DNA of 64,000 bases from Sinorhizobium arboris LMG 14919 (GTDB taxonomy: Bacteria; Pseudomonadota; Alphaproteobacteria; Rhizobiales; Rhizobiaceae), in the NCBI RefSeq assembly GCF_000427465.1, contig NZ_ATYB01000014.1, positions 2,131,570 to 2,195,569 of the forward strand, given 5' to 3'. This document shows, piece by piece, positions 1 to 64,000 of the stretch (positions are counted from its first letter, which is position 1; every line of letters begins with the position of its first letter). The translations under genes and the position numbers were made by a program. The notes beneath the pieces are model-generated. The model was not told where the DNA came from. It did no database searches and saw nothing but the letters and a program-made list of their open reading frames with translations.

Positions 1-956
1 TCAGCCCCACCGACCCGGTCTACGGCGTGCCGCAGGGCCCGACTGCCGTCTATATCAATCAGATTTTCACACAGCAGCAGATCGGCATCTATGCGCAGGA
101 CCAGGTGCGCTTCGGCGATGGCTGGCTCGTCACCCTCAATGGGCGCTACGACTATGTCGATACGGACCTCAAGAACGGCGCGACCGCTTGGGCCGGACCT
201 TCCAACTTCGGATATGACGACGGCGCGCTCAGCGGTCGTGCTGGTCTGGCATACGAATTCGACAACGGCTTCACGCCCTATGTGAGCGTCGCGACCTTCT
301 TCAATCCGCTCGTAGGCTCACGCGACTCGAACCCTGATCCTGCGATCACCACTTTAGTGCCGCTGAAGCCTGAAGAAGGCTATCAGTACGAAGCGGGAAT
401 CAAATACGAACCGACATTCATCGATGGATTGTTCACCGCCTCGATTTTCGAGATAACCAAGCAGAATGTCCAGGTGACCGACACCCTCGGGATCTCCACG
501 CAGCTCGGCGAAGTGCGCTCCCGTGGCTTCGAGCTCGAAGGCAAGATCAACCTCGACGAAAACTGGAAGATTATCTCGGCGTTCAGCTATACCGACCTCG
601 AGATTACGGAAGACACCAATCCGTCGCTGCTCGGCAAGTCGCCCTATCTCATACCTGAAACGCAGGCTGCCCTGTGGCTGGACTACACCGTGACCAGCGG
701 CGCGCTCGAAGGCATGAGCCTCGGTGCAGGCGTACGCCGCCAGGGCGAGTCCTGGGCCGATGCCGCGAACACGAAAAAAGTTCCGGCGGCGACGCTCGTG
801 GATGCCGCTATCCGCTACGAGAAGAACGACTGGACGGCGTCGCTCAACGTCGCCAACCTCTTCGACAAGGAATATGTCGCCGGATGCCAGGGTCTCCTGA
901 CCTGCGGCTACGGCGAAAGCAGGACCTTCACGCTGAAACTCAGCAAGAAGTGGTAA
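1..956 (+). CDS. TonB-dependent siderophore receptor, C-terminal part (5' truncated by window)
   Basis: Outer-membrane receptor for a ferric siderophore, of which only the C-terminal beta-barrel strands are present. The frame is open from base 3 with no start in view, so the real start lies upstream of the window. Alternating aromatic/polar strands, a VANLFDKEY segment near the end and a terminal aromatic residue (KKW) are hallmarks of the FhuA/FecA-type barrel. A Cys pair in the last extracellular loop (AGCQGLLTCGYG) matches the layout of the full-length receptor at 56748. A RIME-like repeat follows the stop. The ligand cannot be told from this part; ferrichrome or hydroxamate types are plausible. 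Confidence 0.9.
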   Translation, partial: SPTDPVYGVPQGPTAVYINQIFTQQQIGIYAQDQVRFGDGWLVTLNGRYDYVDTDLKNGATAWAGPSNFGYDDGALSGRAGLAYEFDNGFTPYVSVATFFNPLVGSRDSNPDPAITTLVPLKPEEGYQYEAGIKYEPTFIDGLFTASIFEITKQNVQVTDTLGISTQLGEVRSRGFELEGKINLDENWKIISAFSYTDLEITEDTNPSLLGKSPYLIPETQAALWLDYTVTSGALEGMSLGAGVRRQGESWADAANTKKVPAATLVDAAIRYEKNDWTASLNVANLFDKEYVAGCQGLLTCGYGESRTFTLKLSKKW

Positions 957-969
957 CGGGCGGCACTTC

Positions 970-1088
970 GCCCCTCAACCGCCTGCCGGCACTTCTCCCC
1001 GCAGGCGGCGAAGGAGACTCACGGCACTCGCCACCCGTCCCTTCTCCCGGTCAGAAGGAGGAGAAAGGCGCGGCAGCGGGATGAGGGC
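970..1088. repeat. RIME-like intergenic palindromic repeat
   Basis: Mosaic palindrome with outer arms resembling CCCCTCAACCGC and GCGGGATGAGGG, and inner short CTTCTCC-type arms. It belongs to the family repeated at eight other places in this window. It lies between the receptor stop and the ugp promoter region and probably forms mRNA hairpins at the end of the receptor transcript. Confidence 0.75.
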
Positions 1089-1101
1089 CGCCCCGCTCAT
1101 C

Positions 1102-1125
1102 GATGGAAACTTTCATCTTTCCATC
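1102..1125. promoter_or_regulatory. Inverted repeat, candidate operator of the ugp-like operon
   Basis: GATGGAAA, an 8-base spacer, then TTTCCATC form a perfect 8-bp inverted repeat about 86 bases before the binding-protein start codon. The position and symmetry suit a dimeric repressor or activator. No regulator gene lies next to this operon, so the binding protein is unknown. Confidence 0.4.
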
Positions 1126-1211
1126 ATGCAGATTGGCAAAGACTGTCACACTCAGCTGGTAGCAAGCGCCCGGCTTCATTCGTGCCACCAATCTGCAAGG
1201 AGCGTTTTGCA

Positions 1212-2555
1212 ATGAGAATCTCCGTCACCACGTCCATATTTATCGGCTTGATGGCAGGCGTCGCGCTTGGTCCGTCGGCCGCGGCAGCCGAGAAGACGAA
1301 GTTCGAGTTCTGGTACGGCCTTTCGGGCGATCTTGGGGAACGCGTCCAGGATGCCTGCAAGAAGTTCAACGACAGCCAATCCGAATTCGAGATCGTCTGC
1401 ACCTCGCAAAACGGATACGACGCGACCCTGCAAAACACGATTGCCGCCTATCGCGCGAAGAAGCAGCCGGCGATCACGCAGATCTACGACGCCGGCACTC
1501 TGGACATGATGCTTTCGGGTGCATTCGTGCCCGCCAGGAAGCTGATGGCCGACAATGGCTACACCATCGACTGGAACAATTATTTCGGCGGCATCGCCAA
1601 TTATTATGCGACCGCCAAGGGAGAATTGAACTCCTTCCCGTTCAATTCCTCGACTGCGATGTTTTACTACAACGTCGACGCCTTCCAGAAGGCCGGCATC
1701 GACTTCAAGCCGGACACCTGGGAACAGGTCGAGCAAGCGGCCCGCAAACTCAAGGCAGCCGGATACGAATGCCCGCTCGCCTTCAACTTCGATACCTGGC
1801 AGCTCATGGAGCAGTTCTCGGCCATTCACAACCAGCCGCTTGCCACCAAGGCGAATGGTTACAATGGGCTGGATGCCGAACTGGTCGTCAACAAGACCAA
1901 GTTCGTGGACCACGTGAAGTTCTTCAAAAAAATGGCCGACGAGAAGCTCTTCGTGGTCAAGACCAAGCAGCTCGGCATGGATCTTGTCCCAGCCTTCACG
2001 TCGCAGACCTGCCAGATGATACAGACCTCGATCGCCGACCATGGCACCATCGGCAAGTCCCTTCCCGAGGGTGTGAAGTGGGATGTTGCCATGTTGCCCG
2101 TATGGAACGGCACGGAGCGGCAGAACTCTCTCGTCGGCGGTGCGTCGCTGTGGGTGCTCGCCGGTCGTCCGGAAGCGGAATACAAGGGTGCGGCTGCCTT
2201 CCTCAATTTCCTTGCGACGCCCGAAATGACCGAGTGGTGGTCTACGGTAACGGGATACATCCCGGTGACCAAGACCGGTTTTGACGCGATGAAGTCCAAC
2301 GGGTTCTACGACAAGGCACCCTACAAGGGGCGCGAACTCGCCATCGAGAGCCTGTCCTTCACCCCAACCTCGGAGAACACCCGCGGCATTCGTCTTGGCG
2401 GCTTCACGCAGATCCGCAAGGAATTCGCGACCGCCCTCGAAGCGATCTTTATGCAGAATGCAGACGTGCAGGCGGAACTCGACAACGCCGTTGGCCGCAG
2501 CAATGCCGTTCTGCGTCGTTTCGAGAAGACCTACGCCGGACAGACGCTGAACTAA
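1212..2555 (+). CDS. ugpB: ABC transporter periplasmic binding protein, UgpB-like
   Basis: Periplasmic solute-binding protein of family 1, 447 residues, with a Sec signal peptide (about residues 1-26, ending PSAAAA). The body follows E. coli UgpB closely: FWYG.SGDLGE near the N-terminus, FPFNSSTAMFYYN in the middle, GGASLWV and the C-terminal LLRRFEKT. That family binds sn-glycerol-3-phosphate and glycerophosphodiesters. The ATG at 1212 is chosen over an upstream in-frame codon because AAGGAG precedes it by 9 bases and the signal peptide then starts cleanly. First gene of a four-gene transporter operon. A related sugar cannot be excluded as ligand. Confidence 0.85.
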   Translation: MRISVTTSIFIGLMAGVALGPSAAAAEKTKFEFWYGLSGDLGERVQDACKKFNDSQSEFEIVCTSQNGYDATLQNTIAAYRAKKQPAITQIYDAGTLDMMLSGAFVPARKLMADNGYTIDWNNYFGGIANYYATAKGELNSFPFNSSTAMFYYNVDAFQKAGIDFKPDTWEQVEQAARKLKAAGYECPLAFNFDTWQLMEQFSAIHNQPLATKANGYNGLDAELVVNKTKFVDHVKFFKKMADEKLFVVKTKQLGMDLVPAFTSQTCQMIQTSIADHGTIGKSLPEGVKWDVAMLPVWNGTERQNSLVGGASLWVLAGRPEAEYKGAAAFLNFLATPEMTEWWSTVTGYIPVTKTGFDAMKSNGFYDKAPYKGRELAIESLSFTPTSENTRGIRLGGFTQIRKEFATALEAIFMQNADVQAELDNAVGRSNAVLRRFEKTYAGQTLN

Positions 2556-2567
2556 CCTGATCCGACC

Positions 2568-2604
2568 CGGAGCCTGCGTAGCATCGGCAGGCTCCGATTT
2601 TCTT
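2568..2604 (+). terminator. Intrinsic terminator or attenuator after the binding-protein gene
   Basis: A perfect 10-bp stem (CGGAGCCTGC and GCAGGCTCCG) with a 9-base loop is followed by ATTTTCTT. It sits in the 70-base gap between the binding-protein and permease genes. This is a usual place for partial termination that makes binding protein in excess over membrane subunits. Confidence 0.75.
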
Positions 2605-2625
2605 CTTGCATCGGAAATCGACCCC

Positions 2626-3516
2626 ATGGACAAGCGCGCGGCCTTTCGCAGCTGGTGGCTGCCCAGCCTATTCGCCCTGCCGCAGATCATTCTGATCCTG
2701 CTTTTTTTCTATTGGCCAGCAGTCGCCGTGCTGCGATGGGCGTTCACGCTGGAGCCGCCATTCGGAGGCGCCGCGGAATTCGTCGGCCTTGCCAATTTTC
2801 AGGAGGTGTTCGCCGATCCGCTCTACTGGAACTCCGTCGGCGTCAGCCTGGCATTCGCCCTCTGCGGCACCGTGGCCACCATCTTTATCGGTCTTGTTCT
2901 TGCGCTTGCGGTTGACCGGCAATTGCCCGGCTCCGCTCCGTTCCGGTTCCTGTATATCCTGCCTTACGCGATTGCAGGCCCCGCCGCTGGCATGGCTTTT
3001 CGTTTCATCCTGTCACCGGAACGAGGGCTGATGGCATCGGTCAACGCCGCTTTCCCGGATTTTTGGAACCCGGCCAAATACGGCAGCCACGCCCTGATCC
3101 TCGTCATCGTCGTGTTTGCTTGGAAATGGGCGGGCTACACCTTCATCTTCCTGCTCGCCGGCCTGCAGTCGGTCCCTCGGTCGCTTATCGAGGCTGCCGC
3201 CATGGACGGCTCTGGCCCTATTCGCCGTGCAGTCGATATCCAGATACCGATGCTGGCGCCAACGCTCTTCTTCCTGCTGGTCATCATGATGACCGAAGGT
3301 TTCGTCGGGGCCGACACCTACGGCATCGTCGCCCGAACGACGGATGGCGGCCCCAACCACGGCACGGATGTGATGGTGTACCGCATCGTCGAGGAGGCAT
3401 TCCGCGGATTGAACTACTCCGGCGCCTCGGCCCAAAGCCTCGTGCTCATCGGCCTCATCATGATCTTCACCTTCCTCCAGTTCCGCTTCATCGAGCGGCA
3501 GGTTCATTACAAGTGA
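2626..3516 (+). CDS. ugpA: ABC transporter permease, UgpA-like
   Basis: Inner-membrane subunit of a carbohydrate uptake-1 (MalF/UgpA) type importer, 296 residues with about six membrane segments. The cytoplasmic EAA loop that docks on the ATPase is clear: EAAAMDGSGPIRRAVDIQIP, around residues 187-206. The ATG at 2626 has only a weak ribosome-binding site, consistent with translation lower than that of the binding protein. It is followed after 7 bases by the second permease, with which it should form the translocation pore. Confidence 0.87.
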   Translation: MDKRAAFRSWWLPSLFALPQIILILLFFYWPAVAVLRWAFTLEPPFGGAAEFVGLANFQEVFADPLYWNSVGVSLAFALCGTVATIFIGLVLALAVDRQLPGSAPFRFLYILPYAIAGPAAGMAFRFILSPERGLMASVNAAFPDFWNPAKYGSHALILVIVVFAWKWAGYTFIFLLAGLQSVPRSLIEAAAMDGSGPIRRAVDIQIPMLAPTLFFLLVIMMTEGFVGADTYGIVARTTDGGPNHGTDVMVYRIVEEAFRGLNYSGASAQSLVLIGLIMIFTFLQFRFIERQVHYK

Positions 3517-3523
3517 GGCTCAC

Positions 3524-4411
3524 ATGATACAGCGGACACCTTTCGCCAACGCCCTCACCTATGGTGTGATGATCTTCGGGTTCCTGCTGTTGATCGGTCC
3601 CTTCATCGTGATCGTGTCGGGCGCCAGCCAGACATTTCAGCAGGTGAACGCCATACCCTTCAGTTTCCTGCCGCAGGATCGCCTGCTCGATAACATGAGC
3701 ACCGCCTGGACGCGCGCCAACCTGGGGACGGCGATGCTGAACAGCTTCGTCATGGCCGGCCTGGTCACGGTCGGCAAAGTGGCGCTGTCGGCGCTGACGG
3801 CCTTCGCCATCGTGTTCTTCCGAACCCCGCTCAAGGGCTTCTTCTTCTGGATGGTCTTCATTACCCTGATGTTGCCGCTCGAGGTGCGCGTGGTGCCCAC
3901 CTATGCCGTCGCTGCCGATCTATTCCAACCCGTCCGGCTCCTGATTGCCGCCGTAACGGGCTTCGAACTCTCGGTCGACTGGAATCTTCTCAGTTCCTAC
4001 GCCGGCCTCACGCTGCCCTTGATCGCGACCGCAACGGGAACATTCCTCTATCGCCAATTCTACCTGACCCTGCCCGACGAACTGGCAGAGGCGGCGCGGA
4101 TGGACGGATCGGGTGCGATCCGCTTTTTCATCGACATGCTGCTGCCGCTCTCGCGTACGAACATGCTCGCGCTGACCACGATCATGTTCGTCTATGGGTG
4201 GAACCAGTATCTCTGGCCCCTGCTGATGGTGACGGACCCTCAATACAAGACCACCATGATGTCGCTGGTCGCGCTCCTGCCGTCCGAAAACGGCACCCCG
4301 GACTGGAACGTGACGCTCGCCGGGTCCCTGATCATCATGCTGCCCCCGCTCATCGTCGTTGCCGTCCTGCAGCGGTGGTTCGTTCGCGGCCTCGTGGCGA
4401 CGGAAAAATGA
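3524..4411 (+). CDS. ugpE: ABC transporter permease, UgpE-like
   Basis: Second inner-membrane subunit (MalG/UgpE type), 295 residues, about six membrane segments. Its EAA loop reads EAARMDGSGAIRFFIDMLLP, and the C-terminus (LQRWFVRGLVATEK) is the usual RxF/YxxGL.xGAxKG-like end of this permease family. It pairs with the preceding permease and is served by the ATPase 42 bases downstream. Confidence 0.87.
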   Translation: MIQRTPFANALTYGVMIFGFLLLIGPFIVIVSGASQTFQQVNAIPFSFLPQDRLLDNMSTAWTRANLGTAMLNSFVMAGLVTVGKVALSALTAFAIVFFRTPLKGFFFWMVFITLMLPLEVRVVPTYAVAADLFQPVRLLIAAVTGFELSVDWNLLSSYAGLTLPLIATATGTFLYRQFYLTLPDELAEAARMDGSGAIRFFIDMLLPLSRTNMLALTTIMFVYGWNQYLWPLLMVTDPQYKTTMMSLVALLPSENGTPDWNVTLAGSLIIMLPPLIVVAVLQRWFVRGLVATEK

Positions 4412-4453
4412 CCCGCTTTCCCCAAACAGAAATAGACAGAGAGGTCTGCGCTC

Positions 4454-5584
4454 ATGGCTGACATCGAAATTCGTGCCGTGCGTAAATCCTACGGAAAGAA
4501 CCCGACCCTGCATGGCATCGACCTCGCCTTTGCGTCGGGAGAATTCGTCGTGATCCTCGGCCCGTCCGGGTGCGGGAAGTCAACGCTCCTGAGGATGATC
4601 GCGGGGCTGGAGGAAATCACGGGTGGTGAGATTGCCATCAACGGACGGGTCGTCAACAGACTCGAGCCGCGCGAACGCGGCTGCGCCATGGTGTTCCAGA
4701 ACTACGCCCTCTATCCCCACATGACCGTCGCGGGAAACATCGGATATGCCCTGAAGGTAGCCGGCATACCAAAGGCGGAGCGCCTGCGGCGGATCGAGGA
4801 GACAGCGAAGATCGTCGGGCTTTCCGATTATCTCGACCGCAAGCCCGCGGCACTCTCCGGCGGTCAGCGCCAACGCGTCGCCATGGCTCGCGCGATTATC
4901 CGCGAACCGAGCGTATTCCTTTTCGACGAACCCCTTTCGAACCTGGATGCCAAGCTGCGCGTCACCATGCGAGCCGAGATCCGGAAGCTGCATCAGCGTC
5001 TTTCGGCAACGTCCATCTTTGTCACCCACGATCAGGTGGAAGCCATGACGCTCGCCGACAAGCTCGTCGTCATGAACAAGGGCGTCGTCGAACAGGTGGG
5101 ACAGCCGCTCGACATCTACCATCGTCCTGCAAGCATTTTCGTCGCGTCCTTCATCGGCTCGCCGGCAATGAATCTGTTCGATGCCCGTATCGACGTCGAC
5201 AGCGCCTGCCTGGCATTCGCCGGCGCGAAGCTGCCGATCGACAGGAGGCTTGCGGCACGCCTGGGCTCGGGAAACGTCACGGTTGGCATTCGCCCGGAGC
5301 AGTGCGTCGTGGCGCCTGAAGCAAAAGGCGGCGTCGCGATGAAGGTGGAGTTCATCGAGGAGCTCGGATCCGGCCGCGTCATCCACTCGGAGCTGAATGG
5401 CCATCCCTTCGCCGCCTGCGTCGACGAGCAAACGCGCGTCCGGCCGGGCGATTGGATCAGCCTGGCCATGCCATTGGCGCAGCTGCATGTCTTCGACCGA
5501 GAGACAGGCCGAAGGATCGAGGTCGATCTGGATCCTCGCGCCGTCCCTGGCTCCGCCGGCCATCCGGCACTCGAAACCGTTTGA
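4454..5584 (+). CDS. ugpC: ABC transporter ATP-binding protein, UgpC/MalK-like
   Basis: Cytoplasmic ATPase that powers the preceding permeases, 376 residues. Order of motifs: Walker A GPSGCGKS (about residue 36), Q-loop [13 protein letters not shown], signature LSGGQRQR, Walker B FLFDEP, D-loop [10 protein letters not shown]-loop VTHDQVEA, then a C-terminal regulatory TOBE/OB region with the family motif GIRPEQ. All catalytic residues are canonical. The C-terminal region could bind an inducer-exclusion or phosphate-signalling partner as in MalK/UgpC, but nothing in the sequence shows which. Confidence 0.9.
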
Positions 5585-5610
5585 TCCCCTGCATCCGAAG
5601 GAGAAACGCG

Positions 5611-6525
5611 ATGAACGAAATCATATCCGCCGTAGGCTTTTGCAATCGAACGGGCAAGGGCGATCTTTCGAGCCTTGATGCGTCCTTGCGCGAAGTTGCT
5701 GAAACGGGAGCCAACGCCTGTGAAATCGGAATCTATGGCGAAGAAATCGTCAGTGGCGGCCGCATAATCGAAGACCGTGTCCGGCGCGTCGCCGACATTA
5801 CGAAAAAATACGCCTTCAAGAAGCTCTCGCTGCATGGTCAGATCCTGTCCAACTTCATGGATCGCGAGCACCATCATCTGCAGAAAAAGGTCGTGAAGGC
5901 GATGCTCGAATTGTGTGACCGGCTTGGCGCCGGGATCCTCGTTCATCATTCCGGCGCGGCACAGCTCGCCCCCGGCAAAAGCTCCGCCGATCTCGACAGG
6001 ATGGAACGCGACGCTCTCGCGGAAATGGCGGAGGTCGCAAAAGGATACGGGGTACGCATCGCGCTTGAAAACATCTTCACGACGGAAATCGGCCAGTACC
6101 GGCAGACGCCGAGCCAGGTTGCCGAAACCGTACGCGCGATCGGTTCCGACAACGTCGTCGCGCTTATCGACTTCTCGCATGCCTACATCGAAGCCACGCA
6201 CCGCGGACTTGATTTCCGCGACGAGCTGAGGGCAATGGCGCCGGTGACCGGTCACCTGCATGTTCACGACAGTTTCGGGCTGCCCTATTCCATGACTCGC
6301 TTCTATCATCCGGCGGAGGCGACCGCGCTCGGCATCGGAGACCTGCATCTCCCGATCGGCTGGGGCGATATTGCCTGGGACGACATCTTCTCCGAACTGA
6401 CCTTCCTTCCGGACACGACACTGATCATGGAAATCGGAGCCGAACGGTTTGCCGATCAGCAACCGGCATGCCTGGAACGCGCACGGAGTCTGGCCGCCGC
6501 GGTGGGACTGAGATCCGCTGCGTAG
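5611..6525 (+). CDS. TIM-barrel sugar phosphate isomerase/epimerase family protein
   Basis: Xylose-isomerase-like TIM barrel of 304 residues. Likely metal ligands are spaced as in the family: Glu in ALENIF, Asp/His in LIDFSHAY, His in HLHVHDSFG and Glu in LIMEIG. It has no signal peptide, so it acts in the cytoplasm. ATG at 5611 is preceded by AAGGAG. It is the last gene of the Ugp-like operon, in the place where ugpQ (glycerophosphodiester phosphodiesterase) often sits, which suggests that the transported compound is isomerised or hydrolysed by this enzyme. The reaction is unknown; an Endonuclease IV-like fold is the same superfamily. Confidence 0.7.
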   Translation: MNEIISAVGFCNRTGKGDLSSLDASLREVAETGANACEIGIYGEEIVSGGRIIEDRVRRVADITKKYAFKKLSLHGQILSNFMDREHHHLQKKVVKAMLELCDRLGAGILVHHSGAAQLAPGKSSADLDRMERDALAEMAEVAKGYGVRIALENIFTTEIGQYRQTPSQVAETVRAIGSDNVVALIDFSHAYIEATHRGLDFRDELRAMAPVTGHLHVHDSFGLPYSMTRFYHPAEATALGIGDLHLPIGWGDIAWDDIFSELTFLPDTTLIMEIGAERFADQQPACLERARSLAAAVGLRSAA

Positions 6526-6566
6526 CGAGCGCGCCACATATCGCAGGCTTTGCTGCATGCCCGAAG

Positions 6567-6592
6567 CGAAAACACCCGGCATCGCTGCCGGG
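6567..6592 (-). terminator. Intrinsic terminator of the polyol operon
   Basis: Stem CCCGGCA/TGCCGGG (6575-6592) with a 4-base loop. Reading the minus strand it is followed by a T-rich stretch (TGTTTTCG). It lies about 56 bases past the stop of the rpiB-type gene and so ends the minus-strand operon. It lies in the gap between that operon and the convergent isomerase gene. Confidence 0.65.
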
Positions 6593-6647
6593 CGTCTCGC
6601 TGCCGCGCATCAGGGAGGATCAGCACGCGCCGCAGAATTCGCGATCG

Positions 6648-7085
6648 TTACTTCGCCTGATCCAGGCGGTCGATCGCTTCGACATTTGCCGCCGAAGGAC
6701 CGTTCGGGTCGAATTCGGAGGAGAGCCAGGTATCGACGATCGATTTTGCCAGTTCCGGGCCGATGACGCGCGCGCCCATCGTGATGATCTGCGCGTTGTT
6801 GGATTTGGCCGCCCGCTCGGCGGAATAGGTGTCGTGGGTCAGCGCGGCACGGATGCCGGGCACCTTGTTGGCCGAGATGCACACGCCGATGCCGGTGCCG
6901 CAGATCAGGATGCCGCGTTCGTTTTCGCCGGCCGTGATCGTTTGCGCCAGATCGCGGGAGAGATCGGCATAATAGCCGGCATGGCTTAGGTCCCTGACTT
7001 CGAGGTCGCTTCTCTTGCCAAGGTGCGCGGCGATGACGTCGAGCAAGGGTTTGCCGGCGCTGTCGGCTCCGATCGCGATTTTCAT
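6648..7085 (-). CDS. rpiB: RpiB-family isomerase, probable D-erythrose-4-phosphate isomerase (EryI-like)
   Basis: RpiB/LacAB-fold isomerase of 145 residues. The catalytic Cys motif [14 protein letters not shown] and the HDTYSAERA segment are present. The N-terminal motif is GADSAG, whereas E. coli RpiB has a His at that Ser position. In Brucella the RpiB encoded with the ery genes (EryI) makes D-erythrose-4-phosphate from a tetrulose phosphate, and this gene has the same company: the EryH-like isomerase is 44 bases upstream. The inferred role is therefore the last step of erythritol degradation rather than ribose-5-phosphate isomerisation. Confidence 0.85.
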
Positions 7086-7129
7086 GTCGTTTCCTTTCCG
7101 TGAGGTGTTGTTGCCTGACCCCGCGATGC

Positions 7130-7897
7130 TCAGATCGCCCGGGCTACGCGTTGCAAGATGTCGAGATAGCCGCCGACGTCCCAGGCGGAGCGGCCGATGA
7201 AAAGGCCGTCGATATGCGGTTGGAGGATCAATTCCTCGCAGTTCTGCGGATTGACGCTGCCGCCATAGAGCACCGGAACCTTCACGCCGAGCGCTCGCTC
7301 GGCGACTTCGGCGATGCGGCGATGACGGGCGTCCGCATAGTCGGCCGTCGCCGGTATGCCGTTGACGCCGATCGCCCAGACGGGCTCGTAGGCCAGAAGA
7401 ACGGGCGCCGTGCGCGCCGCGCCTTCAAGAAATGCAAAGGCGCCTTCCACCTGGCGCTTCAACACCGTGTCGGCCTCGCCGGCCTCACGTTCTGCGAGCG
7501 TCTCGCCGATGCAGATCAGCGGAACCAATCCGTGCTTCACCGCCGCTGCCGTCTTCAGGCCAACGGTCCGGTCGGTCTCGCCGAAATGCTCGCGCCGCTC
7601 GCTGTGTCCGAGCTCGACGATGTCGAGATCGCAGTCCCTGAGCATGACGGGAGAAATTTCGCCGGTCCAGGCGCCCGCATCGTCCCAGTGCATGTTCTGC
7701 GCGCCGACCTTGACGCTCGTCGCCTTCAACCTTTCCTTCACCTGCCGAACGGCGGTGAACGGCGGGATGACGAAGCGCTGTACGCGCTCGTCGCGCGCAT
7801 CGTCCGCGGCCGCCAGGCCATCGGCGAAGGCCATCGCCTCAACCAGCGTCTTGTTCATCTTCCAGCTCGTGCCGACCCAGAGTCCAGACTTGCTCAT
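7130..7897 (-). CDS. tpiB: Triose-phosphate isomerase paralogue, probable tetrulose-4-phosphate isomerase (EryH-like)
   Basis: TIM-family isomerase of 255 residues. Catalytic Lys (SWKMNK), His (ELGHSERR) and Glu (AYEPVWAIG) and the phosphate loop (LYGGSVN) are all visible. The first motif reads GTSWKMN, so the usual Asn of NWKMN is Ser. In Brucella the paralogue TpiA2/EryH isomerises D-3-tetrulose-4-phosphate in the erythritol pathway. The start overlaps the stop of eryR by 4 bases (ATGA), so the two are translationally coupled. A housekeeping role in glycolysis is less likely given the operon and the substitution. Confidence 0.87.
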
Positions 7898-8679
7898 GCC
7901 TTCTCCAATATTTTCCCGTCGTCGATCCTGACGAGCCTGACCCCGGCGTCGCCGAGTGCGGCTGCGTATTCATCCGAGACGCCGCTCCCGGTCAGCACCG
8001 CATCGAACGCGGTGAGTTCCGTCAGGAAATGCAGCGCCGAACGGCCGAACTTCCCGTGATCCACGAGGAGATATTTGCGGCTGGCGGATTTCACCATCTG
8101 CCGCTTGATCTGCACGACCTCCTGGTCCTGGTGGAAAGCCGCCGTACCCTCGACCGCCGAACTCGACAGAAGGGCCACGTCGGCCCGCAGCGAACGCAGC
8201 GCCTCCTCGGTGACCACACCGAAAAAGCCGTTGAACTTCTTGCTGTAATGGCCGCCGAGCGCGATCAGGTTGATGCCCGGGGCTCCCGAAAGATCGGCGA
8301 TGACACCGAGATTGTTGGTAATGACGGTGAGCGGGCGAACGTCCCTCAGAAACCCGGCGATCGCGCCGGCCGTCGAACTGTCGTCGATGATGATGCTCTG
8401 GCCCGGCTCGATCAACGTTGCGGCATATGCGCCAAGGCGGCGCTTTTCGCCCGTCGCGATCTTCTCGCGGTAACGGAAATCGCTTTCGAATTGCGGACTC
8501 GACTGGATGGAGGCCCCGCCGTGGACTTTTCGCAGCAGGCCCGCCTGCTCGAGATCGTCAAGATCCCGATGAACCGTCATCTTGCTGACGCCAAAGCGAA
8601 GGCCGAGTTCCTCGACGGAGGCCGTGCCTGCCTCCATCAGCACATCCATGATCGCCTGGCGCCTGTCTTCCGGTTTCAT
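7894..8679 (-). CDS. eryR: DeoR-family transcriptional regulator (EryR-like)
   Basis: Cytoplasmic DNA-binding regulator, 261 residues. Residues about 5-57 are the DeoR winged helix (RRQAIMDVLMEAGTASVEEL, then TVHRDLDDLEQAGLLRKVHGG). The rest is the sugar-phosphate-sensing domain found in this family, with DDSSTAGAIAGFL and LLVDHGKFGR. It heads a three-gene unit (eryR, tpiB, rpiB) with its own AT-rich upstream region. DeoR proteins usually repress the neighbouring operon until a phosphorylated intermediate binds, so autoregulation from 8721-8787 is the likely mode. Confidence 0.87.
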   Translation of the reverse strand: MKPEDRRQAIMDVLMEAGTASVEELGLRFGVSKMTVHRDLDDLEQAGLLRKVHGGASIQSSPQFESDFRYREKIATGEKRRLGAYAATLIEPGQSIIIDDSSTAGAIAGFLRDVRPLTVITNNLGVIADLSGAPGINLIALGGHYSKKFNGFFGVVTEEALRSLRADVALLSSSAVEGTAAFHQDQEVVQIKRQMVKSASRKYLLVDHGKFGRSALHFLTELTAFDAVLTGSGVSDEYAAALGDAGVRLVRIDDGKILEKA

Positions 8680-8720
8680 CGCATCGACCCGTCATGCACG
8701 GTCCTTTGCCGTTCACGGGA

Positions 8721-8787
8721 AACATAACACCGATATGTTATTTTTCAACACTCATGTTGGTATTTTGTTATATTTATTTGTGACATT
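8721..8787. promoter_or_regulatory. Promoter/operator region of eryR-tpiB-rpiB
   Basis: The 108-base gap between eryC and eryR is strikingly AT-rich for this genome. It holds AACATA-N7-TATGTT (8721-8739), CAACA-N4-TGTTG (8746-8759) and further GTTAT/TATTTTGTTATA copies. Repeated ATAACA/TGTTAT-like half-sites are what DeoR-family repressors bind. Minus-strand transcription of eryR would start here. Confidence 0.55.
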
Positions 8788-9714
8788 TCACTTCGGACCG
8801 AAGCCCGTATCGATGTGCGGCTCCCAGAATTCGACGGATTCGCGGATCATCCCCACGACGTTGCGGTCGGTCGGTTCGCGCTCCCGGAAGGAGAGTTCCA
8901 GGCAGATTTCATTATCCGTGCCGCCTCCCCTCCTGACGGCCTCGAGCAGTCGTTCGGGCGTGATCCTGCCGTCCCTGTTATAGGCGGCGGTAAAAGGCCA
9001 GTGACCGCCCTTGTTCATGGACGACTGCTTGACGTGGATGATCGGCGACTGCCGCGGAAAGGCCTCTGCCCATGCATAGGGATCGACATCGGCCGGGTTC
9101 GGCGACGTCACGTCGCCATGGTCGATATCGACCATCATCCTCATCGGGATCGGCAGCTCGGCTGCCGCCAGACGCCGGTCGAGTGCCCTGCACTCTTCGA
9201 TCGTGTGGCCGAACTCGCGGCCGACCGACATCGGCTCCCAGAAGACATAGGAAAGGCCCGCCGCCCTGGCGTGCTCCGCCACCTCGCGCCAGCACTCGAT
9301 GGCGATCGCGATCAGCTCCTCGCGACGCGCCGGGTCGTGATAATCCCTGAGCGTGAAGATCGCGAATTGCGTGCCCATACCGGAAGCGCCGAGCTCGGCG
9401 GAGATATCGGCGAAGGTCTTGAACCAGTCGACATAATAGCGCCGGACGTCCGGGTCGGGATGTCCGAAATGATTGAGACGACCATAGGGACCCGTCATGC
9501 CGGAGGTGATTTTCACGCCGGTACGGCCGAGCGCAGTCCGAAATTGCCGGAGCGTCTTGTTGATCGTCGCCGCCGGCCAGCCGGGATTGACGAATTCGTG
9601 CGTGAGCTGGACATAACCGATACGGATCTTCTCGGCGATGGTGTCGATCAGGTCGTCCGCGTCGGCAAAGCGGTTGACCAGAGGATTGGTATTGAGCGAC
9701 AGCGTAAAGGCCAT
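8788..9714 (-). CDS. eryC: TIM-barrel isomerase, probable tetrulose-4-phosphate racemase EryC
   Basis: Xylose-isomerase-like TIM barrel of 308 residues, the length of Brucella EryC. Metal-ligand motifs: Glu in FWEPMSVGREFG, Asp/His in MVDIDHGDV, His in IIHVKQS and Glu in ICLELSF. Brucella EryC is a tetrulose-4-phosphate racemase acting between EryB and EryH. The ATG at 9714 is preceded by AAGGAG lying in the end of the upstream HAD gene. Cytoplasmic, with no signal peptide. Confidence 0.85.
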   Translation of the reverse strand: MAFTLSLNTNPLVNRFADADDLIDTIAEKIRIGYVQLTHEFVNPGWPAATINKTLRQFRTALGRTGVKITSGMTGPYGRLNHFGHPDPDVRRYYVDWFKTFADISAELGASGMGTQFAIFTLRDYHDPARREELIAIAIECWREVAEHARAAGLSYVFWEPMSVGREFGHTIEECRALDRRLAAAELPIPMRMMVDIDHGDVTSPNPADVDPYAWAEAFPRQSPIIHVKQSSMNKGGHWPFTAAYNRDGRITPERLLEAVRRGGGTDNEICLELSFREREPTDRNVVGMIRESVEFWEPHIDTGFGPK

Positions 9715-9727
9715 AGCCGGCTCCTTG

Positions 9728-10573
9728 CTACCAGAGGAATTTCCGGAGGATGAAATCGGGCGCAGCGCCGTGCTCCCGGAAGAGTTGCCGGCGCTCCGCG
9801 TCCGACCGGTGCTCGAGAATGCCGGTGGTGACGAGCACCGAGCCTAGCCCGGCCGCCGCAGCCCCGGCGATGTCATGCTCGACGCTGTCGCCTATGGCAC
9901 AGACGCGCTGCGGCTCCGGCCGCCCGAGAAAATCGAGCGCGAAGTCGTAGATGTCGGCAAACGGCTTGCCGATCCAGCGCACAGGACCTCCCAGCCCTTC
10001 GTAAAGCTCGGCGATGCGACCGGCGCCGAAGGCCGGTCCGCTTCGCGTCAGCATCACCTTGTCCGGGTTCGTACAGAGGCACGGAATGCCCCGCCGGGCG
10101 GCCGGTCCCAGCAGATCTTCGTAATGGGAAAGCGGATGGATATCGCCCTCGCTCCCCGCCAGCAGCACGATGTCGGCGTCCTCACCGCTCTCGGTGCGGA
10201 CGAGATTCAGCCCCTTGAGCGGCGACTGATCGCCATCCCGGCTGATCAGAAGGCATTTGCGCGCCGTGCCACCCTCGCCTTCGGCCTCGCGTTTCAGGAG
10301 TCGCCAGGCAACCTCTCCCGAGGTCAGGAACCAGTCCCAGCTTCCGCCCTCGAAACCGAGTGCCTCCAGCCGCCGATCGTTCTCGGCCGAGCGCTTGCCG
10401 GAATTGGAGAGGATGATGACCCGCTTACCGGCCTGCTTGAGGCGGACAAGCGTTTCCGCAGCACCCGGATACGGTCCGCGCCCGTCTCTCAGCACTCCGT
10501 ATTGATCCACGAGGAAAGCGTCATATGCGTCTGCGACCGCAGAGAGGGCGGGAATTTCCCGGACGACGCTCAT
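9728..10573 (-). CDS. HAD-superfamily class IIA hydrolase
   Basis: HAD class IIA (NagD-like) protein, 281 residues from the ATG that overlaps the kinase stop by 4 bases (ATGA); a longer in-frame reading has no support. Motif I is FLVDQYGVLRDG, keeping the nucleophile Asp but with Tyr where most HAD phosphatases have the second Asp. Motif II is ILSNSGKRS, the Lys motif IGKPFADIY and the acidic motif IGDSVEHDIAG. Such Trp/Tyr replacement occurs in the TIGR01459-type subfamily. It may remove phosphate from a dead-end polyol phosphate, or may have a weak or different activity. Confidence 0.75.
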   Translation of the reverse strand: MSVVREIPALSAVADAYDAFLVDQYGVLRDGRGPYPGAAETLVRLKQAGKRVIILSNSGKRSAENDRRLEALGFEGGSWDWFLTSGEVAWRLLKREAEGEGGTARKCLLISRDGDQSPLKGLNLVRTESGEDADIVLLAGSEGDIHPLSHYEDLLGPAARRGIPCLCTNPDKVMLTRSGPAFGAGRIAELYEGLGGPVRWIGKPFADIYDFALDFLGRPEPQRVCAIGDSVEHDIAGAAAAGLGSVLVTTGILEHRSDAERRQLFREHGAAPDFILRKFLW

Positions 10574-11853
10574 AGCACGCCCGCCTCTTTCGCTCCGGAA
10601 AGCGCCAGGCGAGCGGCGCCGGCAGCCGCCTCTTCCGATAGCACCGGCAGGAAGGGAACCATGAGCCTTCGTTCTCGGATTTCGGTCCACACCCCGTTCT
10701 TCGCGCCTCCGCCGACGGTGCGGATCGAACCCAAGGCCGGGCTGCCGAGGGATACGAGCCGTTCATAGGCACGGCGCTCGACCTCCGCGATGCCCTCGAA
10801 GGTCGCCTTCAGGAATTCGGAGTCCTCCGCCGGGCGCGGTTCCATGCGCGGCATGAAGGCGGGATCGGCCACCGGAAACCGCTCACCGGGTTTCAGCAGA
10901 GGATAAAAGTCGAGGCCCGTGTCGGTGGCCGGATCGATCCTTTCCGAAAGCTCGGCGATCCGCTCGGCGCTGAAATGCGCCGCGAGCACCGCGCCGCCTG
11001 TGTTGGAGGCGCCGCCCGCAAGCCACATATCGCCGATCCGGTGGCTGTAGAGCCCATATTGCGGGGCAAAGAGCGGCCTGTCGGAGAGCATCTTCACCGT
11101 CAGCGTCGTGCCCAGCGCGCTGACGCCGTCACCCGGCCGATCAGCGCCGGTCGCAAGGAATGAGGCGCAGCCGTCCGTCGTACCCGCAACGACAACGGTT
11201 TCGCTCGGCAGGCCGAAGGCTTCCGCCGCGGCCGGCGAGATCGTCGCGACCGGTGCCCCCGCCGGCAGCACGTCCGGCAGGAGTTCGACGCGCGCCCCCG
11301 TCCGCTGGATCCACTCCGGCCAACTGCGGGCCACCGGATCGTAGCCGGTCTTCAGCGCGTTGTTCTCGTCGCTGACATCGTAGAGCCCGGTAAAATGCCC
11401 GGCGAGCCAGTCCGCCTGGTGAATGACACGGAAGACCTCCGGGAGCGACTGGAAGGTCAGAAGCTTGGCGAGGCCGGAGGTTGCGCCATGCGCCGCGCTC
11501 TCCTCCGGTGCATGGGCGGCGATGCGCTTGAGAATCGCCGGGTCGGCAACCGGATCGTTATACATCAGCGGCGTCGCGAGCGGCGCGCCGTCGGCGGCGA
11601 CCGGGAGCATGGTGCCCGACGTGCCGTCAATGCCGATCGCACGCACACGCGACACGTCGATCGCGGCAAGCGTCTCCGCGAGCGCGGACCTTAAGGCCCT
11701 CCACCAGCCGAGCGGATCGCGATGGTCATCGGTAAGGGCGGCCAGTTTGGCCGCACCCGATGCGACCACTTCGCCCGCAGCCGTCATCGCGACGGCACGC
11801 GCGCCGGAGGTGCCCATGTCGATTCCGAGAACGAGACCGCTTTCCCCGCTCAT
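10570..11853 (-). CDS. FGGY-family carbohydrate kinase
   Basis: Sugar or ketose kinase of 427 residues, with N-terminal GIDMGTSGARAVAM (phosphate loop), a central DGTSGTMLP, the ATP-site region VVAGTTDGCASFLATGA and the C-terminal GGGAKNGVWTEIRE. It is shorter than typical 480-520 residue FGGY kinases. Its start overlaps the aldolase stop (ATGA), so the two are translated together. The pair suggests phosphorylation of a ketose made from L-arabitol or ribitol, followed by aldol cleavage or epimerisation. S. meliloti mutants place adonitol and L-arabitol use in this locus, but the exact substrate here is inference. Confidence 0.8.
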   Translation of the reverse strand: MSGESGLVLGIDMGTSGARAVAMTAAGEVVASGAAKLAALTDDHRDPLGWWRALRSALAETLAAIDVSRVRAIGIDGTSGTMLPVAADGAPLATPLMYNDPVADPAILKRIAAHAPEESAAHGATSGLAKLLTFQSLPEVFRVIHQADWLAGHFTGLYDVSDENNALKTGYDPVARSWPEWIQRTGARVELLPDVLPAGAPVATISPAAAEAFGLPSETVVVAGTTDGCASFLATGADRPGDGVSALGTTLTVKMLSDRPLFAPQYGLYSHRIGDMWLAGGASNTGGAVLAAHFSAERIAELSERIDPATDTGLDFYPLLKPGERFPVADPAFMPRMEPRPAEDSEFLKATFEGIAEVERRAYERLVSLGSPALGSIRTVGGGAKNGVWTEIRERRLMVPFLPVLSEEAAAGAARLALSGAKEAGVL

Positions 11854-12905
11854 TGCAGCACCTGCCCTGCCCGGTTCAGCTGCTGGCGATATTTTTCCGC
11901 GTCCCAGCCGAGGAGTTCCGCATTCTCCGCATCGGTGAGGTAGCGCAGCCTTGCGCCGGCCGGAATGCGCGCCGTCACGTCCGAAAGGCAGCGCGCCATG
12001 GCGAGCGCGCCGGCCGAAATTTCCTTGAGCACCAATGCGCCCTTGCCGGGAAAGAGAAGGAGCGGCGGCAGGCTCTCTCCGGTGCGGCGGAAACCTTCCT
12101 CGAGGGCGAGGGCATTCTCGCCCGGAGCGGCGATGACCGATCCCTTGCCGAGAAAGATCACGTGGTCCGGATAGAGGCTTCCTCCTGCGGCGATCCTGCA
12201 GCTTTCGAGGTCGGTCGCAGCATCGTGCAGCCGCTCGTCGTCCGGCAGCCGATAGGCGCTGTTGACCGAAAGACGCGACAGCGCCTCCAGGTCGGCGGAA
12301 GGCGCCCGCCGCACCGGCACGGCAAAGCGTCGGGATACCTCTGCGAGAAGACGCGCCGCTTCCCCGACCGTCTCGGCGGCGACGGCGAGCCCGTGATTTC
12401 CGAGCACCAGGACCGAGGTGTCCTCCTGAATCCGCTCGGCGATTGCCTTGGCGAGCGGCAGCCCCGGCCTGGCATAGGGAACGAAGGCGTAGGGAATTCC
12501 CTGAAGCTTCTCCCCGGCAATCGCCGCCGCATCGGCCTTGACGGCGGTTGCGATCGTCTCGACGCAGTGAACGTGAACCACCACCTTCTGCGGCATCAGC
12601 GCGTGAACCGTGGTTTCGATTGACGGTCTGAGGCCCGAGGGGTTCAGAGTCTTGACGACGAAATCCTGCGCCTTCTCCGTCGCCGGGTCGTCCCGCTCCA
12701 ATGCGTCGAGCAGCGGGTCGAGCGCGACCGGCACCATCACGTCACGCTGACGGGCATGGGCGAGCCACAGGCCGGAAGCCTTGATCCAGAGGATTCCACC
12801 CTCCTTGATCGAGGTATTGCCGCCCGCGCCCTGAACGAGATCCGGGTCGGCGCCGACGCGCGCCGAGAGATCGAGAAGCGCTTCGAATTCGGAGCTTCGC
12901 AACAT
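11850..12905 (-). CDS. Class II aldolase/adducin family protein (long form)
   Basis: 351 residues. The class II aldolase fold covers about residues 8-230: GAGGNTSIK near the N-terminus, metal-binding VVHVHCVE and GNHGLAVAAE. The C-terminal 120 residues resemble the extended N-terminal halves of RhaD-type rhamnulose-1-phosphate aldolases. The ATG at 12905 is chosen over a TTG one codon upstream because AAGGA lies 7 bases before it. It lies between eryB and the kinase, only 13 bases from eryB. It probably cleaves or epimerises a ketopentose phosphate. Confidence 0.75.
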   Translation of the reverse strand: MLRSSEFEALLDLSARVGADPDLVQGAGGNTSIKEGGILWIKASGLWLAHARQRDVMVPVALDPLLDALERDDPATEKAQDFVVKTLNPSGLRPSIETTVHALMPQKVVVHVHCVETIATAVKADAAAIAGEKLQGIPYAFVPYARPGLPLAKAIAERIQEDTSVLVLGNHGLAVAAETVGEAARLLAEVSRRFAVPVRRAPSADLEALSRLSVNSAYRLPDDERLHDAATDLESCRIAAGGSLYPDHVIFLGKGSVIAAPGENALALEEGFRRTGESLPPLLLFPGKGALVLKEISAGALAMARCLSDVTARIPAGARLRYLTDAENAELLGWDAEKYRQQLNRAGQVLQ

Positions 12906-12918
12906 CAATTCTTCCTTC

Positions 12919-14433
12919 TCACGCCGCAGCCTGCTGACCTTCGAGCCAGCCGCTGAAGGCCCGCTTCTCGGCTTCGCTCATGTGCAGGCCGTGCTTCGTG
13001 CGCCGCTCCATCAGGTCTTCCGCCGTTCGCGCCCATTCGTTTTCGATGAGGAAGCGGGCCTCCCGCTCCCGAAAGAGCGGGGTGAACGCCATTCCAAGCT
13101 CGTCGAGAGAGGTGGCGCTGCCGATCAGTTCATGCGCCCGCGTGCCGTAAAGCCGGGCGTAGTGCTTGGCGAGGTCCGCCGGCAGCCATCGGTAGCGCGC
13201 GCGCAACTCGCCAAGGAACTGGTCGAAATCCGCGTCCGCCATGTCGCCGCCCGGCAGATGCGCGCGCGCCGTCCAGGCCGGCCCCATGCGCGGAAAGAAA
13301 GGTTTCAGCCGTTCGAGCGCGTGTTCGGACAGCTTGCGGAACGTCGTGATCTTGCCGCCGAAAACCGAGAGCAGCGGCGCTTCCTTGCCGGCGGCGTCGA
13401 GCTCGAAAATATAGTCGCGCGTCACCGCCGACGGATTTTCGGCATTGTCGTCGTAAAGCGGACGCACACCCGAGAAGCTGTGAAGGATGTCGTCCGGCGT
13501 CAGTTGCTGCTTGAAATAGCGGTTCACCGATTTCAGGAGATAGGCGACCTCGTTTTCGTCGGCCGTGACGTCCTCCGGCCGCCCGTCATAGGGAATATCC
13601 GTGGTGCCGATCAGCGCCAGGTCGTTCTGATAGGGGTTGATGAAGATCACGCGCTTGTCGGGGTTCTGGACGAGATAGGCTTGCCGCCCCTCCCAGAACT
13701 TCGGCACGACGATGTGGCTGCCCTTGACGAGCCGCACGCTGCGGCTCGAATTCAGTCCCGCAACCCGGCCGATAACGTCGTTGACCCAGGGCCCGGCGGT
13801 GTTGACCACGCAGCGCGCCTTCGCCTCCGTCTTCGCGCCGGTCTCGGTATCGGTCATCTCGACGTGCCAGAGGTCGTCTCGCCGGCGAATACCGGTGCAG
13901 GCCGTGCGGGTCAGAATCCGGGCGCCTTTCCTTTTCGCGTCGAGCGCGTTCAGCACGACGAGGCGGGCATCGTCCACCCAGCAGTCGGAATATTCGAAGG
14001 CCTTGGGATAGGCAGGCTTGATCGCAGCGCCTTCCGGGGCGGTGCGCAGGTTGAGCACCCGCGTCCCGGGAAGGCGCTTGCGGCCGCCCAGGTGATCGTA
14101 GAGGAAGAGGCCGAGCCGTACGAGCCAGGCCGGCCTGTCGGCGGGATTGTGCGGCAGCACGAAACGCATCGGCCAGATGATGTGAGGTGCGGATTCCAGC
14201 AGGACCTCGCGCTCTATCAGGGCTTCGCGCACCAGACGGAACTCGTAATATTCAAGGTAGCGCAAGCCGCCATGGACGAGCTTGCCCGAGCGGGAACTCG
14301 TGCCCTGCGCCAGATCGTCCTTCTCGCAGAGCAGAACGGAGAGCCCCCGCCCTGCCGCGTCCCGGGCAATGCCGGCTCCGTTTATGCCGCCGCCGATGAC
14401 GAAAAGGTCGTATGTGCCGGTTTCGGAACTCAC
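12919..14433 (-). CDS. eryB: FAD-dependent erythritol-phosphate dehydrogenase EryB (GlpD family)
   Basis: GlpD-type flavoprotein that oxidises L-erythritol-4-phosphate to L-3-tetrulose-4-phosphate, passing electrons to quinone at the inner face of the membrane. The FAD-binding VIGGGINGAGIARDAAGRG is near the N-terminus, followed by GTSSRSGKLVHGGLRYLE and the C-terminal GlpD-type helical domain. The GTG at 14433 is proposed as start: AGGAG lies 8 bases before it and the 504-residue length matches Brucella EryB (about 502). An ATG at 14457 would add 8 residues but has no ribosome-binding site. Confidence 0.85.
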   Translation of the reverse strand: MSSETGTYDLFVIGGGINGAGIARDAAGRGLSVLLCEKDDLAQGTSSRSGKLVHGGLRYLEYYEFRLVREALIEREVLLESAPHIIWPMRFVLPHNPADRPAWLVRLGLFLYDHLGGRKRLPGTRVLNLRTAPEGAAIKPAYPKAFEYSDCWVDDARLVVLNALDAKRKGARILTRTACTGIRRRDDLWHVEMTDTETGAKTEAKARCVVNTAGPWVNDVIGRVAGLNSSRSVRLVKGSHIVVPKFWEGRQAYLVQNPDKRVIFINPYQNDLALIGTTDIPYDGRPEDVTADENEVAYLLKSVNRYFKQQLTPDDILHSFSGVRPLYDDNAENPSAVTRDYIFELDAAGKEAPLLSVFGGKITTFRKLSEHALERLKPFFPRMGPAWTARAHLPGGDMADADFDQFLGELRARYRWLPADLAKHYARLYGTRAHELIGSATSLDELGMAFTPLFREREARFLIENEWARTAEDLMERRTKHGLHMSEAEKRAFSGWLEGQQAAA

Positions 14434-14461
14434 GTGCTTGTCTCCTGTCGTCGTCATGCGG

Positions 14462-15130
14462 TCAGGCGGCCTCGCCCTTGGGTTTGTCCTGATGTCCGTA
14501 TGTGGCAAATCCCTTGATCACGCCGGCGACTTCCTCCTGCGGCAGGACCACCGGGCCGCCGATCAGGAGCGCGTGGTAATATTGCTTGGCGATCGTCTCG
14601 AGTTCGACCGCCGCCCACATCGCCTTTTCCAGGCTCGAACCGGTCGCGATCATGCCGTGATTGGCCATGAGGCAGGCGGAACGCCCCTCCATCGCCTTCA
14701 GCACATTTTCCGACAGCGCCTTCGTGCCGTAGCGGGCGTAATCGGCGACGCGCACGTCGGAGCCGCCGAAGGCGGCGATCATATAGTGACAGGCGGGGAT
14801 GGGCTTGCGTGCGATGGCCAGGATCGTCGAAAACGTCGCATGGGTATGGACGACTGCGCCGACATCCGGCCGCGCCCGCATGATGTCGAGGTGGAACGGC
14901 CATTCGACCGACGGCCTCTTGGGCCCTGACCAGGCGCCGTATTCGGCGCCGATCGGCATGGCGACGATCATGTCAGGCGTCATCTCGGCATAGGGTATCG
15001 CAGAGGGCGTGATCAGCATCGTGTCGCCGTGACGCAGGCTGATGTTGCCCGACGTGCCCTGGTTGAGACCGATCGCATTCATGTGGCGGCAATGGTCGAT
15101 GATCGACTGGCGCAGTTGAAGTTCGCTCAT
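14462..15130 (-). CDS. Class II aldolase, FucA-like
   Basis: 222 residues, the usual length of L-fuculose-1-phosphate aldolase. Zinc ligands are visible at His95 and His97 (VVHTHATF) and in the later ANHG motif; the likely catalytic acid is Glu76. GTSGNIS (residues 25-31) forms the phosphate-binding loop. The family cleaves a ketose-1-phosphate to dihydroxyacetone phosphate and an aldehyde. Set between the dehydrogenase and eryB genes, it could split a ketopentose phosphate made by EryA and EryB from pentitols. The substrate is inferred, not shown. Confidence 0.82.
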   Translation of the reverse strand: MSELQLRQSIIDHCRHMNAIGLNQGTSGNISLRHGDTMLITPSAIPYAEMTPDMIVAMPIGAEYGAWSGPKRPSVEWPFHLDIMRARPDVGAVVHTHATFSTILAIARKPIPACHYMIAAFGGSDVRVADYARYGTKALSENVLKAMEGRSACLMANHGMIATGSSLEKAMWAAVELETIAKQYYHALLIGGPVVLPQEEVAGVIKGFATYGHQDKPKGEAA

Positions 15131-15139
15131 CTTCCTACC

Positions 15140-16177
15140 TCAGCACGGATTGACCGGCGGCAGGCCGGCGATGTAGCGGCGCACTTCCTCTGCGGCCATT
15201 TCCGCCGCGTGGGTCACGGTGCGCACCGACGCACCCGCGATATGCGGGGTGAGCGTCACGTTGGGGAGCTTCAGCAGCGGCCAGTCTTCGGGCACGGGCT
15301 CGACGGCAAAGGTCTCCAGCATGGCGCTTGCAAGATGGCCGCTGACGAGATTGTCGTAGAGCGCATCATAGTCGCAGAGCGGCCCCCGCGCCGTGTTCAC
15401 GAAGATCGCCCCCGGCTTCATCTTCGCGAAGGTCTCCGCATTCATCATGTTTTTCGTCTCTTCGCTGACGCGCGGATGCAGCGTCACCAGGTCGGTGCGG
15501 GCGAGCAGATCGTCGAGCGAGACGTGCTCCACACCGGCATTCCGGTCTTCGGCGCTGAGCTGCACATAGGGATCGTGGACGAGCACCTTGGTGCCGAAGG
15601 CGCGGAGCAGCCGGACCACCTTGGTGCCGATATTGCCGTAGCCGATGACGCCGACCGTCATTTCGGAGAGCTCGCGGCCGGTGCGGTCGGCGCGGTAGAG
15701 ATCGCCGCGCCACTCGCTCCGCCTCAGTGCCTCGTGCCCCACGCGAATGAGCCGCGTCTCCGCCAGAATGGCGCCGATCGTGAATTCGGCGACGGCGCTC
15801 GCATTCCGGCCGGGCGTGTTGACGACCCGGACTCCCGCATCGCGAGCAGCTTTCATGTCGATATTGACGGGGCCGCCGCGCGAGACGGCGACGAGCTTCA
15901 ATCCCGGCAGGTCGGCCAGCATCGTTCGCGACAGGGGTGCAAGCTGCGTCACGAGGATTTCGGCATCGCCGATGAAGTCGACGATTTCACCGGGCTTGCC
16001 GAGATATTCCTTGAGGCCGTCCATGCCCTCCACGGCATAGCCGTGCTCCATCGGCACGTCCGGCCAGGGCAGTTCGTGCATGCTTATCTCATGCCCGTCG
16101 CCGCATGCCTCGACGATCTTGTCGCGAAAAACATCCGGCAGCATGAACCGGTCGCCGATAATGGCTATCTTCTTCAT
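15140..16177 (-). CDS. D-isomer-specific 2-hydroxyacid dehydrogenase (SerA-like)
   Basis: 345 residues. Substrate-binding halves flank the NAD-binding Rossmann domain, marked by VGVIGYGNIGTKV. Catalytic Arg (VNTARGPLCDYDAL), Glu (FAVEPVP) and His (TPHIAGAS) are in the family positions. It lacks the ACT domain of biosynthetic SerA. The start overlaps the eryA stop (ATGA). Among polyol genes it probably oxidises a hydroxy acid or reduces a glycolate-like product of aldol cleavage. It may serve to recycle glycolaldehyde-derived glycolate. Confidence 0.8.
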   Translation of the reverse strand: MKKIAIIGDRFMLPDVFRDKIVEACGDGHEISMHELPWPDVPMEHGYAVEGMDGLKEYLGKPGEIVDFIGDAEILVTQLAPLSRTMLADLPGLKLVAVSRGGPVNIDMKAARDAGVRVVNTPGRNASAVAEFTIGAILAETRLIRVGHEALRRSEWRGDLYRADRTGRELSEMTVGVIGYGNIGTKVVRLLRAFGTKVLVHDPYVQLSAEDRNAGVEHVSLDDLLARTDLVTLHPRVSEETKNMMNAETFAKMKPGAIFVNTARGPLCDYDALYDNLVSGHLASAMLETFAVEPVPEDWPLLKLPNVTLTPHIAGASVRTVTHAAEMAAEEVRRYIAGLPPVNPC

Positions 16178-17751
16178 TGCGGTCTTTCCTGTTGTTTTCC
16201 CGTTCCGGCTGCGTGGGAGAGCGCATGCCAGACGGGTTGAAGCGCAAGGCGCGACTGCTTGTAGGCGGGGAAAAGCGCGTCATAGCGGCGTGCGAGCTCT
16301 GCATCCGCGGGTTCTGCCGGCCGATGGTGCGGCCGCACCCATTCGTGAACGCAATCGGCCATGCAGGGGTACATGCCGAGGGAGACGGCGGCGATCATCG
16401 CTGCGCCGGCGGCACCCGCCTCTTCGCGTTCGCTCGTCTGGACGCTGGCGCCGAGGGCCCCGCCAAGGATGCGGCGGAGTGAGGCGCTGCGAGCGGCGCC
16501 GCCCGACAGTCGCACGCAGGACGGCAGCGGCCCCATCGCGGCGTAACAGTCCCGCGCGGCAAAGGCGAGACCGTCGAAGACCGCGCGCACCATGTCGCCG
16601 AAGCCGTGATTGATCGTAAGCCCGACGAAGGAGGCGCGAGCCGAGGCATCCACAAAAGGTCCGCGCTCACCGGCCTCCGAAATATAGGGCTGGAAGAGAA
16701 GCGGGGCTTCCCTCGCCTCGGCAAGCCAGCCATCCACCTGGGCGAGCAGATCGCTCTTCGATTTCTCGACTCCCATTCCCTTGAGGAGACCTCCCGCGAG
16801 CTGCAGGATCCAGTCGATATTGAGCGTCGCCGCCATATTCGACTGCATCTGCGCATAGGTGCCGGGAATCGGCATGCACATGGTGTAGCCGGTATGGTCT
16901 TGGTTGAGCCGGACATCGTCGGCGCCGGCCGCCAGACGCATGTGCATGCCCGTCGAGCCGATAATGGAGCAGCCCGTGTCGGTTCCGGGCTCGTAGAGGC
17001 CGGCGCCGAGCGCCGTGCAGACCACATCGACATAGCCGAGCACGACCGGCGTCCCCGCCGGCAAGCCCGTGGCGGCCGCGGCGGCGGCCGAGAGCGGGTG
17101 ATGCGTGCTCACCCCGTCGACGATTTCCGGCAGCAGGTGCTTGAGCTCGTTGAGACCGAGAAAGTCGATCACCTCATCGCAATACTGGCGCTTGCGGAAA
17201 TCGCCGAAGGTGAAATTCGCCTCCGAGGGATCGGTCGCGCGCTTGTCCGTGAGGTTGAAATAGAGCCAGTCCTTGCAATGGAAAGCGGTCGCAGCGCCTT
17301 GCAGCATCTCCGGCGCATTCTCCTTCATCCAGCGCAACTGCGGACCCTGCTGGCAGGCGGCGAGACCCGAGCCGGTGCGCAAGAAACGCTCCGCATCGCC
17401 GCTTTCGGCACGCAGGCGCTCGACGATTGTGCTCGCGCGCGCGTCGAGCCAGAGCCAACCCTTGCCGACGGGTTCGCCGCCGCGATCGATCATCCAGGTG
17501 CCGTCTCCCTGACCGGTCACCGCGATGGCGGCAACACGGCCAGGGAGGTTCTCTATCCTGGCCGAGAGCTCGACCAGGGTTTTGACTGTGTCCGTCCAGG
17601 TACGCCGCAACTCCTGAACGCTGCCGGTGCGGCCCACCGCCTCATAGCTGTTCGGAACCGCCGTCATCGCCAGCTGCCGGCCGCCGAGATCGAAAGCGAC
17701 CGACTTGATGACGGACGTCCCGGCATCGATGCCGATGAGGATGTCGCGCAT
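16174..17751 (-). CDS. eryA: Erythritol kinase EryA (FGGY family)
   Basis: Cytoplasmic kinase, 525 residues, phosphorylating erythritol to L-erythritol-4-phosphate with ATP. N-terminal GIDAGTSVIKSVAFD, central GQGDGTWMID and GWLWLDARA, ATP-site region GCSIIGSTGMHM and C-terminal RLSGGAARSASLRRIL follow the FGGY pattern, and the length matches Brucella EryA (about 519). Its ATG shares one base with the stop of the upstream ATPase gene (TGATG), which couples uptake to phosphorylation. In S. meliloti the same kinase is thought to act on other polyols too. Confidence 0.88.
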   Translation of the reverse strand: MRDILIGIDAGTSVIKSVAFDLGGRQLAMTAVPNSYEAVGRTGSVQELRRTWTDTVKTLVELSARIENLPGRVAAIAVTGQGDGTWMIDRGGEPVGKGWLWLDARASTIVERLRAESGDAERFLRTGSGLAACQQGPQLRWMKENAPEMLQGAATAFHCKDWLYFNLTDKRATDPSEANFTFGDFRKRQYCDEVIDFLGLNELKHLLPEIVDGVSTHHPLSAAAAAATGLPAGTPVVLGYVDVVCTALGAGLYEPGTDTGCSIIGSTGMHMRLAAGADDVRLNQDHTGYTMCMPIPGTYAQMQSNMAATLNIDWILQLAGGLLKGMGVEKSKSDLLAQVDGWLAEAREAPLLFQPYISEAGERGPFVDASARASFVGLTINHGFGDMVRAVFDGLAFAARDCYAAMGPLPSCVRLSGGAARSASLRRILGGALGASVQTSEREEAGAAGAAMIAAVSLGMYPCMADCVHEWVRPHHRPAEPADAELARRYDALFPAYKQSRLALQPVWHALSHAAGTGKQQERPQ

Positions 17752-18875
17752 CAGGCGAGCTCCTCTCCGTGCGAAATCGCCATACCGCTCTCGCTGTCGA
17801 AGACGTGCAGGCTTGCAGGGTCGAGCCGGATGCCGATCGGCTGACCGATCTCCAGGCTGGTACGGTCATGTTCGACAAGCACCATGGTGCCGCCCGCGAA
17901 ATCGGCCGCGATATGGGTCTGGTCGCCAAGCCATTGATTGACGGCAACCCGCCCCGTCACCCCGTCGGCACTGCGCCGGACGGAATAGGGACGGATACCG
18001 AGAACCACATTCTGGCGCTTCATCAGCGCATCTCGAACCGCATGCGAGAAATCGGCAGCCTGGTATTCGAGGCGGACTCCGTCCTTGAGACCGAAGGTCA
18101 TGCGGGCGTCCGTGGCGCTGACGCTTGCCTCGAACACGTTCATCGGCGGCTCGCCGACGAAGGTTCCGGTAAAGAGATTCGCCGGCCGTTCCTTGATCTT
18201 CTGCGGCGTGTCGAACTGCTGCAGCACCCCGCCTTCCATGACGGCGATCCGGTCGGCGAGTGCATTCGCCTCGGTCTGATCATGGGTGACCAGAATGGCG
18301 GTCAGCCCGCGCTCCTTGATGTAGTGCTTGATGCGGCCGCGCAGCACGGCGCGCAACTGCGGCTCCAGCTGACCCATCGGCTCGTCGAGGAGATGCAGGT
18401 CGGCGTCGCGGATAAGCGCACGTCCGAGGGACGCCCTCTGCTGCTGGCCGCCGGAAATCGAACTCGGATAACGCCCGAGAATGTCTTCGATCTCGAGCAG
18501 CTTGGCGATGCTCGCCACCTTCTCGTCGACAACACTCTGCGAAAGTTTCGACGCCTTGAGCGCAAAGGCTATGTTTTCGCGTACCGTCAGCGGCGGATAG
18601 AGCGAATAGCCCTCGAAGGCCATGGCGACGTTGCGGCGGACCGGCGCGAGCATATGCACCTGCCGGCCGGCGACAGAGATCGTCCCGCGCGATACGGGTT
18701 CAAAGCCGGCGATCATCCTGAGCGTCGAGGTCTTGCCGCAGCCTGAAGAGCCCAGAAGCGCGATGATCTCACCCTTCTTCACCTCCATGTTCAACTGCTT
18801 TACGGCGTGAACGCCATAGTCGACCGGACCATAGAACTTGTCGACATTGTCGATCAAAAGAGCGGTGGCGTTCAT
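17751..18875 (-). CDS. Polyol ABC transporter ATPase 1 (near-canonical, altered Q-loop)
   Basis: 374 residues. Walker A GSSGCGKT (42-49), signature ISGGQ (140-144), Walker B HLLDEP with catalytic Glu165 and H-loop His198 (VTHDQTEA) are intact. The Q-loop Gln is Glu88 (AMAFEGYSLYP) and the D-loop is GQLE in place of SNLD. A C-terminal TOBE region carries GIRPYS. It overlaps the next ATPase gene by ATGA and should form a heterodimer with it. Rhizobial glycerol importers (GlpS/GlpT) have the same two-ATPase layout. The start ATG at 18875 is set by the overlap. Confidence 0.88.
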   Translation of the reverse strand: MNATALLIDNVDKFYGPVDYGVHAVKQLNMEVKKGEIIALLGSSGCGKTSTLRMIAGFEPVSRGTISVAGRQVHMLAPVRRNVAMAFEGYSLYPPLTVRENIAFALKASKLSQSVVDEKVASIAKLLEIEDILGRYPSSISGGQQQRASLGRALIRDADLHLLDEPMGQLEPQLRAVLRGRIKHYIKERGLTAILVTHDQTEANALADRIAVMEGGVLQQFDTPQKIKERPANLFTGTFVGEPPMNVFEASVSATDARMTFGLKDGVRLEYQAADFSHAVRDALMKRQNVVLGIRPYSVRRSADGVTGRVAVNQWLGDQTHIAADFAGGTMVLVEHDRTSLEIGQPIGIRLDPASLHVFDSESGMAISHGEELA

Positions 18876-19990
18876 GCCGCTTCTCCATTGCGCTTGGATG
18901 CCAATTCGGAAGGAAGGATGCGCTGGCCCGTCGCCTTGTCGAACAGAAGGGCTGCGCGGCCGTCGACTGCGATATGCGCCGGTCCGGCGACCGGGCCGGG
19001 TGTGCCGGCAGGGCGGGACACCAGGATCTCCCTGCCGCGGGCCGTCAGTGCCAGGGTCACCGTCTTCTCGTTGAGCGGCGTTTCCGCCTCGACCGTCACG
19101 GGGATCGCGCCATGCGCGGTGGCTTCGGCGAAGGCGATCGTTTCCGGACGCAGCCCGAGGACGCACTGCTTTGCGACGATGTCCGCCCCGAAGCCCTGCA
19201 GGCGCAGCCGCACGTCGGAGAGTTCGACGAAAGCGCCGTCCGGACCGCGCTGCGGCACGACATCGAGCAGGTTGATGGTCGGATCGCCGAAGAGCCGGGC
19301 GATCTCGATGTCGGCGGGCGCGTTGTAGATTTCCGCCGGCGTGCCGATCTGCCGGATACGCCCATGCGCCATGACCGCGATGCGGTCGCCGAGCGCCATT
19401 GCCTCCTTATAGTCCTGGGTGACGTAGATGACGGTTGCCCCTTGAGCGGCAAGCAGGCGCGGCAGTTCCAGCCTCATCTCGAAACGCAGCTTGGCGTCGA
19501 CGTTGCGGAGCGGATCGTCGAGGAGCAGCAGCGGCGGCGAGCCGACCAAGGCGCGGGCAAGCGCCGTGCGTTGCTTCTGGCCGTTGGAGAGCGCCTTCGG
19601 ATGATGGCTCAGCACATGATCTATCTTCAGGAGCTTTGCGACCTTGTGCACGCCGGCGGCAATGGTGTCCCTGGACGACTTGCGCGAGGTCAACGCGCTG
19701 GCGATGTTGTCGAAGGCGCTCATATGCGGGAACAGCGCAAAGTTCTGGAACGCCATGCCGAGGCCGCGATGCTCGGCGTCCACGTCCGTCATGTCCTCGC
19801 CGCCGATCAGGACCCGGCCGCCATCCGGTTCGATGACGCCGGCGATCAGCCGGAGCAGAACGGTCTTGCCGGAACCCGACGGGCCGAAGAGGACCAGCCG
19901 TTCGCCATCGGCCACGTCGAGCGAGAGATCGTCCAATACCGCCTGGCTCTTGAAGCGCTTGACGATGTTTTTCAATTGCAGCGTGGTCAT
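18872..19990 (-). CDS. Polyol ABC transporter ATPase 2 (degenerate catalytic motifs)
   Basis: 372 residues. Walker A GPSGSGKT (36-43) and Q-loop Gln82 are normal. The signature is LSNGQ (134-138), the catalytic Glu after Walker B is Asp159 (LLLLDDP), and the H-loop His is Gln192 (YVTQDYKEA). These changes usually mark a site that binds ATP but hydrolyses it poorly. With ATPase 1 as partner, the dimer would have one degenerate and one active site. The ATG at 19990 fits the family length. The permease stop is 5 bases upstream. Confidence 0.88.
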   Translation of the reverse strand: MTTLQLKNIVKRFKSQAVLDDLSLDVADGERLVLFGPSGSGKTVLLRLIAGVIEPDGGRVLIGGEDMTDVDAEHRGLGMAFQNFALFPHMSAFDNIASALTSRKSSRDTIAAGVHKVAKLLKIDHVLSHHPKALSNGQKQRTALARALVGSPPLLLLDDPLRNVDAKLRFEMRLELPRLLAAQGATVIYVTQDYKEAMALGDRIAVMAHGRIRQIGTPAEIYNAPADIEIARLFGDPTINLLDVVPQRGPDGAFVELSDVRLRLQGFGADIVAKQCVLGLRPETIAFAEATAHGAIPVTVEAETPLNEKTVTLALTARGREILVSRPAGTPGPVAGPAHIAVDGRAALLFDKATGQRILPSELASKRNGEAA

Positions 19991-19995
19991 TACGA

Positions 19996-20853
19996 TTATC
20001 CCTTCACCGCACCGAGCGACAGGCCTTCTACGAGGTAGCGCTGGGCGTAGAGTGCGAGTGCGAGCGTCGGCGTGATCGACAGCACGATCGCCGCGGCGAT
20101 CTGCCCGTACTGGATGCCGGAAGCCGTGACGAAGGCGAGCGCGCCGACCGTTACGGGCTGCTTGTCGGCCGAAGCCAGCACCAACGCGAACACGAAATTG
20201 TTCCAGGCGAAGATGAAGGCGAGCAGGCCGGCTGCCGCAATCCCGGGACCTGCCAGCGGCAGGGCGATTTTGCGGAAGGTCGAGAACCAGGAGTGGCCGG
20301 CGATACGGTAGGCGTATTCGACATCGGCAGAGATGTCCTCGAAATAGCCGCGCACGATCCAGAGGATGAGTGGAAGGCAGATCAACTGGTAGATCCAGAT
20401 GAGACCGAAATAGGTGTTCGAGAGGCCGAGCCACTGAAAATACTGCGTCAGGGGCAGCAGCACGAGCAGCGGCGGCGCAAAGCGGAAGGACAGCAGCGTG
20501 AAGGCGATGTCCTCCGATCCCCGGAACTTGTGCCGCGCGAAGGCATAGGCCGCCGGCACGCCGAGCAGGAGCGCGAGAGCCACGGAAGCGACCGACAGCA
20601 GGACCGAATTGCCGAGATTGCGCATGAACGCGATGTCAAGCGTGCCGGAGGCGGTCTGCAGCTTGCCGGTGATCAGCGCCGCATAGTTCTCGAGCGTCGG
20701 CGTGAAGACCACCGATGGGGGTATTCTCAGGATCGTCTCGTTCGTCTGGAAGGACATGAGGAAGATCCAGACGATCGGGAACATGAAAAAGATCACGACC
20801 AGTGTCAGCGCGACGCCGCGCAGAAGTCTTTCGACCGGAGACGTGGTTTCCAT
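19996..20853 (-). CDS. Polyol ABC transporter permease (MalG type)
   Basis: Inner-membrane permease of 285 residues with about six membrane segments. The EAA-type loop reads EYAYRIAGHSWFSTFRKIALP, diverged from the canonical EAAxxDG. The C-terminus LVEGLSLGAVKG is the classic end of MalG-type permeases. GGAGG-like ribosome-binding sequence precedes the ATG. It pairs with the next upstream permease and docks on the two unlike ATPases, so its EAA divergence may match the unusual ATPase partner. Confidence 0.87.
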   Translation of the reverse strand: METTSPVERLLRGVALTLVVIFFMFPIVWIFLMSFQTNETILRIPPSVVFTPTLENYAALITGKLQTASGTLDIAFMRNLGNSVLLSVASVALALLLGVPAAYAFARHKFRGSEDIAFTLLSFRFAPPLLVLLPLTQYFQWLGLSNTYFGLIWIYQLICLPLILWIVRGYFEDISADVEYAYRIAGHSWFSTFRKIALPLAGPGIAAAGLLAFIFAWNNFVFALVLASADKQPVTVGALAFVTASGIQYGQIAAAIVLSITPTLALALYAQRYLVEGLSLGAVKG

Positions 20854-20863
20854 TGTGACCTCC

Positions 20864-21787
20864 TTACGCTTCGCCGCGGGCGCGTTCGCGCAGCCGGAGC
20901 CAATTCTTGATGAAGACGTTCGACAGCGTGTAGGTGATCGCCCACAGAATGATCAGCAGCGCCGCGGACCGCCCCACATTGGTCGACTGGAAGAAGTTGA
21001 GGTAGGCCTCGACCTGGAAGACCGTCAGCGTGTCTCCGGGCCCGCCCTGCGTCATCGCGTATATGATGTCGAACTGCTGGATGGAATCGAGCAGGCGGAA
21101 GAGCGTCGCCGTCAGGATATAGGGCGTCAGCATCGGCAAGGTGATGCGGAAGAAGACGAAGCTGCGCGGCACGCCGTCGAGCGCCGCCGCTTCGAAAGGC
21201 TGCGTCGGCAGCGAGCGGAGGCCCGCGAGCAGCAGGATCATGATGAAGGGCGTATAGACCCAGATGTCCACGAGCACGACCGTCAGGAGCGCCGTGTCCG
21301 GCGACGATGCCCAGCGGAAGTTCTCGAGCCCGACGAGACTTGCGAGATAGCTCAGTATCCCGAAGCCCGGATTGGTCATCAGCTTCCACATCAGCGCCGC
21401 GAGCGCCGGCGCCGTCATCAGCGGCAGGAGCAGCATGATCGAGATGAAGTTGTTGACCGTGGAACGGCGCTGCAGAAGCAGCGCGATGCCGAGACCGAGC
21501 AGCAGCTCCAGGGTAACGGTGACGCCCGCATAGAGCAGAGAGATCTTGAGCGTGTTCCAGAAGCCCGGATCGGTGAAGAAGTTCAGATAGTTCTCACCCC
21601 AGTTGAACTGGCGTGCCCAGGGCTGGCTCAGCCGGTAGCGCTGGAAGGAATAAACCACCGCCGTGAAGAACGGGATCAGGATACCGATGCACACGAGAAG
21701 CGCCGGCAGGGAGAGCACATAGGGCAAGGCCCTCCTGCTGATCCTGAACCTGCCGCTCCTCGCGCCGGAGTGCGTTACTGAAGCCAT
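20864..21787 (-). CDS. Polyol ABC transporter permease (MalF type)
   Basis: Inner-membrane permease of 307 residues with about six membrane segments. The EAA loop is FEAAALDGVPRSFVFFRITLP, closer to the consensus than its partner. It lies 165 bases after the binding-protein gene, a gap with GC-rich hairpins, and 10 bases before the second permease. Forms the pore of the polyol importer (mptABCDE in S. meliloti naming; which letter belongs to which subunit was not assigned). Confidence 0.87.
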   Translation of the reverse strand: MASVTHSGARSGRFRISRRALPYVLSLPALLVCIGILIPFFTAVVYSFQRYRLSQPWARQFNWGENYLNFFTDPGFWNTLKISLLYAGVTVTLELLLGLGIALLLQRRSTVNNFISIMLLLPLMTAPALAALMWKLMTNPGFGILSYLASLVGLENFRWASSPDTALLTVVLVDIWVYTPFIMILLLAGLRSLPTQPFEAAALDGVPRSFVFFRITLPMLTPYILTATLFRLLDSIQQFDIIYAMTQGGPGDTLTVFQVEAYLNFFQSTNVGRSAALLIILWAITYTLSNVFIKNWLRLRERARGEA

Positions 21788-21890
21788 GGCCAGCTCCGTC
21801 TAAAATGCCTGTGTCTATGACATAGGGGGTCAGCCGCGGCCGGCGCAGCCAGACCCCCCTCTTCGTTTGCCTTGTCGTGCCGAGAACGGC

Positions 21891-21936
21891 GGCCCGCCGG
21901 CGGCGGGCGGGCCAGGAGCGGAAGTGCATCCGCTCC
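21891..21936 (-). terminator. GC-rich intercistronic hairpins after the polyol-binding protein gene
   Basis: Two stems lie side by side: GGCCCGCC/GGCGGGCC (21891-21913) and GGAGCG/CGCTCC (21915-21936). No T-tract follows on the minus strand, so this is more likely an RNA-stabilising hairpin that raises binding-protein mRNA relative to the permeases than a full terminator. Confidence 0.5.
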
Positions 21937-21952
21937 GGGCCCCGCACTTTGA

Positions 21953-23398
21953 TCAGCCGAGCCCGGCTTCCGCGAGCTGCCGGTTGATGCTTTCGGCGAG
22001 CCTGTCGAGGCCCTCGTCGACCGGCACCTCCTTCGCTACCATCTTCTGCAACGTCGCCGCCCATTCGGTGGTGAGATCGAAGAAAAGGGGCTGGGGAGTG
22101 AAGTGGATCTTCGCACCCGGCGCCGAAACGTCGTGCATCTCCACATATCCGGGATAGCTCTTGTTCAGCCGCTCACGGAAGATTTCGTCCTTCCAGACCG
22201 ATGCCCGGACCGGGTTGACGAAGTCCATCTTGGTCGCACCGAAGATCGCATGCTCGAGACCCGATGCCCATTGCAGGAAATACCAGGTCGCATCCTTGTC
22301 CTTCGCGAAGTTGGACATGGCCAGCGACCAGATCCAGATGTTGGGCGTCGGTGCCGTCGCCTCCGGATTGGCGGCAAAGGGCGCGTAAGCGAGCTTGCCC
22401 GCCATCTTGTTGTCGCCGCCATTCATGAAGTAGCCGAGAATGTCGGCGTCGTAGATCATGGCGGAGGCGCCGGCGCCAAGGTCGGTGCCGACCTGATACC
22501 AGGTATAGGTCGACCAGTCCTTCGGGCCGCTTTCCTGGATCATCTGTACCCATTTGGCATGGAAGGCTTTGGATTCCGCCGTGTTCATCGCGGCCGAAAG
22601 CTTGCCGTCCTCCGAAACGTTCAGATCCTTCTGGCCGAAATTGGCATAGCCGGAAAGGAAGCCCGGATGGATGGTCGCCCAGGAGCGGGAACCGCGCACG
22701 CCGATGCCGTAGACACCGCCGCCCACATCCTTGGTGAGCTTCGCCGCCGTGGCGACGAGTTCATCGAGGTTCTTCGGAACGCTGGCGCCGACCTTCTCGA
22801 ACATCTCCTGATTATAGGAGAGATTGTTCTGCTCGTAGCCCCACGGAAGGCACCATTGCTTGGCATCTTCCGAACCGAGTGCGCCGCCCGGCTGGCCGTT
22901 CCAGGCGCAGGATGCCTTGACGCCCGGCAGGAAGTCGTCCCAGCCATATTGCGGATTGGTCTTCGACGGATCGTTGATCCATTCGTTGAGGTCGGTGATC
23001 CAGCCGGCCGGACCATAAGTCCAGGTCATGTAGGCGCCCGTCATGAAGGCGTCGTATTCCGACGAGCCGGAAGAAAGTGCCGCAGTCACCTTGTCGAAAT
23101 AGACGTCCTCAGGGAAGACGTCATAGGTGACCTCGATGCCGGTCAGGTCCTTGAACGCCTGAAGATTGGCGATCATCGCATCCGCGTAAGGATGCTTGTT
23201 CAGGAGCAGCTTCAGCGACTTGCCGGAATGTGCCTTCCAGTCGAAGTCGGCGGCAAGCGCCTGGGTCGACATCATGTTGAACAGGGTGCCGGCGGTTCCC
23301 GCCGTCAGGCCTGCCGCGCCGAGGCCTTTCAGCAGGCCGCGGCGGTCCACCTCTCCGCGCAGGAATGCGCCAATGAGGTCTTTCTCCTTGTCGTACAT
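21953..23398 (-). CDS. Polyol ABC transporter periplasmic binding protein
   Basis: Solute-binding protein of family 1, 481 residues. The N-terminus has a twin-arginine-like signal (DRRGLLKGLGAAGLTAG, about residues 18-34) ending near TQALA, suggesting Tat export of a folded protein. The body carries YDVFPEDVYFDKV and typical hinge segments such as DADILGYFMNGGDNK. It is the first gene after eryD, separated from it by 117 bases, and heads the importer and catabolic genes. Expected ligands are erythritol, adonitol and L-arabitol by analogy with S. meliloti. Confidence 0.87.
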   Translation of the reverse strand: MYDKEKDLIGAFLRGEVDRRGLLKGLGAAGLTAGTAGTLFNMMSTQALAADFDWKAHSGKSLKLLLNKHPYADAMIANLQAFKDLTGIEVTYDVFPEDVYFDKVTAALSSGSSEYDAFMTGAYMTWTYGPAGWITDLNEWINDPSKTNPQYGWDDFLPGVKASCAWNGQPGGALGSEDAKQWCLPWGYEQNNLSYNQEMFEKVGASVPKNLDELVATAAKLTKDVGGGVYGIGVRGSRSWATIHPGFLSGYANFGQKDLNVSEDGKLSAAMNTAESKAFHAKWVQMIQESGPKDWSTYTWYQVGTDLGAGASAMIYDADILGYFMNGGDNKMAGKLAYAPFAANPEATAPTPNIWIWSLAMSNFAKDKDATWYFLQWASGLEHAIFGATKMDFVNPVRASVWKDEIFRERLNKSYPGYVEMHDVSAPGAKIHFTPQPLFFDLTTEWAATLQKMVAKEVPVDEGLDRLAESINRQLAEAGLG

Positions 23399-23515
23399 CT
23401 GTTCTCTCCTCCACTACGGGTAAAACTGCTCGACTGAGCTGCCGGCTACCCAACCGGTATTGCCTCCCCGGACCGCGGCGCCGAATTTTCGTCGCTTTCG
23501 CGGCCCGCGTGAATG

Positions 23516-24475
23516 TCAGGCGGCAAGCGCCTGTGCCGTGCGCTCGTCCGTGATGAGCCCGCTCAGGAACCCGCTTTCGAGCACCGCGCGAATGGCGCGC
23601 GTTTTGATCCTGCCTCCCGCGACCGCAACGGTGCGGCGGTTCTTCAGGTCCTCCCGGCCAAGCGTGAAAGTCCGGTTGGAAAGCGCGGTTTCGATCGGCC
23701 TGCCTTTCTCATCGAAGAAGTGGCCGAGCAGTTCGCCCATGCCGCCACCTTTCTGAATCTGCTCGATTTCGCGCATCTCGATCATCCCGGTCGCCACCAG
23801 CGAGGCTTCGCGCTCCGCCGTGCCGATGCCGACCATCAGCAGGTCGGCCGACTTCGCGAGATCGAAGACTTCGCGCACGCCGCGCTGGCTGAAGAGGACA
23901 TCGCGATCCTCCACCGTGTTGGCGAAGAACGGCACCGGCATCACATAGGCCTCGGCGCCCGTGCGCTCGGCCAGGCGATGGATCACGTCATGCGGATTGG
24001 CGGAGAATTTGCGCGTGAGCCCGCCGAGCAGCGAAACGAAGCGCGTATTGTTGCTCGCGATGCGCGGCATGTATTCGATGCTGGCTGCCAGCGTGCGCCC
24101 GTGGCCGACGCCGATCAGCGCGGTCTCTCCGCGTTCGATCTCGCGCCTGAGAAATTGTGCGCCGGAGATGCCGAGCGCCTTCAGAGGCAGGTCGTCGCTG
24201 TCGAAGTCAGGGACCACTTCGCAATAGTCCAGGCTGTAACGGCCGGAAAGCTTCTGCTCCAGCTCGACGCATTCGGAAACGTCGCCGTCGATATAGACTT
24301 TGACCAGCCCCTCCTGGTTGGCCTTCATGATCAGCCGGTGCGCTTTGAGCGACGTGAGCCCCAGGCGTTTGGCGACCTCGGCCTGGGTCAGCCCGCCGGC
24401 ATAATGCAGCCACGCGGCGCGCGTCGCCATGCTCGCCTCGTCGTCGCGGACAGCCATTCCACCGATGATCGCCAT
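23516..24475 (-). CDS. eryD: SorC-family transcriptional regulator EryD
   Basis: Repressor of the erythritol genes, 319 residues from the ATG at 24475. The N-terminal HTH includes AAWLHYAGGLTQAEVAKRLGL; the C-terminal sugar-phosphate-binding domain contains LIGVGHGRTLAASIEYMP and GIGTAEREAS. An ATG at 24514 would give 332 residues but would place the first of three operator-like repeats inside the gene, so the downstream start is preferred. Brucella EryD represses the ery operon and is relieved by erythritol. Here it leads the polyol operon, so autoregulation is expected. Confidence 0.87.
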   Translation of the reverse strand: MAIIGGMAVRDDEASMATRAAWLHYAGGLTQAEVAKRLGLTSLKAHRLIMKANQEGLVKVYIDGDVSECVELEQKLSGRYSLDYCEVVPDFDSDDLPLKALGISGAQFLRREIERGETALIGVGHGRTLAASIEYMPRIASNNTRFVSLLGGLTRKFSANPHDVIHRLAERTGAEAYVMPVPFFANTVEDRDVLFSQRGVREVFDLAKSADLLMVGIGTAEREASLVATGMIEMREIEQIQKGGGMGELLGHFFDEKGRPIETALSNRTFTLGREDLKNRRTVAVAGGRIKTRAIRAVLESGFLSGLITDERTAQALAA

Positions 24476-24498
24476 GTCTCCACCCGATGCTGCGCTGC

Positions 24499-24549
24499 AT
24501 GATAATTTTTGCATCGCATGATATTTTTATCTCGATATGAAATAATTTT
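24499..24549 (-). promoter_or_regulatory. Three 19-bp-spaced direct repeats upstream of eryD
   Basis: ATGATAATTTTT (24499), ATGATATTTTT (24518) and ATGAAATAATTTT (24537) recur at exactly 19-base intervals in an otherwise GC-rich genome. On the minus strand the unit reads AAAATTATCAT. They lie just before the eryD reading frame and are a strong candidate EryD operator array and promoter for the whole locus. Confidence 0.6.
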
Positions 24550-24701
24550 CACGCGTTGAAAAAATTGTCAAGTCCCAGTCGGTCGCATGCCGAAAAAATG
24601 CGGGCAAATCCTCGGCGACGCGTTCCGCGGCGGATTTTTTCGAAACGGCAAAGAAGTGGGGGCGGCAGAGAGGGGCTGACCTCTCTTCTCTACTGACCGA
24701 T

Positions 24702-25505
24702 CTACTGACCGAGATTCTTGATGTAGAGAGACAGAAGCTGGGTTTGCGAGGAAATGCCGAGCTTCCGATAGACGTTGCGGCGATGGACTTTGACCGTGCC
24801 GGTCGAGATGCCGAGCTTCAGTCCGATCGATTCGGAAGAATGCCCCTGAAGCACGAGCTCGATGATCGCCGCTTCCCGCTCGGTGAGGTTAAGGTGCCGC
24901 CAGACGCCGTCTGCCGGCGGATGCGCCGCCTTGCGGCGGCCCCTGCCGGTCTTGGCGAGCGCCGTATCGAAGCGACGGTCGAGTTCCGCCCAATGGTGGC
25001 GCACAAGGGCCGCCACCAGCGGCTCCGCCTTCTTCAGCAGCGCGAACTCCGATGCGCTGAATACGCCCGTCGCCTCCCGCCGCATCAACGACAGGACGAC
25101 GGTAACCTGCTCGCTGACCGGCACGAAGAAGCCGACTTCCTCGGCGAGCCCCGTCTGGACATAATAGGTCCGGTAGTATTCGCTCGAGAAGAAGCGGTCG
25201 GGCGCCAGTTCCCGCATGCGCCACACGCCGGGCTTAGGGGCACGCGCGGCGTGGTAGAACGGGTCGAGCAGATAAGGTCCGGCCTGATAGAGGCCCACGA
25301 AGAGTACGTGATCCTTGGCATCGAACGTGCTGTAAAGATCGAGCGGCCGTTCCTTTCCCCGATAGGCGAAGACGACGACGTAATCGAACGTCATCAGGGT
25401 GGACATCAATCGGCGGAACGTATCCCCGACAGCCTCGTCCCCCATCGCTGCGCCGTTTACCAGCGGCGCCATGGCCTGAAAAAGTCTGTCGAGGTCGATG
25501 CCCAA
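24702..25505 (-). CDS. LuxR-family transcriptional regulator
   Basis: 267 residues with a C-terminal LuxR HTH (about 203-262: LTEREAAIIELVLQGHSSES, LGISTGTVKVHRRNVYRKLG). The N-terminal 190 residues are not a recognisable autoinducer-binding or receiver domain; they contain aromatic-rich YYRTYYVQTGLAEEVGFFVPV and probably sense a small ligand. The start is TTG at 25505, supported by GGGAGAA 7 bases before it. It is divergent from the ABC operon at 25690 and probably controls it. Confidence 0.83.
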   Translation of the reverse strand: MGIDLDRLFQAMAPLVNGAAMGDEAVGDTFRRLMSTLMTFDYVVVFAYRGKERPLDLYSTFDAKDHVLFVGLYQAGPYLLDPFYHAARAPKPGVWRMRELAPDRFFSSEYYRTYYVQTGLAEEVGFFVPVSEQVTVVLSLMRREATGVFSASEFALLKKAEPLVAALVRHHWAELDRRFDTALAKTGRGRRKAAHPPADGVWRHLNLTEREAAIIELVLQGHSSESIGLKLGISTGTVKVHRRNVYRKLGISSQTQLLSLYIKNLGQ

Positions 25506-25570
25506 ACGGTTCTCCCGGCTCGCTCCGCCGCTGTGAGGTATACTCCTTCCACAGCGCCTTCCCGGTTGAA

Positions 25571-25588
25571 ATACCTCTCTTGGGGTAT
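25571..25588. promoter_or_regulatory. Inverted repeat in the LuxR/ABC divergent promoter
   Basis: ATACC-N8-GGTAT lies about midway between the two divergent starts. A further GGTATAC copy occurs at 25538, closer to the luxR-type gene. Paired GGTAT elements are a plausible binding site for the LuxR-type regulator. Confidence 0.35.
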
Positions 25589-25689
25589 ATACCGGCCCGG
25601 ACGCATTTGACTAGTCTGACAGACAATGACGGTGGAAGCGGCGGCGCAAGAACCGCGAGCGATTCCAAGAACGACCGCAGGGAACAGAC

Positions 25690-26769
25690 GTGACATCCGC
25701 TTCGACGAACGACATCGAATTCCGTTCGGTCGCCAAACGCTATGGCAGCGTGACGGCCGTGTCGGACATCAACCTGGCGGTGCCGACGGGCGCCTTCGTG
25801 GCGCTGCTCGGGCCGTCCGGCTGCGGCAAGACCACATGCCTGCGCATGATCGGCGGCTTCGAGCAGCCGAGCGAAGGCATGGTCTATATCGGCGGCCAGC
25901 CAATGAACGGCGTGCCTGCCTATCGCCGGCCGGTCAACATGGTGTTCCAGCAATATGCTCTTTTCCCGCATCTCGACGTCGAGCAGAACGTCGCCTACGG
26001 GCTTAGGCAGATGCGCCCCCGCATTCCGGCCGCCGAGATCACCCGTCGCGCTCAGGAGGCGCTGGAGATGGTCCGCCTCGGCGGCTTCGGCAAGCGCCGC
26101 ATCCACGAGATGTCGGGCGGGCAGCAGCAGCGCGTGGCGCTCGCCCGCGCCATCGTCAACAAGCCGAAGGTGCTGCTCCTCGACGAGCCGCTCGCGGCAC
26201 TCGACAAGAAGCTGCGCACGGCCATGCAGATCGAGCTGCAGAGCCTGCAGCGCGAGCTCGGCATCACCTTCGTGCTCGTCACGCACGATCAGGAAGAGGC
26301 GCTCTCCATGAGCGATTTCGTCTGCGTCATGAGCACTGGCCGTATCGTGCAGATGGGGCCGCCGCAGGAGATCTACGACCGGCCGGCAAGCCTTTTCGTC
26401 GCCGATTTCGTCGGCAAGGCCAACCGCATCGCCGCGACGATCGCGCCCGGCGCGAATGCGGTGCTTCTCGCAAACGGCATCGGGCTGGCCAGGCCCGCCC
26501 ACGCCAACGGCACGGCGGGCCCGGTCACGGTGGCTCTGCGCCCGGAGGCGATACGTCTGGTGCGCGACGGCAACGCCGCGCTGCGCGGCACGGTGACCCA
26601 CCGCATCTTCCTGGGCTCGTCCGTCGAATATTCGGTGGAGGTCGAGGGCCTTGGCGATTTTCTCGTCACCGCCGACCGCCGCAGCTTCAACGAAAGCGAT
26701 CTCGCCGAGCCGGGCGAAAGGATCGGGCTCAGCTTCGACCCGAATGCAATGCACGTCTTTCCGGCCTGA
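25690..26769 (+). CDS. ABC transporter ATP-binding protein, PotA-like
   Basis: Cytoplasmic ATPase of 359 residues. Walker A GPSGCGKT, Q-loop VFQQYALFPHLDV, signature MSGGQQQR, Walker B LLLDEP, H-loop VTHDQEEA and a C-terminal TOBE domain with ALRPEAIR are all canonical for the polyamine/opine/iron(III) importer class. The start is GTG at 25690 with AGGGA before it. First gene of a four-subunit importer that runs through to 29821, next to the carnitine genes; a quaternary amine or polyamine substrate is likely. Confidence 0.88.
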   Translation: MTSASTNDIEFRSVAKRYGSVTAVSDINLAVPTGAFVALLGPSGCGKTTCLRMIGGFEQPSEGMVYIGGQPMNGVPAYRRPVNMVFQQYALFPHLDVEQNVAYGLRQMRPRIPAAEITRRAQEALEMVRLGGFGKRRIHEMSGGQQQRVALARAIVNKPKVLLLDEPLAALDKKLRTAMQIELQSLQRELGITFVLVTHDQEEALSMSDFVCVMSTGRIVQMGPPQEIYDRPASLFVADFVGKANRIAATIAPGANAVLLANGIGLARPAHANGTAGPVTVALRPEAIRLVRDGNAALRGTVTHRIFLGSSVEYSVEVEGLGDFLVTADRRSFNESDLAEPGERIGLSFDPNAMHVFPA

Positions 26770-26820
26770 AGGAACCGGTTTGCCGCAATCAATTGACGTC
26801 AACGATAAGGGAACAGCATC

Positions 26821-27981
26821 ATGACCAAGTGGTACAGAGAAAATGCCCCGATCACCGCGGACAAGCTCGCCGACGAGCTGATGCGCCTCAAGCGCGGCTC
26901 CGTTTCGCGCCGCCACTTCCTTGGCGTCACCGGCCTCGGCCTCGCGACGGCCGTGTTGGCGCGCCAGCCCGGCCTCTTCAACTCCACCGCTTACGCCGAA
27001 GACCTCGGCACGCAGATGTCGATCGCCACCTGGCCGAACTATCACGACCCCGCCACCTTCGAAGCGTTCACCGCCGCGACCGGCGTCGCGGTGGAAGTCA
27101 ACGTCTTCGGCTCGAACGAGGAAATGCTGGCGAAGCTGCAGGCGGGCGGCACCGGCTGGGACCTCTTCGTACCCACGAACTACACGATCTCGACCTATGT
27201 AAAGCTCGGCCTGATCGACGAGCTGGACCTCTCGAAGCTGCCGAACTACGATGCCTCGACGGAAAATGCGCGCTTCACCAGTGAGGGCATTGTCGACGGC
27301 AAGACCTATGCCGTGCCGAAGAACTGGGGAACCACCGGGATCGCGGTGAATTCCGACAAGATCAAGGCTCCCGTTGCGAGCTGGAAGGACTTCTTCGAGG
27401 TGGCTATGACGGAAGCCGACGGCCGCGCCATGGTGCACGACTATCAGCTTACCACGATCGGCAATGCGCTGGTCTCGCTCGGCTTCTCCTTCAACTCGGT
27501 CAAGCCCGAAGAGCTCGCCAAGGCCGAAGAACTGCTGATCAAGGTCAAGCCGCATCTCTACGCCATCAACAGCGACTATCAGCCGGCGATGCGCGCCACC
27601 GATGCATGGATGACCATGTGCTGGACCAATGACGGGGCCCAACTCAATCGCGACATGCCGGACATCAAGTTCGTGCTCGGCAAGGACGGCGGCGAGATCT
27701 GGTCGGACTTCTATGCGATCCCGAAGAGTGCCGCGAACAAGCCTGCCGGCTACGCATTGCTCGATTACCTGATGGCCCCGGAAAACGCCGTGAAAGAACA
27801 CATCGCCAACGGCGCGCCGACGACCGACAGCCGCGTCATGAAGCTGCTCCCGGCCGATGTGACCTCGAACAAGATCGTCTATCCGGACGAAGCGGCCCTG
27901 ACCCCGCTCGAATTCGGCGCCGCGGTGACGCTCACCGATCCCGGCCGCGCCGAACTGATGGCGCGCTTCAAATCGGCTTGA
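26821..27981 (+). CDS. ABC transporter periplasmic binding protein, PotD-like
   Basis: 386 residues. A Tat-type signal (SVSRRHFLGVTGLGLATAVL, about residues 28-47) is followed by the mature protein beginning near AEDLGTQMSIATWPNY. PotD/PotF-fold features include WDLFVPTNYTIS and YAVPKNWGTTGIAVNS. Binding of a cationic amine is expected; acidic and aromatic residues of the pocket cannot be fixed without alignment. A RIME-like repeat separates it from the permeases, a place where differential mRNA stability would favour the binding protein. Confidence 0.87.
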   Translation: MTKWYRENAPITADKLADELMRLKRGSVSRRHFLGVTGLGLATAVLARQPGLFNSTAYAEDLGTQMSIATWPNYHDPATFEAFTAATGVAVEVNVFGSNEEMLAKLQAGGTGWDLFVPTNYTISTYVKLGLIDELDLSKLPNYDASTENARFTSEGIVDGKTYAVPKNWGTTGIAVNSDKIKAPVASWKDFFEVAMTEADGRAMVHDYQLTTIGNALVSLGFSFNSVKPEELAKAEELLIKVKPHLYAINSDYQPAMRATDAWMTMCWTNDGAQLNRDMPDIKFVLGKDGGEIWSDFYAIPKSAANKPAGYALLDYLMAPENAVKEHIANGAPTTDSRVMKLLPADVTSNKIVYPDEAALTPLEFGAAVTLTDPGRAELMARFKSA

Positions 27982-27997
27982 GCATACGGGCAAGATC

Positions 27998-28110
27998 GCC
28001 CCTCATCCCGCTGCCGCGACCTTCTCCCCGTTTGACGGGGAGAAGGACACAAGCCGCGACGCCCCAGTCCCCTCTCCCCGCCTGCGGGGAGAGGGTTAGG
28101 GTAAGGGGCA
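27998..28110. repeat. RIME-like repeat with two hairpins
   Basis: Outer CCCCTCATCCCGC arm followed by two hairpins: CCTTCTCCCCG/CGGGGAGAAGG (28020-28046) and CTCTCCCCG/CGGGGAGAG (28072-28093). It lies between the binding-protein and permease genes of one operon, with the typical two-palindrome RIME layout. Confidence 0.85.
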
Positions 28111-28136
28111 GTTTCATTCCAGTTCACGGACAAATC

Positions 28137-29003
28137 ATGCGCGTGGCAACGAACACGAAGAGGAACCTGATAACGGCGGCACTGCTTGCGCCGGCGGCCG
28201 CGTGGCTCACCGTCTTCCTGGTTCTCCCTTTCACGGCCATGCTTGTCTTCGCCTTTGGCGAGCGGGCGCCCGAGGGTGGTTATCAGGCGGCCTTCACCTT
28301 TGCGCAATTCGCCAATCTGCCGACCCGCGCGGCCGCCTTCTGGAATACCCTGCTGCTCGCGCCGGCTGGCGCCCTGCTCTGTCTGGTCGTCGCCTATCCG
28401 GTCGCCTATTTCCTCGCGGTCAGGGCAAACCCGCGCTACCGCCTCATCCTCGTTTCCCTCGTCGTCGTTCCGTTCTGGACCAGCCTGCTCGTGCGCACCT
28501 ATGCCTGGATGTACATCCTCGGCTCGCGCGGTATTCCCAATCTCCTGTCGATGATCGGCATCGAGGACGTGCGCATGCTGAATACGCCCGGCGCGGTGCT
28601 GCTCGGCATCGTCTACGGCTACCTGCCGCTGATGATCATGCCGATCTATGTGAGCCTGGAAAGGCTCGACCGCCGCCTGCTGGAGGCCTCCGCCGATCTT
28701 GGCGGCAAGCCCGTCTCCACGTTTTTCGGCGTCACCCTGCCGCTGTCGCTGCCGGGCGTCATGACCGGCGTCGCGCTCGTCACCATTCTCCTGCTCGGCG
28801 AATATCTGATCCCGCAGTTGCTCGGCGGCGGCAAGGTCTTCTTCATCGGCAATGCGCTGGTCGACCTTTTCCTGCAGTCGCGGAACTGGCCCTTCGGCTC
28901 GGCGATCGCCGTGACCCTCGTCGCCATAGTCGTCGTCGTCCTCATGGTGGCGATGCGGATCGCCTGGAAGGTCGCCGGAACAAGACAGGTGGATCTCGTC
29001 TGA
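28137..29003 (+). CDS. ABC transporter permease, PotB-like
   Basis: Inner-membrane permease, 288 residues, about six membrane segments. The EAA loop is LLEASADLGGKPVSTFFGVT. The ATG at 28137 lies 27 bases after the RIME-like element; the frame stays open further upstream into that repeat, but the N-terminus and family length support 28137. Its stop overlaps the next start (TGATG). Confidence 0.87.
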   Translation: MRVATNTKRNLITAALLAPAAAWLTVFLVLPFTAMLVFAFGERAPEGGYQAAFTFAQFANLPTRAAAFWNTLLLAPAGALLCLVVAYPVAYFLAVRANPRYRLILVSLVVVPFWTSLLVRTYAWMYILGSRGIPNLLSMIGIEDVRMLNTPGAVLLGIVYGYLPLMIMPIYVSLERLDRRLLEASADLGGKPVSTFFGVTLPLSLPGVMTGVALVTILLLGEYLIPQLLGGGKVFFIGNALVDLFLQSRNWPFGSAIAVTLVAIVVVVLMVAMRIAWKVAGTRQVDLV

Positions 29004-29821
29004 TGCGCACCTTCATCTCCTCGGTCTATCTCTTCCTGTACGCGCCGATCGCGCTGGTCGTGCTCTTCTCGTTCAATGCCGGCCGCAATGCGAGCGAGTT
29101 CACCGGCTTTTCGCTCGCCTGGTACGGCAAGGCGCTCGGCAACACCTTTCTCGTCTCGGCGCTGCAGAACAGCCTGATCATCGCCTTCACGAGCGCCGGG
29201 CTGGCCGCCGTCTTCGGCACCATGGCAGCGCTCGGCATGGAGCGGCTCAGCCCCCGCATGCGGGCGCTGTTCGACGCCCTCTTCGCCGCGGCGATCGTCG
29301 TCCCCGGCGTCGTCATCGGCATCGCGACACTGGTCGCGCTCGTCGCGGTCTTCTCCTTCGTCAACCCGACGATCGCCGCCCTCTGGCCCGGCGGCAAGCC
29401 GCCGCAACTGGGGCTCGGTTACGGTTCGATCATCGCCGCCCACGGGCTGTTCTCGATGGCGCTCGTCACCATGATCGTCAAGGCGCGCATCGCAGGCCTC
29501 GGTCGCGATATCGTCGAAGCGTCGGGCGATCTCTACGCGACGCCGCTCACCACCTTCCGGCTCATCGTGCTGCCGCAGATCCTGCCTTCGATCCTCGCGG
29601 GCTTCCTGCTGGCCTTCACCTTCTCCTTCGACGATTTCATCATCGCCTTCTTCGTCGCCGGCTCGAAGACCACCCTGCCGATCTATGTCTTCGCCTCGAT
29701 CCGCCGCGGCGTGACGCCGGAAATCAACGCGATCGCGACCCTGGTGCTGGTCGCCTCGCTGCTTCTGATCCTGACCGCCCGCGTGCTCATGCGCGAAAAG
29801 AAAAGCAAATCCGGGGAGTAA
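29003..29821 (+). CDS. ABC transporter permease, PotC-like
   Basis: Inner-membrane permease, 272 residues, about six membrane segments. The EAA loop is IVEASGDLYATPLTTFRLIV, and FTFSFDDFIIAFFVAG is the PotC-family segment near the last third. Start ATG shares one base with the previous stop, so the two are made in equal amounts. The SDR gene follows after 5 bases and is in the same operon. Confidence 0.87.
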   Translation: MRTFISSVYLFLYAPIALVVLFSFNAGRNASEFTGFSLAWYGKALGNTFLVSALQNSLIIAFTSAGLAAVFGTMAALGMERLSPRMRALFDALFAAAIVVPGVVIGIATLVALVAVFSFVNPTIAALWPGGKPPQLGLGYGSIIAAHGLFSMALVTMIVKARIAGLGRDIVEASGDLYATPLTTFRLIVLPQILPSILAGFLLAFTFSFDDFIIAFFVAGSKTTLPIYVFASIRRGVTPEINAIATLVLVASLLLILTARVLMREKKSKSGE

Positions 29822-29826
29822 ACCAA

Positions 29827-30588
29827 ATGATCCTGAACAACCGGATCGCGATCGTGACCGGAGCGGGCTCCGGGATCGGCCAGGCGGGCGCCGCCATCAT
29901 GGCCCGCGAGGGTGCCCATGTGGTTGTCGTCGACCGGAGCGCGCAAGCCGCCGGAGAAACCGTGGCGGCCATTGCCGCCACGGGCGGCAGCGCCGAGGTG
30001 CTCGCCCTCGACGTCACCGATGATGAGGCGCTTGCGGACGGCATTGCCGATATCCTTTACCGGCACGGCCGCATCGACATCCTGCACAACCACGCCGGCG
30101 CACAGGTCGCCGGCGATCTCGAAGGGGTCGACGTGGCGGGTTTCGACCGCTCCTGGAACCTCAACGTCCGTGCCCATTTCATGGCCGCCCGCCTCGTCAT
30201 GCCCTCGATGAGGGCGGCCGGCCGCGGCGCGATCGTCAACACGTCGTCATCGTCCGGTGTGCTCTACGATCGCGAGATGATCGCCTACACGACGACCAAG
30301 CACGCGGTTATCGCCATGACCCGGCAGATGGCAGGCGATTATGCGCGATACGGCGTCAGGGTGAATGCGCTCTGCCCCGGCTGGGTCGACACGCCCTTCA
30401 ACGAGCCCTTCATCGCTCAGATGGGCGGGCGCGGCGCAATCGAAGCCTATATCCGCGAGAAAGTTCCGCTCGGCCGCTGGGCGAGCGTCGACGAGATCGC
30501 AGAGTCGATCCTCTTCCTTGTTTCCGACCGTTCCTCCTATATGACCGGGCAGATCCTTGTGGTGGACGGGGGCGAGACGGTGGTTTGA
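29827..30588 (+). CDS. SDR-family oxidoreductase
   Basis: Classical short-chain dehydrogenase, 253 residues. Cofactor motif TGAGSGIG near residue 12, structural NHAGA (the usual NNAG with His), catalytic Ser in NTSSSSGVL and YTTTK (Tyr and Lys of the triad). DRSAQ after the second strand, with Asp, favours NAD(H) over NADP(H). Ribosome-binding site GGGGAG lies 8 bases before the ATG. It probably oxidises a compound brought in by the preceding importer. The last residues (DGGETVV) are typical. Substrate unknown. Confidence 0.85.
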   Translation: MILNNRIAIVTGAGSGIGQAGAAIMAREGAHVVVVDRSAQAAGETVAAIAATGGSAEVLALDVTDDEALADGIADILYRHGRIDILHNHAGAQVAGDLEGVDVAGFDRSWNLNVRAHFMAARLVMPSMRAAGRGAIVNTSSSSGVLYDREMIAYTTTKHAVIAMTRQMAGDYARYGVRVNALCPGWVDTPFNEPFIAQMGGRGAIEAYIREKVPLGRWASVDEIAESILFLVSDRSSYMTGQILVVDGGETVV

Positions 30589-30603
30589 GACATATTTCTC
30601 CCT

Positions 30604-30628
30604 CTTCCCTGTGCTTGTCGCAGGGAAG
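30604..30628. terminator. Hairpin between convergent SDR and CdhR-like genes
   Basis: CTTCCCTG/CAGGGAAG with a 9-base loop in the 79-base gap between the two convergent stops. There is no T-tract on either side, so termination is possible but not certain. Confidence 0.4.
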
Positions 30629-30667
30629 GAACGCGAAGCGCGCCGAAGCGATGCGTGCGCCCTTGAG

Positions 30668-31639
30668 TCAGGTTTTCAGCTTGAGCCGCCTGCGCGTCTC
30701 GCTGGGGCTTTCCCGATAGTGCGCGCGATAGCTGCGCGAAAATGAAGACGACGAGTTGAAGCCGGAAATCGCCGCGATGTCGGCGAACTCCATCCGCGTT
30801 TCGATCACCTTGCGCCGCGCTGCGTTGAGCCGCAGCGCCAGATAGTGTTCGTGCGGTGCGACGCCCATGGTCTCCTTGAACAGATCCTGTAGATGCCGGG
30901 CACTCACCCCTACCCGGCGCGCCAGCCGCTGAAGTGTCAGGGGCGACTCGACCGTCTCCTCCATCAGCTTGACCGCGGCGCCGACGCGCGCGTCCAGGAT
31001 GCGCATATTGCCGATTGCCGGCACCTGCAGGAGGTCGCCGCGCGTGCGTTCCTGCTCGTAGATGAAGAGGCGCGACACTTCGAGCGCCAGCGAATAACCG
31101 TGCGCACGGCGGATCAGTTCCAGCATCAGGTCCAGCGTCGGCAGCGAGCCGCCGGTGGTGATGCGCTTCCGGTCGACGACGAAACGCTCGCGCACCATCG
31201 TCACCTGCGGATAGGCGGCGGCGAAATCCTCGAAATCCTCCCAGTGGGTGGTGGCCGAGAAATTGTCGAGGAGGCTCGTCTCCGCCAGCAGCCAGGAGCC
31301 GGACTCGATGCCGGCCATCACTTCCCTGTGCCGCGCCGTCTGCGAGAGGAGCATCCTGAGCTGCGACGTGGCGCTGCGTTGCCAGTTGTAGCTGGAAAGC
31401 ACGAAGAGCGGCGCCGTCTCCCGCTGCGGACGGAAGGGGCCGGCCACCGGGATCGGAATGCCGCTCTTCGTATCGATCGCCCTCCCGTCCGGACTGAACA
31501 GGCTCCAGCTGTAAAGCGTGCGCCCGGCGATGCGGTTGGCGGCGCGCAGCGGTTCGACGACCGATGCGACAAGGATGAGATTGGTCTCCGGCAGGATTAG
31601 AAGATCGATATGCTGCGCCTGCGCGATGCTGCTGTCCAA
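30668..31639 (-). CDS. cdhR: GATase1-like AraC-family regulator, CdhR-like
   Basis: 323 residues. Residues about 10-180 form a DJ-1/PfpI (GATase1-like) domain without clear catalytic residues; about 220-320 form two AraC HTHs (LTLQRLARRVGVSARHLQDL and the FADIAAISGFNSSSSFSR repeat). Pseudomonas CdhR, the activator of carnitine dehydrogenase, has this architecture, and here the gene is divergent from the carnitine genes. Start is TTG at 31639, well supported by GGAGGAAG 7 bases before it. Confidence 0.82.
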   Translation of the reverse strand: MDSSIAQAQHIDLLILPETNLILVASVVEPLRAANRIAGRTLYSWSLFSPDGRAIDTKSGIPIPVAGPFRPQRETAPLFVLSSYNWQRSATSQLRMLLSQTARHREVMAGIESGSWLLAETSLLDNFSATTHWEDFEDFAAAYPQVTMVRERFVVDRKRITTGGSLPTLDLMLELIRRAHGYSLALEVSRLFIYEQERTRGDLLQVPAIGNMRILDARVGAAVKLMEETVESPLTLQRLARRVGVSARHLQDLFKETMGVAPHEHYLALRLNAARRKVIETRMEFADIAAISGFNSSSSFSRSYRAHYRESPSETRRRLKLKT

Positions 31640-31679
31640 GGCGAAACTTCCTCCCGAGAATTCCGATAATGTATAGGAT

Positions 31680-31698
31680 GCTTCTCATAATGAAAAGC
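31680..31698. promoter_or_regulatory. Imperfect palindrome, candidate CdhR operator
   Basis: GCTTCTCATAATGAAAAGC pairs at 8 of 9 positions around a central A. It lies in the 109-base divergent region, 41 bases upstream of the regulator start and 51 bases upstream of the BKACE start, where an activator of both should bind. Confidence 0.45.
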
Positions 31699-31748
31699 AG
31701 CGCGGCACTTTCTGGCTCGTAATACGGACAACGAAAGGGAGGACATCA

Positions 31749-32651
31749 ATGCCGCTCAGCATGAACCGCGAGGTGTTCATCACATGCGCCGTCACCGGCG
31801 CCGGAGACACCGTCTCGAAATCCAGCCACGTTCCGGTCACGCCGAAACAGATCGCCGAGTCGGCGGTCGAGGCCGCCAAAGCGGGTGCCGCCGTCGTCCA
31901 CTGTCACGTCCGCGATCCCGAAACCGGCGCGCCTGCCCGGCGGCTCGATCTCTACAGGGAAGTGACCGATCGCATCCGCTCCGCCGATATCGACGTGGTG
32001 CTCAATCTGACCGCCGGCATGGGCGGAGACCTCGTCTTCGGTAGCGTCGAGAGCCCCTTCCCCGTCAACGAGAAGGGTACGGACATGGCCGGCGCCACCG
32101 AACGCGTCGCGCATGTCGCCGAATGCCTGCCGGAAATCTGCACGCTCGACTGCGGCACTATGAATTTCTCGCTTGGCGATTACGTCATGACCAACACGCC
32201 GTCGATGCTGCGCGAGATGGCACGGCAGATGACCGCACTCGGCGTGCGTCCGGAGATCGAGGCCTTCGATACCGGGCATTTGTGGTTCGCCAAGCAACTC
32301 GCCGAAGAAGGCCTGATCGAGGATCCGGTGCTGATCCAGCTCTGCATGGGTATCCCCTGGGGCGCGCCGGACGATCTCAACACCTTCATGGCCATGGTCA
32401 ACAACGTGCCCTCGAACTGGACCTTTTCCGCCTTCTCGATCGGCCGCAACGCCATGGCCTATCCGGCCGCCGCGATCCTTGCCGGCGGGAACGTCCGCGT
32501 CGGTCTGGAAGACAATCTCTATGTCGGAAAGGGCCAGCTCGCGACCAATGCCCAGCTTGTCGAAAAGGCGGCGTCGGTCGTGGAGGGCATGGGCGCGAAG
32601 ATCATCGGGCCGGAGGAGGTCCGCAGGAAGCTGAAGCTGACGAAGCGGTAA
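31749..32651 (+). CDS. BKACE-family 3-dehydrocarnitine cleavage enzyme
   Basis: Beta-keto acid cleavage enzyme (Kce/BKACE family), 300 residues, TIM-barrel fold. Zn ligands lie in VVHCHVRDP (HxH) and the family's later VGLEDNLY and MGIPWGAP motifs are present. In S. meliloti the orthologue condenses 3-dehydrocarnitine with acetyl-CoA to give betainyl-CoA and acetoacetate, by its characterised pathway with carnitine dehydrogenase. GGGAGGA precedes the ATG by 6 bases. The following gene makes 3-dehydrocarnitine and removes the betainyl-CoA. Confidence 0.88.
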   Translation: MPLSMNREVFITCAVTGAGDTVSKSSHVPVTPKQIAESAVEAAKAGAAVVHCHVRDPETGAPARRLDLYREVTDRIRSADIDVVLNLTAGMGGDLVFGSVESPFPVNEKGTDMAGATERVAHVAECLPEICTLDCGTMNFSLGDYVMTNTPSMLREMARQMTALGVRPEIEAFDTGHLWFAKQLAEEGLIEDPVLIQLCMGIPWGAPDDLNTFMAMVNNVPSNWTFSAFSIGRNAMAYPAAAILAGGNVRVGLEDNLYVGKGQLATNAQLVEKAASVVEGMGAKIIGPEEVRRKLKLTKR

Positions 32652-32654
32652 CAA

Positions 32655-32760
32655 GACCCCTCCCAACTCTCCCCGCAAGGGGAGGGCTGACCTGCCGCGC
32701 CGGCACCGCCTATCCCTCCCCCTTGTGGGGAGGGTGGTCCCGAAGGGGTCGAGAGGGGCT
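32655..32760. repeat. RIME-like repeat between BKACE and carnitine dehydrogenase genes
   Basis: Begins ACCCCTCCCAACTC with a short hairpin CTCCCCGCAAGGGGAG, then a second CCTCCCCCTTGTGGGGAGG hairpin, and ends AAGGGGTCGAGAGGGG. A diverged member of the repeat family. It lies within the operon. Confidence 0.75.
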
Positions 32761-32786
32761 CTTACAACAATTTTAATGGAGGGGGA

Positions 32787-34277
32787 ATGACCACAATCAC
32801 CAAGGCCGCCTGTGTCGGCGGCGGCGTCATCGGCGGGGCCTGGGCCGCGCGTTTCGCGCTTGCAGGAATAGACGTCAACATCTTCGACCCGCATCCGGAA
32901 GCCGAACGCATCATCGGCGAGGTCATGGCCAATGCGGAACGCGCCTACGGCATGCTGACCATGGCGCCGCTGCCGCCGCGCGGCAAACTCACCTTCTGCA
33001 AGAGCATTCAGGAAGCCGTCGAGGACGTTGACTGGATTCAGGAAAGCGTGCCCGAACGGCTGCAGTTGAAGCGCGGCGTCATCAACGAGATCGATGCGGC
33101 CGCCCGCCCCGACGCTCTCATCGGCTCCTCGACTTCGGGCCTGCTCCCGTCCGACCTGCAGGCGGAGATGAAGCGCCCCGATCGCATGTTCGTCGCGCAT
33201 CCCTACAACCCGGTCTATCTGCTGCCGCTGGTGGAGCTCGTCGGCGGCAGGAAGACCTCGCCGGAAACGATCAGGCGCGCCGAGGAAGCGGTCGCCGAGA
33301 TCGGCATGAAGGGTGTCGTCATTGCCAAGGAGATCGAGGCTTTCGTCGGCGACCGTCTGCTCGAAGCGCTCTGGCGCGAAGCACTCTGGCTGATTCAGGA
33401 CGACATCTGCGACACCGAAACACTCGACGATGTCATGCGATACTCCTTCGGCATGCGCTGGGCACAGATGGGTCTCTTCGAGACCTATCGCATCGCCGGC
33501 GGTGAAGCCGGCATGCGCCACTTCCTCGCCCAGTTCGGCCCCTGCCTCAAATGGCCCTGGACGAAGTTCACCGACGTGGTGGATCTCGACGACGCGCTTG
33601 TCGAGAAGATCGGAGCGCAATCGGACGCGCAGGCCGCCGGCCGCTCGATCCGTGAACTCGAACGCATCCGTGACGAAAACCTCGTCGGTATCATGCATGC
33701 CTTGAAGGCGGGCGACGGCGGCAAGGGCTGGGGTGCCGGCAAACTGCTCGCCGATTTCGAGAAGCGGCTTTGGGAAAAGGGCGGCGGCCCGTCGAACAGC
33801 CCGGACGCGTCCGATCCGCTGCGTCTGGTCGATACCAAGGTCAATGCCGCCTGGGTGGACTACAACGGCCACATGACCGAGCATCGCTATCTGCAGCTCT
33901 TCGGCGACACGTCGGATGCCCTGCTCCGACTGATCGGCGTCGACTTCGCCTATGTCGAGGCCGGCCACAGCTACTATACGGTCGAGACCCATATCCGACA
34001 CCTCGGCGAAGCCAAGCTCGGACAGGCGCTCTATACGACCCTGCAGCTTCTTTCGTCGGACGAGAAGCGGATCCACTTCTTCACGCGGATTCACGATGCG
34101 GCTTCGGGCGACGTCATCGCCACCGCCGAACAGATGATGCTGCATGTCGACGCCAAGGCCGGCAAATCCGTGCCGGCACCGGCGGAGGTGATGGCCAAGC
34201 TGAAGCCGATCGCGGAAGGTCATGCAAAGCTGGACGCTCCTGATGGCGCGGGGCGGCATGTAGGGCAGAAGCGGTAA
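32787..34277 (+). CDS. lcdH: L-carnitine dehydrogenase fused to betainyl-CoA thioesterase
   Basis: 496 residues with two domains. Residues about 1-320 are a 3-hydroxyacyl-CoA-dehydrogenase-fold L-carnitine dehydrogenase (NAD site VGGGVIGGAWA at 10-20; HPYNPVYLLPLVE). Residues about 345-480 are a hot-dog thioesterase (VDYNGHMTEHRYLQLF). The first part oxidises L-carnitine to 3-dehydrocarnitine with NAD+; the second hydrolyses betainyl-CoA to glycine betaine. A linker of about 25 residues joins them. The same fusion is known in S. meliloti, whereas the Pseudomonas dehydrogenase is a separate protein. GGAGGGGGA precedes the ATG. Confidence 0.9.
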   Translation: MTTITKAACVGGGVIGGAWAARFALAGIDVNIFDPHPEAERIIGEVMANAERAYGMLTMAPLPPRGKLTFCKSIQEAVEDVDWIQESVPERLQLKRGVINEIDAAARPDALIGSSTSGLLPSDLQAEMKRPDRMFVAHPYNPVYLLPLVELVGGRKTSPETIRRAEEAVAEIGMKGVVIAKEIEAFVGDRLLEALWREALWLIQDDICDTETLDDVMRYSFGMRWAQMGLFETYRIAGGEAGMRHFLAQFGPCLKWPWTKFTDVVDLDDALVEKIGAQSDAQAAGRSIRELERIRDENLVGIMHALKAGDGGKGWGAGKLLADFEKRLWEKGGGPSNSPDASDPLRLVDTKVNAAWVDYNGHMTEHRYLQLFGDTSDALLRLIGVDFAYVEAGHSYYTVETHIRHLGEAKLGQALYTTLQLLSSDEKRIHFFTRIHDAASGDVIATAEQMMLHVDAKAGKSVPAPAEVMAKLKPIAEGHAKLDAPDGAGRHVGQKR

Positions 34278-34290
34278 GGACTGCGTGCGG

Positions 34291-34355
34291 CAGCGCTCAT
34301 TCGGCTGCCGCCACCGTCTCCCCGCCTGCGGGGAGAAGGGATATGCCGCAGCCGC
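34291..34355. repeat. Short RIME-like element
   Basis: A single hairpin TCTCCCCG/CGGGGAGA (34317-34336) inside degenerate outer arms with GCTCATTCGGCTGCCG. A partial copy between the carnitine dehydrogenase and acyl-CoA dehydrogenase genes. Confidence 0.65.
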
Positions 34356-34400
34356 TTGCACCCATCTACCGTGGGAGGGGCAAAGAAATGAGGGAGAACA

Positions 34401-35561
34401 ATGAATTTCGCACTGACCGAAGAACAGCAGATGATCGTCGACACGGTCCGCACCTTCGTCGAGACCGAGATCTATCCGCATGAGAACGAGGTCGAGCGGA
34501 CCGGAGTGGTGCCGCGCGAACTCGGGCTGGAAATCGCCCGCAAATGCAAGGAGCTCGGCTTCTTCGCCTGCAACTTCCCGGAAGAGGTCGGCGGCGCCGG
34601 CCTCGACCATCTGACCTTCACGCTGGTCGAACGCGAGCTCGGCCGCGGGTCCATGGGCCTCACCGTCTTTTTCGGCCGCCCGTCCGGCATCCTGATGGCC
34701 TGCAACGAGGATCAGCGAGAGCGCTATCTTCTACCGGCCGTGCGCGGCGACAAGTTCGACGCACTCGCCATGACCGAGCCGGATGCCGGCTCGGACGTGC
34801 GCGGCATGAAATGCTTCGCCCGGCCGGATGGCGACGACTGGATCGTCAACGGGACGAAGCATTTCATCAGCCATGCCGATATCGCCGATTTCGTCATCGT
34901 CTTCATCGCCACCGGCGAGGAGCAGACGCCGCGCGGACCGAAGAAGAAGATCACCTGCTTCCTGGTCGACCGCGGCACTCCGGGCTTCGAAATCCGCGAG
35001 GGCTACAATTCCGTCTCGCATCGCGGTTACAAGAACTGCATCCTGACTTTCGACGACTGCCGGCTGCCTTCCGCCCAGATCCTCGGCGAGGTCCATAAAG
35101 GTTTCGATCTGGCCAATGACTGGCTCTATGCCACGCGCCTGACGGTTGCCGCCACCTCCGTCGGCCGCGCCCGTCGCGCCTTCGATTACGCGCTCTCCTA
35201 CGCAGCCGAACGCAAGCAGTTCGGCAAGCCGATCGGCGCCAATCAGGGCGTCTCCTTCAAGCTTGCCGACATGATCACCGAGATCGACGCGGCCGACCTC
35301 CTGACGCTCTCGGCCGCCTGGCGGCTCGACCAGGGCCTGCCGGCCAACCGCGAGATCGCTTCCGCCAAGGTCTTTGCCACCGAAATGCTCGCCCGCGTCA
35401 CCGACGAGGCGATCCAGGTCTATGGCGGCATGGGGCTCATGGACGACCTGCCGCTCGCCCGCTTCTGGCGCGACGCGCGCGTCGAGCGCATCTGGGACGG
35501 GACGTCGGAAATCCAGCGGCACATCATCAGCCGCGATCTGCTTCGGCCGCTGGGAGCTTGA
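34401..35561 (+). CDS. Acyl-CoA dehydrogenase
   Basis: FAD-dependent acyl-CoA dehydrogenase of 386 residues: N-terminal helical domain, then MTEPDAGSDVRGM (substrate/FAD contact), QVYGGMGLMDDLP, and the C-terminal RIWDGTSEIQRHI. In many family members the catalytic base is the Glu of YEGT; here that position is Asp366 (WDGT). Catalysis by Asp has been described for some family members. In this operon it may desaturate gamma-butyrobetainyl-CoA to crotonobetainyl-CoA, which CaiD would then hydrate. That substrate is inferred from context only. Confidence 0.82.
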   Translation: MNFALTEEQQMIVDTVRTFVETEIYPHENEVERTGVVPRELGLEIARKCKELGFFACNFPEEVGGAGLDHLTFTLVERELGRGSMGLTVFFGRPSGILMACNEDQRERYLLPAVRGDKFDALAMTEPDAGSDVRGMKCFARPDGDDWIVNGTKHFISHADIADFVIVFIATGEEQTPRGPKKKITCFLVDRGTPGFEIREGYNSVSHRGYKNCILTFDDCRLPSAQILGEVHKGFDLANDWLYATRLTVAATSVGRARRAFDYALSYAAERKQFGKPIGANQGVSFKLADMITEIDAADLLTLSAAWRLDQGLPANREIASAKVFATEMLARVTDEAIQVYGGMGLMDDLPLARFWRDARVERIWDGTSEIQRHIISRDLLRPLGA

Positions 35562-35592
35562 GGATGCGGCAGCGCTTTAGTTTCGGCAGCTT

Positions 35593-35720
35593 GCCCCTCT
35601 CCTCGGGTTTAACCCGAGGACTAACCCTTTGCGCAGTGGCTGCAGTTGAGCAGAATGGCGCGGCATATTCCTTCTCCCCGCCTGCGGGGAGAAGGTGGCG
35701 GCAGCCGGATGAGGGGCATG
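35593..35720. repeat. RIME-like repeat with CCTCGGGTTTAACCCGAGG hairpin
   Basis: Outer CCCCTCTC arm, hairpin CCTCGGGTTTAACCCGAGG at 35601-35619, then CCTTCTCCCCG/CGGGGAGAAGG (35670-35695) and an outer GGATGAGGGG arm. A full-length mosaic copy inside the carnitine operon, where it may shape mRNA half-life between the dehydrogenase and ligase genes. Confidence 0.85.
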
Positions 35721-35742
35721 GCAGCGTTCGGAAGGTGACGCA

Positions 35743-37806
35743 ATGACCATCCCTCCCCGCTCCCTCGACCGCCTTATCCGCCCGCGCTCCATCGCCGTCT
35801 TCGGCGGCAAGGAGGCGCGCCGCGTCATCGAGCAGTGCGACAAGATGGGCTTTGCCGGTGATATCTGGCCGGTCCATCCGCGCGAAGAAGAGATTCTCGG
35901 CCGCCGCTGCTATCGCTCGGTGTCCGACCTGCCGGGGGCGCCGGATGCCTCCTTCGTCGGGGTCAACCGGGCGCTCACGATCGAGATCGTCCGCGATCTC
36001 GCCGCGCGGGGCGCCGGGGGTGCCGTCTGCTACGCATCCGGTTTCCGCGAGGCGGCAAACGAGCTTGCCGACGGCAACGATCTGCAGGAGGCGCTCGTCG
36101 CGGCGGCCGGCGGCATGCCGATCGTCGGACCCAATTGCTACGGCTTCATCAATATGCTGGACGGCGCACTGCTCTGGCCCGACCAGCACGGCATGCTCCG
36201 GGTCGAACGGGGCGTCGCGATCCTCACGCAGTCCTCCAACATCGCCTGCAATATCTCCATGCAGAAGCGCGGGCTGCCGCTGGCCTATGTCATGACGGCC
36301 GGCAACCAGGCGCAGACGGGCCTTTCCGACATCGCCTGCGCCGTGCTCGAGGATCCGCGCGTCACCGCCGTCGGTCTCCATATCGAAGGCTTCGACAGCA
36401 TCGAGGCGCTGGAAAGGCTCGCCGACCGCGCACGCGAGCTGCGCAAACCCGTGGTCACGCTGAAGGTCGGGAAATCGGAAGCCGCCCAGCTTGCCACCGT
36501 CTCGCATACCGCCTCGCTGGCCGGCAACGACCGGGTCTCCTCGGCCCTGCTCGCCCGCGTCGGCATCGGCCGCGTCGATACGCTGCCCGAGTTGCTTGAA
36601 ACCCTGAAGCTGCTGCATCTTCATGGGCCGCTCTCCAGTGCCGATATCTCCTCGATGAGCTGTTCGGGCGGCGAGGCATCGCTGATGGCGGATGCCGGGG
36701 TCCGGCGCAAAGTCAATTTCCGGGCACTCAGGGAGGAACAGCGTCAGCCGCTGCGCGAGAGCCTCGGCGAAATGGTGACGATCGCCAATCCGCTCGACTA
36801 CCACACCTTCGTCTGGGGAAATCGCGAGAAGCAGACGGCCGCCTTCACGGCCATGATGCAGGGCGGCTATGCGCTCAACCTGATCGTGCTCGATTTCCCG
36901 CGGCTCGATCGCTGCGACGCGGCCGACTGGGCCACGACCTGTGAGTCAGTCATCGATTCCACGAAGGCTACCGGCGCGGTCGCCGGCATCGTCGCCAGCC
37001 TTGGCGAGAACATGCCCGAGGAAACCGCGCTCTCGCTGGTGTCGGCGGGGGTCGTGCCCTTCTTCGGCATCGACGAAGCGCTCGCCGCCGTCGAGACCGC
37101 CGCTGCGATCGGCGCCGTCTGGGCGCAACCCGCAGCGCCTCCCCTCCTTCGCTCGCATCCCGATGGAGGCGAGATCGTCACCCTGAGCGAGGCCGAAGCG
37201 AAGGAAGAGCTGTCAGCAGCGGGCGTGATCGTTCCCCGCGGCAGGACCGCCACGACCGTCGAGGAAGCCGCGGCCGCTGCCGATGCCCTCGGCTTCCCCG
37301 TCGTCCTCAAGGGCCTCGGTGTGGCGCATAAGACCGAAGCCGGTGCGGTCAAGCTCGATCTGACGAGCCGTGACGAGGTCATCGCGGCGGCGCAAGGCAT
37401 GGCAGCGATCGCCTCCGGTTATCTCGTCGAGAAGATGATCGCGAGGCCGGTGGCGGAACTGATCGTCGGGGCCATGCGCGACGCGATCGCAGGTCCGGTA
37501 CTGACCATCGGCGCGGGCGGCATTCTCGTCGAATTGCTGGGGGATTCGGCAATCCTCACGCTGCCGGCCACCGAAGAGATGATCCGCGATGCGATTGCGG
37601 GCCTGAAAATCAGCAAGCTGCTCGATGGCTATCGCGGCAATCCCAAGGGCGATATAGCCGCCTTGGTCCGAACTGTCGCTGCAGCGGCATCCTATGTCGT
37701 TGCAAACGCTTCCAAACTCGAAGAACTCGATATCAATCCTATAATGGTGTTGCCGGAGGGTCAGGGAGCCCTCGCCGCCGACGCCCTGATCCGCCGGAGG
37801 AACTGA
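35743..37806 (+). CDS. Acyl-CoA ligase, NDP-forming (acetyl-CoA synthetase family)
   Basis: 687 residues, a fused alpha-beta enzyme: CoA-binding domain (about 1-130), succinyl-CoA-ligase-like domain (150-460) with SHTASLAGNDR around residue 252, whose His is the phosphorylated residue in this family, and a C-terminal ATP-grasp domain (about 480-687; FPVVLKGLGVAHKTEAGAVK). It would make an acyl-CoA from the free acid, ATP and CoA in the cytoplasm. In this place the acid could be crotonobetaine, gamma-butyrobetaine or carnitine. It replaces the CaiB transferase and CaiC ligase of the E. coli carnitine system. Confidence 0.85.
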   Translation: MTIPPRSLDRLIRPRSIAVFGGKEARRVIEQCDKMGFAGDIWPVHPREEEILGRRCYRSVSDLPGAPDASFVGVNRALTIEIVRDLAARGAGGAVCYASGFREAANELADGNDLQEALVAAAGGMPIVGPNCYGFINMLDGALLWPDQHGMLRVERGVAILTQSSNIACNISMQKRGLPLAYVMTAGNQAQTGLSDIACAVLEDPRVTAVGLHIEGFDSIEALERLADRARELRKPVVTLKVGKSEAAQLATVSHTASLAGNDRVSSALLARVGIGRVDTLPELLETLKLLHLHGPLSSADISSMSCSGGEASLMADAGVRRKVNFRALREEQRQPLRESLGEMVTIANPLDYHTFVWGNREKQTAAFTAMMQGGYALNLIVLDFPRLDRCDAADWATTCESVIDSTKATGAVAGIVASLGENMPEETALSLVSAGVVPFFGIDEALAAVETAAAIGAVWAQPAAPPLLRSHPDGGEIVTLSEAEAKEELSAAGVIVPRGRTATTVEEAAAAADALGFPVVLKGLGVAHKTEAGAVKLDLTSRDEVIAAAQGMAAIASGYLVEKMIARPVAELIVGAMRDAIAGPVLTIGAGGILVELLGDSAILTLPATEEMIRDAIAGLKISKLLDGYRGNPKGDIAALVRTVAAAASYVVANASKLEELDINPIMVLPEGQGALAADALIRRRN

Positions 37807-37812
37807 CGCCCC

Positions 37813-38595
37813 ATGACCGGACCGATCCTTACGCGCCGCGAAGGCGGCATTCTCGAAGTCACGATCGACCGGCCGAAGGCCAATGCCATCGACCTGAAGA
37901 CCAGCCGCATCATGGGCGAGATCTTCCGCGATTTCCGGGACGACCCGGAGCTTCGGGTCGCTATCATCACCGGTGCCGGCGAAAAGTTCTTCTGCCCCGG
38001 CTGGGACCTGAAGGCGGCCGCGGAAGGCGACCCCGTCGATGGAGACTACGGCGTCGGCGGTTTCGGCGGCATGCAGGAACTGCGCGACCTCAACAAGCCC
38101 ATCATTGCGGCCGTCAACGGCATCTGTTGCGGCGGCGGACTGGAGATCGCGCTTTCGACCGACATCATTCTCGCAGCCGAACATGCGAGTTTCGCACTCC
38201 CGGAAATCCGCTCGGGTACGCTTGCGGATGCCGCTTCGATCAAATTGCCGAAGCGCATCCCCTACCATATCGCCATGGACATGCTGCTCACCGGCCGCTG
38301 GCTCGACGTCGTGGAAGCGAACCGCTGGGGCTTCGTCAACGAAATCCTGCCGGCTGAACGGCTGATGGACCGGGCCTGGGAACTGGCGCGCCTGCTCGAA
38401 AGCGGACCGCCGCTCGTCTATGCCGCCATCAAGGAAGTGGTCCGCGATGCCGAAGGTCGGGACTTCCAGACGACCATGAACAAGGTCACCCGTCGCCAGT
38501 TCAGGACCGTCGACGTCCTTTACTCGAGCGAGGACCAGCTCGAGGGCGCGCGCGCCTTTGCAGAAAAGCGCGACCCGGTCTGGAAGGGACGTTGA
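37813..38595 (+). CDS. caiD: Enoyl-CoA hydratase, carnitinyl-CoA dehydratase CaiD-like
   Basis: Crotonase-fold enzyme of 260 residues. The match to E. coli CaiD is strong, with GWDLKAAAEG, the oxyanion region AVNGICCGGGLEIAL and a C-terminus ending EKRDPVWKGR as in CaiD. CaiD hydrates crotonobetainyl-CoA to L-carnitinyl-CoA. Ribosome-binding site GGAGG lies before the ATG, 6 bases after the ligase stop. This is the last gene of the carnitine operon and supports a route that turns crotonobetaine-type compounds into L-carnitine. Confidence 0.88.
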   Translation: MTGPILTRREGGILEVTIDRPKANAIDLKTSRIMGEIFRDFRDDPELRVAIITGAGEKFFCPGWDLKAAAEGDPVDGDYGVGGFGGMQELRDLNKPIIAAVNGICCGGGLEIALSTDIILAAEHASFALPEIRSGTLADAASIKLPKRIPYHIAMDMLLTGRWLDVVEANRWGFVNEILPAERLMDRAWELARLLESGPPLVYAAIKEVVRDAEGRDFQTTMNKVTRRQFRTVDVLYSSEDQLEGARAFAEKRDPVWKGR

Positions 38596-38935
38596 GATAC
38601 GCGGCTCTTCGGCCGCGGGCGGATTTGGAGCCGGAGGATGCCGGCCCTTCAGCGTGACGCGCCGCGAGCACCGGCGCGTGCGGCTGAGCAGTCATTCCAT
38701 AAGACACGCTTATGGAAAAGATTTATAATTTAGGACGTTACAAGCCCCGTCCAAGCGGTTAGCCTTATGGATGAACAGCGCGGATAGCGCGCAAAGGGCC
38801 CAGACAAGGAGGTCAGGACAGAGACGATCACGGTGGACTGCAAACCACCTCCGGCCATCTCGACCGATGGCAATACGCGAACACTCTACCAATCACAACG
38901 AACGGCGAATGCCGGCTGAAGAAGGGAACAGGGGA
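38596..38935 (+). other. 340-base intergenic region upstream of the dipeptide-type ABC operon
   Basis: The first 100 bases are GC-rich with short inverted repeats (for example CGGCTCTTCGGCCG) that could end the carnitine operon. The middle is AT-rich and holds the 9-bp palindrome described separately plus a repeat of its half-site, CTTATGGA, at 38764-38771. The final part holds no gene I recognise; the frame open from 38771 is not credible as coding because the real start has a ribosome-binding site at 38936. Confidence 0.5.
38695..38717. promoter_or_regulatory. Perfect inverted repeat TTCCATAAG-N5-CTTATGGAA
   Basis: A 9-bp perfect palindrome with a 5-base spacer, 218 bases before the binding-protein start, followed 46 bases later by another CTTATGGA half-site. 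It is a candidate operator of the dipeptide-type ABC operon, perhaps for the HTH regulator at 44168. An RNA hairpin is the alternative, although no T-tract follows. Confidence 0.5.
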
Positions 38936-40525
38936 ATGAGCGATTACAAAGACTTTTTGGCACGTCAGGTCATGCTCGGCAAAATGAACCGGCGTGAATT
39001 TCTCGGACGCGCTGCCGCGCTCGGCATTGCCGTGTCGACGGCGAATACGCTCTTTGCGTCCAGCGCCGCGGCGCAGGAGCCGAAGCGCGGCGGTCACCTG
39101 AAGCTCGGCCTCGAAGGGGCTGCTGCCACCGACTCGCGGGATCCGGCAAAGGCGCTGTCGCAATTCATGTTCGTCGTCGGCCGCAACTGGGGCGACATGC
39201 TGGTGGAGAGCCACCCGACGACCGGCGAACCGGTGCCGGCGCTTGCGGAGTCCTGGGAACCCTCCGCCGACGCAGCCACCTGGACCTTCACGATCCGCAA
39301 GGGCGTCAAATTCCACGACGGCAAGGAACTGACGATCGACGACGTCATCAAGACCCTGCAGCGACACACGGACGAGAAGTCCGAGTCCGGCGCGCTCGGC
39401 GTGATGAAGTCCATCAAGGAAATCAAGGCCGACGGCGACAAGCTCGTATTGATGCTGACCGAGGGCAACGCGGACCTGCCGCTGCTGCTGACCGACTATC
39501 ATCTCATCATCCAGCCGAACGGCGGCACCGACAATCCCGACGCGATGATCGGAACAGGGCCTTACAAGGTCGCAAGCTTCGAGCCGGGCGTACGGGCCAC
39601 ATTCGAAAGGAACGCCGACGACTGGCGCACCGATCGCGGCTACGTCGATTCCGTCGAACTGATCGCCATGAACGATGCGACGGCGCGCATCGCGGCGCTT
39701 TCCTCGGGCCAGGTCCACTTCATCAACCGCGTCGACCCGAAGACGGTTAACCTGTTGAAGAAAGCGCCGACCGTCGAAATCCTCAACACGTCCGGCCGCG
39801 GCCATTACGTCTTTATCATGCATTGCAACACGGCGCCGTTCGACAACAACGACCTGCGCATGGCGCTGAAATACGCAATGGACCGCGAGACGCTCGTCCA
39901 GCGCATTCTCGGCGGCTACGGGAAGGTCGGCAACGATTTTCCGATCAACGACACCTACGCGCTTTTTCCGGAAGGCATCGAGCAACGCGTCTACGATCCG
40001 GACAAGGCCGCGTTCCACTACAAGAAATCCGGCCATAGCGGTCCGGTGCTGCTGCGCACCTCGGACGTCGCCTTCCCGGGCGCGGTCGATGCCGCCGTTC
40101 TCTACCAGGCGAGCGCCAAGAAGGCCGGCATAGAGATCGAGGTCAAGCGCGAGCCGGGCGACGGCTATTGGTCCAACGTCTGGAACGTTCAGCCTTTCTC
40201 GACGTCCTATTGGGGCGGCCGTCCCACCCAGGATCAGATGTACTCCACCGCCTATCTCTCGACGGCCGACTGGAACGACACCCGTTTCAAACGTCCGGAT
40301 TTCGACAAGATCCTGCTCGAGGCGCGTTCCGAGCTCGACGAAGCCAAGCGCAAGGACATGTACCGCACCATGGCGATGATGGTGCGCGACGAAGGCGGCC
40401 TGATCCTGCCGATGTTCAACGACTTCGTGAACGCGGCCGGTAAAACGGTGAAGGGTTACGTCCACGACATCGGCAACGACATGTCGAACGGCTATGTCGC
40501 GACCAGGGTATGGCTGGACGCCTGA
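38936..40525 (+). CDS. Dipeptide/oligopeptide-type ABC binding protein
   Basis: Family 5 solute-binding protein (DppA/OppA type), 529 residues. A Tat-like signal (MNRREFLGRAAALGIAVS) ends near SSAAAQ, followed by mature EPKRGGHLKLGLEG. Family motifs include WTFTIRKGVKFHDGKELT and IGTGPYKVASFEPGV. The ATG at 38936 is preceded by AAGGGAACAGGGGA. It shares long near-identical stretches with the second binding protein at 45087, so the two arose by duplication. The ligand is unknown; family members also bind opines, cyclic peptides, heme and small hydrophilic compounds. Confidence 0.87.
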   Translation: MSDYKDFLARQVMLGKMNRREFLGRAAALGIAVSTANTLFASSAAAQEPKRGGHLKLGLEGAAATDSRDPAKALSQFMFVVGRNWGDMLVESHPTTGEPVPALAESWEPSADAATWTFTIRKGVKFHDGKELTIDDVIKTLQRHTDEKSESGALGVMKSIKEIKADGDKLVLMLTEGNADLPLLLTDYHLIIQPNGGTDNPDAMIGTGPYKVASFEPGVRATFERNADDWRTDRGYVDSVELIAMNDATARIAALSSGQVHFINRVDPKTVNLLKKAPTVEILNTSGRGHYVFIMHCNTAPFDNNDLRMALKYAMDRETLVQRILGGYGKVGNDFPINDTYALFPEGIEQRVYDPDKAAFHYKKSGHSGPVLLRTSDVAFPGAVDAAVLYQASAKKAGIEIEVKREPGDGYWSNVWNVQPFSTSYWGGRPTQDQMYSTAYLSTADWNDTRFKRPDFDKILLEARSELDEAKRKDMYRTMAMMVRDEGGLILPMFNDFVNAAGKTVKGYVHDIGNDMSNGYVATRVWLDA

Positions 40526-41634
40526 TGATGGAAAGCGGACCGATCACGGGTCCGGTCGTGACGGATGCGACCGCAGGCGAGACAGCCCTGCGGTCCCCCG
40601 ATCTTTCCGGTGTCCCAGCCAAACCCGACCCGGCCGCCGACGAGCTCGGCGGCACGTTCTGGCGGCGCTTCGCCTTTCGCCGTCCTCTCGCGGCGCTGAT
40701 CCTTCAGCGCCTGGGACTGAGCGTCGGCCTGCTCTTCGCCGTGTCGCTGATGATCTTCGGCGGCATCGAGGCCTTGCCCGGCGATTTCGCCACCACCTAT
40801 CTCGGCCAGTCGGCGACGCCGCAGGCCGTCGAGAACATCCGTAAGGATCTCGGGCTCGACCGCCCCTGGAGCGAGCGCTATCTCAGCTGGCTGGGCGGCG
40901 CCGTGCAGGGTGACTTCGGCACCTCCTGGGCGAGCAGGAATTCCGTCAGCGAGCAGATCGGCAACCGGCTCGGCAACTCGCTCTTCCTCGCCTTTTTCGC
41001 GGCAATCATCTCCGTGCCGCTCGCCGTTGGACTCGGGATGCTCGCGGTGCAATTCCGCAACCGCCTGCCTGACAAGATCATCAACGTGATATCGCTTGCG
41101 GCGATCTCGCTGCCGGAGTTCTTCATCGGCTATCTCCTGATCATGTTCTTCGCCGTCAAATGGGGCGTCGCCACCTTCCCGGCGACCGTCTATGACAGCA
41201 TGGGCTTTACCGAGCGGCTTTCGGCGATTGCACTTCCCGTCGCGACCCTCGTGCTGGTCGTCCTCGCCCATATGATGCGCATGACCCGCGCGGCCATTCT
41301 CAACGTCATGTCTTCGGCCTATGTGGAGACGGCGGAACTCAAGGGACTCGGCACTTTCCGCATCATCGCGCGCCACGCCGCCCCCAATGCTGTGGCGCCG
41401 GTCATCAACGTCGTCGCGCTGAACCTCGCCTATCTGGTCGTCGGCGTCGTCGTCGTCGAGGTCGTCTTCGTCTATCCCGGCATGGGGCAATACATGGTGG
41501 ATGCCGTGACGGTGCGCGACATGCCCGTCGTGCAGGCATGCGGGCTGATCTTTGCGGCCTTCTACATCTTCCTCAACATGGCGGCCGACATTCTCGCCAT
41601 TCTCGCCAATCCGAGATTGAGGCACCCGCGATGA
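40525..41634 (+). CDS. Dipeptide-type ABC permease (DppB type)
   Basis: 369 residues. A 60-residue non-membrane N-terminal extension (rich in Pro, Asp, Gly) precedes the DppB core, whose first membrane segment is around LGLSVGLLFAVSLMIFGG. The DppB-type EAA loop is YVETAELKGLGTFRIIARH. ATG at 40525 shares one base with the previous stop (TGATG); an earlier in-frame ATG at 40510 lies inside the binding-protein gene and is less likely. The extension is longer than in E. coli DppB. Confidence 0.85.
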   Translation: MMESGPITGPVVTDATAGETALRSPDLSGVPAKPDPAADELGGTFWRRFAFRRPLAALILQRLGLSVGLLFAVSLMIFGGIEALPGDFATTYLGQSATPQAVENIRKDLGLDRPWSERYLSWLGGAVQGDFGTSWASRNSVSEQIGNRLGNSLFLAFFAAIISVPLAVGLGMLAVQFRNRLPDKIINVISLAAISLPEFFIGYLLIMFFAVKWGVATFPATVYDSMGFTERLSAIALPVATLVLVVLAHMMRMTRAAILNVMSSAYVETAELKGLGTFRIIARHAAPNAVAPVINVVALNLAYLVVGVVVVEVVFVYPGMGQYMVDAVTVRDMPVVQACGLIFAAFYIFLNMAADILAILANPRLRHPR

Positions 41635-42458
41635 ACTTGAGATCTATTCCCTTCAGTGCCTGGATCGGCATCATCGGCATTGCCATCGCACTTCTGTGCG
41701 CCCTCTTTGCTCCCGTCCTGGCGCCCTATGGCGAGCGGGAAGTCGTGGGCGATATCTGGCTCCCGGCAGGCGGGGATTTCCTGCTCGGGACGGACAATCT
41801 CGGCCGCGACCTCCTCTCGCGCCTGATCTACGGCGCCCGTACGACCATCTTCGTGGCGTTGGCGGCAACCGTGTTGTCGTTCGCCCTCGGCATGATCCTG
41901 AGCTTCACCGCAGCCGTCACCGGCGGCTTCGTCGATCAGTTCTTCTCCCGTTTCAACGATCTGATGATGGCGGTGCCGACGCTGATCTTCGCACTCGTCG
42001 TTCTGGCGGTGCTGCCACAGCATCTCTGGGTCCTGGTCCTCGTGATGGCCGTGCTCGACTCGACACGCGTCTTCCGCATCGGCCGCGCCGTGGCCCTCGA
42101 CGTCGCGGTGATGGAGTTCGTCGAGGCTGCGCGGTTGCGCGGCGAAGGCAATGTCTGGATCATCTTCCGGGAAATCCTGCCGAACACGCTGTCGCCGCTG
42201 CTCGCCGAGTTCGGTCTGCGCTTCGCCTTCTCGATCCTGTTCCTCTCCACCCTCTCCTTCCTCGGCCTCGGCATTCAGCCGCCGGCCGCCGACTGGGGCG
42301 GCATGGTCAAGGACAACAAAGATGGGATCATCTTCGGCATATCGGCCGCGCTCATTCCGGGCGGCGCGATCGCCGCCCTGGCCATCTGCGTCAATCTCGT
42401 CGTCGACTGGCTGATGAAGCGCACCTCGAGCCTGAAAGGAGGCCGCGGCGATGCCTGA
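41631..42458 (+). CDS. Dipeptide-type ABC permease (DppC type)
   Basis: Inner-membrane permease of 275 residues. Signature DppC region LGTDNLGRDLLSRLIYGART follows the first membrane segment; the EAA loop is FVEAARLRGEGNVWIIFREI. It overlaps the previous gene by ATGA and the next one by 8 bases, so all four subunits are translationally coupled. Confidence 0.87.
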   Translation: MNLRSIPFSAWIGIIGIAIALLCALFAPVLAPYGEREVVGDIWLPAGGDFLLGTDNLGRDLLSRLIYGARTTIFVALAATVLSFALGMILSFTAAVTGGFVDQFFSRFNDLMMAVPTLIFALVVLAVLPQHLWVLVLVMAVLDSTRVFRIGRAVALDVAVMEFVEAARLRGEGNVWIIFREILPNTLSPLLAEFGLRFAFSILFLSTLSFLGLGIQPPAADWGGMVKDNKDGIIFGISAALIPGGAIAALAICVNLVVDWLMKRTSSLKGGRGDA

Positions 42459-44082
42459 GCTGCTGTCCGTCAAGAACCTGAAGATCGAAGCGACCAGTTA
42501 CCCGCCGGGCGAACCGCCCAAAGTGGTTACGCTGGTCGAGGACGTTTCCTTCGATCTCGAAAGGGGCAAGGTCCTGGGCCTGATCGGCGAATCCGGCGCC
42601 GGCAAGTCGACGATCGGTCTCTCGGCACTCGCCTATGGCCGCGGCGGATGCCGCATCACCGGCGGCGAGGTGCTGCTCAACGGCCGCGACATCCTGAAGC
42701 TCGGCCGCGGCGGCATCAATTCGGTTCGTGGACGCCATGTCTGCTACGTCGCGCAGTCCGCCGCGGCTGCGTTCAACCCCGCCCACAAGCTCGGCGACCA
42801 GGTGATCGAGGCATCGCTGCGCCACGGCATCATGAGCCGTGAAGAGGCGACCAAGCGTGCACTCTATCTCTTCCGGGTGCTCGGCCTTCCCAATCCCGAT
42901 TCCTTCGGCGACCGCTACCCCCATCAGGTCTCGGGCGGGCAATTGCAGCGCGCCATGACCGCCATGGCGCTCTGCCCAAATCCGGAACTGATCGTCTTCG
43001 ACGAGCCAACCACGGCGCTCGACGTGACGACCCAGATCGACGTGCTCGCGGCGATCAAGCACGCGATCGAGGAGACCGATACCGCGGCACTCTACATTAC
43101 CCACGACCTCGCCGTCGTTGCCCAGATCTCCGACGACATCATGGTGTTGCGCCACGGCAAGACCGTCGAATACGGCACCACGAAGCAGGTGATCGAGGCT
43201 CCGAGGGAGGAATACACCCGCGCCCTCGTCAGCGTGCGCCAAACCAAGCGCGACGAAGCCAAGGACCAGACCGGCACGCTTCTCAAGATCGAGCATGTCC
43301 ATGCCGGTTACGCCAACGGCTTCAAGGTACTGCACGATGTCTCGATGCACCTGCCGAAGGGTCAGACACTGGCGATCGTCGGAGAATCGGGCTCCGGCAA
43401 GTCGACGCTCGCGCGCGTGATCACCGGCCTGCTGCCGCCGAGCGAAGGCCGCATCACCTTCGAAGGAAAGGAACTGCCGAAGGCGTTGAAGGGCCGGACC
43501 AACGACGAGTTGCGCCGGATCCAGATGATCTATCAGATGGCCGACACGGCGATGAATCCGCGCCAGACGGTGCGCGAGATCGTCGGCCGGCCGCTCTCCT
43601 TCTACTTCGGCATGCACGGCGTCCAAAAGACCGAGCGGGTGAAGGAATTGCTGGACCAGATCGAGATGGGCACGCGCTTCCTCGATCGCTACCCGGCCGA
43701 GCTTTCCGGCGGGCAGAAGCAGCGCGTGGCGATCGCCCGGGCGCTTGCCGCCAAGCCGGAACTCATCCTCTGCGACGAGCCGACCTCGGCGCTCGATCCG
43801 CTGGTGGCGGAAGGCATTTTGAACCTGCTGCTGAAGCTGCAGGAGGAAACCGCCGTTTCCTACGTCTTCATCACCCACGACATCGCCATCGTCCGGGCAA
43901 TCGCCGACAGCGTCGCCGTGATGCATCGCGGCCGGCTGGTGCGCTTCGGCCCGAAGTCGAAGGTCCTTTCGCCGCCCTTCGACGACTATACCGATCTGCT
44001 CCTGAAGTCGGTTCCCGAAATGGAAATCGGCTGGCTGGAAAAGGTGCTGCAGACCCGCCGCATGGAGAGCGCCGGCAATTGA
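42451..44082 (+). CDS. Dipeptide-type ABC ATPase, fused DppD-DppF form
   Basis: 543 residues carrying two complete ATPase domains in one chain. First domain: Walker A GESGAGKS, signature VSGGQLQR, Walker B LIVFDEP, H-loop YITHDLAVV. Second domain: GESGSGKS, LSGGQKQR, LILCDEP, FITHDIAIV. Both sites look catalytically complete. The fusion replaces the separate DppD and DppF proteins of E. coli and fixes a 1:1 ratio. It lacks the Cys-rich iron-sulfur motif at the end of each half that E. coli DppD/DppF have. A hairpin follows the stop. Confidence 0.88.
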   Translation: MPELLSVKNLKIEATSYPPGEPPKVVTLVEDVSFDLERGKVLGLIGESGAGKSTIGLSALAYGRGGCRITGGEVLLNGRDILKLGRGGINSVRGRHVCYVAQSAAAAFNPAHKLGDQVIEASLRHGIMSREEATKRALYLFRVLGLPNPDSFGDRYPHQVSGGQLQRAMTAMALCPNPELIVFDEPTTALDVTTQIDVLAAIKHAIEETDTAALYITHDLAVVAQISDDIMVLRHGKTVEYGTTKQVIEAPREEYTRALVSVRQTKRDEAKDQTGTLLKIEHVHAGYANGFKVLHDVSMHLPKGQTLAIVGESGSGKSTLARVITGLLPPSEGRITFEGKELPKALKGRTNDELRRIQMIYQMADTAMNPRQTVREIVGRPLSFYFGMHGVQKTERVKELLDQIEMGTRFLDRYPAELSGGQKQRVAIARALAAKPELILCDEPTSALDPLVAEGILNLLLKLQEETAVSYVFITHDIAIVRAIADSVAVMHRGRLVRFGPKSKVLSPPFDDYTDLLLKSVPEMEIGWLEKVLQTRRMESAGN

Positions 44083-44087
44083 TCGAG

Positions 44088-44114
44088 AGGGGCGGCTGAG
44101 GCGCGGCCGCCCCT
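44088..44114. terminator. Hairpin between convergent ATPase and HTH-regulator genes
   Basis: AGGGGCGGC/GCCGCCCCT (44088-44096 and 44106-44114), loop 9 bases, just past the ATPase stop at 44082 and before the convergent regulator stop at 44168. Symmetry and position suit a bidirectional terminator, although it lacks a real T-tract. Confidence 0.45.
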
Positions 44115-44167
44115 TGCCCCCATCGGCGATGCCGCAGGATGCTCCGTGCTGCGGTGATCCGCCTTCC

Positions 44168-45016
44168 TTAATACTCCGCCGGAATGGTCAGCACCTCGGC
44201 CTCCGGCGCCTCCAGAAAGCGCCTGACCGCAGCGGGCAAATGCCGCGACCCGAAAGGAAGCAGACCGCAGCGCGAAAGCATCTGGCGCTTGTCCGGATCC
44301 TGTCCGATATGCCGCCAGATCATTCGCGAGGCATAGGGCAGATTCTCCTTCCGCCACGACACCCCCATCGTTGTGCCGCGCAGATAGACCCGCTGGTGCA
44401 CCTCGAACGGCATCAGGATCGTCTGCGCCAGCATCGATGCCTGCCCTACGGTGCGCTCGGCAATGAAGATGCGGTTTCGCCAGAAGGTGACAAGTCCGAC
44501 ATATTTCGAGAACTGCTCTATTTCGTTTGCCCTGTCGCGAATGCGCTCGATCGACTTTACCCGGATCGAGCCGCCTTCTTCATAGATGTGGGCGCAGGAA
44601 CAGACGACGAAGCCGGGCCAGGAGAGCGAAAGATGATAGGTCTGGTAGTAGCCGAAATGGTGGCGAAGGGCTGCGGCATCGCCGGGGAACCCTTCGAGAA
44701 GCTGCCCCGCCTCCAGCCGGTGCCGCTCGGGACGGATCATGCGCCCTTCGAAGAGTTTAGGCGAGAGTGAGAAGTCCTCGGCCGAAAGCCCGAAGAATGC
44801 CGCGATCCGTGCGGCATTGTGCGCCGAGGGCCGCGCCTCGCCGTTGATGTAGCGGTTGAACTGCTGACGGTTGATGCCGATCTCCCGGCAAACCTGCGAG
44901 ATCGAGCGCCGCGTCGCACAGGCAAAACGCAGATTGATTGCGAATGTGTCGTCCTGCTGCAGTGTTCCAGCCCCCGGGGATTGCCGACAGCGTAAACCAG
45001 CGAAAACTCGCGTCAA
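44168..45016 (-). CDS. HTH (XRE-like) transcriptional regulator with large C-terminal domain
   Basis: 282 residues from a TTG at 45016, for which no ribosome-binding site is visible, so the start is uncertain. The HTH is residues about 30-80 (RRSISQVCREIGINRQQFNR and the AARIAAFFGL segment). The remaining 200 residues match no domain I recognise; they contain HHFGYYQTYHLSLSWPGFVV. It is convergent with the ABC operon and divergent from the second binding-protein gene, so it probably controls that gene and perhaps the whole peptide/hydrolase region. Confidence 0.72.
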   Translation of the reverse strand: MTRVFAGLRCRQSPGAGTLQQDDTFAINLRFACATRRSISQVCREIGINRQQFNRYINGEARPSAHNAARIAAFFGLSAEDFSLSPKLFEGRMIRPERHRLEAGQLLEGFPGDAAALRHHFGYYQTYHLSLSWPGFVVCSCAHIYEEGGSIRVKSIERIRDRANEIEQFSKYVGLVTFWRNRIFIAERTVGQASMLAQTILMPFEVHQRVYLRGTTMGVSWRKENLPYASRMIWRHIGQDPDKRQMLSRCGLLPFGSRHLPAAVRRFLEAPEAEVLTIPAEY

Positions 45017-45086
45017 GTCGCGAAATTGTGTGATGTCCGGCAGGCGTTAGGTTTCTCTCGAACAAACACTCAAAGGGGAACTGGAA

Positions 45087-46676
45087 ATGACCGAATTCAC
45101 GAAGCGTCCCGACGGCCTCATCGTACCGGCCGGCGTCAACCGGCGCGGCTTCCTCGCAGGCACTGCAGCGCTCGGCCTCGCCGCCGGCATCGGAAGCTCC
45201 ATCGGCTTGGGCGAGGCACGAGCGCAGGAGCCCAAACGCGGCGGCCACCTGAAGCTCGGCCTTGACGGCGGTGCGACGACCGATTCGCTCGACCCGGCGA
45301 CCTATAGCGGTTCGGTATCTTTCGTGATCGGCCATCTCTGGGGCGACACGCTGGTCGAATCCGACCCGGTGACCGGCGCTCCGCTGCCGTCGATCGCCTC
45401 CTCCTGGGAGTCGTCGGCGGATGCTTCAGTCTGGACATTCAGGATTCGAAAGGACATCGCTTTCCACGACGGCAGCAAGCTCGCCGTCGCGGACGTGATC
45501 GCGACATTGAAGCGGCATTCCGACGAGGGCTCCAAGTCGGGCGCGCTCGGGCTGATGCGATCCGTCAAGACAATCGAGGAAAAAGCCGGCGATCTCGTCC
45601 TGACGCTGACGGAAGGCAATGCGGACCTGCCCCTGCTGCTGACCGACTATCACCTTATCATTCAGCCCGGCGGCGGCGTCGACAACCCGGCCTCGCCGAT
45701 CGGCACCGGCCCCTACAAACTCGCCAGCTATGAGGCAGGCATCCGGGCAACCTTCGAGAAGAACGCCGCCGACTGGCGTTCGGACCGTGGCTATGTCGAC
45801 AGCGTCGAGATCATCGTCATGAACGACAACACGGCGCGTATTGCGGCGCTTTCTTCCGGGCAGGTGCATTTCATCAACGGGGTCGATCCGAAGACGGTCC
45901 CGCTTCTGAAACGTGCGCCCCGCGTCGAGATCCTGCAGACCTCGGGCAAGGGTTTCTACAGCTTCCTCATGCATTGCGACACGGCCCCCTTCGACAACAA
46001 CGACCTGAGGCTCGCTCTGAAATATTCGATCGACCGGCAGGCAATTCTAGACCGTGTCCTCGGCGGATACGGCACGCTCGGCAACGATTATCCCGTCAAC
46101 GAAAACTACTCTTTGGCGCCTGACGACATCGAGCAGCGCGCCTACGATCCCGACAAGGCAGCCTTCCATTACAAGAAGTCCGGCCATGACCGGCCGATCC
46201 TGCTGCGGACCTCCGATGCCGCCTTCCCGGGCGCGGTCGATGCCTCGGTCCTCTTCCAGGAAAGCGCCCGCAAGGCCGGTATCGAAATCGAAGTACGCCG
46301 CGAGCCGGAGGACGGCTATTGGACCAATGTCTGGAACGTCCAGCCCTTCTGCGCTTCCTACTGGGGCGGCCGTCCGACGCAGGATTCCCGCTATTCCACC
46401 TCCTATCTTTCGAGCGCGGAATGGAACGACACGCGTTTCAAACGGGAGGACTTCGACAAGCTGCTCCTGCAGGCGCGCTCCGAACTTGACGAAACCAGGC
46501 GCAAGGAGCTTTACCATACAATGGCCCTCATGGTGCGCGACGAAGGCGGCCTGATACTCCCGGTCTTCAACGATTATGTGAACGCCGCCTCCGCTTCGCT
46601 GAAGGGCTTTGTCCACGACATCGGCAACGACCTTTCAAACGGCTACGTCGGAAGCCGAGTCTGGTTCGACAGCTAG
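45087..46676 (+). CDS. Second dipeptide-type ABC binding protein (paralogue of 38936)
   Basis: 529 residues, family 5. A twin-arginine signal (NRRGFLAGTAALGLAAG) precedes mature EPKRGGHLKLGLDG. Most of the protein aligns without gaps to the 38936 paralogue: WTFRIRKDIAFHDGSKL, VHFINGVDPKTV and YWGGRPTQDSRYSTSYLS each differ from it at a few positions. No permease or ATPase follows, so it should deliver a second substrate to the transporter at 40525-44082. It is followed by the CocE-type hydrolase gene. Confidence 0.87.
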   Translation: MTEFTKRPDGLIVPAGVNRRGFLAGTAALGLAAGIGSSIGLGEARAQEPKRGGHLKLGLDGGATTDSLDPATYSGSVSFVIGHLWGDTLVESDPVTGAPLPSIASSWESSADASVWTFRIRKDIAFHDGSKLAVADVIATLKRHSDEGSKSGALGLMRSVKTIEEKAGDLVLTLTEGNADLPLLLTDYHLIIQPGGGVDNPASPIGTGPYKLASYEAGIRATFEKNAADWRSDRGYVDSVEIIVMNDNTARIAALSSGQVHFINGVDPKTVPLLKRAPRVEILQTSGKGFYSFLMHCDTAPFDNNDLRLALKYSIDRQAILDRVLGGYGTLGNDYPVNENYSLAPDDIEQRAYDPDKAAFHYKKSGHDRPILLRTSDAAFPGAVDASVLFQESARKAGIEIEVRREPEDGYWTNVWNVQPFCASYWGGRPTQDSRYSTSYLSSAEWNDTRFKREDFDKLLLQARSELDETRRKELYHTMALMVRDEGGLILPVFNDYVNAASASLKGFVHDIGNDLSNGYVGSRVWFDS

Positions 46677-46686
46677 AGTGCAAGGA

Positions 46687-46715
46687 GCGGTGCAGGTGGT
46701 TTCCGCCTGCACCGC
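46687..46715 (+). terminator. Intercistronic hairpin after the second binding-protein gene
   Basis: GCGGTGCAGG/CCTGCACCGC, a perfect 10-bp stem with a 9-base loop, 10 bases past the stop. There is no T-tract; it probably protects the binding-protein mRNA or only partly terminates before the hydrolase gene. Confidence 0.55.
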
Positions 46716-46753
46716 GCGTCTCAACAGTAAGGCACCGATCGGAGGCAGCCGCG

Positions 46754-48751
46754 ATGGTCGATCGCAATTTCACCGTCATCGAAAACGAATGGATACCCCT
46801 CAAAGACGGAATCCGGCTTGCCGCGCGCATCTGGATGCCTGAAGGCACCGAACAGAAACCGGTGCCGGCGGTTCTGGAATACCTGCCCTACCGCAAGCGC
46901 GACGGGACCTGTGCAAGGGACGAATCCACCTACCCGGCCTTCGCGGCCGCCGGCATTGCCGGCATTCGCGTCGACATCCGCGGCTCGGGCGAATCCGAGG
47001 GCGTTATCGACGGCGAATACACGCCGCGCGAGCTCTCCGACGGCTGTGAGATCGTCGAGTGGATTGCGGCACAGCCCTGGTCGAACGGCAAGGTGGGCAT
47101 GATGGGCATCTCCTGGGGCGGCTTCAATTGTCTGCAGGTGGCGGCCCTCAAGCCTCCGGCCCTCAAGGCGGTCATTTCGATCGCCTCGACCGTCGACCGC
47201 TACAATGACGACATCCACTACAAGAACGGCTGCCATCTCTCGGCGCAACTCTCCTGGGCGGCAACGATGCTCGCCTACCAGTCCCGATCGCCCGATGCGG
47301 AGCTCGTCGGCGAGCGCTGGCGGGAGATGTGGCTGGAGCGCCTCGAGAACGAGCCCTTCTTCCTGGAGGAATGGCTGGAGCACCAGCGCCGCGACGATTT
47401 CTGGCGGCATGGCTCGATCTGCGAGGATTTCAAAAGCTTTCCGATTCCGGCGCTGGTGATCGCCGGCTGGGCGGACGGCTACCGCAACACGCCGATCAAG
47501 GCGGTCGAGGGGCTGGGCGACAAGGCCAAGGCGCTCGTCGGTCCGTGGGTCCACAAATATCCGCATTTCGCCTGGCCGAAGCCGCGAGCGGACTTTCTCG
47601 GAGAGGCTATCCGCTGGTGGAACCGCTGGCTTCGCGATGAAGAGAACGACGCCGAGCAGTTGCCGCAGGTACGCGCCTATATCCTCGACGGCCCGAGGCC
47701 GGCGGTCAGGCGCAATGAAGACCCCGGCCGATGGATCGCCAAGGACGCCTGGACCACGCCCGAAATGCGGACCTTCGCGGTTTCGAGCGAGGGAAGCCTG
47801 GCCGCCGGTTCCTCGTCCAGGCGCGGGATAGGCGATGTTTACCTGCGCTCGCCGCTCGATACCGGCACCGCTGCCGGTGAGTATTTCACGCTGAAGCCCG
47901 ACGCCGAGATGCCCGGTGACCAGCGCATCGACGATGCGGGCGCGCTGACCTTCGATACGCATCCCCTGCTCGAAGCGGAGGACTATCTCGGCCAGCCGGT
48001 GCTCGACCTCGAGCTTTCCTGCAGTGCCGAAACCGCCAATCTCGCCGCGCGCATCGTCGACGTCCATCCGGACGGAACGGCGACCCGCGTCGCCTTCGGC
48101 GTTCTCAACCTGGCGCACCGCAACGGCAATGCCAAGCCGGTGCCGATGGAGAAGAACCGCAAGACGCGCGTCACGCTGGTGCTCGATGCCTGCGGCTATC
48201 GCTTCCGCGCCGGCCACCGCATCCGGCTGTCGCTGTCGACGTCCTATTGGCCGATCATCCTCCCGTCGCCGACCGACCCGGGGGTCAGGATCGACACGGC
48301 CAGCGTCTCCCTTTCCCTGCCGCTTCTCGGCGACCATCGCGAAATCGTCGTGCCGCAGCCGGCCAATCCCGACCCGTTGCCGCACTATATCGAGCATTCG
48401 CCGGCCGAGACGCGCCGCACCGTCGAACGGGACATGAGCAAGGGCCTGACGCATTACCGGATCTACGAGAATACCGGCCTCGTCGAGCATCCCGGCACGG
48501 GCAACGCGACTCAGGACATCCGCGACGAAACCTGGACGATCGCGCCGGACGATCCGCACTCGATGACTGGCGTCTCGACCTGGACCTGCATCGCGCGGCG
48601 TGGGCGGCAATCGCTGAAGACCGTCTCGACGTCCCGCCTCGGCTGCACGGAATCCGAGTGGATCACCTCCGCCAGGGTCGAGGCTTTCGAGGGTGAGGAG
48701 AAGATTTTCGAGAAGACCTTCGAGAAGCGGATCCGGCGGGATTTCATGTGA
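46754..48751 (+). CDS. CocE/NonD-family serine hydrolase
   Basis: 665 residues without a signal peptide, so cytoplasmic. N-terminal alpha/beta hydrolase domain of the X-Pro dipeptidyl peptidase/cocaine esterase type: nucleophile Ser in MMGISWGGFN (about residue 120), Asp in VIAGWADGYR and His in VGPWVHKYPHF. The C-terminal half (from about 330) is the jelly-roll beta domain of the PepX family. GGAGG precedes the ATG. It hydrolyses an ester or amide. Linked to the peptide-type importer, it may cleave the imported compound. Confidence 0.85.
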   Translation: MVDRNFTVIENEWIPLKDGIRLAARIWMPEGTEQKPVPAVLEYLPYRKRDGTCARDESTYPAFAAAGIAGIRVDIRGSGESEGVIDGEYTPRELSDGCEIVEWIAAQPWSNGKVGMMGISWGGFNCLQVAALKPPALKAVISIASTVDRYNDDIHYKNGCHLSAQLSWAATMLAYQSRSPDAELVGERWREMWLERLENEPFFLEEWLEHQRRDDFWRHGSICEDFKSFPIPALVIAGWADGYRNTPIKAVEGLGDKAKALVGPWVHKYPHFAWPKPRADFLGEAIRWWNRWLRDEENDAEQLPQVRAYILDGPRPAVRRNEDPGRWIAKDAWTTPEMRTFAVSSEGSLAAGSSSRRGIGDVYLRSPLDTGTAAGEYFTLKPDAEMPGDQRIDDAGALTFDTHPLLEAEDYLGQPVLDLELSCSAETANLAARIVDVHPDGTATRVAFGVLNLAHRNGNAKPVPMEKNRKTRVTLVLDACGYRFRAGHRIRLSLSTSYWPIILPSPTDPGVRIDTASVSLSLPLLGDHREIVVPQPANPDPLPHYIEHSPAETRRTVERDMSKGLTHYRIYENTGLVEHPGTGNATQDIRDETWTIAPDDPHSMTGVSTWTCIARRGRQSLKTVSTSRLGCTESEWITSARVEAFEGEEKIFEKTFEKRIRRDFM

Positions 48752-48769
48752 AGGTATCGAAACGGATCC

Positions 48770-48931
48770 GCCCCTCATCCGCCTGCCGGCACCTTCTCCC
48801 CGCTTGCGGGGAGAAGGGACTCGCGGCGCCCTTCAGCGCTTCATTTCGAACGGGCGAGCACGGCCTACTCGTCCCCTCGCCCCGCTTGCGGGGAGAGGAT
48901 TAGTCCTCGGGTTACACCCGAGGAAAGGGGC
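48770..48931. repeat. RIME-like double repeat
   Basis: Two palindromes: CCTTCTCCCCG/CGGGGAGAAGG near 48790-48816 and CCTCGGGTTACACCCGAGG near 48904-48924, with a CTCGCCCCG/CGGGGAGAG hairpin between. It fills most of the 189-base gap between the convergent hydrolase genes and could terminate both. Confidence 0.85.
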
Positions 48932-48940
48932 AACCAAACC

Positions 48941-49864
48941 TCAAGCCGTACCGGCCAATCTCGCCACAGCCTGCACGAGACGGCCGAAGCCTTCCTGCGC
49001 ACCGGAGCTCATGTGGCGCGCCCGGAGCCAGGAATGGACCATCTGCGGCTCTTCCCGATAGGTGACGTCCACGCCTGCCTGGACAAGCCGGGCGGCATAG
49101 GCGCGCGCATCATCGCGCAGCGGATCGAAATAGGCGCCGGAAATATAGGCCGGGGGAAGTCCGGACAGGTCCGCGGCCCTCAACGGGTGTGCTAGCGGTT
49201 CATCCGCCGGTGCTTTCAGCATCTCGCGGTAATAGCCGACATCGCTGGTGGAAAGCAGCGGCGCCTCGGCCATCTCGATATAGGAGCCGCGCGTCAGGTC
49301 GCCCCCGAGGCCGGGATAGACCAGGACCTGACCGACGATGCCGGCGAGACCTCTCGCCCTTGCTTCGAGCGCCATGCCTGCAGCAAGATTTCCGCCCGCG
49401 CTGTCGCCTGCAACGATGAGCGGACGACCCTCGGCAAGAAGCACTTCCAGCACTTCGCGGCAGTCTTCGAAGGCTGCGGGCCACACATGTTCGGGCGCAA
49501 GGCGATAGTCCACGGACACCAGTTCCACCCGCGCGCCATGGGCAAGCTCGGCGCAGATCGCATCGTGGCTCTCGAGCGAACCGACGACGAATCCGCCGCC
49601 ATGGATGTAGAAGACCCGCGTCTCACTCGCGATCTTCGACGGACGGTAGTGCCGCACCGGAATTTTCCCCGCCACCCGCTCGTCCCGCCGATCGAGCCCT
49701 TCGGGAGACGGCGCATCGAATTCGGCGCAGAGCGCATCGTACCATTGCCGCTGCTGCTCGACGGAGGCATTGACGGCATCGGCGGGATAGAACGCCTCGC
49801 AACGGTCTCGGAAGGCGAGAATCCCGTCTTCCGTCGGTATTGGCTTTGTCGGTTTCGAATCCAT
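48941..49864 (-). CDS. Alpha/beta hydrolase (HSL/esterase-lipase family)
   Basis: 307 residues. The oxyanion-hole HGGG (YIHGGGFVVGSLESHD) and nucleophile Ser in AGDSAGGNLAAGMA are the HSL-family signature; Asp in YFDPLRDDA and His in MVHSWLRA complete the triad. ATG at 49864 is chosen because AGGGGGAGCAGG lies directly before it. It faces the LysR gene across a 121-base divergent region, so LysR control is likely. It is an esterase or lactone hydrolase of unknown substrate. Confidence 0.85.
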   Translation of the reverse strand: MDSKPTKPIPTEDGILAFRDRCEAFYPADAVNASVEQQRQWYDALCAEFDAPSPEGLDRRDERVAGKIPVRHYRPSKIASETRVFYIHGGGFVVGSLESHDAICAELAHGARVELVSVDYRLAPEHVWPAAFEDCREVLEVLLAEGRPLIVAGDSAGGNLAAGMALEARARGLAGIVGQVLVYPGLGGDLTRGSYIEMAEAPLLSTSDVGYYREMLKAPADEPLAHPLRAADLSGLPPAYISGAYFDPLRDDARAYAARLVQAGVDVTYREEPQMVHSWLRARHMSSGAQEGFGRLVQAVARLAGTA

Positions 49865-49985
49865 CCTGCTCCCCCTGATCGCACCATAACATCGTTGCGC
49901 CGGCGCGCACGACGAAATGCGCCAGCACCTGCCGCAGTCCAACACCTTGCTTGCTTTCGCCTCGGCAAGCGGTGTTAATTCGTCC

Positions 49986-50894
49986 ATGGCATTCACACTC
50001 CGGCAGTTGCAATATTTCGTCGCCGTCGCCGAGCAGGGCTCGGTCACCCGCGCGGCGCAGAACCTCTCCATCTCTCAATCGTCGATCACCGAGGCAATCA
50101 AGGAGCTCGAAACCGATCTCGGCGTCGAACTCTTCGACCGGCATCCGCGCGGCCTCTCGATCACCCATAACGGCCATCAGTTCCTGCGCCACGCGACCAA
50201 GATCCTCGCCGATGTTTCCGATGCGCGGCGCAGCTTTTCCGACAGCCGCGAGGAACGCGGCGGCAGGCTCAATCTCGGCGTCACCTCCCTCGTCGCGGGC
50301 TACGTGCTCTCCGACCTGCTCGCGCGCTACCGCCGCGCCTGCCCCGGCGTCGAGGTGAGTGCCATAGAGGACAATGGTTCCTATCTCGAGCACCTCCTGA
50401 TCGGCGGCGAACTCGACGTCGCCGTGATGGTCATCTCGAACCTGCGCGACCGTATGGCGCTGCAGGCGGAAATCCTCGAAACCTCTCCCTATCGCCTCTG
50501 GCTGCCGATCGGCCACCCGCTCGTCAGCGCCGACATCATCTCGGTCGAGGATATCGCCCGGGAGCCGCTGATCATGCTGACCGTGGACGAGATCGAGGAG
50601 AATACCGGCAAACTCCTGACGGCGCTCGGCGCGCGCCCCCATGTCGCCTTCCGCACCCGCTCGGTGGAGGCGGTCAGAAGCCTGGTTGCGACCGGTGCCG
50701 GCATCGCCCTTTTGCCTGATCTCGTCTACCGCCCCTGGTCGCTCGAAGGCGACCGGATCGAAAGCCGCGACGTTTCCGGGGCGCTGCCCGTCGTGCAGGT
50801 CGGCATGGTCTGGCGCAAGGGGTCGAGCCTGCCACAGTCCGCGCGCGATTTCGTCGGCGTTGCCGAGGCCTTGCGCAGCGCCCGCCCACGGTAA
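49986..50894 (+). CDS. LysR-family transcriptional regulator
   Basis: 302 residues. The winged helix is at residues 3-60 (LRQLQYFVAVAEQGSVTRAA, with SQSSITEAIKELE), followed by a LysR substrate-binding domain. ATG at 49986 gives the usual N-terminus MAFTLRQLQYF. Divergent from the alpha/beta hydrolase and upstream of the polyamine-type ABC operon, it could regulate either. The ligand is unknown. Confidence 0.85.
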   Translation: MAFTLRQLQYFVAVAEQGSVTRAAQNLSISQSSITEAIKELETDLGVELFDRHPRGLSITHNGHQFLRHATKILADVSDARRSFSDSREERGGRLNLGVTSLVAGYVLSDLLARYRRACPGVEVSAIEDNGSYLEHLLIGGELDVAVMVISNLRDRMALQAEILETSPYRLWLPIGHPLVSADIISVEDIAREPLIMLTVDEIEENTGKLLTALGARPHVAFRTRSVEAVRSLVATGAGIALLPDLVYRPWSLEGDRIESRDVSGALPVVQVGMVWRKGSSLPQSARDFVGVAEALRSARPR

Positions 50895-50925
50895 GTGTTC
50901 GGATCCCGAGGTTCGGCTGCTATCG

Positions 50926-50943
50926 GAAATGCCGATATCGGCA
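50926..50943. promoter_or_regulatory. 18-bp perfect palindrome upstream of ABC operon
   Basis: AATGCCGATATCGGCATT is perfectly self-complementary and lies 94 bases before the binding-protein start, in the 142-base gap after the LysR gene. Such a compact, spacerless palindrome suits a GntR- or TetR-type dimer better than a LysR tetramer. Confidence 0.55.
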
Positions 50944-51036
50944 TTCTGATTAATGAATTTGCGAATACGGTAAAACCAAGGCACGCTTCATTCCGGGAAC
51001 AAAGCCGCAAACGGCGTGAAACCGGGGAGACTTCCG

Positions 51037-52197
51037 ATGAAGCAGATCTTGAAATCCTGCACTGCGCTTACCCTGTCGCTGGGCCTCGCCGCCCCTGCCC
51101 TCGCGCAGGAGCCGCTGAAGGAGCTGGGACCGGGCGAAGGCGCCCTTTCGATCGTCGCCTGGGCCGGCTATATTGAGCGCGGCGAGACCGACAAGAACTA
51201 CGACTGGGTCAGCGCCTTCGAAGAGAAGACGGGCTGCAAGGTCAGCGTCAAGACGGCGGCGACCTCCGACGAAATGGTCGCCCTGATGAACGAAGGCGGC
51301 TTTGATCTCGTGACGGCTTCCGGCGACGCGTCGCTGCGTCTCGTCGCCGGAAAGCGCGTTCAGCCGATAAACACGGATCTGATCCCGAGCTGGAAGACGA
51401 TCGACGAGCGCATGCGGAATGCTCCATGGCATACGGTCGGCGGCGTGCATTACGGCACGCCCTATGTCTGGGGCCCGAATGTGCTGATGTACAATACCGA
51501 GGTCTTCAAGGATCAGCCGCCGAAGAGCTGGAATGTCGTCTTCGAGGAGATGACGCTGCCCGACGGCAAGTCCAACAAGGGCCGCGTTCAGGCCTATGAC
51601 GGACCGATCCATGTCGCCGACGCCGCCAACTACCTGATGGCGCACAAGCCCGACCTCGGCATCAAGGATCCCTACGAGCTCAACGAAGAACAGTACAAGG
51701 CCGCACTCGACCTGTTGCGCACCCAGCGCACGCTCGTCGGCCGCTACTGGCACGACGCGATGATCCAGATCGACGACTTCAAGAACGAAGGCGTCGTCGC
51801 CTCCGGCTCCTGGCCCTTCCAGGTCAACCTGATGCAGGCCGAGAAGCAGCCGATCGCCTCCGTCGTCCCCGAAGAAGGAGTGACCGGCTGGGCCGATACG
51901 ACGATGCTGCATGTCGACAGCGAACATCCGAACTGCGCCTATATGTGGATGGAACATTCGCTCTCTCCCAAGGTCCAGGGAGATGTATCCGCCTGGTTCG
52001 GCGCCAATCCCTCCGTCGGAGCGGCCTGCAAGGGCAACGAGTTGCTGACCGACGAGGGTTGCAAGACCAACGGCTACGACGACTTCGAGAAGGTCAAGTT
52101 CTGGAAGACGCCGGTAACGAAATGCGAAAGCCAGGGCGAATGCGTGCCCTATCATCGCTGGGTCTCCGACTATATCGGCGTCATCGGCGGGCGGTAA
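51037..52197 (+). CDS. Polyamine-type ABC binding protein (PotD/PotF-like)
   Basis: 386 residues with a Sec signal peptide (about 1-24: KSCTALTLSLGLAAPALAQ). PotF-like segments include SIVAWAGYIERG, FDLVTASGDASLRLV and GTPYVWGPNVLMYN. ATG at 51037 is preceded by GGGGAG. Four Cys residues in the second half (SCQM-like positions, ACKGNELLTDEGCK and TKCESQGEC) suggest periplasmic disulfides. It is the first gene of a five-gene transcription unit ending in an aldehyde dehydrogenase, as expected for a putrescine or other amine importer. Confidence 0.86.
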   Translation: MKQILKSCTALTLSLGLAAPALAQEPLKELGPGEGALSIVAWAGYIERGETDKNYDWVSAFEEKTGCKVSVKTAATSDEMVALMNEGGFDLVTASGDASLRLVAGKRVQPINTDLIPSWKTIDERMRNAPWHTVGGVHYGTPYVWGPNVLMYNTEVFKDQPPKSWNVVFEEMTLPDGKSNKGRVQAYDGPIHVADAANYLMAHKPDLGIKDPYELNEEQYKAALDLLRTQRTLVGRYWHDAMIQIDDFKNEGVVASGSWPFQVNLMQAEKQPIASVVPEEGVTGWADTTMLHVDSEHPNCAYMWMEHSLSPKVQGDVSAWFGANPSVGAACKGNELLTDEGCKTNGYDDFEKVKFWKTPVTKCESQGECVPYHRWVSDYIGVIGGR

Positions 52198-52221
52198 GCC
52201 CTGCCTTCAGCGCAAGCGTTC

Positions 52222-52301
52222 GCCCCTCTCCTCGGGTCTAACCCGAGGACCAACCCTCTCCCCGCGCGCGGGGAGAAGGTCGCGGCAGCGAAATGAGGGG
52301 C
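52222..52301. repeat. RIME-like repeat between binding-protein and ATPase genes
   Basis: CCCCTCTC arm, CCTCGGGTCTAACCCGAGG hairpin, CTCTCCCCG/CGGGGAGA hairpin, then GAAATGAGGGG arm. The same mosaic as the 35593 copy, and the second case here of a RIME directly after a polyamine-type binding-protein gene. Confidence 0.85.
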
Positions 52302-52324
52302 AGAGACCTCCTGGGAGTATCCCT

Positions 52325-53316
<992 letters not shown>

Positions 53317-53320
<4 letters not shown>

Positions 53321-54267
53321 CGATCGTCGTCGAAAGCGTCATTCTTCCGCAACGCCGCAGCACGGCCGGCCGCGTCTCGGATTTCTTCTGGCGGCACCCG
53401 CATGTGCTGCTGGCGATCTTTCTCGGTCCGCCGCTCCTCTGGCTCGGGATCGTCTATCTCGGCTCGCTCTTTGCGCTGCTTATGCAGAGCTTCTTCTCGA
53501 TCGACGATTTCTCCGGCCTCATCAAATACGAGTTCACGCTCGCCACCTATCGGCAGCTCCTGAGCGGAGCCAATCTCGACATCATCATCCGCACCGTCTC
53601 GATGGCCGCGCTGGTGACGCTCGTCTCGGCGCTCATTGCCTTTCCGATCGCCTATTACGCCGCTCGCTACGCGCGCGGGAAATGGAAGGCGCTTTTCTAT
53701 CTCGCCGTCATGCTGCCGCTCTGGTCGAGCTATCTCGTCAAGATCTATGCCTGGAAGCTGATCCTCGCCAAGGAAGGCATCCTCACCTGGTTCTTCGAAA
53801 AGCTGAACCTCCTCTGGCTGATCGATGCCTGGCTTTCCCTGCCGGTCGTCGGCGGCAATTCATTGTCGGTCAGCTACACGGGCACCTTCGTGGTCTTCGT
53901 CTATGTCTGGATGCCGTTCATGATCCTCCCGATCCAGGCGGCACTCGAACGCGTGCCTGCCAATCTGATCGAAGCCTCGTCGGACCTCGGCGGAACGCCC
54001 GCGCAGACCTTCCGCCACGTGCTCTTTCCGCTGGCGCTGCCGGGCATCGTCGCCGGATCCATCTTCACCTTCTCGCTGACGCTCGGCGATTACATCATTC
54101 CGCAGATCGTCGGCTCCTCGCGGCTCTTCATCGGTCAGGCCGTCTATGCGCAGCAGGGCACCGCCGGGAATATCCCGCTCGCCGCCGCCTTCACGGTCGT
54201 GCCGATTGTCATCATGGGCGCCTATCTCTGGATGGCCAAACGCATGGGGGCCTTCGATGCGCTCTGA
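53317..54267 (+). CDS. Polyamine-type ABC permease (PotB-like)
   Basis: 316 residues, about six membrane segments. EAA loop [20 protein letters not shown] and the preceding [17 protein letters not shown] segment are PotB-like. It has a cytoplasmic N-terminal part of about 30 residues before the first membrane segment. The next start lies 11 bases inside this gene. Confidence 0.87.
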
Positions 54268-55072
54268 GAAAGCGAACTCCGCTCCATTGGGTCTGAAGAT
54301 CGCTGCCGCCGCCGGCCTCGCCTTCATGCATGTGCCGATCCTGCTGATCTTTCTCTATGCCTTCACGACGGAAGAGAAGAGCTATCAGTTCCCGCCGCCG
54401 GGGCTCACCACCCAATGGTTCGCCGTCGCCTGGAACCGGCCGGACGTCTGGGCGGCGCTGACGCTCTCCGTGAAGGTCGCTTCGATCGCGACCGCGGTCG
54501 CGCTCGTTCTCGGCACGCTCTGCGCCGCTGCCGTCAGCCAGACCCGCTTCTTCGGCCGCGAGACGATCTCGCTCCTTGTCATCCTGCCGATCGCGCTTCC
54601 CGGCATCATCACCGGCATCGCGTTGCGCTCGGCCTTCTCCATGGCCGATATCCCCTTCTCCTTCTGGACGATCGTGCTCGGCCACGCGACCTTCTGCATC
54701 GTCGTCGTCTACAACAATGCGGTCGCCCGTTTCCGCCGGATTTCCGGCTCGCTGATCGAGGCCTCCATGGATCTCGGCGCCGACGGCTTTCAGACCTTCC
54801 GCTACGTGATCCTGCCGAACATCGGCACGGCCCTGCTTGCCGGCGGCATGCTCGCCTTCGCGCTTTCCTTCGACGAGGTGATCGTCACGACCTTCACCGC
54901 CGGACAGCAATCGACCCTGCCGATCTGGATGCTGGAAGAACTGATCCGCCCGCGCCAGCGTCCGGTGACCAACGTCGTCGCCATGGTGGTCGTGATGGTG
55001 ACCTTCCTGCCGATCCTCGGCGCCTATTACCTGACCCGCGACGGCGACCAGGTCGCTGGCGCCGGCAAATGA
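54257..55072 (+). CDS. Polyamine-type ABC permease (PotC-like)
   Basis: 271 residues from ATG at 54257. About six membrane segments; EAA loop [20 protein letters not shown] and the PotC-type [16 protein letters not shown] are clear. A longer upstream reading lies wholly within the PotB gene and has no support. The aldehyde dehydrogenase follows 25 bases later. Confidence 0.87.
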
Positions 55073-55097
55073 CCTCGCACCTGAAGGGAGAACAGAC

Positions 55098-56525
55098 ATG
55101 GACACCGAGCTCTTGATCGGATCGCGCTTCGAAGCCGGGACCGAGGCCGAGGAACACATCCTGAATCCGAGGACGGGCGCCGGGATCATCGACCTCGCCG
55201 AGGCCTCCCATGCGCAGATCGACGCCGCGGTCGACGCTGCCGAGCGCGCCTTCGTCGGCTGGTCGCAGACGACGCCGGCCGAACGCTCCAACGCCCTTTT
55301 GAAGATCGCCGATGCGATCGAGAGCGAGGCCGACGATTTCGCCGCGCTCGAGGCGCTGAACTGCGGCAAGCCGATCAATGCGGTGAAGAACGACGAGTTG
55401 CCTGCGATCATCGATTGCTGGCGCTTCTTCGCCGGCGCGGTGCGCAATCTGCATGCGCCGGCGGCGGGCGAATATCTGCCGGGCCATACGTCGATGATCC
55501 GCCGCGATCCGATCGGGATCGTAGGCTCCATCGCGCCCTGGAACTATCCTTTGATGATGATGGCCTGGAAACTGGCGCCGGCGATCGGCGGCGGCAACAC
55601 GGTCGTCTTCAAGCCATCCGAACAGACGCCGCTGACAGCGCTGAAACTTGCGCGGCTCATCGCCGACATTCTCCCCGAAGGGGTCGTCAACGTCATCACC
55701 GGCCGCGGCGAAACCGTCGGCAACGCGCTGATCAACCATCCGAAGGTCGGCATGGTATCGATCACCGGGGACATCGCCACCGGCAAGAAGGTGCTCGCCG
55801 CCGCCGCCAAAACGGTGAAGCGAACCCACCTCGAACTCGGCGGCAAGGCGCCGGTCATCGTCTATGACGACGCCGACCTTGAAGCCGTGGTCGACGGTAT
55901 CCGCACCTTCGGCTACTACAATGCCGGACAGGACTGCACCGCCGCCTGTCGCGTCTATGCCGAAGCCGGCATCTACGAGAAACTCGTCGCCGACCTCACA
56001 TCGGCCGTCTCCACCATCCGCTACAATCTGGACGACGACACGGAAAACGAGATCGGTCCACTGATCTCCAGGCGCCAGCGCGACCGGGTGGCAAGCTTCG
56101 TCGAAAGAGCCGCCGACCAGAAACACATCGAGATCACCACCGGCGGCCGCACCGGCAGCGACCAGGGCTTCTTCTTCCAGCCGACGGTCGTCGCCGGCGC
56201 CACTCAGGAGGACGAGATCGTCCGCCGCGAAGTTTTCGGCCCGGTCGTCTCCGTCACGCGCTTCACCGGCAAGGACGATGCCGTCGCCTGGGCGAACGAC
56301 AGCGATTACGGCCTCGCCTCCTCAGTCTGGACGAAGGACATCAGCAAGGCGATGAAGGCCGCGTCCCGCCTGCAATATGGCTGCACATGGATCAATACGC
56401 ATTTCATGCTGACCAACGAAATGCCACATGGCGGCGTGAAGCAGTCCGGCTACGGTAAGGACATGTCGGTCTATGCGCTGGAAGACTACACCGCCGTCCG
56501 CCACATCATGATCAATCACGGCTAG
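55098..56525 (+). CDS. Aldehyde dehydrogenase, aminobutyraldehyde/betaine aldehyde type
   Basis: NAD-dependent aldehyde dehydrogenase, 475 residues. [16 protein letters not shown], catalytic Glu in [11 protein letters not shown] and catalytic Cys in [13 protein letters not shown] are characteristic; the last is typical of PatD/YdcW-type gamma-aminobutyraldehyde dehydrogenases, and betaine-aldehyde dehydrogenases are close relatives. GGAG precedes the ATG. Located after a polyamine-type importer, it most likely oxidises 4-aminobutanal made from imported putrescine, although no transaminase gene is adjacent. Confidence 0.85.
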
Positions 56526-56531
56526 AGGCGG

Positions 56532-56563
56532 GCCCCTCATCCGCCGGCCGGCGGATGAGGGGC
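56532..56563. terminator. 32-bp perfect palindrome, minimal RIME-type arm
   Basis: A spacerless perfect 16-bp arm pair: GCCCCTCATCCGCCGG followed directly by its reverse complement. It begins 7 bases past the aldehyde dehydrogenase stop. It equals the outer arms of the RIME-like copies with the interior removed. The position supports a terminator role, although no T-tract follows. Confidence 0.75.
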
Positions 56564-56648
56564 AATCCGATGCTTGGCCTTCCCTCGAACCGCCAGGTCC
56601 GCATGGCCCCCCGCTTCTGTTGCACATTTCCCACAAACATCCTGAACA

Positions 56649-56663
56649 TGACTTGAAAAGTCA
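56649..56663. promoter_or_regulatory. Iron-responsive operator candidate (IRO, RirA-type)
   Basis: TGACTTGAAAAGTCA fits the rhizobial IRO pattern TGA-N9-TCA and is a near-perfect palindrome. It is 85 bases before the receptor start, where RirA would repress the siderophore genes under iron sufficiency. The pattern is known from S. meliloti and R. leguminosarum iron genes. Confidence 0.7.
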
Positions 56664-56706
56664 TGAAATCGGCTTGCGTCCGCAATAATCATGAGTGAAT
56701 AGCTCA

Positions 56707-56738
56707 CCTTATAGAACATAACTTATATCTCTATAAGG
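56707..56738 (+). promoter_or_regulatory. Inverted repeat that would sequester the receptor ribosome-binding site
   Basis: CCTTATAGA (56707-56715) and TCTATAAGG (56730-56738) form a 9-bp perfect stem with a 14-base A/T-rich loop. The right arm contains AAGG, the only Shine-Dalgarno-like sequence, 9 bases before the ATG at 56748. The pair could also be a protein-binding palindrome. Confidence 0.6.
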
Positions 56739-56747
56739 TTGCGTCGC

Positions 56748-58922
56748 ATGCCCTCGAAATCCGCCCCCCTCCTGCCGCTCGTCCGAGCTGCGCTCGCCGG
56801 CACATCCGCCCTCGCCCTCGTCGCCACCGCCCAGGCGCAGGAAGCGCAGCAGGAAACCGTAGCCAATGGTGACTCCACCGCTCTGGAAACATTGGTCGTC
56901 AACGGCAGCGGCGGGGTCATTACGGCCGAGGGCTATGTCGGCATCAGCAGCGCCACGGGCGCCAAGATCGACACGCCGTTCCTCGAGACGCCGCAATCGA
57001 TTTCCACGGTGACCGAACAGCAATTGAAGGACCGCAACCCGCAGACGCTGCTGGAGACGCTCGCCTATACGCCGGGCACGCGCGTCGGCGCCTATGGTTT
57101 CGATCCCCGCTTCGATGCATTCTTCGTCCGCGGCTTCGACGTGACCTTTACCGGCATCTTCCGGGACAATCTCCGCCAGCCGGCGGCCGTCGACTCGGTC
57201 TTCAAGAACGAGCCCTACGGCCTCGAAGGCGTTTCGATCCTGCGCGGGCCCTCCTCGGCCCTATACGGCGCAACCGGTGCCGGGGGCCTTTACAACCTCA
57301 TCACCAAGCGGCCGACGGAAGACGCACTGAGGGAGGTGCAGGTCCAATACGGCAGTCATGACCGCTATCAGGGCCAATTCGACTTCTCGGGCCCCGTGAA
57401 CGAGACGGACCCTGTCTATTACCGCCTGACCGGCTTGTTGCGCGATGCCGACACCGAGCAGGTCGGCGTTGCGGACGACCGCACCTATATCGCTCCGGCC
57501 TTTACCTGGAAGCCGGACGAAGACACCAAACTGACCGTTCTCGGTGAGTATTCGCGCACCAAGAGCGGGGGAACCGCGACCTATTACAACGATCCGTTCA
57601 CCGGCGAGGTCACGGACATCTTCGCAGGCAATCCCGATTTCAACGACTCGATACAGAAGCAGGGACGCATCGGCTACGAATTCGAGCACCGCCTCAACGA
57701 CACCTTCGTATTCCGCCAGAACGCACGCGTATCCACCTTGAACATCGACGCTGACTGGGATTTCGCCTATGCGCCGAATGCTGACGACCCGACTTTGCTC
57801 GACAGCACCGCAGGCACCTATGACGAGCGGCTGACGGCGTTCGTCATCGATAACCAGCTGGAAGCCAAATTCGACACCGGCGCAATCGAGCACACGCTTC
57901 TTGCCGGTCTCGACTATACGAAGCTGCGTTTCCGCGCGCTCGACGGGCGCGGCATGTCGCCTCCGCTCGACACCAAGAATCCGACGCAGGGCCGCCCGGT
58001 CGATGCTATTGATTTCAACACGCGCACGGTCCAGGACCAATGGCAGCTGGGCACATATCTGCAGGACCAGATCCGCTACGACGCCTGGACGCTGACGGTG
58101 GGCGGACGATACGACTGGGTCTCGACCGATACGGATACGACGGATCTCGCCACCGGCACGCTGACGACGGTGTCGCAAAAGGACAAGGAATTCTCCGGCC
58201 GCATAGGGCTCACATACCAGACCGACTTCGGCCTTGCCCCCTATATCAGCTACTCGACGGCGTTCATGCCCAATGCCGGTTTGAACAGGGAAACAAACCA
58301 GCCCTTCAAGCCGACCGAGAGCGAGCAGCAGGAAATCGGCGTCAAGTACCTCCTGCCGGACAGCAACACGCTGATCACCGCCGCCCTTTTCAACATCGAC
58401 CAGAAGAATGGCCTCTATTTCGAAGCGGATGGCGTCAGCAATATTCAGGTCCAGCGCGGTAAACTTCGTTCGCGCGGCTTTGAGATCGAAGCGAACACCA
58501 GCCTCGACAATGGCCTTTCCCTGATCGCCTCTTACGCCTATACCGACGTGAAGATCATTCAGGGCCCCGAAGGCACGATCGGCAACTATGTTTCTTCCGC
58601 TCCACAGCACATGGCATCGATATGGGCCCACTATACGCTGCCCGAAGACGGTCATTTTACCGGGCTCAGCCTGGGAGGCGGTGCGCGTTTCGTCGGATCG
58701 AGCTACGGCAATGACGAGAATACCTTCAAGAATAGTTCGCGCGTGCTCTTCGATGCTTCCGTCGGCTATGACTTCGCAGCGATCGACCGGAAATATGAGG
58801 GACTGCAGCTGCAGGTAAATGCCACCAATCTCTTTGACCGGCGCGAAGCCGTATGCACTGCGGGATACTGCCATCGCGACCAGGGCCGCACCGTCATCGG
58901 CTCATTGCGTTACAACTGGTAA
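56748..58922 (+). CDS. fhuA2: TonB-dependent hydroxamate siderophore receptor (FhuA2/FoxA type)
   Basis: Outer-membrane receptor of 724 residues. Signal peptide (about 1-29, ending TAQAQ), TonB box ETLVV near residue 42, plug domain (about 75-205: FLETPQSISTVTEQQLKDRN, LRGPSSALYGATGAGGLYN) and a 22-strand barrel ending in aromatic LRYNW. An extracellular Cys pair sits near the C-terminus (CTAGYC). ATG at 56748 is used; a TTG three codons earlier lies inside the hairpin. Followed immediately by fhuF and fhuP, an arrangement described in S. meliloti for ferrioxamine B use. Confidence 0.88.
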   Translation: MPSKSAPLLPLVRAALAGTSALALVATAQAQEAQQETVANGDSTALETLVVNGSGGVITAEGYVGISSATGAKIDTPFLETPQSISTVTEQQLKDRNPQTLLETLAYTPGTRVGAYGFDPRFDAFFVRGFDVTFTGIFRDNLRQPAAVDSVFKNEPYGLEGVSILRGPSSALYGATGAGGLYNLITKRPTEDALREVQVQYGSHDRYQGQFDFSGPVNETDPVYYRLTGLLRDADTEQVGVADDRTYIAPAFTWKPDEDTKLTVLGEYSRTKSGGTATYYNDPFTGEVTDIFAGNPDFNDSIQKQGRIGYEFEHRLNDTFVFRQNARVSTLNIDADWDFAYAPNADDPTLLDSTAGTYDERLTAFVIDNQLEAKFDTGAIEHTLLAGLDYTKLRFRALDGRGMSPPLDTKNPTQGRPVDAIDFNTRTVQDQWQLGTYLQDQIRYDAWTLTVGGRYDWVSTDTDTTDLATGTLTTVSQKDKEFSGRIGLTYQTDFGLAPYISYSTAFMPNAGLNRETNQPFKPTESEQQEIGVKYLLPDSNTLITAALFNIDQKNGLYFEADGVSNIQVQRGKLRSRGFEIEANTSLDNGLSLIASYAYTDVKIIQGPEGTIGNYVSSAPQHMASIWAHYTLPEDGHFTGLSLGGGARFVGSSYGNDENTFKNSSRVLFDASVGYDFAAIDRKYEGLQLQVNATNLFDRREAVCTAGYCHRDQGRTVIGSLRYNW

Positions 58923-58927
58923 GCGCC

Positions 58928-59683
58928 ATGGCAACTGCGGGGCATGAAAACATGGCGGTAGTCGACGAGCCGAAAGGTCTGTCGGCGGCCTTTGCCGGCC
59001 CGCATGCCTGGTGCAACGAGAAGATGATGCTGTCGGAGAACCTCTCCGATGGCGTTCCGCTTTCCGACTTCTTCGCCTGCGGCGCCTTCGACCGGACCCT
59101 CTCGCACTATGCCGAGGCCTCCGGCGGCACGGACCGCCGCGCCGTCGCCTCCATGTGGTCGCTCTATTATTTCTCCGCCCTGACCATACCCTATGTCGTC
59201 GCCCGGGTGCTGGACCACCAGGCGCTGCCGGCGGAATTCGACAAGATGACGGTGGCGCTTTCGGCCGACGGGCTGCCGCGCGCCTTCGGGGTCGCGACGA
59301 CAGGTGAATGGCGCGAGGACGACGCCGGCGACGTCTTCGCGCTGATCGGCGCGCTCATGGACGAGCACCTTGCCAAGGTGGTCCCGCATTTCAAGGCGGT
59401 TGGCGGCATATCGCCGAGGCTCGCCTGGAACAATGCCGCCGTTTACATCGACTATGCGCTTCGGACCGCCGGGACCGACCCCATGAGCGACCAGGCCGAT
59501 GCGATGGTCGGCCGCCGTCTGATGCCCAACGGCGCTCCCAACCCCTTCTTCGACTGCCTGCGTCAGGAGGAAGAGGACGGGACGCGCGTCTGCCGGCGCA
59601 AGATCTGCTGCCTGAGATATCTCCTCCCCGGCGTCCCGAGCTGCGGTAGCCTCTGCGCCCTTCCAAGCCAAAGGAAACAATAG
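58928..59683 (+). CDS. fhuF: Ferric siderophore reductase FhuF
   Basis: Cytoplasmic iron-sulfur protein of 251 residues that reduces ferric hydroxamate siderophores to release Fe2+. The C-terminus holds the [2Fe-2S] ligands Cys227, Cys228, Cys239 and Cys243 (KICCLRYLLPGVPSCGSLC). E. coli FhuF has CC-x10-C-x2-C, whereas here the last spacing is x3. ATG at 58928 is 5 bases after the receptor stop; the frame is open upstream inside the receptor gene, but that part has no homology to the family. Confidence 0.87.
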   Translation: MATAGHENMAVVDEPKGLSAAFAGPHAWCNEKMMLSENLSDGVPLSDFFACGAFDRTLSHYAEASGGTDRRAVASMWSLYYFSALTIPYVVARVLDHQALPAEFDKMTVALSADGLPRAFGVATTGEWREDDAGDVFALIGALMDEHLAKVVPHFKAVGGISPRLAWNNAAVYIDYALRTAGTDPMSDQADAMVGRRLMPNGAPNPFFDCLRQEEEDGTRVCRRKICCLRYLLPGVPSCGSLCALPSQRKQ

Positions 59684-59685
59684 CA

Positions 59686-60819
59686 TTGTCTCTTCTGCTC
59701 CCCTGGCGCCGGCGCCTCGTTCAGGCCCTCGCATTCCTGTGCTTCGCCCTCTCGCCGCTCTGCGCGCTGGCGCAGGCACAATGGCCGATGACGGTCACCG
59801 ACGCAGTCGGACGACAGGTTACGGTACCCGCACCGCCCAAAGCGCTACTGCTCGGCACCGGCTTCAATCTCGTCGCCCTTTCGCTCATTCATCCGGACCC
59901 GGTAAGCCTCCTCGCCGGGTGGTCCGGCGACATGAAGGGCGACAATCCGGAAATCTACGAAAGCTTCCTTCGCAAGTTTCCGAAGCTCGCCGAAGTGCCG
60001 CTGATCGACGACGGCAGCGGACCCGGGCTTTCCTTCGAGACCATCCTGACGCTCAAGGCCGATCTTGCCGTTCTCGCCAACTGGCAGGCGGATACGGAGG
60101 CGGGCCAGCGCGCGATGGAATATCTCGAAAGCACCGGCGTGCCGGTCATCGTCGTCGATTTCAACAATGAAGCGCTGAAAAACACACCGGACAACATGCG
60201 CCTCCTCGGCAGGGTCCTCGAGAGAGAAGAACAGGCGGAAGACTTCGCCCGTTTCTACGAGGAGCGTCTTGCCCGCATTCGCGAGCGCGTTGCCAGGAGT
60301 TCCGGGCCGGGACCGAAAGTTCTCATGGAAGCGTTCCCCGCGCCCGACCGTTGCTGCTGGGCCTATGGCGTCGGCGGCCTCGGCGAGTTCATCGCCATCA
60401 CCGGGAGCCGCAACATAGCCGAGGGCGCATTGCCGCGTCCGGGCGGCATGATGAATGCGGAAGCGGTGATGGCCGAGAATCCGGATGTCTATATCGCCAC
60501 CTCTTCGCCCGGCGGCAAGTATAGCGGCTTCTCGATCGGCCCCGGCGTCACGGCCGAAGAGGCGGAAACGACCCTGGCCGAATCCGTGGGCAAGCCGGTG
60601 ATGGCAAGCATCGCGGCGGTGCGCAACGGGCGCGTGCACGGCCTGTGGAACTTCTTCAACGCCATCCCGCTGAACATCGTCGCGGCGGAGGCCTTCGCTT
60701 CGTGGCTGCGCCCCGATCTCTTTCCCGATGTCGATCCGGCCGCCACGCTCACCGAGATCAACCGGCGTTTCGCGGCGGTGCCTTTCGAAGGTTCCTACTG
60801 GATAAGCTTGAAGAAATGA
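59686..60819 (+). CDS. fhuP: Periplasmic siderophore-binding protein FhuP-like
   Basis: Class III (BtuF/FhuD-like) binding protein of 377 residues. Signal peptide (about 1-30, ending ALAQAQ) and DAVGRQVTVPAPPKALLLG, typical of Fe-siderophore and B12 binding proteins, with a rigid helix domain FARFYEERLARIRERV between lobes. Start is TTG at 59686 with AAAGGA before it. No FhuB/FhuC genes lie in the window; in S. meliloti the FhuP substrate uses the HmuUV permease encoded elsewhere. Confidence 0.85.
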   Translation: MSLLLPWRRRLVQALAFLCFALSPLCALAQAQWPMTVTDAVGRQVTVPAPPKALLLGTGFNLVALSLIHPDPVSLLAGWSGDMKGDNPEIYESFLRKFPKLAEVPLIDDGSGPGLSFETILTLKADLAVLANWQADTEAGQRAMEYLESTGVPVIVVDFNNEALKNTPDNMRLLGRVLEREEQAEDFARFYEERLARIRERVARSSGPGPKVLMEAFPAPDRCCWAYGVGGLGEFIAITGSRNIAEGALPRPGGMMNAEAVMAENPDVYIATSSPGGKYSGFSIGPGVTAEEAETTLAESVGKPVMASIAAVRNGRVHGLWNFFNAIPLNIVAAEAFASWLRPDLFPDVDPAATLTEINRRFAAVPFEGSYWISLKK

Positions 60820-60933
60820 GCGCCGGCTGAACATTGCGACCACGGCAACGCAGAAGTGTACCATCATCGAGGCAGATGGGACCGATTGCCAGCGCCGCGC
60901 CGCCCTATATAAGGTTCTCGCAGGAGAATCTTC

Positions 60934-61455
60934 ATGGCGTGGTTGATTGCGTTACCGTTGGGCTTGGCGATCGTGTATCTCGCGGCTCGATACGGCCGCT
61001 TCCGAAGCTGGATCGAGCCGGTTCTGTCGATTGCGGTCGCGCTCGGCCTCAGCGCCGCTTTCCTCGTCTGGCTGAACGAGACTACGCCCGAGGACGTGCC
61101 GGCGCCTGCTCCAAGCCAATCCGCCAGCGGGCTGACCGTCGCCGACGTCATGCTCCAGGACATGACGTTCGAGCCCAACCAGTCCGAGCGCACCTATCGC
61201 GTTCGCGGCACCGCCGCCAATGCAGCGGAGGCGACGCTCGAATATTTCCGGCTCACCGTGACGCTCGAGGATTGCCCGCAAGGTGCCTGCAGACGCATCG
61301 GCGACGACACCGCGCTCATCCTTCTCAGGGTGCCGGGCGGCCAAAGCCGCCCCTTCGAGACCGTCCTCACCTTTCCCTTCAGACCAGATGAAGCACCGAC
61401 CGCGCCGAAATGGAGTTACAGGGTGAGCGAGGTCAAAGGGTCGGCTCGGCGCTGA
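60934..61455 (+). CDS. Small membrane-anchored protein of unknown function
   Basis: 173 residues. Two N-terminal hydrophobic segments (about 3-20 and 28-46) are followed by a Pro/Ala linker and a soluble C-terminal beta-rich domain (about 65-165: LTVADVMLQDMTFEPNQSER) that looks like an FxLYD-type domain. It has a promoter-like TATATAAGG and AGGAG before the ATG. Two Cys residues (EDCPQGACR) could form a disulfide. No function is proposed; it overlaps a hairpin shared with the convergent mttB end. Confidence 0.72.
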   Translation: MAWLIALPLGLAIVYLAARYGRFRSWIEPVLSIAVALGLSAAFLVWLNETTPEDVPAPAPSQSASGLTVADVMLQDMTFEPNQSERTYRVRGTAANAAEATLEYFRLTVTLEDCPQGACRRIGDDTALILLRVPGGQSRPFETVLTFPFRPDEAPTAPKWSYRVSEVKGSARR

Positions 61456-61465
61456 CCGAGCCGAC
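61440..61465. terminator. Hairpin between convergent small membrane protein and mttB
   Basis: GTCGGCTCGG/CCGAGCCGAC, 10-bp perfect stem with a 6-base loop containing the membrane-protein stop codon. It fills the 14-base gap and both gene ends. Probably a bidirectional terminator, though it lacks T-tracts. Confidence 0.6.
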
Positions 61466-61469
61466 GGCC

Positions 61470-63017
61470 TCAGCAAAAAATCCCGAACCGCTTCCGTATC
61501 GCCCGGTCGACCTCCGCCGCGATCAGCGACGGAGCTGCGTCGGCGAGAATGCGGTTTTTCCTCTCGATCGCACGCGCCACGAGATCCGGCCGGCCGATCT
61601 CGACCCATTCCTTGGGGCTCGTTCTATCGGCGACCGCCGGATAGATATATTCCGTCTGCATCAGCCCGAGCGTCTGGGGATGGCCGAGATAGTGGCCTGG
61701 ACCGTCGAGGCAGACCGAGCGCATGGTTTCGAGCGAAACCGAATCCTCGGTGACATCGATGCCGCGGATGCAGCGCTGCACCTGGCCCAGCATGTCGTCT
61801 CCAAGCACCAGCGATTCCATGCAGAAGCCGAGCAGGGAGGCATGCATGCCGACGGCCTCGTAGACCATGTTGAGCCCCGAAAGCCCTGCCATCACGTTGG
61901 AAATCGCCTGCTCCCAGCCGGCCTGCATGTCCGGAAGCTTCGCGTCCGCGATACCCGCGGCAGCGCCGCCCGGCAGACGGTAGAACTGGTGCATCTGCGC
62001 GCAACCGGCCGTCAGCAGCGCCTGCTCTCCGGAGCCGCCGGACATAGCGCCCGTCCTCAGATCGGAGACGAACGGCCAAGTGCCGAAAACGGCCGGGTGA
62101 CCGGGCGAAAGCGCATTGACGTAGACGACGCCGGCAAGACACTCGGCGACCGCCTGCACGATGGCGGTCGCGAGCGGCGCCGGGGCAGTCGCCCCCGCCT
62201 GTCCGGCGGAAAGCAGCAGGACCGGCATGCCGCCGCGGATGCACTTCTCCATGGTAATGCAGCTTTCCTCGGCGAATTTCATCGGCGGCACGACGAAGCA
62301 GTTCGAGTTCGAAACGAAGGGACGCGCCCGCCACTTGTCCTCGCCGTCCGCGATCATGTGGATGAGATCAAAGCAGCCCTCCACATGCGACGGATCGGAG
62401 AAGCTCGTGCCGACATGCTTCGTCGTTCCGGCGCAGCAGGCATAGAGCGTGTTGATGTCCATCAGGAAATTGTCCGCGACATCCCGGCAGACCATGGCCC
62501 GCTGGAAGAAATGGACATTGTCCAGGTGGTGGACGAGCTGCGCCGCGTTCAGGAGGTCCTTGGCGGTCGATTCGCGGTATTCGCGCTTCTCGACGTCGAC
62601 CACGTGCACCGCCGCTCCCGCAGTGCCGTAATAGACGCGCGTGCCGGTCAGCTCGAGGTCCTGTTTCGGATCACGCGCGTAAAGCGTGATGTCGCGCGCG
62701 GCGATGGCGAGCATATCCTCGACCAGTGCGCGCGGGAACCTGAGGCGCCCGTCCTCACCGAGGATGGCCCCGGCGCCGGTCATGATCTCGACGCCGGATT
62801 TCGGCGCATTGGCGAGCCCGATCTGTTCCAACGCATCGAGCGCCGCTCCGTGAATGCGTGTGACGTCTGCATCCGTCAGCGGCTTGTACTGCCCGCCGGA
62901 AAGGCCCGGACGGACGGGGCGGATGTTTTCCGCCAGAGGCGCCGAGCGAAGCGCAACGCGCGCCGCCCGTCCGCCGGAGCGTCTCGAAACCGCAACTGCG
63001 CATTCCTCAGCCATCAT
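61470..63017 (-). CDS. mttB: MttB-family methyltransferase (non-pyrrolysine)
   Basis: Trimethylamine methyltransferase family protein of 515 residues, TIM barrel. The frame is open throughout with no amber codon, so unlike archaeal MttB it does not use pyrrolysine. Motifs such as TGTRVYYGTAGAAVHV, HLDNVHFFQ and GMHASLLGFCMESLVLGD are family features. Non-Pyl members such as MtgB demethylate glycine betaine onto a corrinoid protein. No corrinoid protein or activator gene is visible in the window. Located beside a GcvT-domain enzyme and within a carnitine-rich region, betaine is a plausible substrate. Confidence 0.85.
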   Translation of the reverse strand: MMAEECAVAVSRRSGGRAARVALRSAPLAENIRPVRPGLSGGQYKPLTDADVTRIHGAALDALEQIGLANAPKSGVEIMTGAGAILGEDGRLRFPRALVEDMLAIAARDITLYARDPKQDLELTGTRVYYGTAGAAVHVVDVEKREYRESTAKDLLNAAQLVHHLDNVHFFQRAMVCRDVADNFLMDINTLYACCAGTTKHVGTSFSDPSHVEGCFDLIHMIADGEDKWRARPFVSNSNCFVVPPMKFAEESCITMEKCIRGGMPVLLLSAGQAGATAPAPLATAIVQAVAECLAGVVYVNALSPGHPAVFGTWPFVSDLRTGAMSGGSGEQALLTAGCAQMHQFYRLPGGAAAGIADAKLPDMQAGWEQAISNVMAGLSGLNMVYEAVGMHASLLGFCMESLVLGDDMLGQVQRCIRGIDVTEDSVSLETMRSVCLDGPGHYLGHPQTLGLMQTEYIYPAVADRTSPKEWVEIGRPDLVARAIERKNRILADAAPSLIAAEVDRAIRKRFGIFC

Positions 63018-63053
63018 TCATCTCCCAATGGCGCTGCCGCCGTCTTGTTCTTT

Positions 63054-63112
63054 GCCCTCACCCTGGCTTCTCCCCGTCAAAAAGGGAGAAGGCGCCGAAG
63101 GCGGATGAGGGC
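63054..63112. repeat. RIME-like repeat upstream of mttB
   Basis: GCCCTCACCC arm, CTTCTCCCCGTCAAAAAGGGAGAAG hairpin-like core and GGCGGATGAGGGC arm. A diverged copy between mttB and the GcvT-domain gene. Both genes are on the minus strand, so it lies within their transcription unit. Confidence 0.75.
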
Positions 63113-63148
63113 CATCGCTTTTCGTGGTCTGCCTGATTTGGACCGCGC

Positions 63149-64000
63149 CTACATCCGCACCCGCTCCGCCTTCGGATCGTACATCGGCTTCAGCGATGCC
63201 TCGGCCTTGACCCGCGTTCCGGCGACTTCGATCTCGTAAGCCGAAGCCAGCACGTCGGCCTCGCTTTCACCATGGCAGGCCACATAGCCGAGCCCGATCG
63301 CGCCACCCAGGTTGTGGCCGTAATTACCCGAAGTGATCGTGCCGACGATTTCGCCGTCGCGGACGATTGCCTCGTTATGGAAAAGCAGCGGCTCCGGATC
63401 GCAAAGCCGGAACTGCACCAGCCGGCGCGAAAGCCCGTGGTCACGCTTCGCAAGCACGGCCTCACGTCCGATGAACTCGCCCTTGCCGGGCTTCACCGCA
63501 AAGCCAAGCCCCGCTTCCAGCACATGGTCCTCGTCGGTGATGTCGTGGCCGAAATGCCGGAACGCCTTTTCGATACGGCAACTGTCCAGGGAGTGGAGAC
63601 CGCAAAGCTTCAGCCCGACCTCGGCTCCCGCCAGGTCCAGCGTCTCGAACACATGCGCCGCCTGGTCGGTGGAGACGTAAAGCTCCCATCCGAGTTCGCC
63701 GACATAGGTGACGCGGTGGGCGCGAGCGAGGCCCATGCCGATCTCGATTTCGCGAGCGGTGGCGAAGGGGTGCGCCTCGTTGGAGAAATCGTTCGGGCTC
63801 ACCTTCTGCATGAGCTCGCGCGCCCTCGGGCCCATCACGCAGAGTACGCTTTCGGCAGCGGTGACGTCGGTGATCACCACGAACTCGTCGCGCACATGCT
63901 TTCGCAGCCAGGCGAGATCCCGTTGGAGGGTTGCGCCCGGAACGACGAGAAAGAATGCCGTCTGCGAAAGCCGCGTGACGGTCAGGTCGCTCTCGATGCC
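63149..64000 (-). CDS. GcvT-domain protein, C-terminal part (dimethylglycine/sarcosine dehydrogenase type)
   Basis: 284 residues are visible and the frame is open to the window edge, so the N-terminus is missing. The visible part is the folate-binding aminomethyltransferase domain: GIESDLTVTRLSQTAFFLVV, VMGPRARELMQKV, VTYVGELGWELYV, the glycine-loop-like LCGLHSLDSCRIEKAFRHFG and the C-terminal LKPMYDPKAERVRM. The opening GIESDLTVTRL occurs in dimethylglycine/sarcosine dehydrogenases, in which an N-terminal FAD oxidase precedes this domain, so the missing part is probably an FAD domain. It would remove methyl groups after betaine demethylation. Confidence 0.82.
   Translation of the reverse strand, partial: GIESDLTVTRLSQTAFFLVVPGATLQRDLAWLRKHVRDEFVVITDVTAAESVLCVMGPRARELMQKVSPNDFSNEAHPFATAREIEIGMGLARAHRVTYVGELGWELYVSTDQAAHVFETLDLAGAEVGLKLCGLHSLDSCRIEKAFRHFGHDITDEDHVLEAGLGFAVKPGKGEFIGREAVLAKRDHGLSRRLVQFRLCDPEPLLFHNEAIVRDGEIVGTITSGNYGHNLGGAIGLGYVACHGESEADVLASAYEIEVAGTRVKAEASLKPMYDPKAERVRM

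Follow-up and report, generated by a model that had tools for sequence, protein, structure and literature searches.

Importers of the MalK type, such as the maltose importer MalFGK2, carry two equivalent ATPases with canonical sites. Heterodimers with one degenerate site are common among exporters, and the subunit TAP1 has Gln in its H-loop. In TAP1/TAP2 and other heterodimeric exporters, one subunit combines a Walker B Glu-to-Asp change with a change of the H-loop; degenerate exporter sites are usually marked by the Walker B change, often accompanied by the H-loop change, and sites altered in this way hydrolyse ATP much more slowly (PMC7756269; this and the other PMC articles are cited from excerpts). 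The degenerate site of TAP binds ATP that is not hydrolysed (PMC12422388). When consensus residues were introduced into that site, TAP hydrolysed and transported less (PMC7756269). Degenerate sites have been published for importers as well: in the fused-ATPase importers RbsA and NupO, one ATPase site is degenerate (PMC11466899).

The multiple polyol transporter MptABCDE is an importer for which polyol transport has been published in Sinorhizobium meliloti only, and the excerpt of that article contains no mention of ATP-site asymmetry (PMC10433430). The titles and abstract openings that were found report no degenerate ATP site for MptDE or for the glycerol pair GlpST; the primary papers (Geddes and Oresnik 2012; the R. 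leguminosarum glycerol study of 2012) were not among them, and an earlier notice is possible.

The mpt locus of Sinorhizobium arboris

The window (the whole stretch of S. arboris LMG 14919 DNA that was analysed, 64,000 nucleotides) carries the following genes:

23516..24514, minus strand: sugar-binding transcriptional regulator, EryD by its place before the transporter genes (see also the excerpt of PMC3599248)
21953..23398, minus strand: MptA, solute-binding protein (SBP_bac_1)
20864..21787, minus strand: MptB, UgpA/MalF-type permease with an ordinary EAA loop
19996..20853, minus strand: MptC, MalG-type permease with the unusual coupling loop EYAYRIAGH
18872..19990, minus strand: MptD (ATPase 2, 372 aa), MalK-type ATPase in which the Walker B Glu and the H-loop His are replaced
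17751..18875, minus strand: MptE (ATPase 1, 374 aa), MalK-type ATPase retaining the catalytic Glu and His
16174..17751, minus strand: FGGY carbohydrate kinase, EryA by its place directly after MptE

The coordinates first given for the two ATPase genes stand, with the strand corrected to minus for both. Their ATGA overlap was borne out, and the eryA-type kinase gene directly follows the ATPase 1 gene, as had been described, with a one-base overlap in TGATG. The gene order is that of an annotated S. meliloti record and the ATPases are 97 and 98.7% identical to those of an S. meliloti locus (L002). By gene order and identity, the locus matches the S. meliloti erythritol/adonitol/L-arabitol locus, with no difference found; ATPase 2 is MptD and ATPase 1 is MptE, and MptABCDE of S. 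arboris LMG 14919 is a predicted polyol importer. The complete mpt operon is retained in 7 distant genomes.

PF00005 was detected in both ATPases. OB_MalK and TOBE_2 exceeded the cut-off in MptE; in MptD, OB_MalK remained below it (23 vs 27), and the match of MptD to the MalK-like 2it1 spans residues 2-357 of 372. A binding protein and two permeases are encoded alongside the ATPases, as in CUT1 importers. MptD and MptE are thus MalK-type (CUT1) importer ATPases, each with an ABC ATPase domain and a MalK-like C-terminal domain, and they share fold, domains and operon plan with MalFGK2 and other MalK-type importers. Neither reaches the threshold of the NCBIfam UgpC subfamily (NF008653, 432 bits), with scores of 311.7 for MptE and 298.6 for MptD. 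The structure model of MptD (mean pLDDT 76.0, pTM 0.62, residues 72-83 below 50) is too modest for site geometry.

Substituted residues and their conservation

The codons of interest are listed below (counts refer to the 88 genes compared for each subunit):

19514..19516, minus strand: Asp159 of MptD, Walker B, canonical Glu; GAT/GAC in 88/88 genes
19415..19417, minus strand: Gln192 of MptD, H-loop, canonical His; CAG/CAA in 88/88 genes
19583..19585, minus strand: Asn136 of MptD, LSNGQ signature, canonical Gly; AAC/AAT in 88/88 genes
18612..18614, minus strand: Glu88 of MptE, Q-loop, canonical Gln; GAG/GAA in 88/88 genes
18363..18365, minus strand: Glu171 of MptE, D-loop, canonical Asp; GAG/GAA in 88/88 genes
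18381..18383, minus strand: Glu165 of MptE, catalytic Walker B Glu, canonical
18282..18284, minus strand: His198 of MptE, H-loop, canonical

The motif changes reported in the initial annotation are real. MptD carries LLLLDDP in Walker B (Asp159), VTQD in the H-loop (Gln192) and the signature LSNGQ, all confirmed in the protein (Asp159 and Gln192 also at the DNA level), and it retains Lys42 in Walker A and Gln82 in the Q-loop. MptE retains Glu165 and His198 and carries AFEGY in the Q-loop (Glu88, also confirmed at the DNA level), the signature ISGGQ and the D-loop GQLE (Glu171).

Asp159, Gln192 and LSNGQ of MptD were kept in all 87 other adjacent pairs, as were Glu88 and Glu171 of MptE together with the catalytic Glu165 and His198; the substitutions were also invariant in the best 120 database matches listed per subunit. 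Canonical residues in orthologues, named beforehand as counter-evidence to an asymmetric pair, were absent from 87/87 pairs. A pattern expected of ABC transporters with one degenerate nucleotide site, the loss of catalytic motifs from one ATPase and the persistence of that loss in orthologues, is therefore present in 87/87 other pairs. The same-genome comparison set consisted of the 49 best-matching other MalK-like ATPases, the glycerol pair being left out; in every one of them Gln, Glu, Asp and His occupy the corresponding positions, and the signature contains SGG.

Silent codon changes were counted on FastTree trees of the 88 genes: at least 17 at Asp159, at least 19 at Glu88 and at least 3 at Gln192, none of which restores the canonical residue. 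The dN/dS ratio (NG86) of mptD and mptE was 0.05-0.12 against three relatives. Purifying selection keeps the substituted residues. Decay or a sequencing error in one strain was rejected as an explanation, because the substitutions are invariant in the 87 other pairs and their codons change only silently. The sole damaged copy noticed was an MptE relative with a broken reading frame (L024).

A higher rate of evolution in the ATPases than in the permeases was considered as evidence that constraint had changed. Across the 7 distant Mpt loci, identity to the proteins of the window is 73-88% for the permeases and 50-78% for the ATPases, and Glp looks similar. This contrast was not used, because the Ugp control was unclean (doubtful orthology in L221-L225, a truncated UgpA query and extra N-terminal residues on the UgpC query) and its three better loci showed the same trend, with the ATPase likewise below the permeases (55 against 58-70).

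Composite ATP sites and rival readings

The MptABCDE polyol importer would be driven by a heterodimer of MptD and MptE. Site 2 would be built from the Walker A, Walker B, Q-loop and H-loop of MptD and the signature and D-loop of MptE; the impaired site had been assigned to this combination of ATPase 2 Walker and H-loop residues with the ATPase 1 signature, in agreement with the standard composite-site layout (PMC7756269). The D-loop residue belongs to the opposite subunit's site in TAP (PMC4242082), and by this rule Glu171, first described among the changes of ATPase 1, would serve the impaired site. Site 2 would then retain its ATP-binding residues, but with the catalytic Glu replaced by Asp, the H-loop His by Gln and, on the partner's side, the D-loop Asp by Glu. 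Most likely this site holds ATP with slow or no hydrolysis, and the ATP held there may keep the dimer in a partly closed state from one cycle to the next.

In site 1, MptE would supply Walker A, Walker B and the H-loop, and MptD the signature. With the catalytic Glu and His, this site most likely fires a single time in each transport cycle, despite Glu88 in its Q-loop and the opposing LSNGQ. The proposal that ATPase 1 and LSNGQ make up the working site holds for the catalytic residues, but not for a clean site: a fully consensus second site was found in none of the 87 pairs. Neither Mpt site is consensus, because Glu88 within site 1 and LSNGQ facing it are both invariant, and how well site 1 works is more than sequence alone can say. 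In heterodimeric exporters it is usually the degenerate site that has the altered signature opposite it, whereas LSNGQ of Mpt lies opposite the other site; these exporters also differ in having another membrane-domain fold and no binding protein. RbsA and NupO resemble Mpt as importers with one degenerate ATPase site (PMC11466899), but these CUT2-type systems carry their two ATPase domains on a single chain, and their second Walker A has no Lys, where MptD keeps Lys42.

Key ATP-cutting residues are lost in one ATPase and the loss is preserved in relatives, so the pump probably has one firing and one ATP-holding site. We infer, with a probability of about 0.68, that the composite sites are unequal, the MptD-built site binding ATP and hydrolysing it poorly and the MptE-built site doing the work. 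This reading is favoured by two of the 7 distant pairs (L134 and L135), in which the MptE signature opposite site 2 is ISAGQ, and by GlpS/GlpT, where the losses are concentrated on one site.

Both sites might instead hydrolyse ATP if Asp159 and Gln192 were merely tolerated in this subfamily, giving near-symmetric work with perhaps a slower cycle. Asp keeps the charge, and exporter Glu-to-Asp sites are still capable of slow hydrolysis (PMC7756269). The MptE signature facing the supposedly silent site is SGGQ in 85/87 pairs, which, unlike the situation in GlpS/GlpT, counts against unequal sites. We nevertheless regard hydrolysis at both sites as unlikely, since Asp159 and Gln192 occur together, and with Glu and His in MptE, in 87/87 pairs; this combination speaks for fixed roles of the two subunits and not for loose tolerance. 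Considerably less probable is a slow scavenger with cooperating sites that are impaired differently, site 1 by Glu88 and LSNGQ and site 2 by Asp159 and Gln192: the former two are as invariant as the latter and absent from the 49 same-genome ATPases compared, but Glu165 and His198 are invariant too.

Solved MalK-type ATPases are mostly homodimers, and of the two Mpt ATPases only MptE has the catalytic Glu and His. An MptE homodimer, with MptD in another role or transporter, would fit these facts, and several importers can share MalK-type ATPases (PMC7658222). Such a lack of pairing is very improbable, given that mptD and mptE adjoin in 87/87 other loci, usually overlapping, and that the interface elements of MptD (Walker A, signature, D-loop) are kept in all of them.

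The GlpS/GlpT pair and a possible origin of the asymmetry

The same genome encodes the ATPase pair of a rhizobial glycerol importer, which we take to be GlpS/GlpT. This pair is also asymmetric, an observation new here: in 64/64 examined pairs GlpS lacks the H-loop His and GlpT lacks the signature, and in every case the losses fall on one site and leave the other consensus. The initial statement that a degenerate site is not standard in binding-protein-dependent importers was too strong in view of GlpS/GlpT and of RbsA and NupO (PMC11466899).

Both systems are adjacent, unequal MalK-type pairs in which the product of the first gene (GlpS, MptD) is without the H-loop His. They differ in that GlpS keeps the Walker B Glu and has Thr or Ser for His, and that GlpT has a degenerate signature. 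MptD/MptE is not a pair of the GlpS/GlpT type, the H-loop being VTQD in MptD vs YATTEP, and the signature SGGQ in MptE vs a degenerate one.

In trees judged against a one-genome background of MalK-type ATPases, MptD grouped with GlpS (support 99/94.5 with all columns, 99/93.7 without motif columns). The grouping of MptE with GlpT had support of 92/79 with all columns; it was not recovered without motif columns (p 0.257, not rejected), and a 107-row quick tree contained no such clade, with GlpT among canonical rows and MptE apart. One duplication within each system was considered as well. A single clade of MptD and MptE was not rejected (p 0.18 with and without motif columns); for GlpS and GlpT as one clade, p was 0.105 when all columns were used and 0.010 once the motif columns had been removed, and for all four as one clade p was 0.102 with all columns.

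At somewhat less than even odds, MptD and GlpS may descend from one ancient ATPase lineage in which hydrolysis at its own site was lost before the split between polyol and glycerol importers. The two systems would then form a distinct subclass of binding-protein-dependent (CUT1) importers in which one subunit is dedicated to holding ATP and one site fires, with a different retuning in each branch (Asp and Gln in MptD, Thr in GlpS).

Work on the maltose importer suggested that both MalK sites need to be intact. MptDE and GlpST seem to be related systems whose one silent site was preserved in evolution, and they therefore lend themselves to testing whether a single hydrolysis per cycle is enough for a type I importer. 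Growth on erythritol (Mpt) or glycerol (Glp) as sole carbon source is an easy read-out for both, the host being a harmless bacterium of the soil, and these importers could show what a silent ATP-holding site is for.

The erythritol/adonitol/L-arabitol locus

The window locus is the erythritol/adonitol/L-arabitol locus, for whose transporter passages of two papers give the name MptABCDE (PMC3599248; PMC10433430); a passage of the second states that smo mptB double mutants do not use erythritol (data not shown there). The names MptD and MptE were assigned by position to the proteins that the initial annotation called ATPase 2 and ATPase 1. Both ATPase genes are on the minus strand, and the initial coordinates otherwise hold. 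In transcription order, the genes are:

23516-24514, minus strand, sugar-binding regulator
21953-23398, minus strand, solute-binding protein MptA
20864-21787, minus strand, permease MptB
19996-20853, minus strand, permease MptC
18872-19990, minus strand, ATPase 2, MptD
17751-18875, minus strand, ATPase 1, MptE
16174-17751, minus strand, FGGY kinase, directly after the MptE gene

The MptD and MptE genes overlap (ATGA), as do the MptE and kinase genes (TGATG). Downstream of the kinase are genes for a 2-hydroxyacid dehydrogenase, a FucA-like aldolase and a glycerol-3-phosphate-dehydrogenase-type protein, and further catabolic genes. The same order with matching genes was found in an annotated S. 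meliloti record, in whose incomplete table three of the genes, a permease and the binding protein among them, have no entry. Compared with the S. meliloti locus L002, identity is 97.0 and 98.7% for the two ATPases. The N-terminus of MptA (21953-23398, minus strand) carries a twin-arginine-like signal (DRRGLLKGLGAAG), which suggests Tat export. Three more MalK-like ATPases are encoded in the window (4514-5518, 25690-26769 and 52325-53035, all plus strand; L094, L120 and L121), all with canonical motifs.

ATP-site residues and their conservation

MptD and MptE are both MalK-type ATPases, with 32% mutual identity. In MptD, the Walker B Glu is replaced by Asp159 and the H-loop His by Gln192, and the signature reads LSNGQ; Walker A Lys42, Asp158 and Q-loop Gln82 are retained. 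MptE is canonical at Glu165, His198 and ISGGQ, but its Q-loop carries Glu88 in place of Gln and its D-loop Glu171 in place of Asp. For the own-genome background, a search gave more than 150 ABC matches; from the closest of these, which are MalK-like, 49 regions were taken, and they encode 51 ATPases. Lys, Gln, Glu, Asp and His at the five corresponding positions and an SGG signature were found in 49/49 of those compared (glycerol pair left out). Three adjacent ATPase pairs were recognised by eye from the coordinates of these matches: MptD/MptE, a glycerol pair (L123) and L082. The last, a MalK-type pair at C3:69500-74500, has canonical catalytic residues and the signatures LSGGD and LSGGE. In the PDB, no Mpt- or Glp-named entry occurred among the 60 matches listed for each of MptE, MptD and GlpS; the top-scoring matches were MalK-, SugC-, AlgS-, MsmX- or PotA-type ATPases.

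Conservation was assessed with a genome scan (best 80 of 304 confirmed relatives kept), which leans towards Gln192 because one of its short MptD seed peptides holds that residue (TQDYKEAM), and with whole-protein searches, which gave seven further Mpt loci. The two ATPase genes adjoin in 87/87 loci. Gln82, LSNGQ, Asp159 and Gln192 of MptD, and Glu88, Glu165, Glu171 and His198 of MptE, were present in all 87; subunits were sorted by their own motifs, yet both types were found at every locus. The initial annotation was right about the substitutions in both ATPases, and that observation is now firmer than the sequence by itself allowed. The MptE Walker A Lys was present in 86 of 87, the exception being L024 (Rhizobium record, approximately 7116-8239), where MptE is split over two reading frames by pseudogenisation or sequencing error. 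The same residues were invariant among the best 120 database matches listed per subunit plus the window (121 each; 7478 and 7999 matches scored). The seven distant loci share 51-74% (MptD) and 50-78% (MptE) identity; in two of them (L134 and L135) the MptE signature, which faces the degenerate MptD site, is ISAGQ. The Mpt family is narrow, with MptD matches at E 1e-82 in 6/385 class-level genomes (own included) and MptE matches at E 1e-82 in 4/398 phylum-level genomes.

Codons were compared in 88 MptD genes on a FastTree tree. The Asp159 codon (GAT 68, GAC 20) changed at least 17 times and the Gln192 codon (CAG 85, CAA 3) at least 3 times; no Asp-to-Glu or Gln-to-His replacement was seen in the 88 genes, though one third-base transversion each would suffice. 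MptE Glu88 (GAG 62, GAA 26) showed at least 19 changes, and the canonical MptE codons Glu165 and His198 at least 15 and 17. Against L003, L004 and L006, dN/dS (NG86) was 0.05-0.12 for both ATPase genes.

The glycerol pair and a possible common root

The second asymmetric pair of this genome (L123, C4:2964000-2975000) is preceded by a GlpD-type gene and followed by two permeases and a binding protein; it is called GlpS/GlpT here, after the ATPases of the glycerol operon of rhizobia. Sixty-four pairs from 64 genomes were compared: the own pair and 20 picked down the identity range from 79 matches; 24 of 30 loci from a joint-alignment search (of the other six, four were Mpt and two came from genomes already represented); and 19 out of 20 weaker matches picked from that same search, the twentieth (L276) being a single canonical ATPase. 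In 64/64, the Walker B Glu of GlpS is kept and its H-loop His is replaced by Thr (63) or Ser (1), while GlpT retains Glu and His and has a signature without SGG (LTADQ and 13 other forms). The two losses come together in a single composite site, and the remaining site is consensus. GlpS matches at E 1e-90 occurred in 79/120 relatives; a joint MptD/GlpS alignment at E 1e-88 matched 176/398 phylum-level genomes, an upper bound because canonical ATPases also pass.

A branch with support 99/94.5 (99/93.7 with five motif stretches removed) set MptD and GlpS on the same side in the careful tree, built from 62 ATPase domains, and a quick tree of 107 rows gave this branch an SH-aLRT of 92, not starred; canonical rows all came from one genome, and branches were long. 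MptE and GlpT grouped at 92/79 with all columns. The quick tree did not contain this group, and once the motif columns were removed it was neither recovered nor rejected (p 0.257). A single MptD and MptE clade was not rejected (p 0.18). At most, the trees hint at an ancient lineage of ATPases lacking the H-loop His that would unite MptD and GlpS.

Proposed assignment of a silent site, and known importers

A composite site combines Walker A, Walker B, Q- and H-loop of one subunit with the signature of the other, as described in part of PMC7756269, and the D-loop Asp of each subunit serves the opposite site (figure legend, PMC4242082). By this layout, the MptD site (named by the subunit giving the Walker motifs and H-loop) holds Asp159, Gln192 and the partner's Glu171. 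The MptE site combines Glu88 with the LSNGQ of MptD but keeps the catalytic Glu and His. In exporter degenerate sites, the Walker B Glu is replaced by Asp, often together with an altered H-loop, for example in TAP (passage of PMC7756269), whose degenerate site binds ATP without hydrolysing it (passage of PMC12422388). By likeness to these exporters, the silent site would be that of MptD. Hydrolysis may nevertheless persist there: slow hydrolysis is still possible at Glu-to-Asp sites according to a passage of PMC7756269, the MptE signature facing the MptD site is SGGQ in 85/87 pairs, and the MptE site is likewise not consensus. The one-impaired-site interpretation of the initial annotation stands in its main line, but its working site was drawn too clean, given Glu88 and the facing LSNGQ.

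The asymmetry reaches the docking side of the transporter, since the EAA loop is ordinary in MptB and unusual in MptC (EYAYRIAGH; 20248-20319, minus strand). Among own-genome MalG-type permeases (34 matches, 30 with loci, one of them MptC), the Asp of the 'DG' step is kept in 28 of the 29 others and is Glu in one; MptC lacks it. Across the 87 Mpt loci the MptC loop reads E[YHN]A[YH]R[IL], with Asp at the 'DG' step in one (L142).

For the two-ATPase importer DppD/DppF of E. coli, ATP binding and hydrolysis are stated for both subunits, although one structure has ATP analogue density in DppF (passages of PMC12136057). The generality that one degenerate site is not standard in binding-protein-dependent importers was too broad: RbsA and NupO are importers published with one, according to part of PMC11466899.
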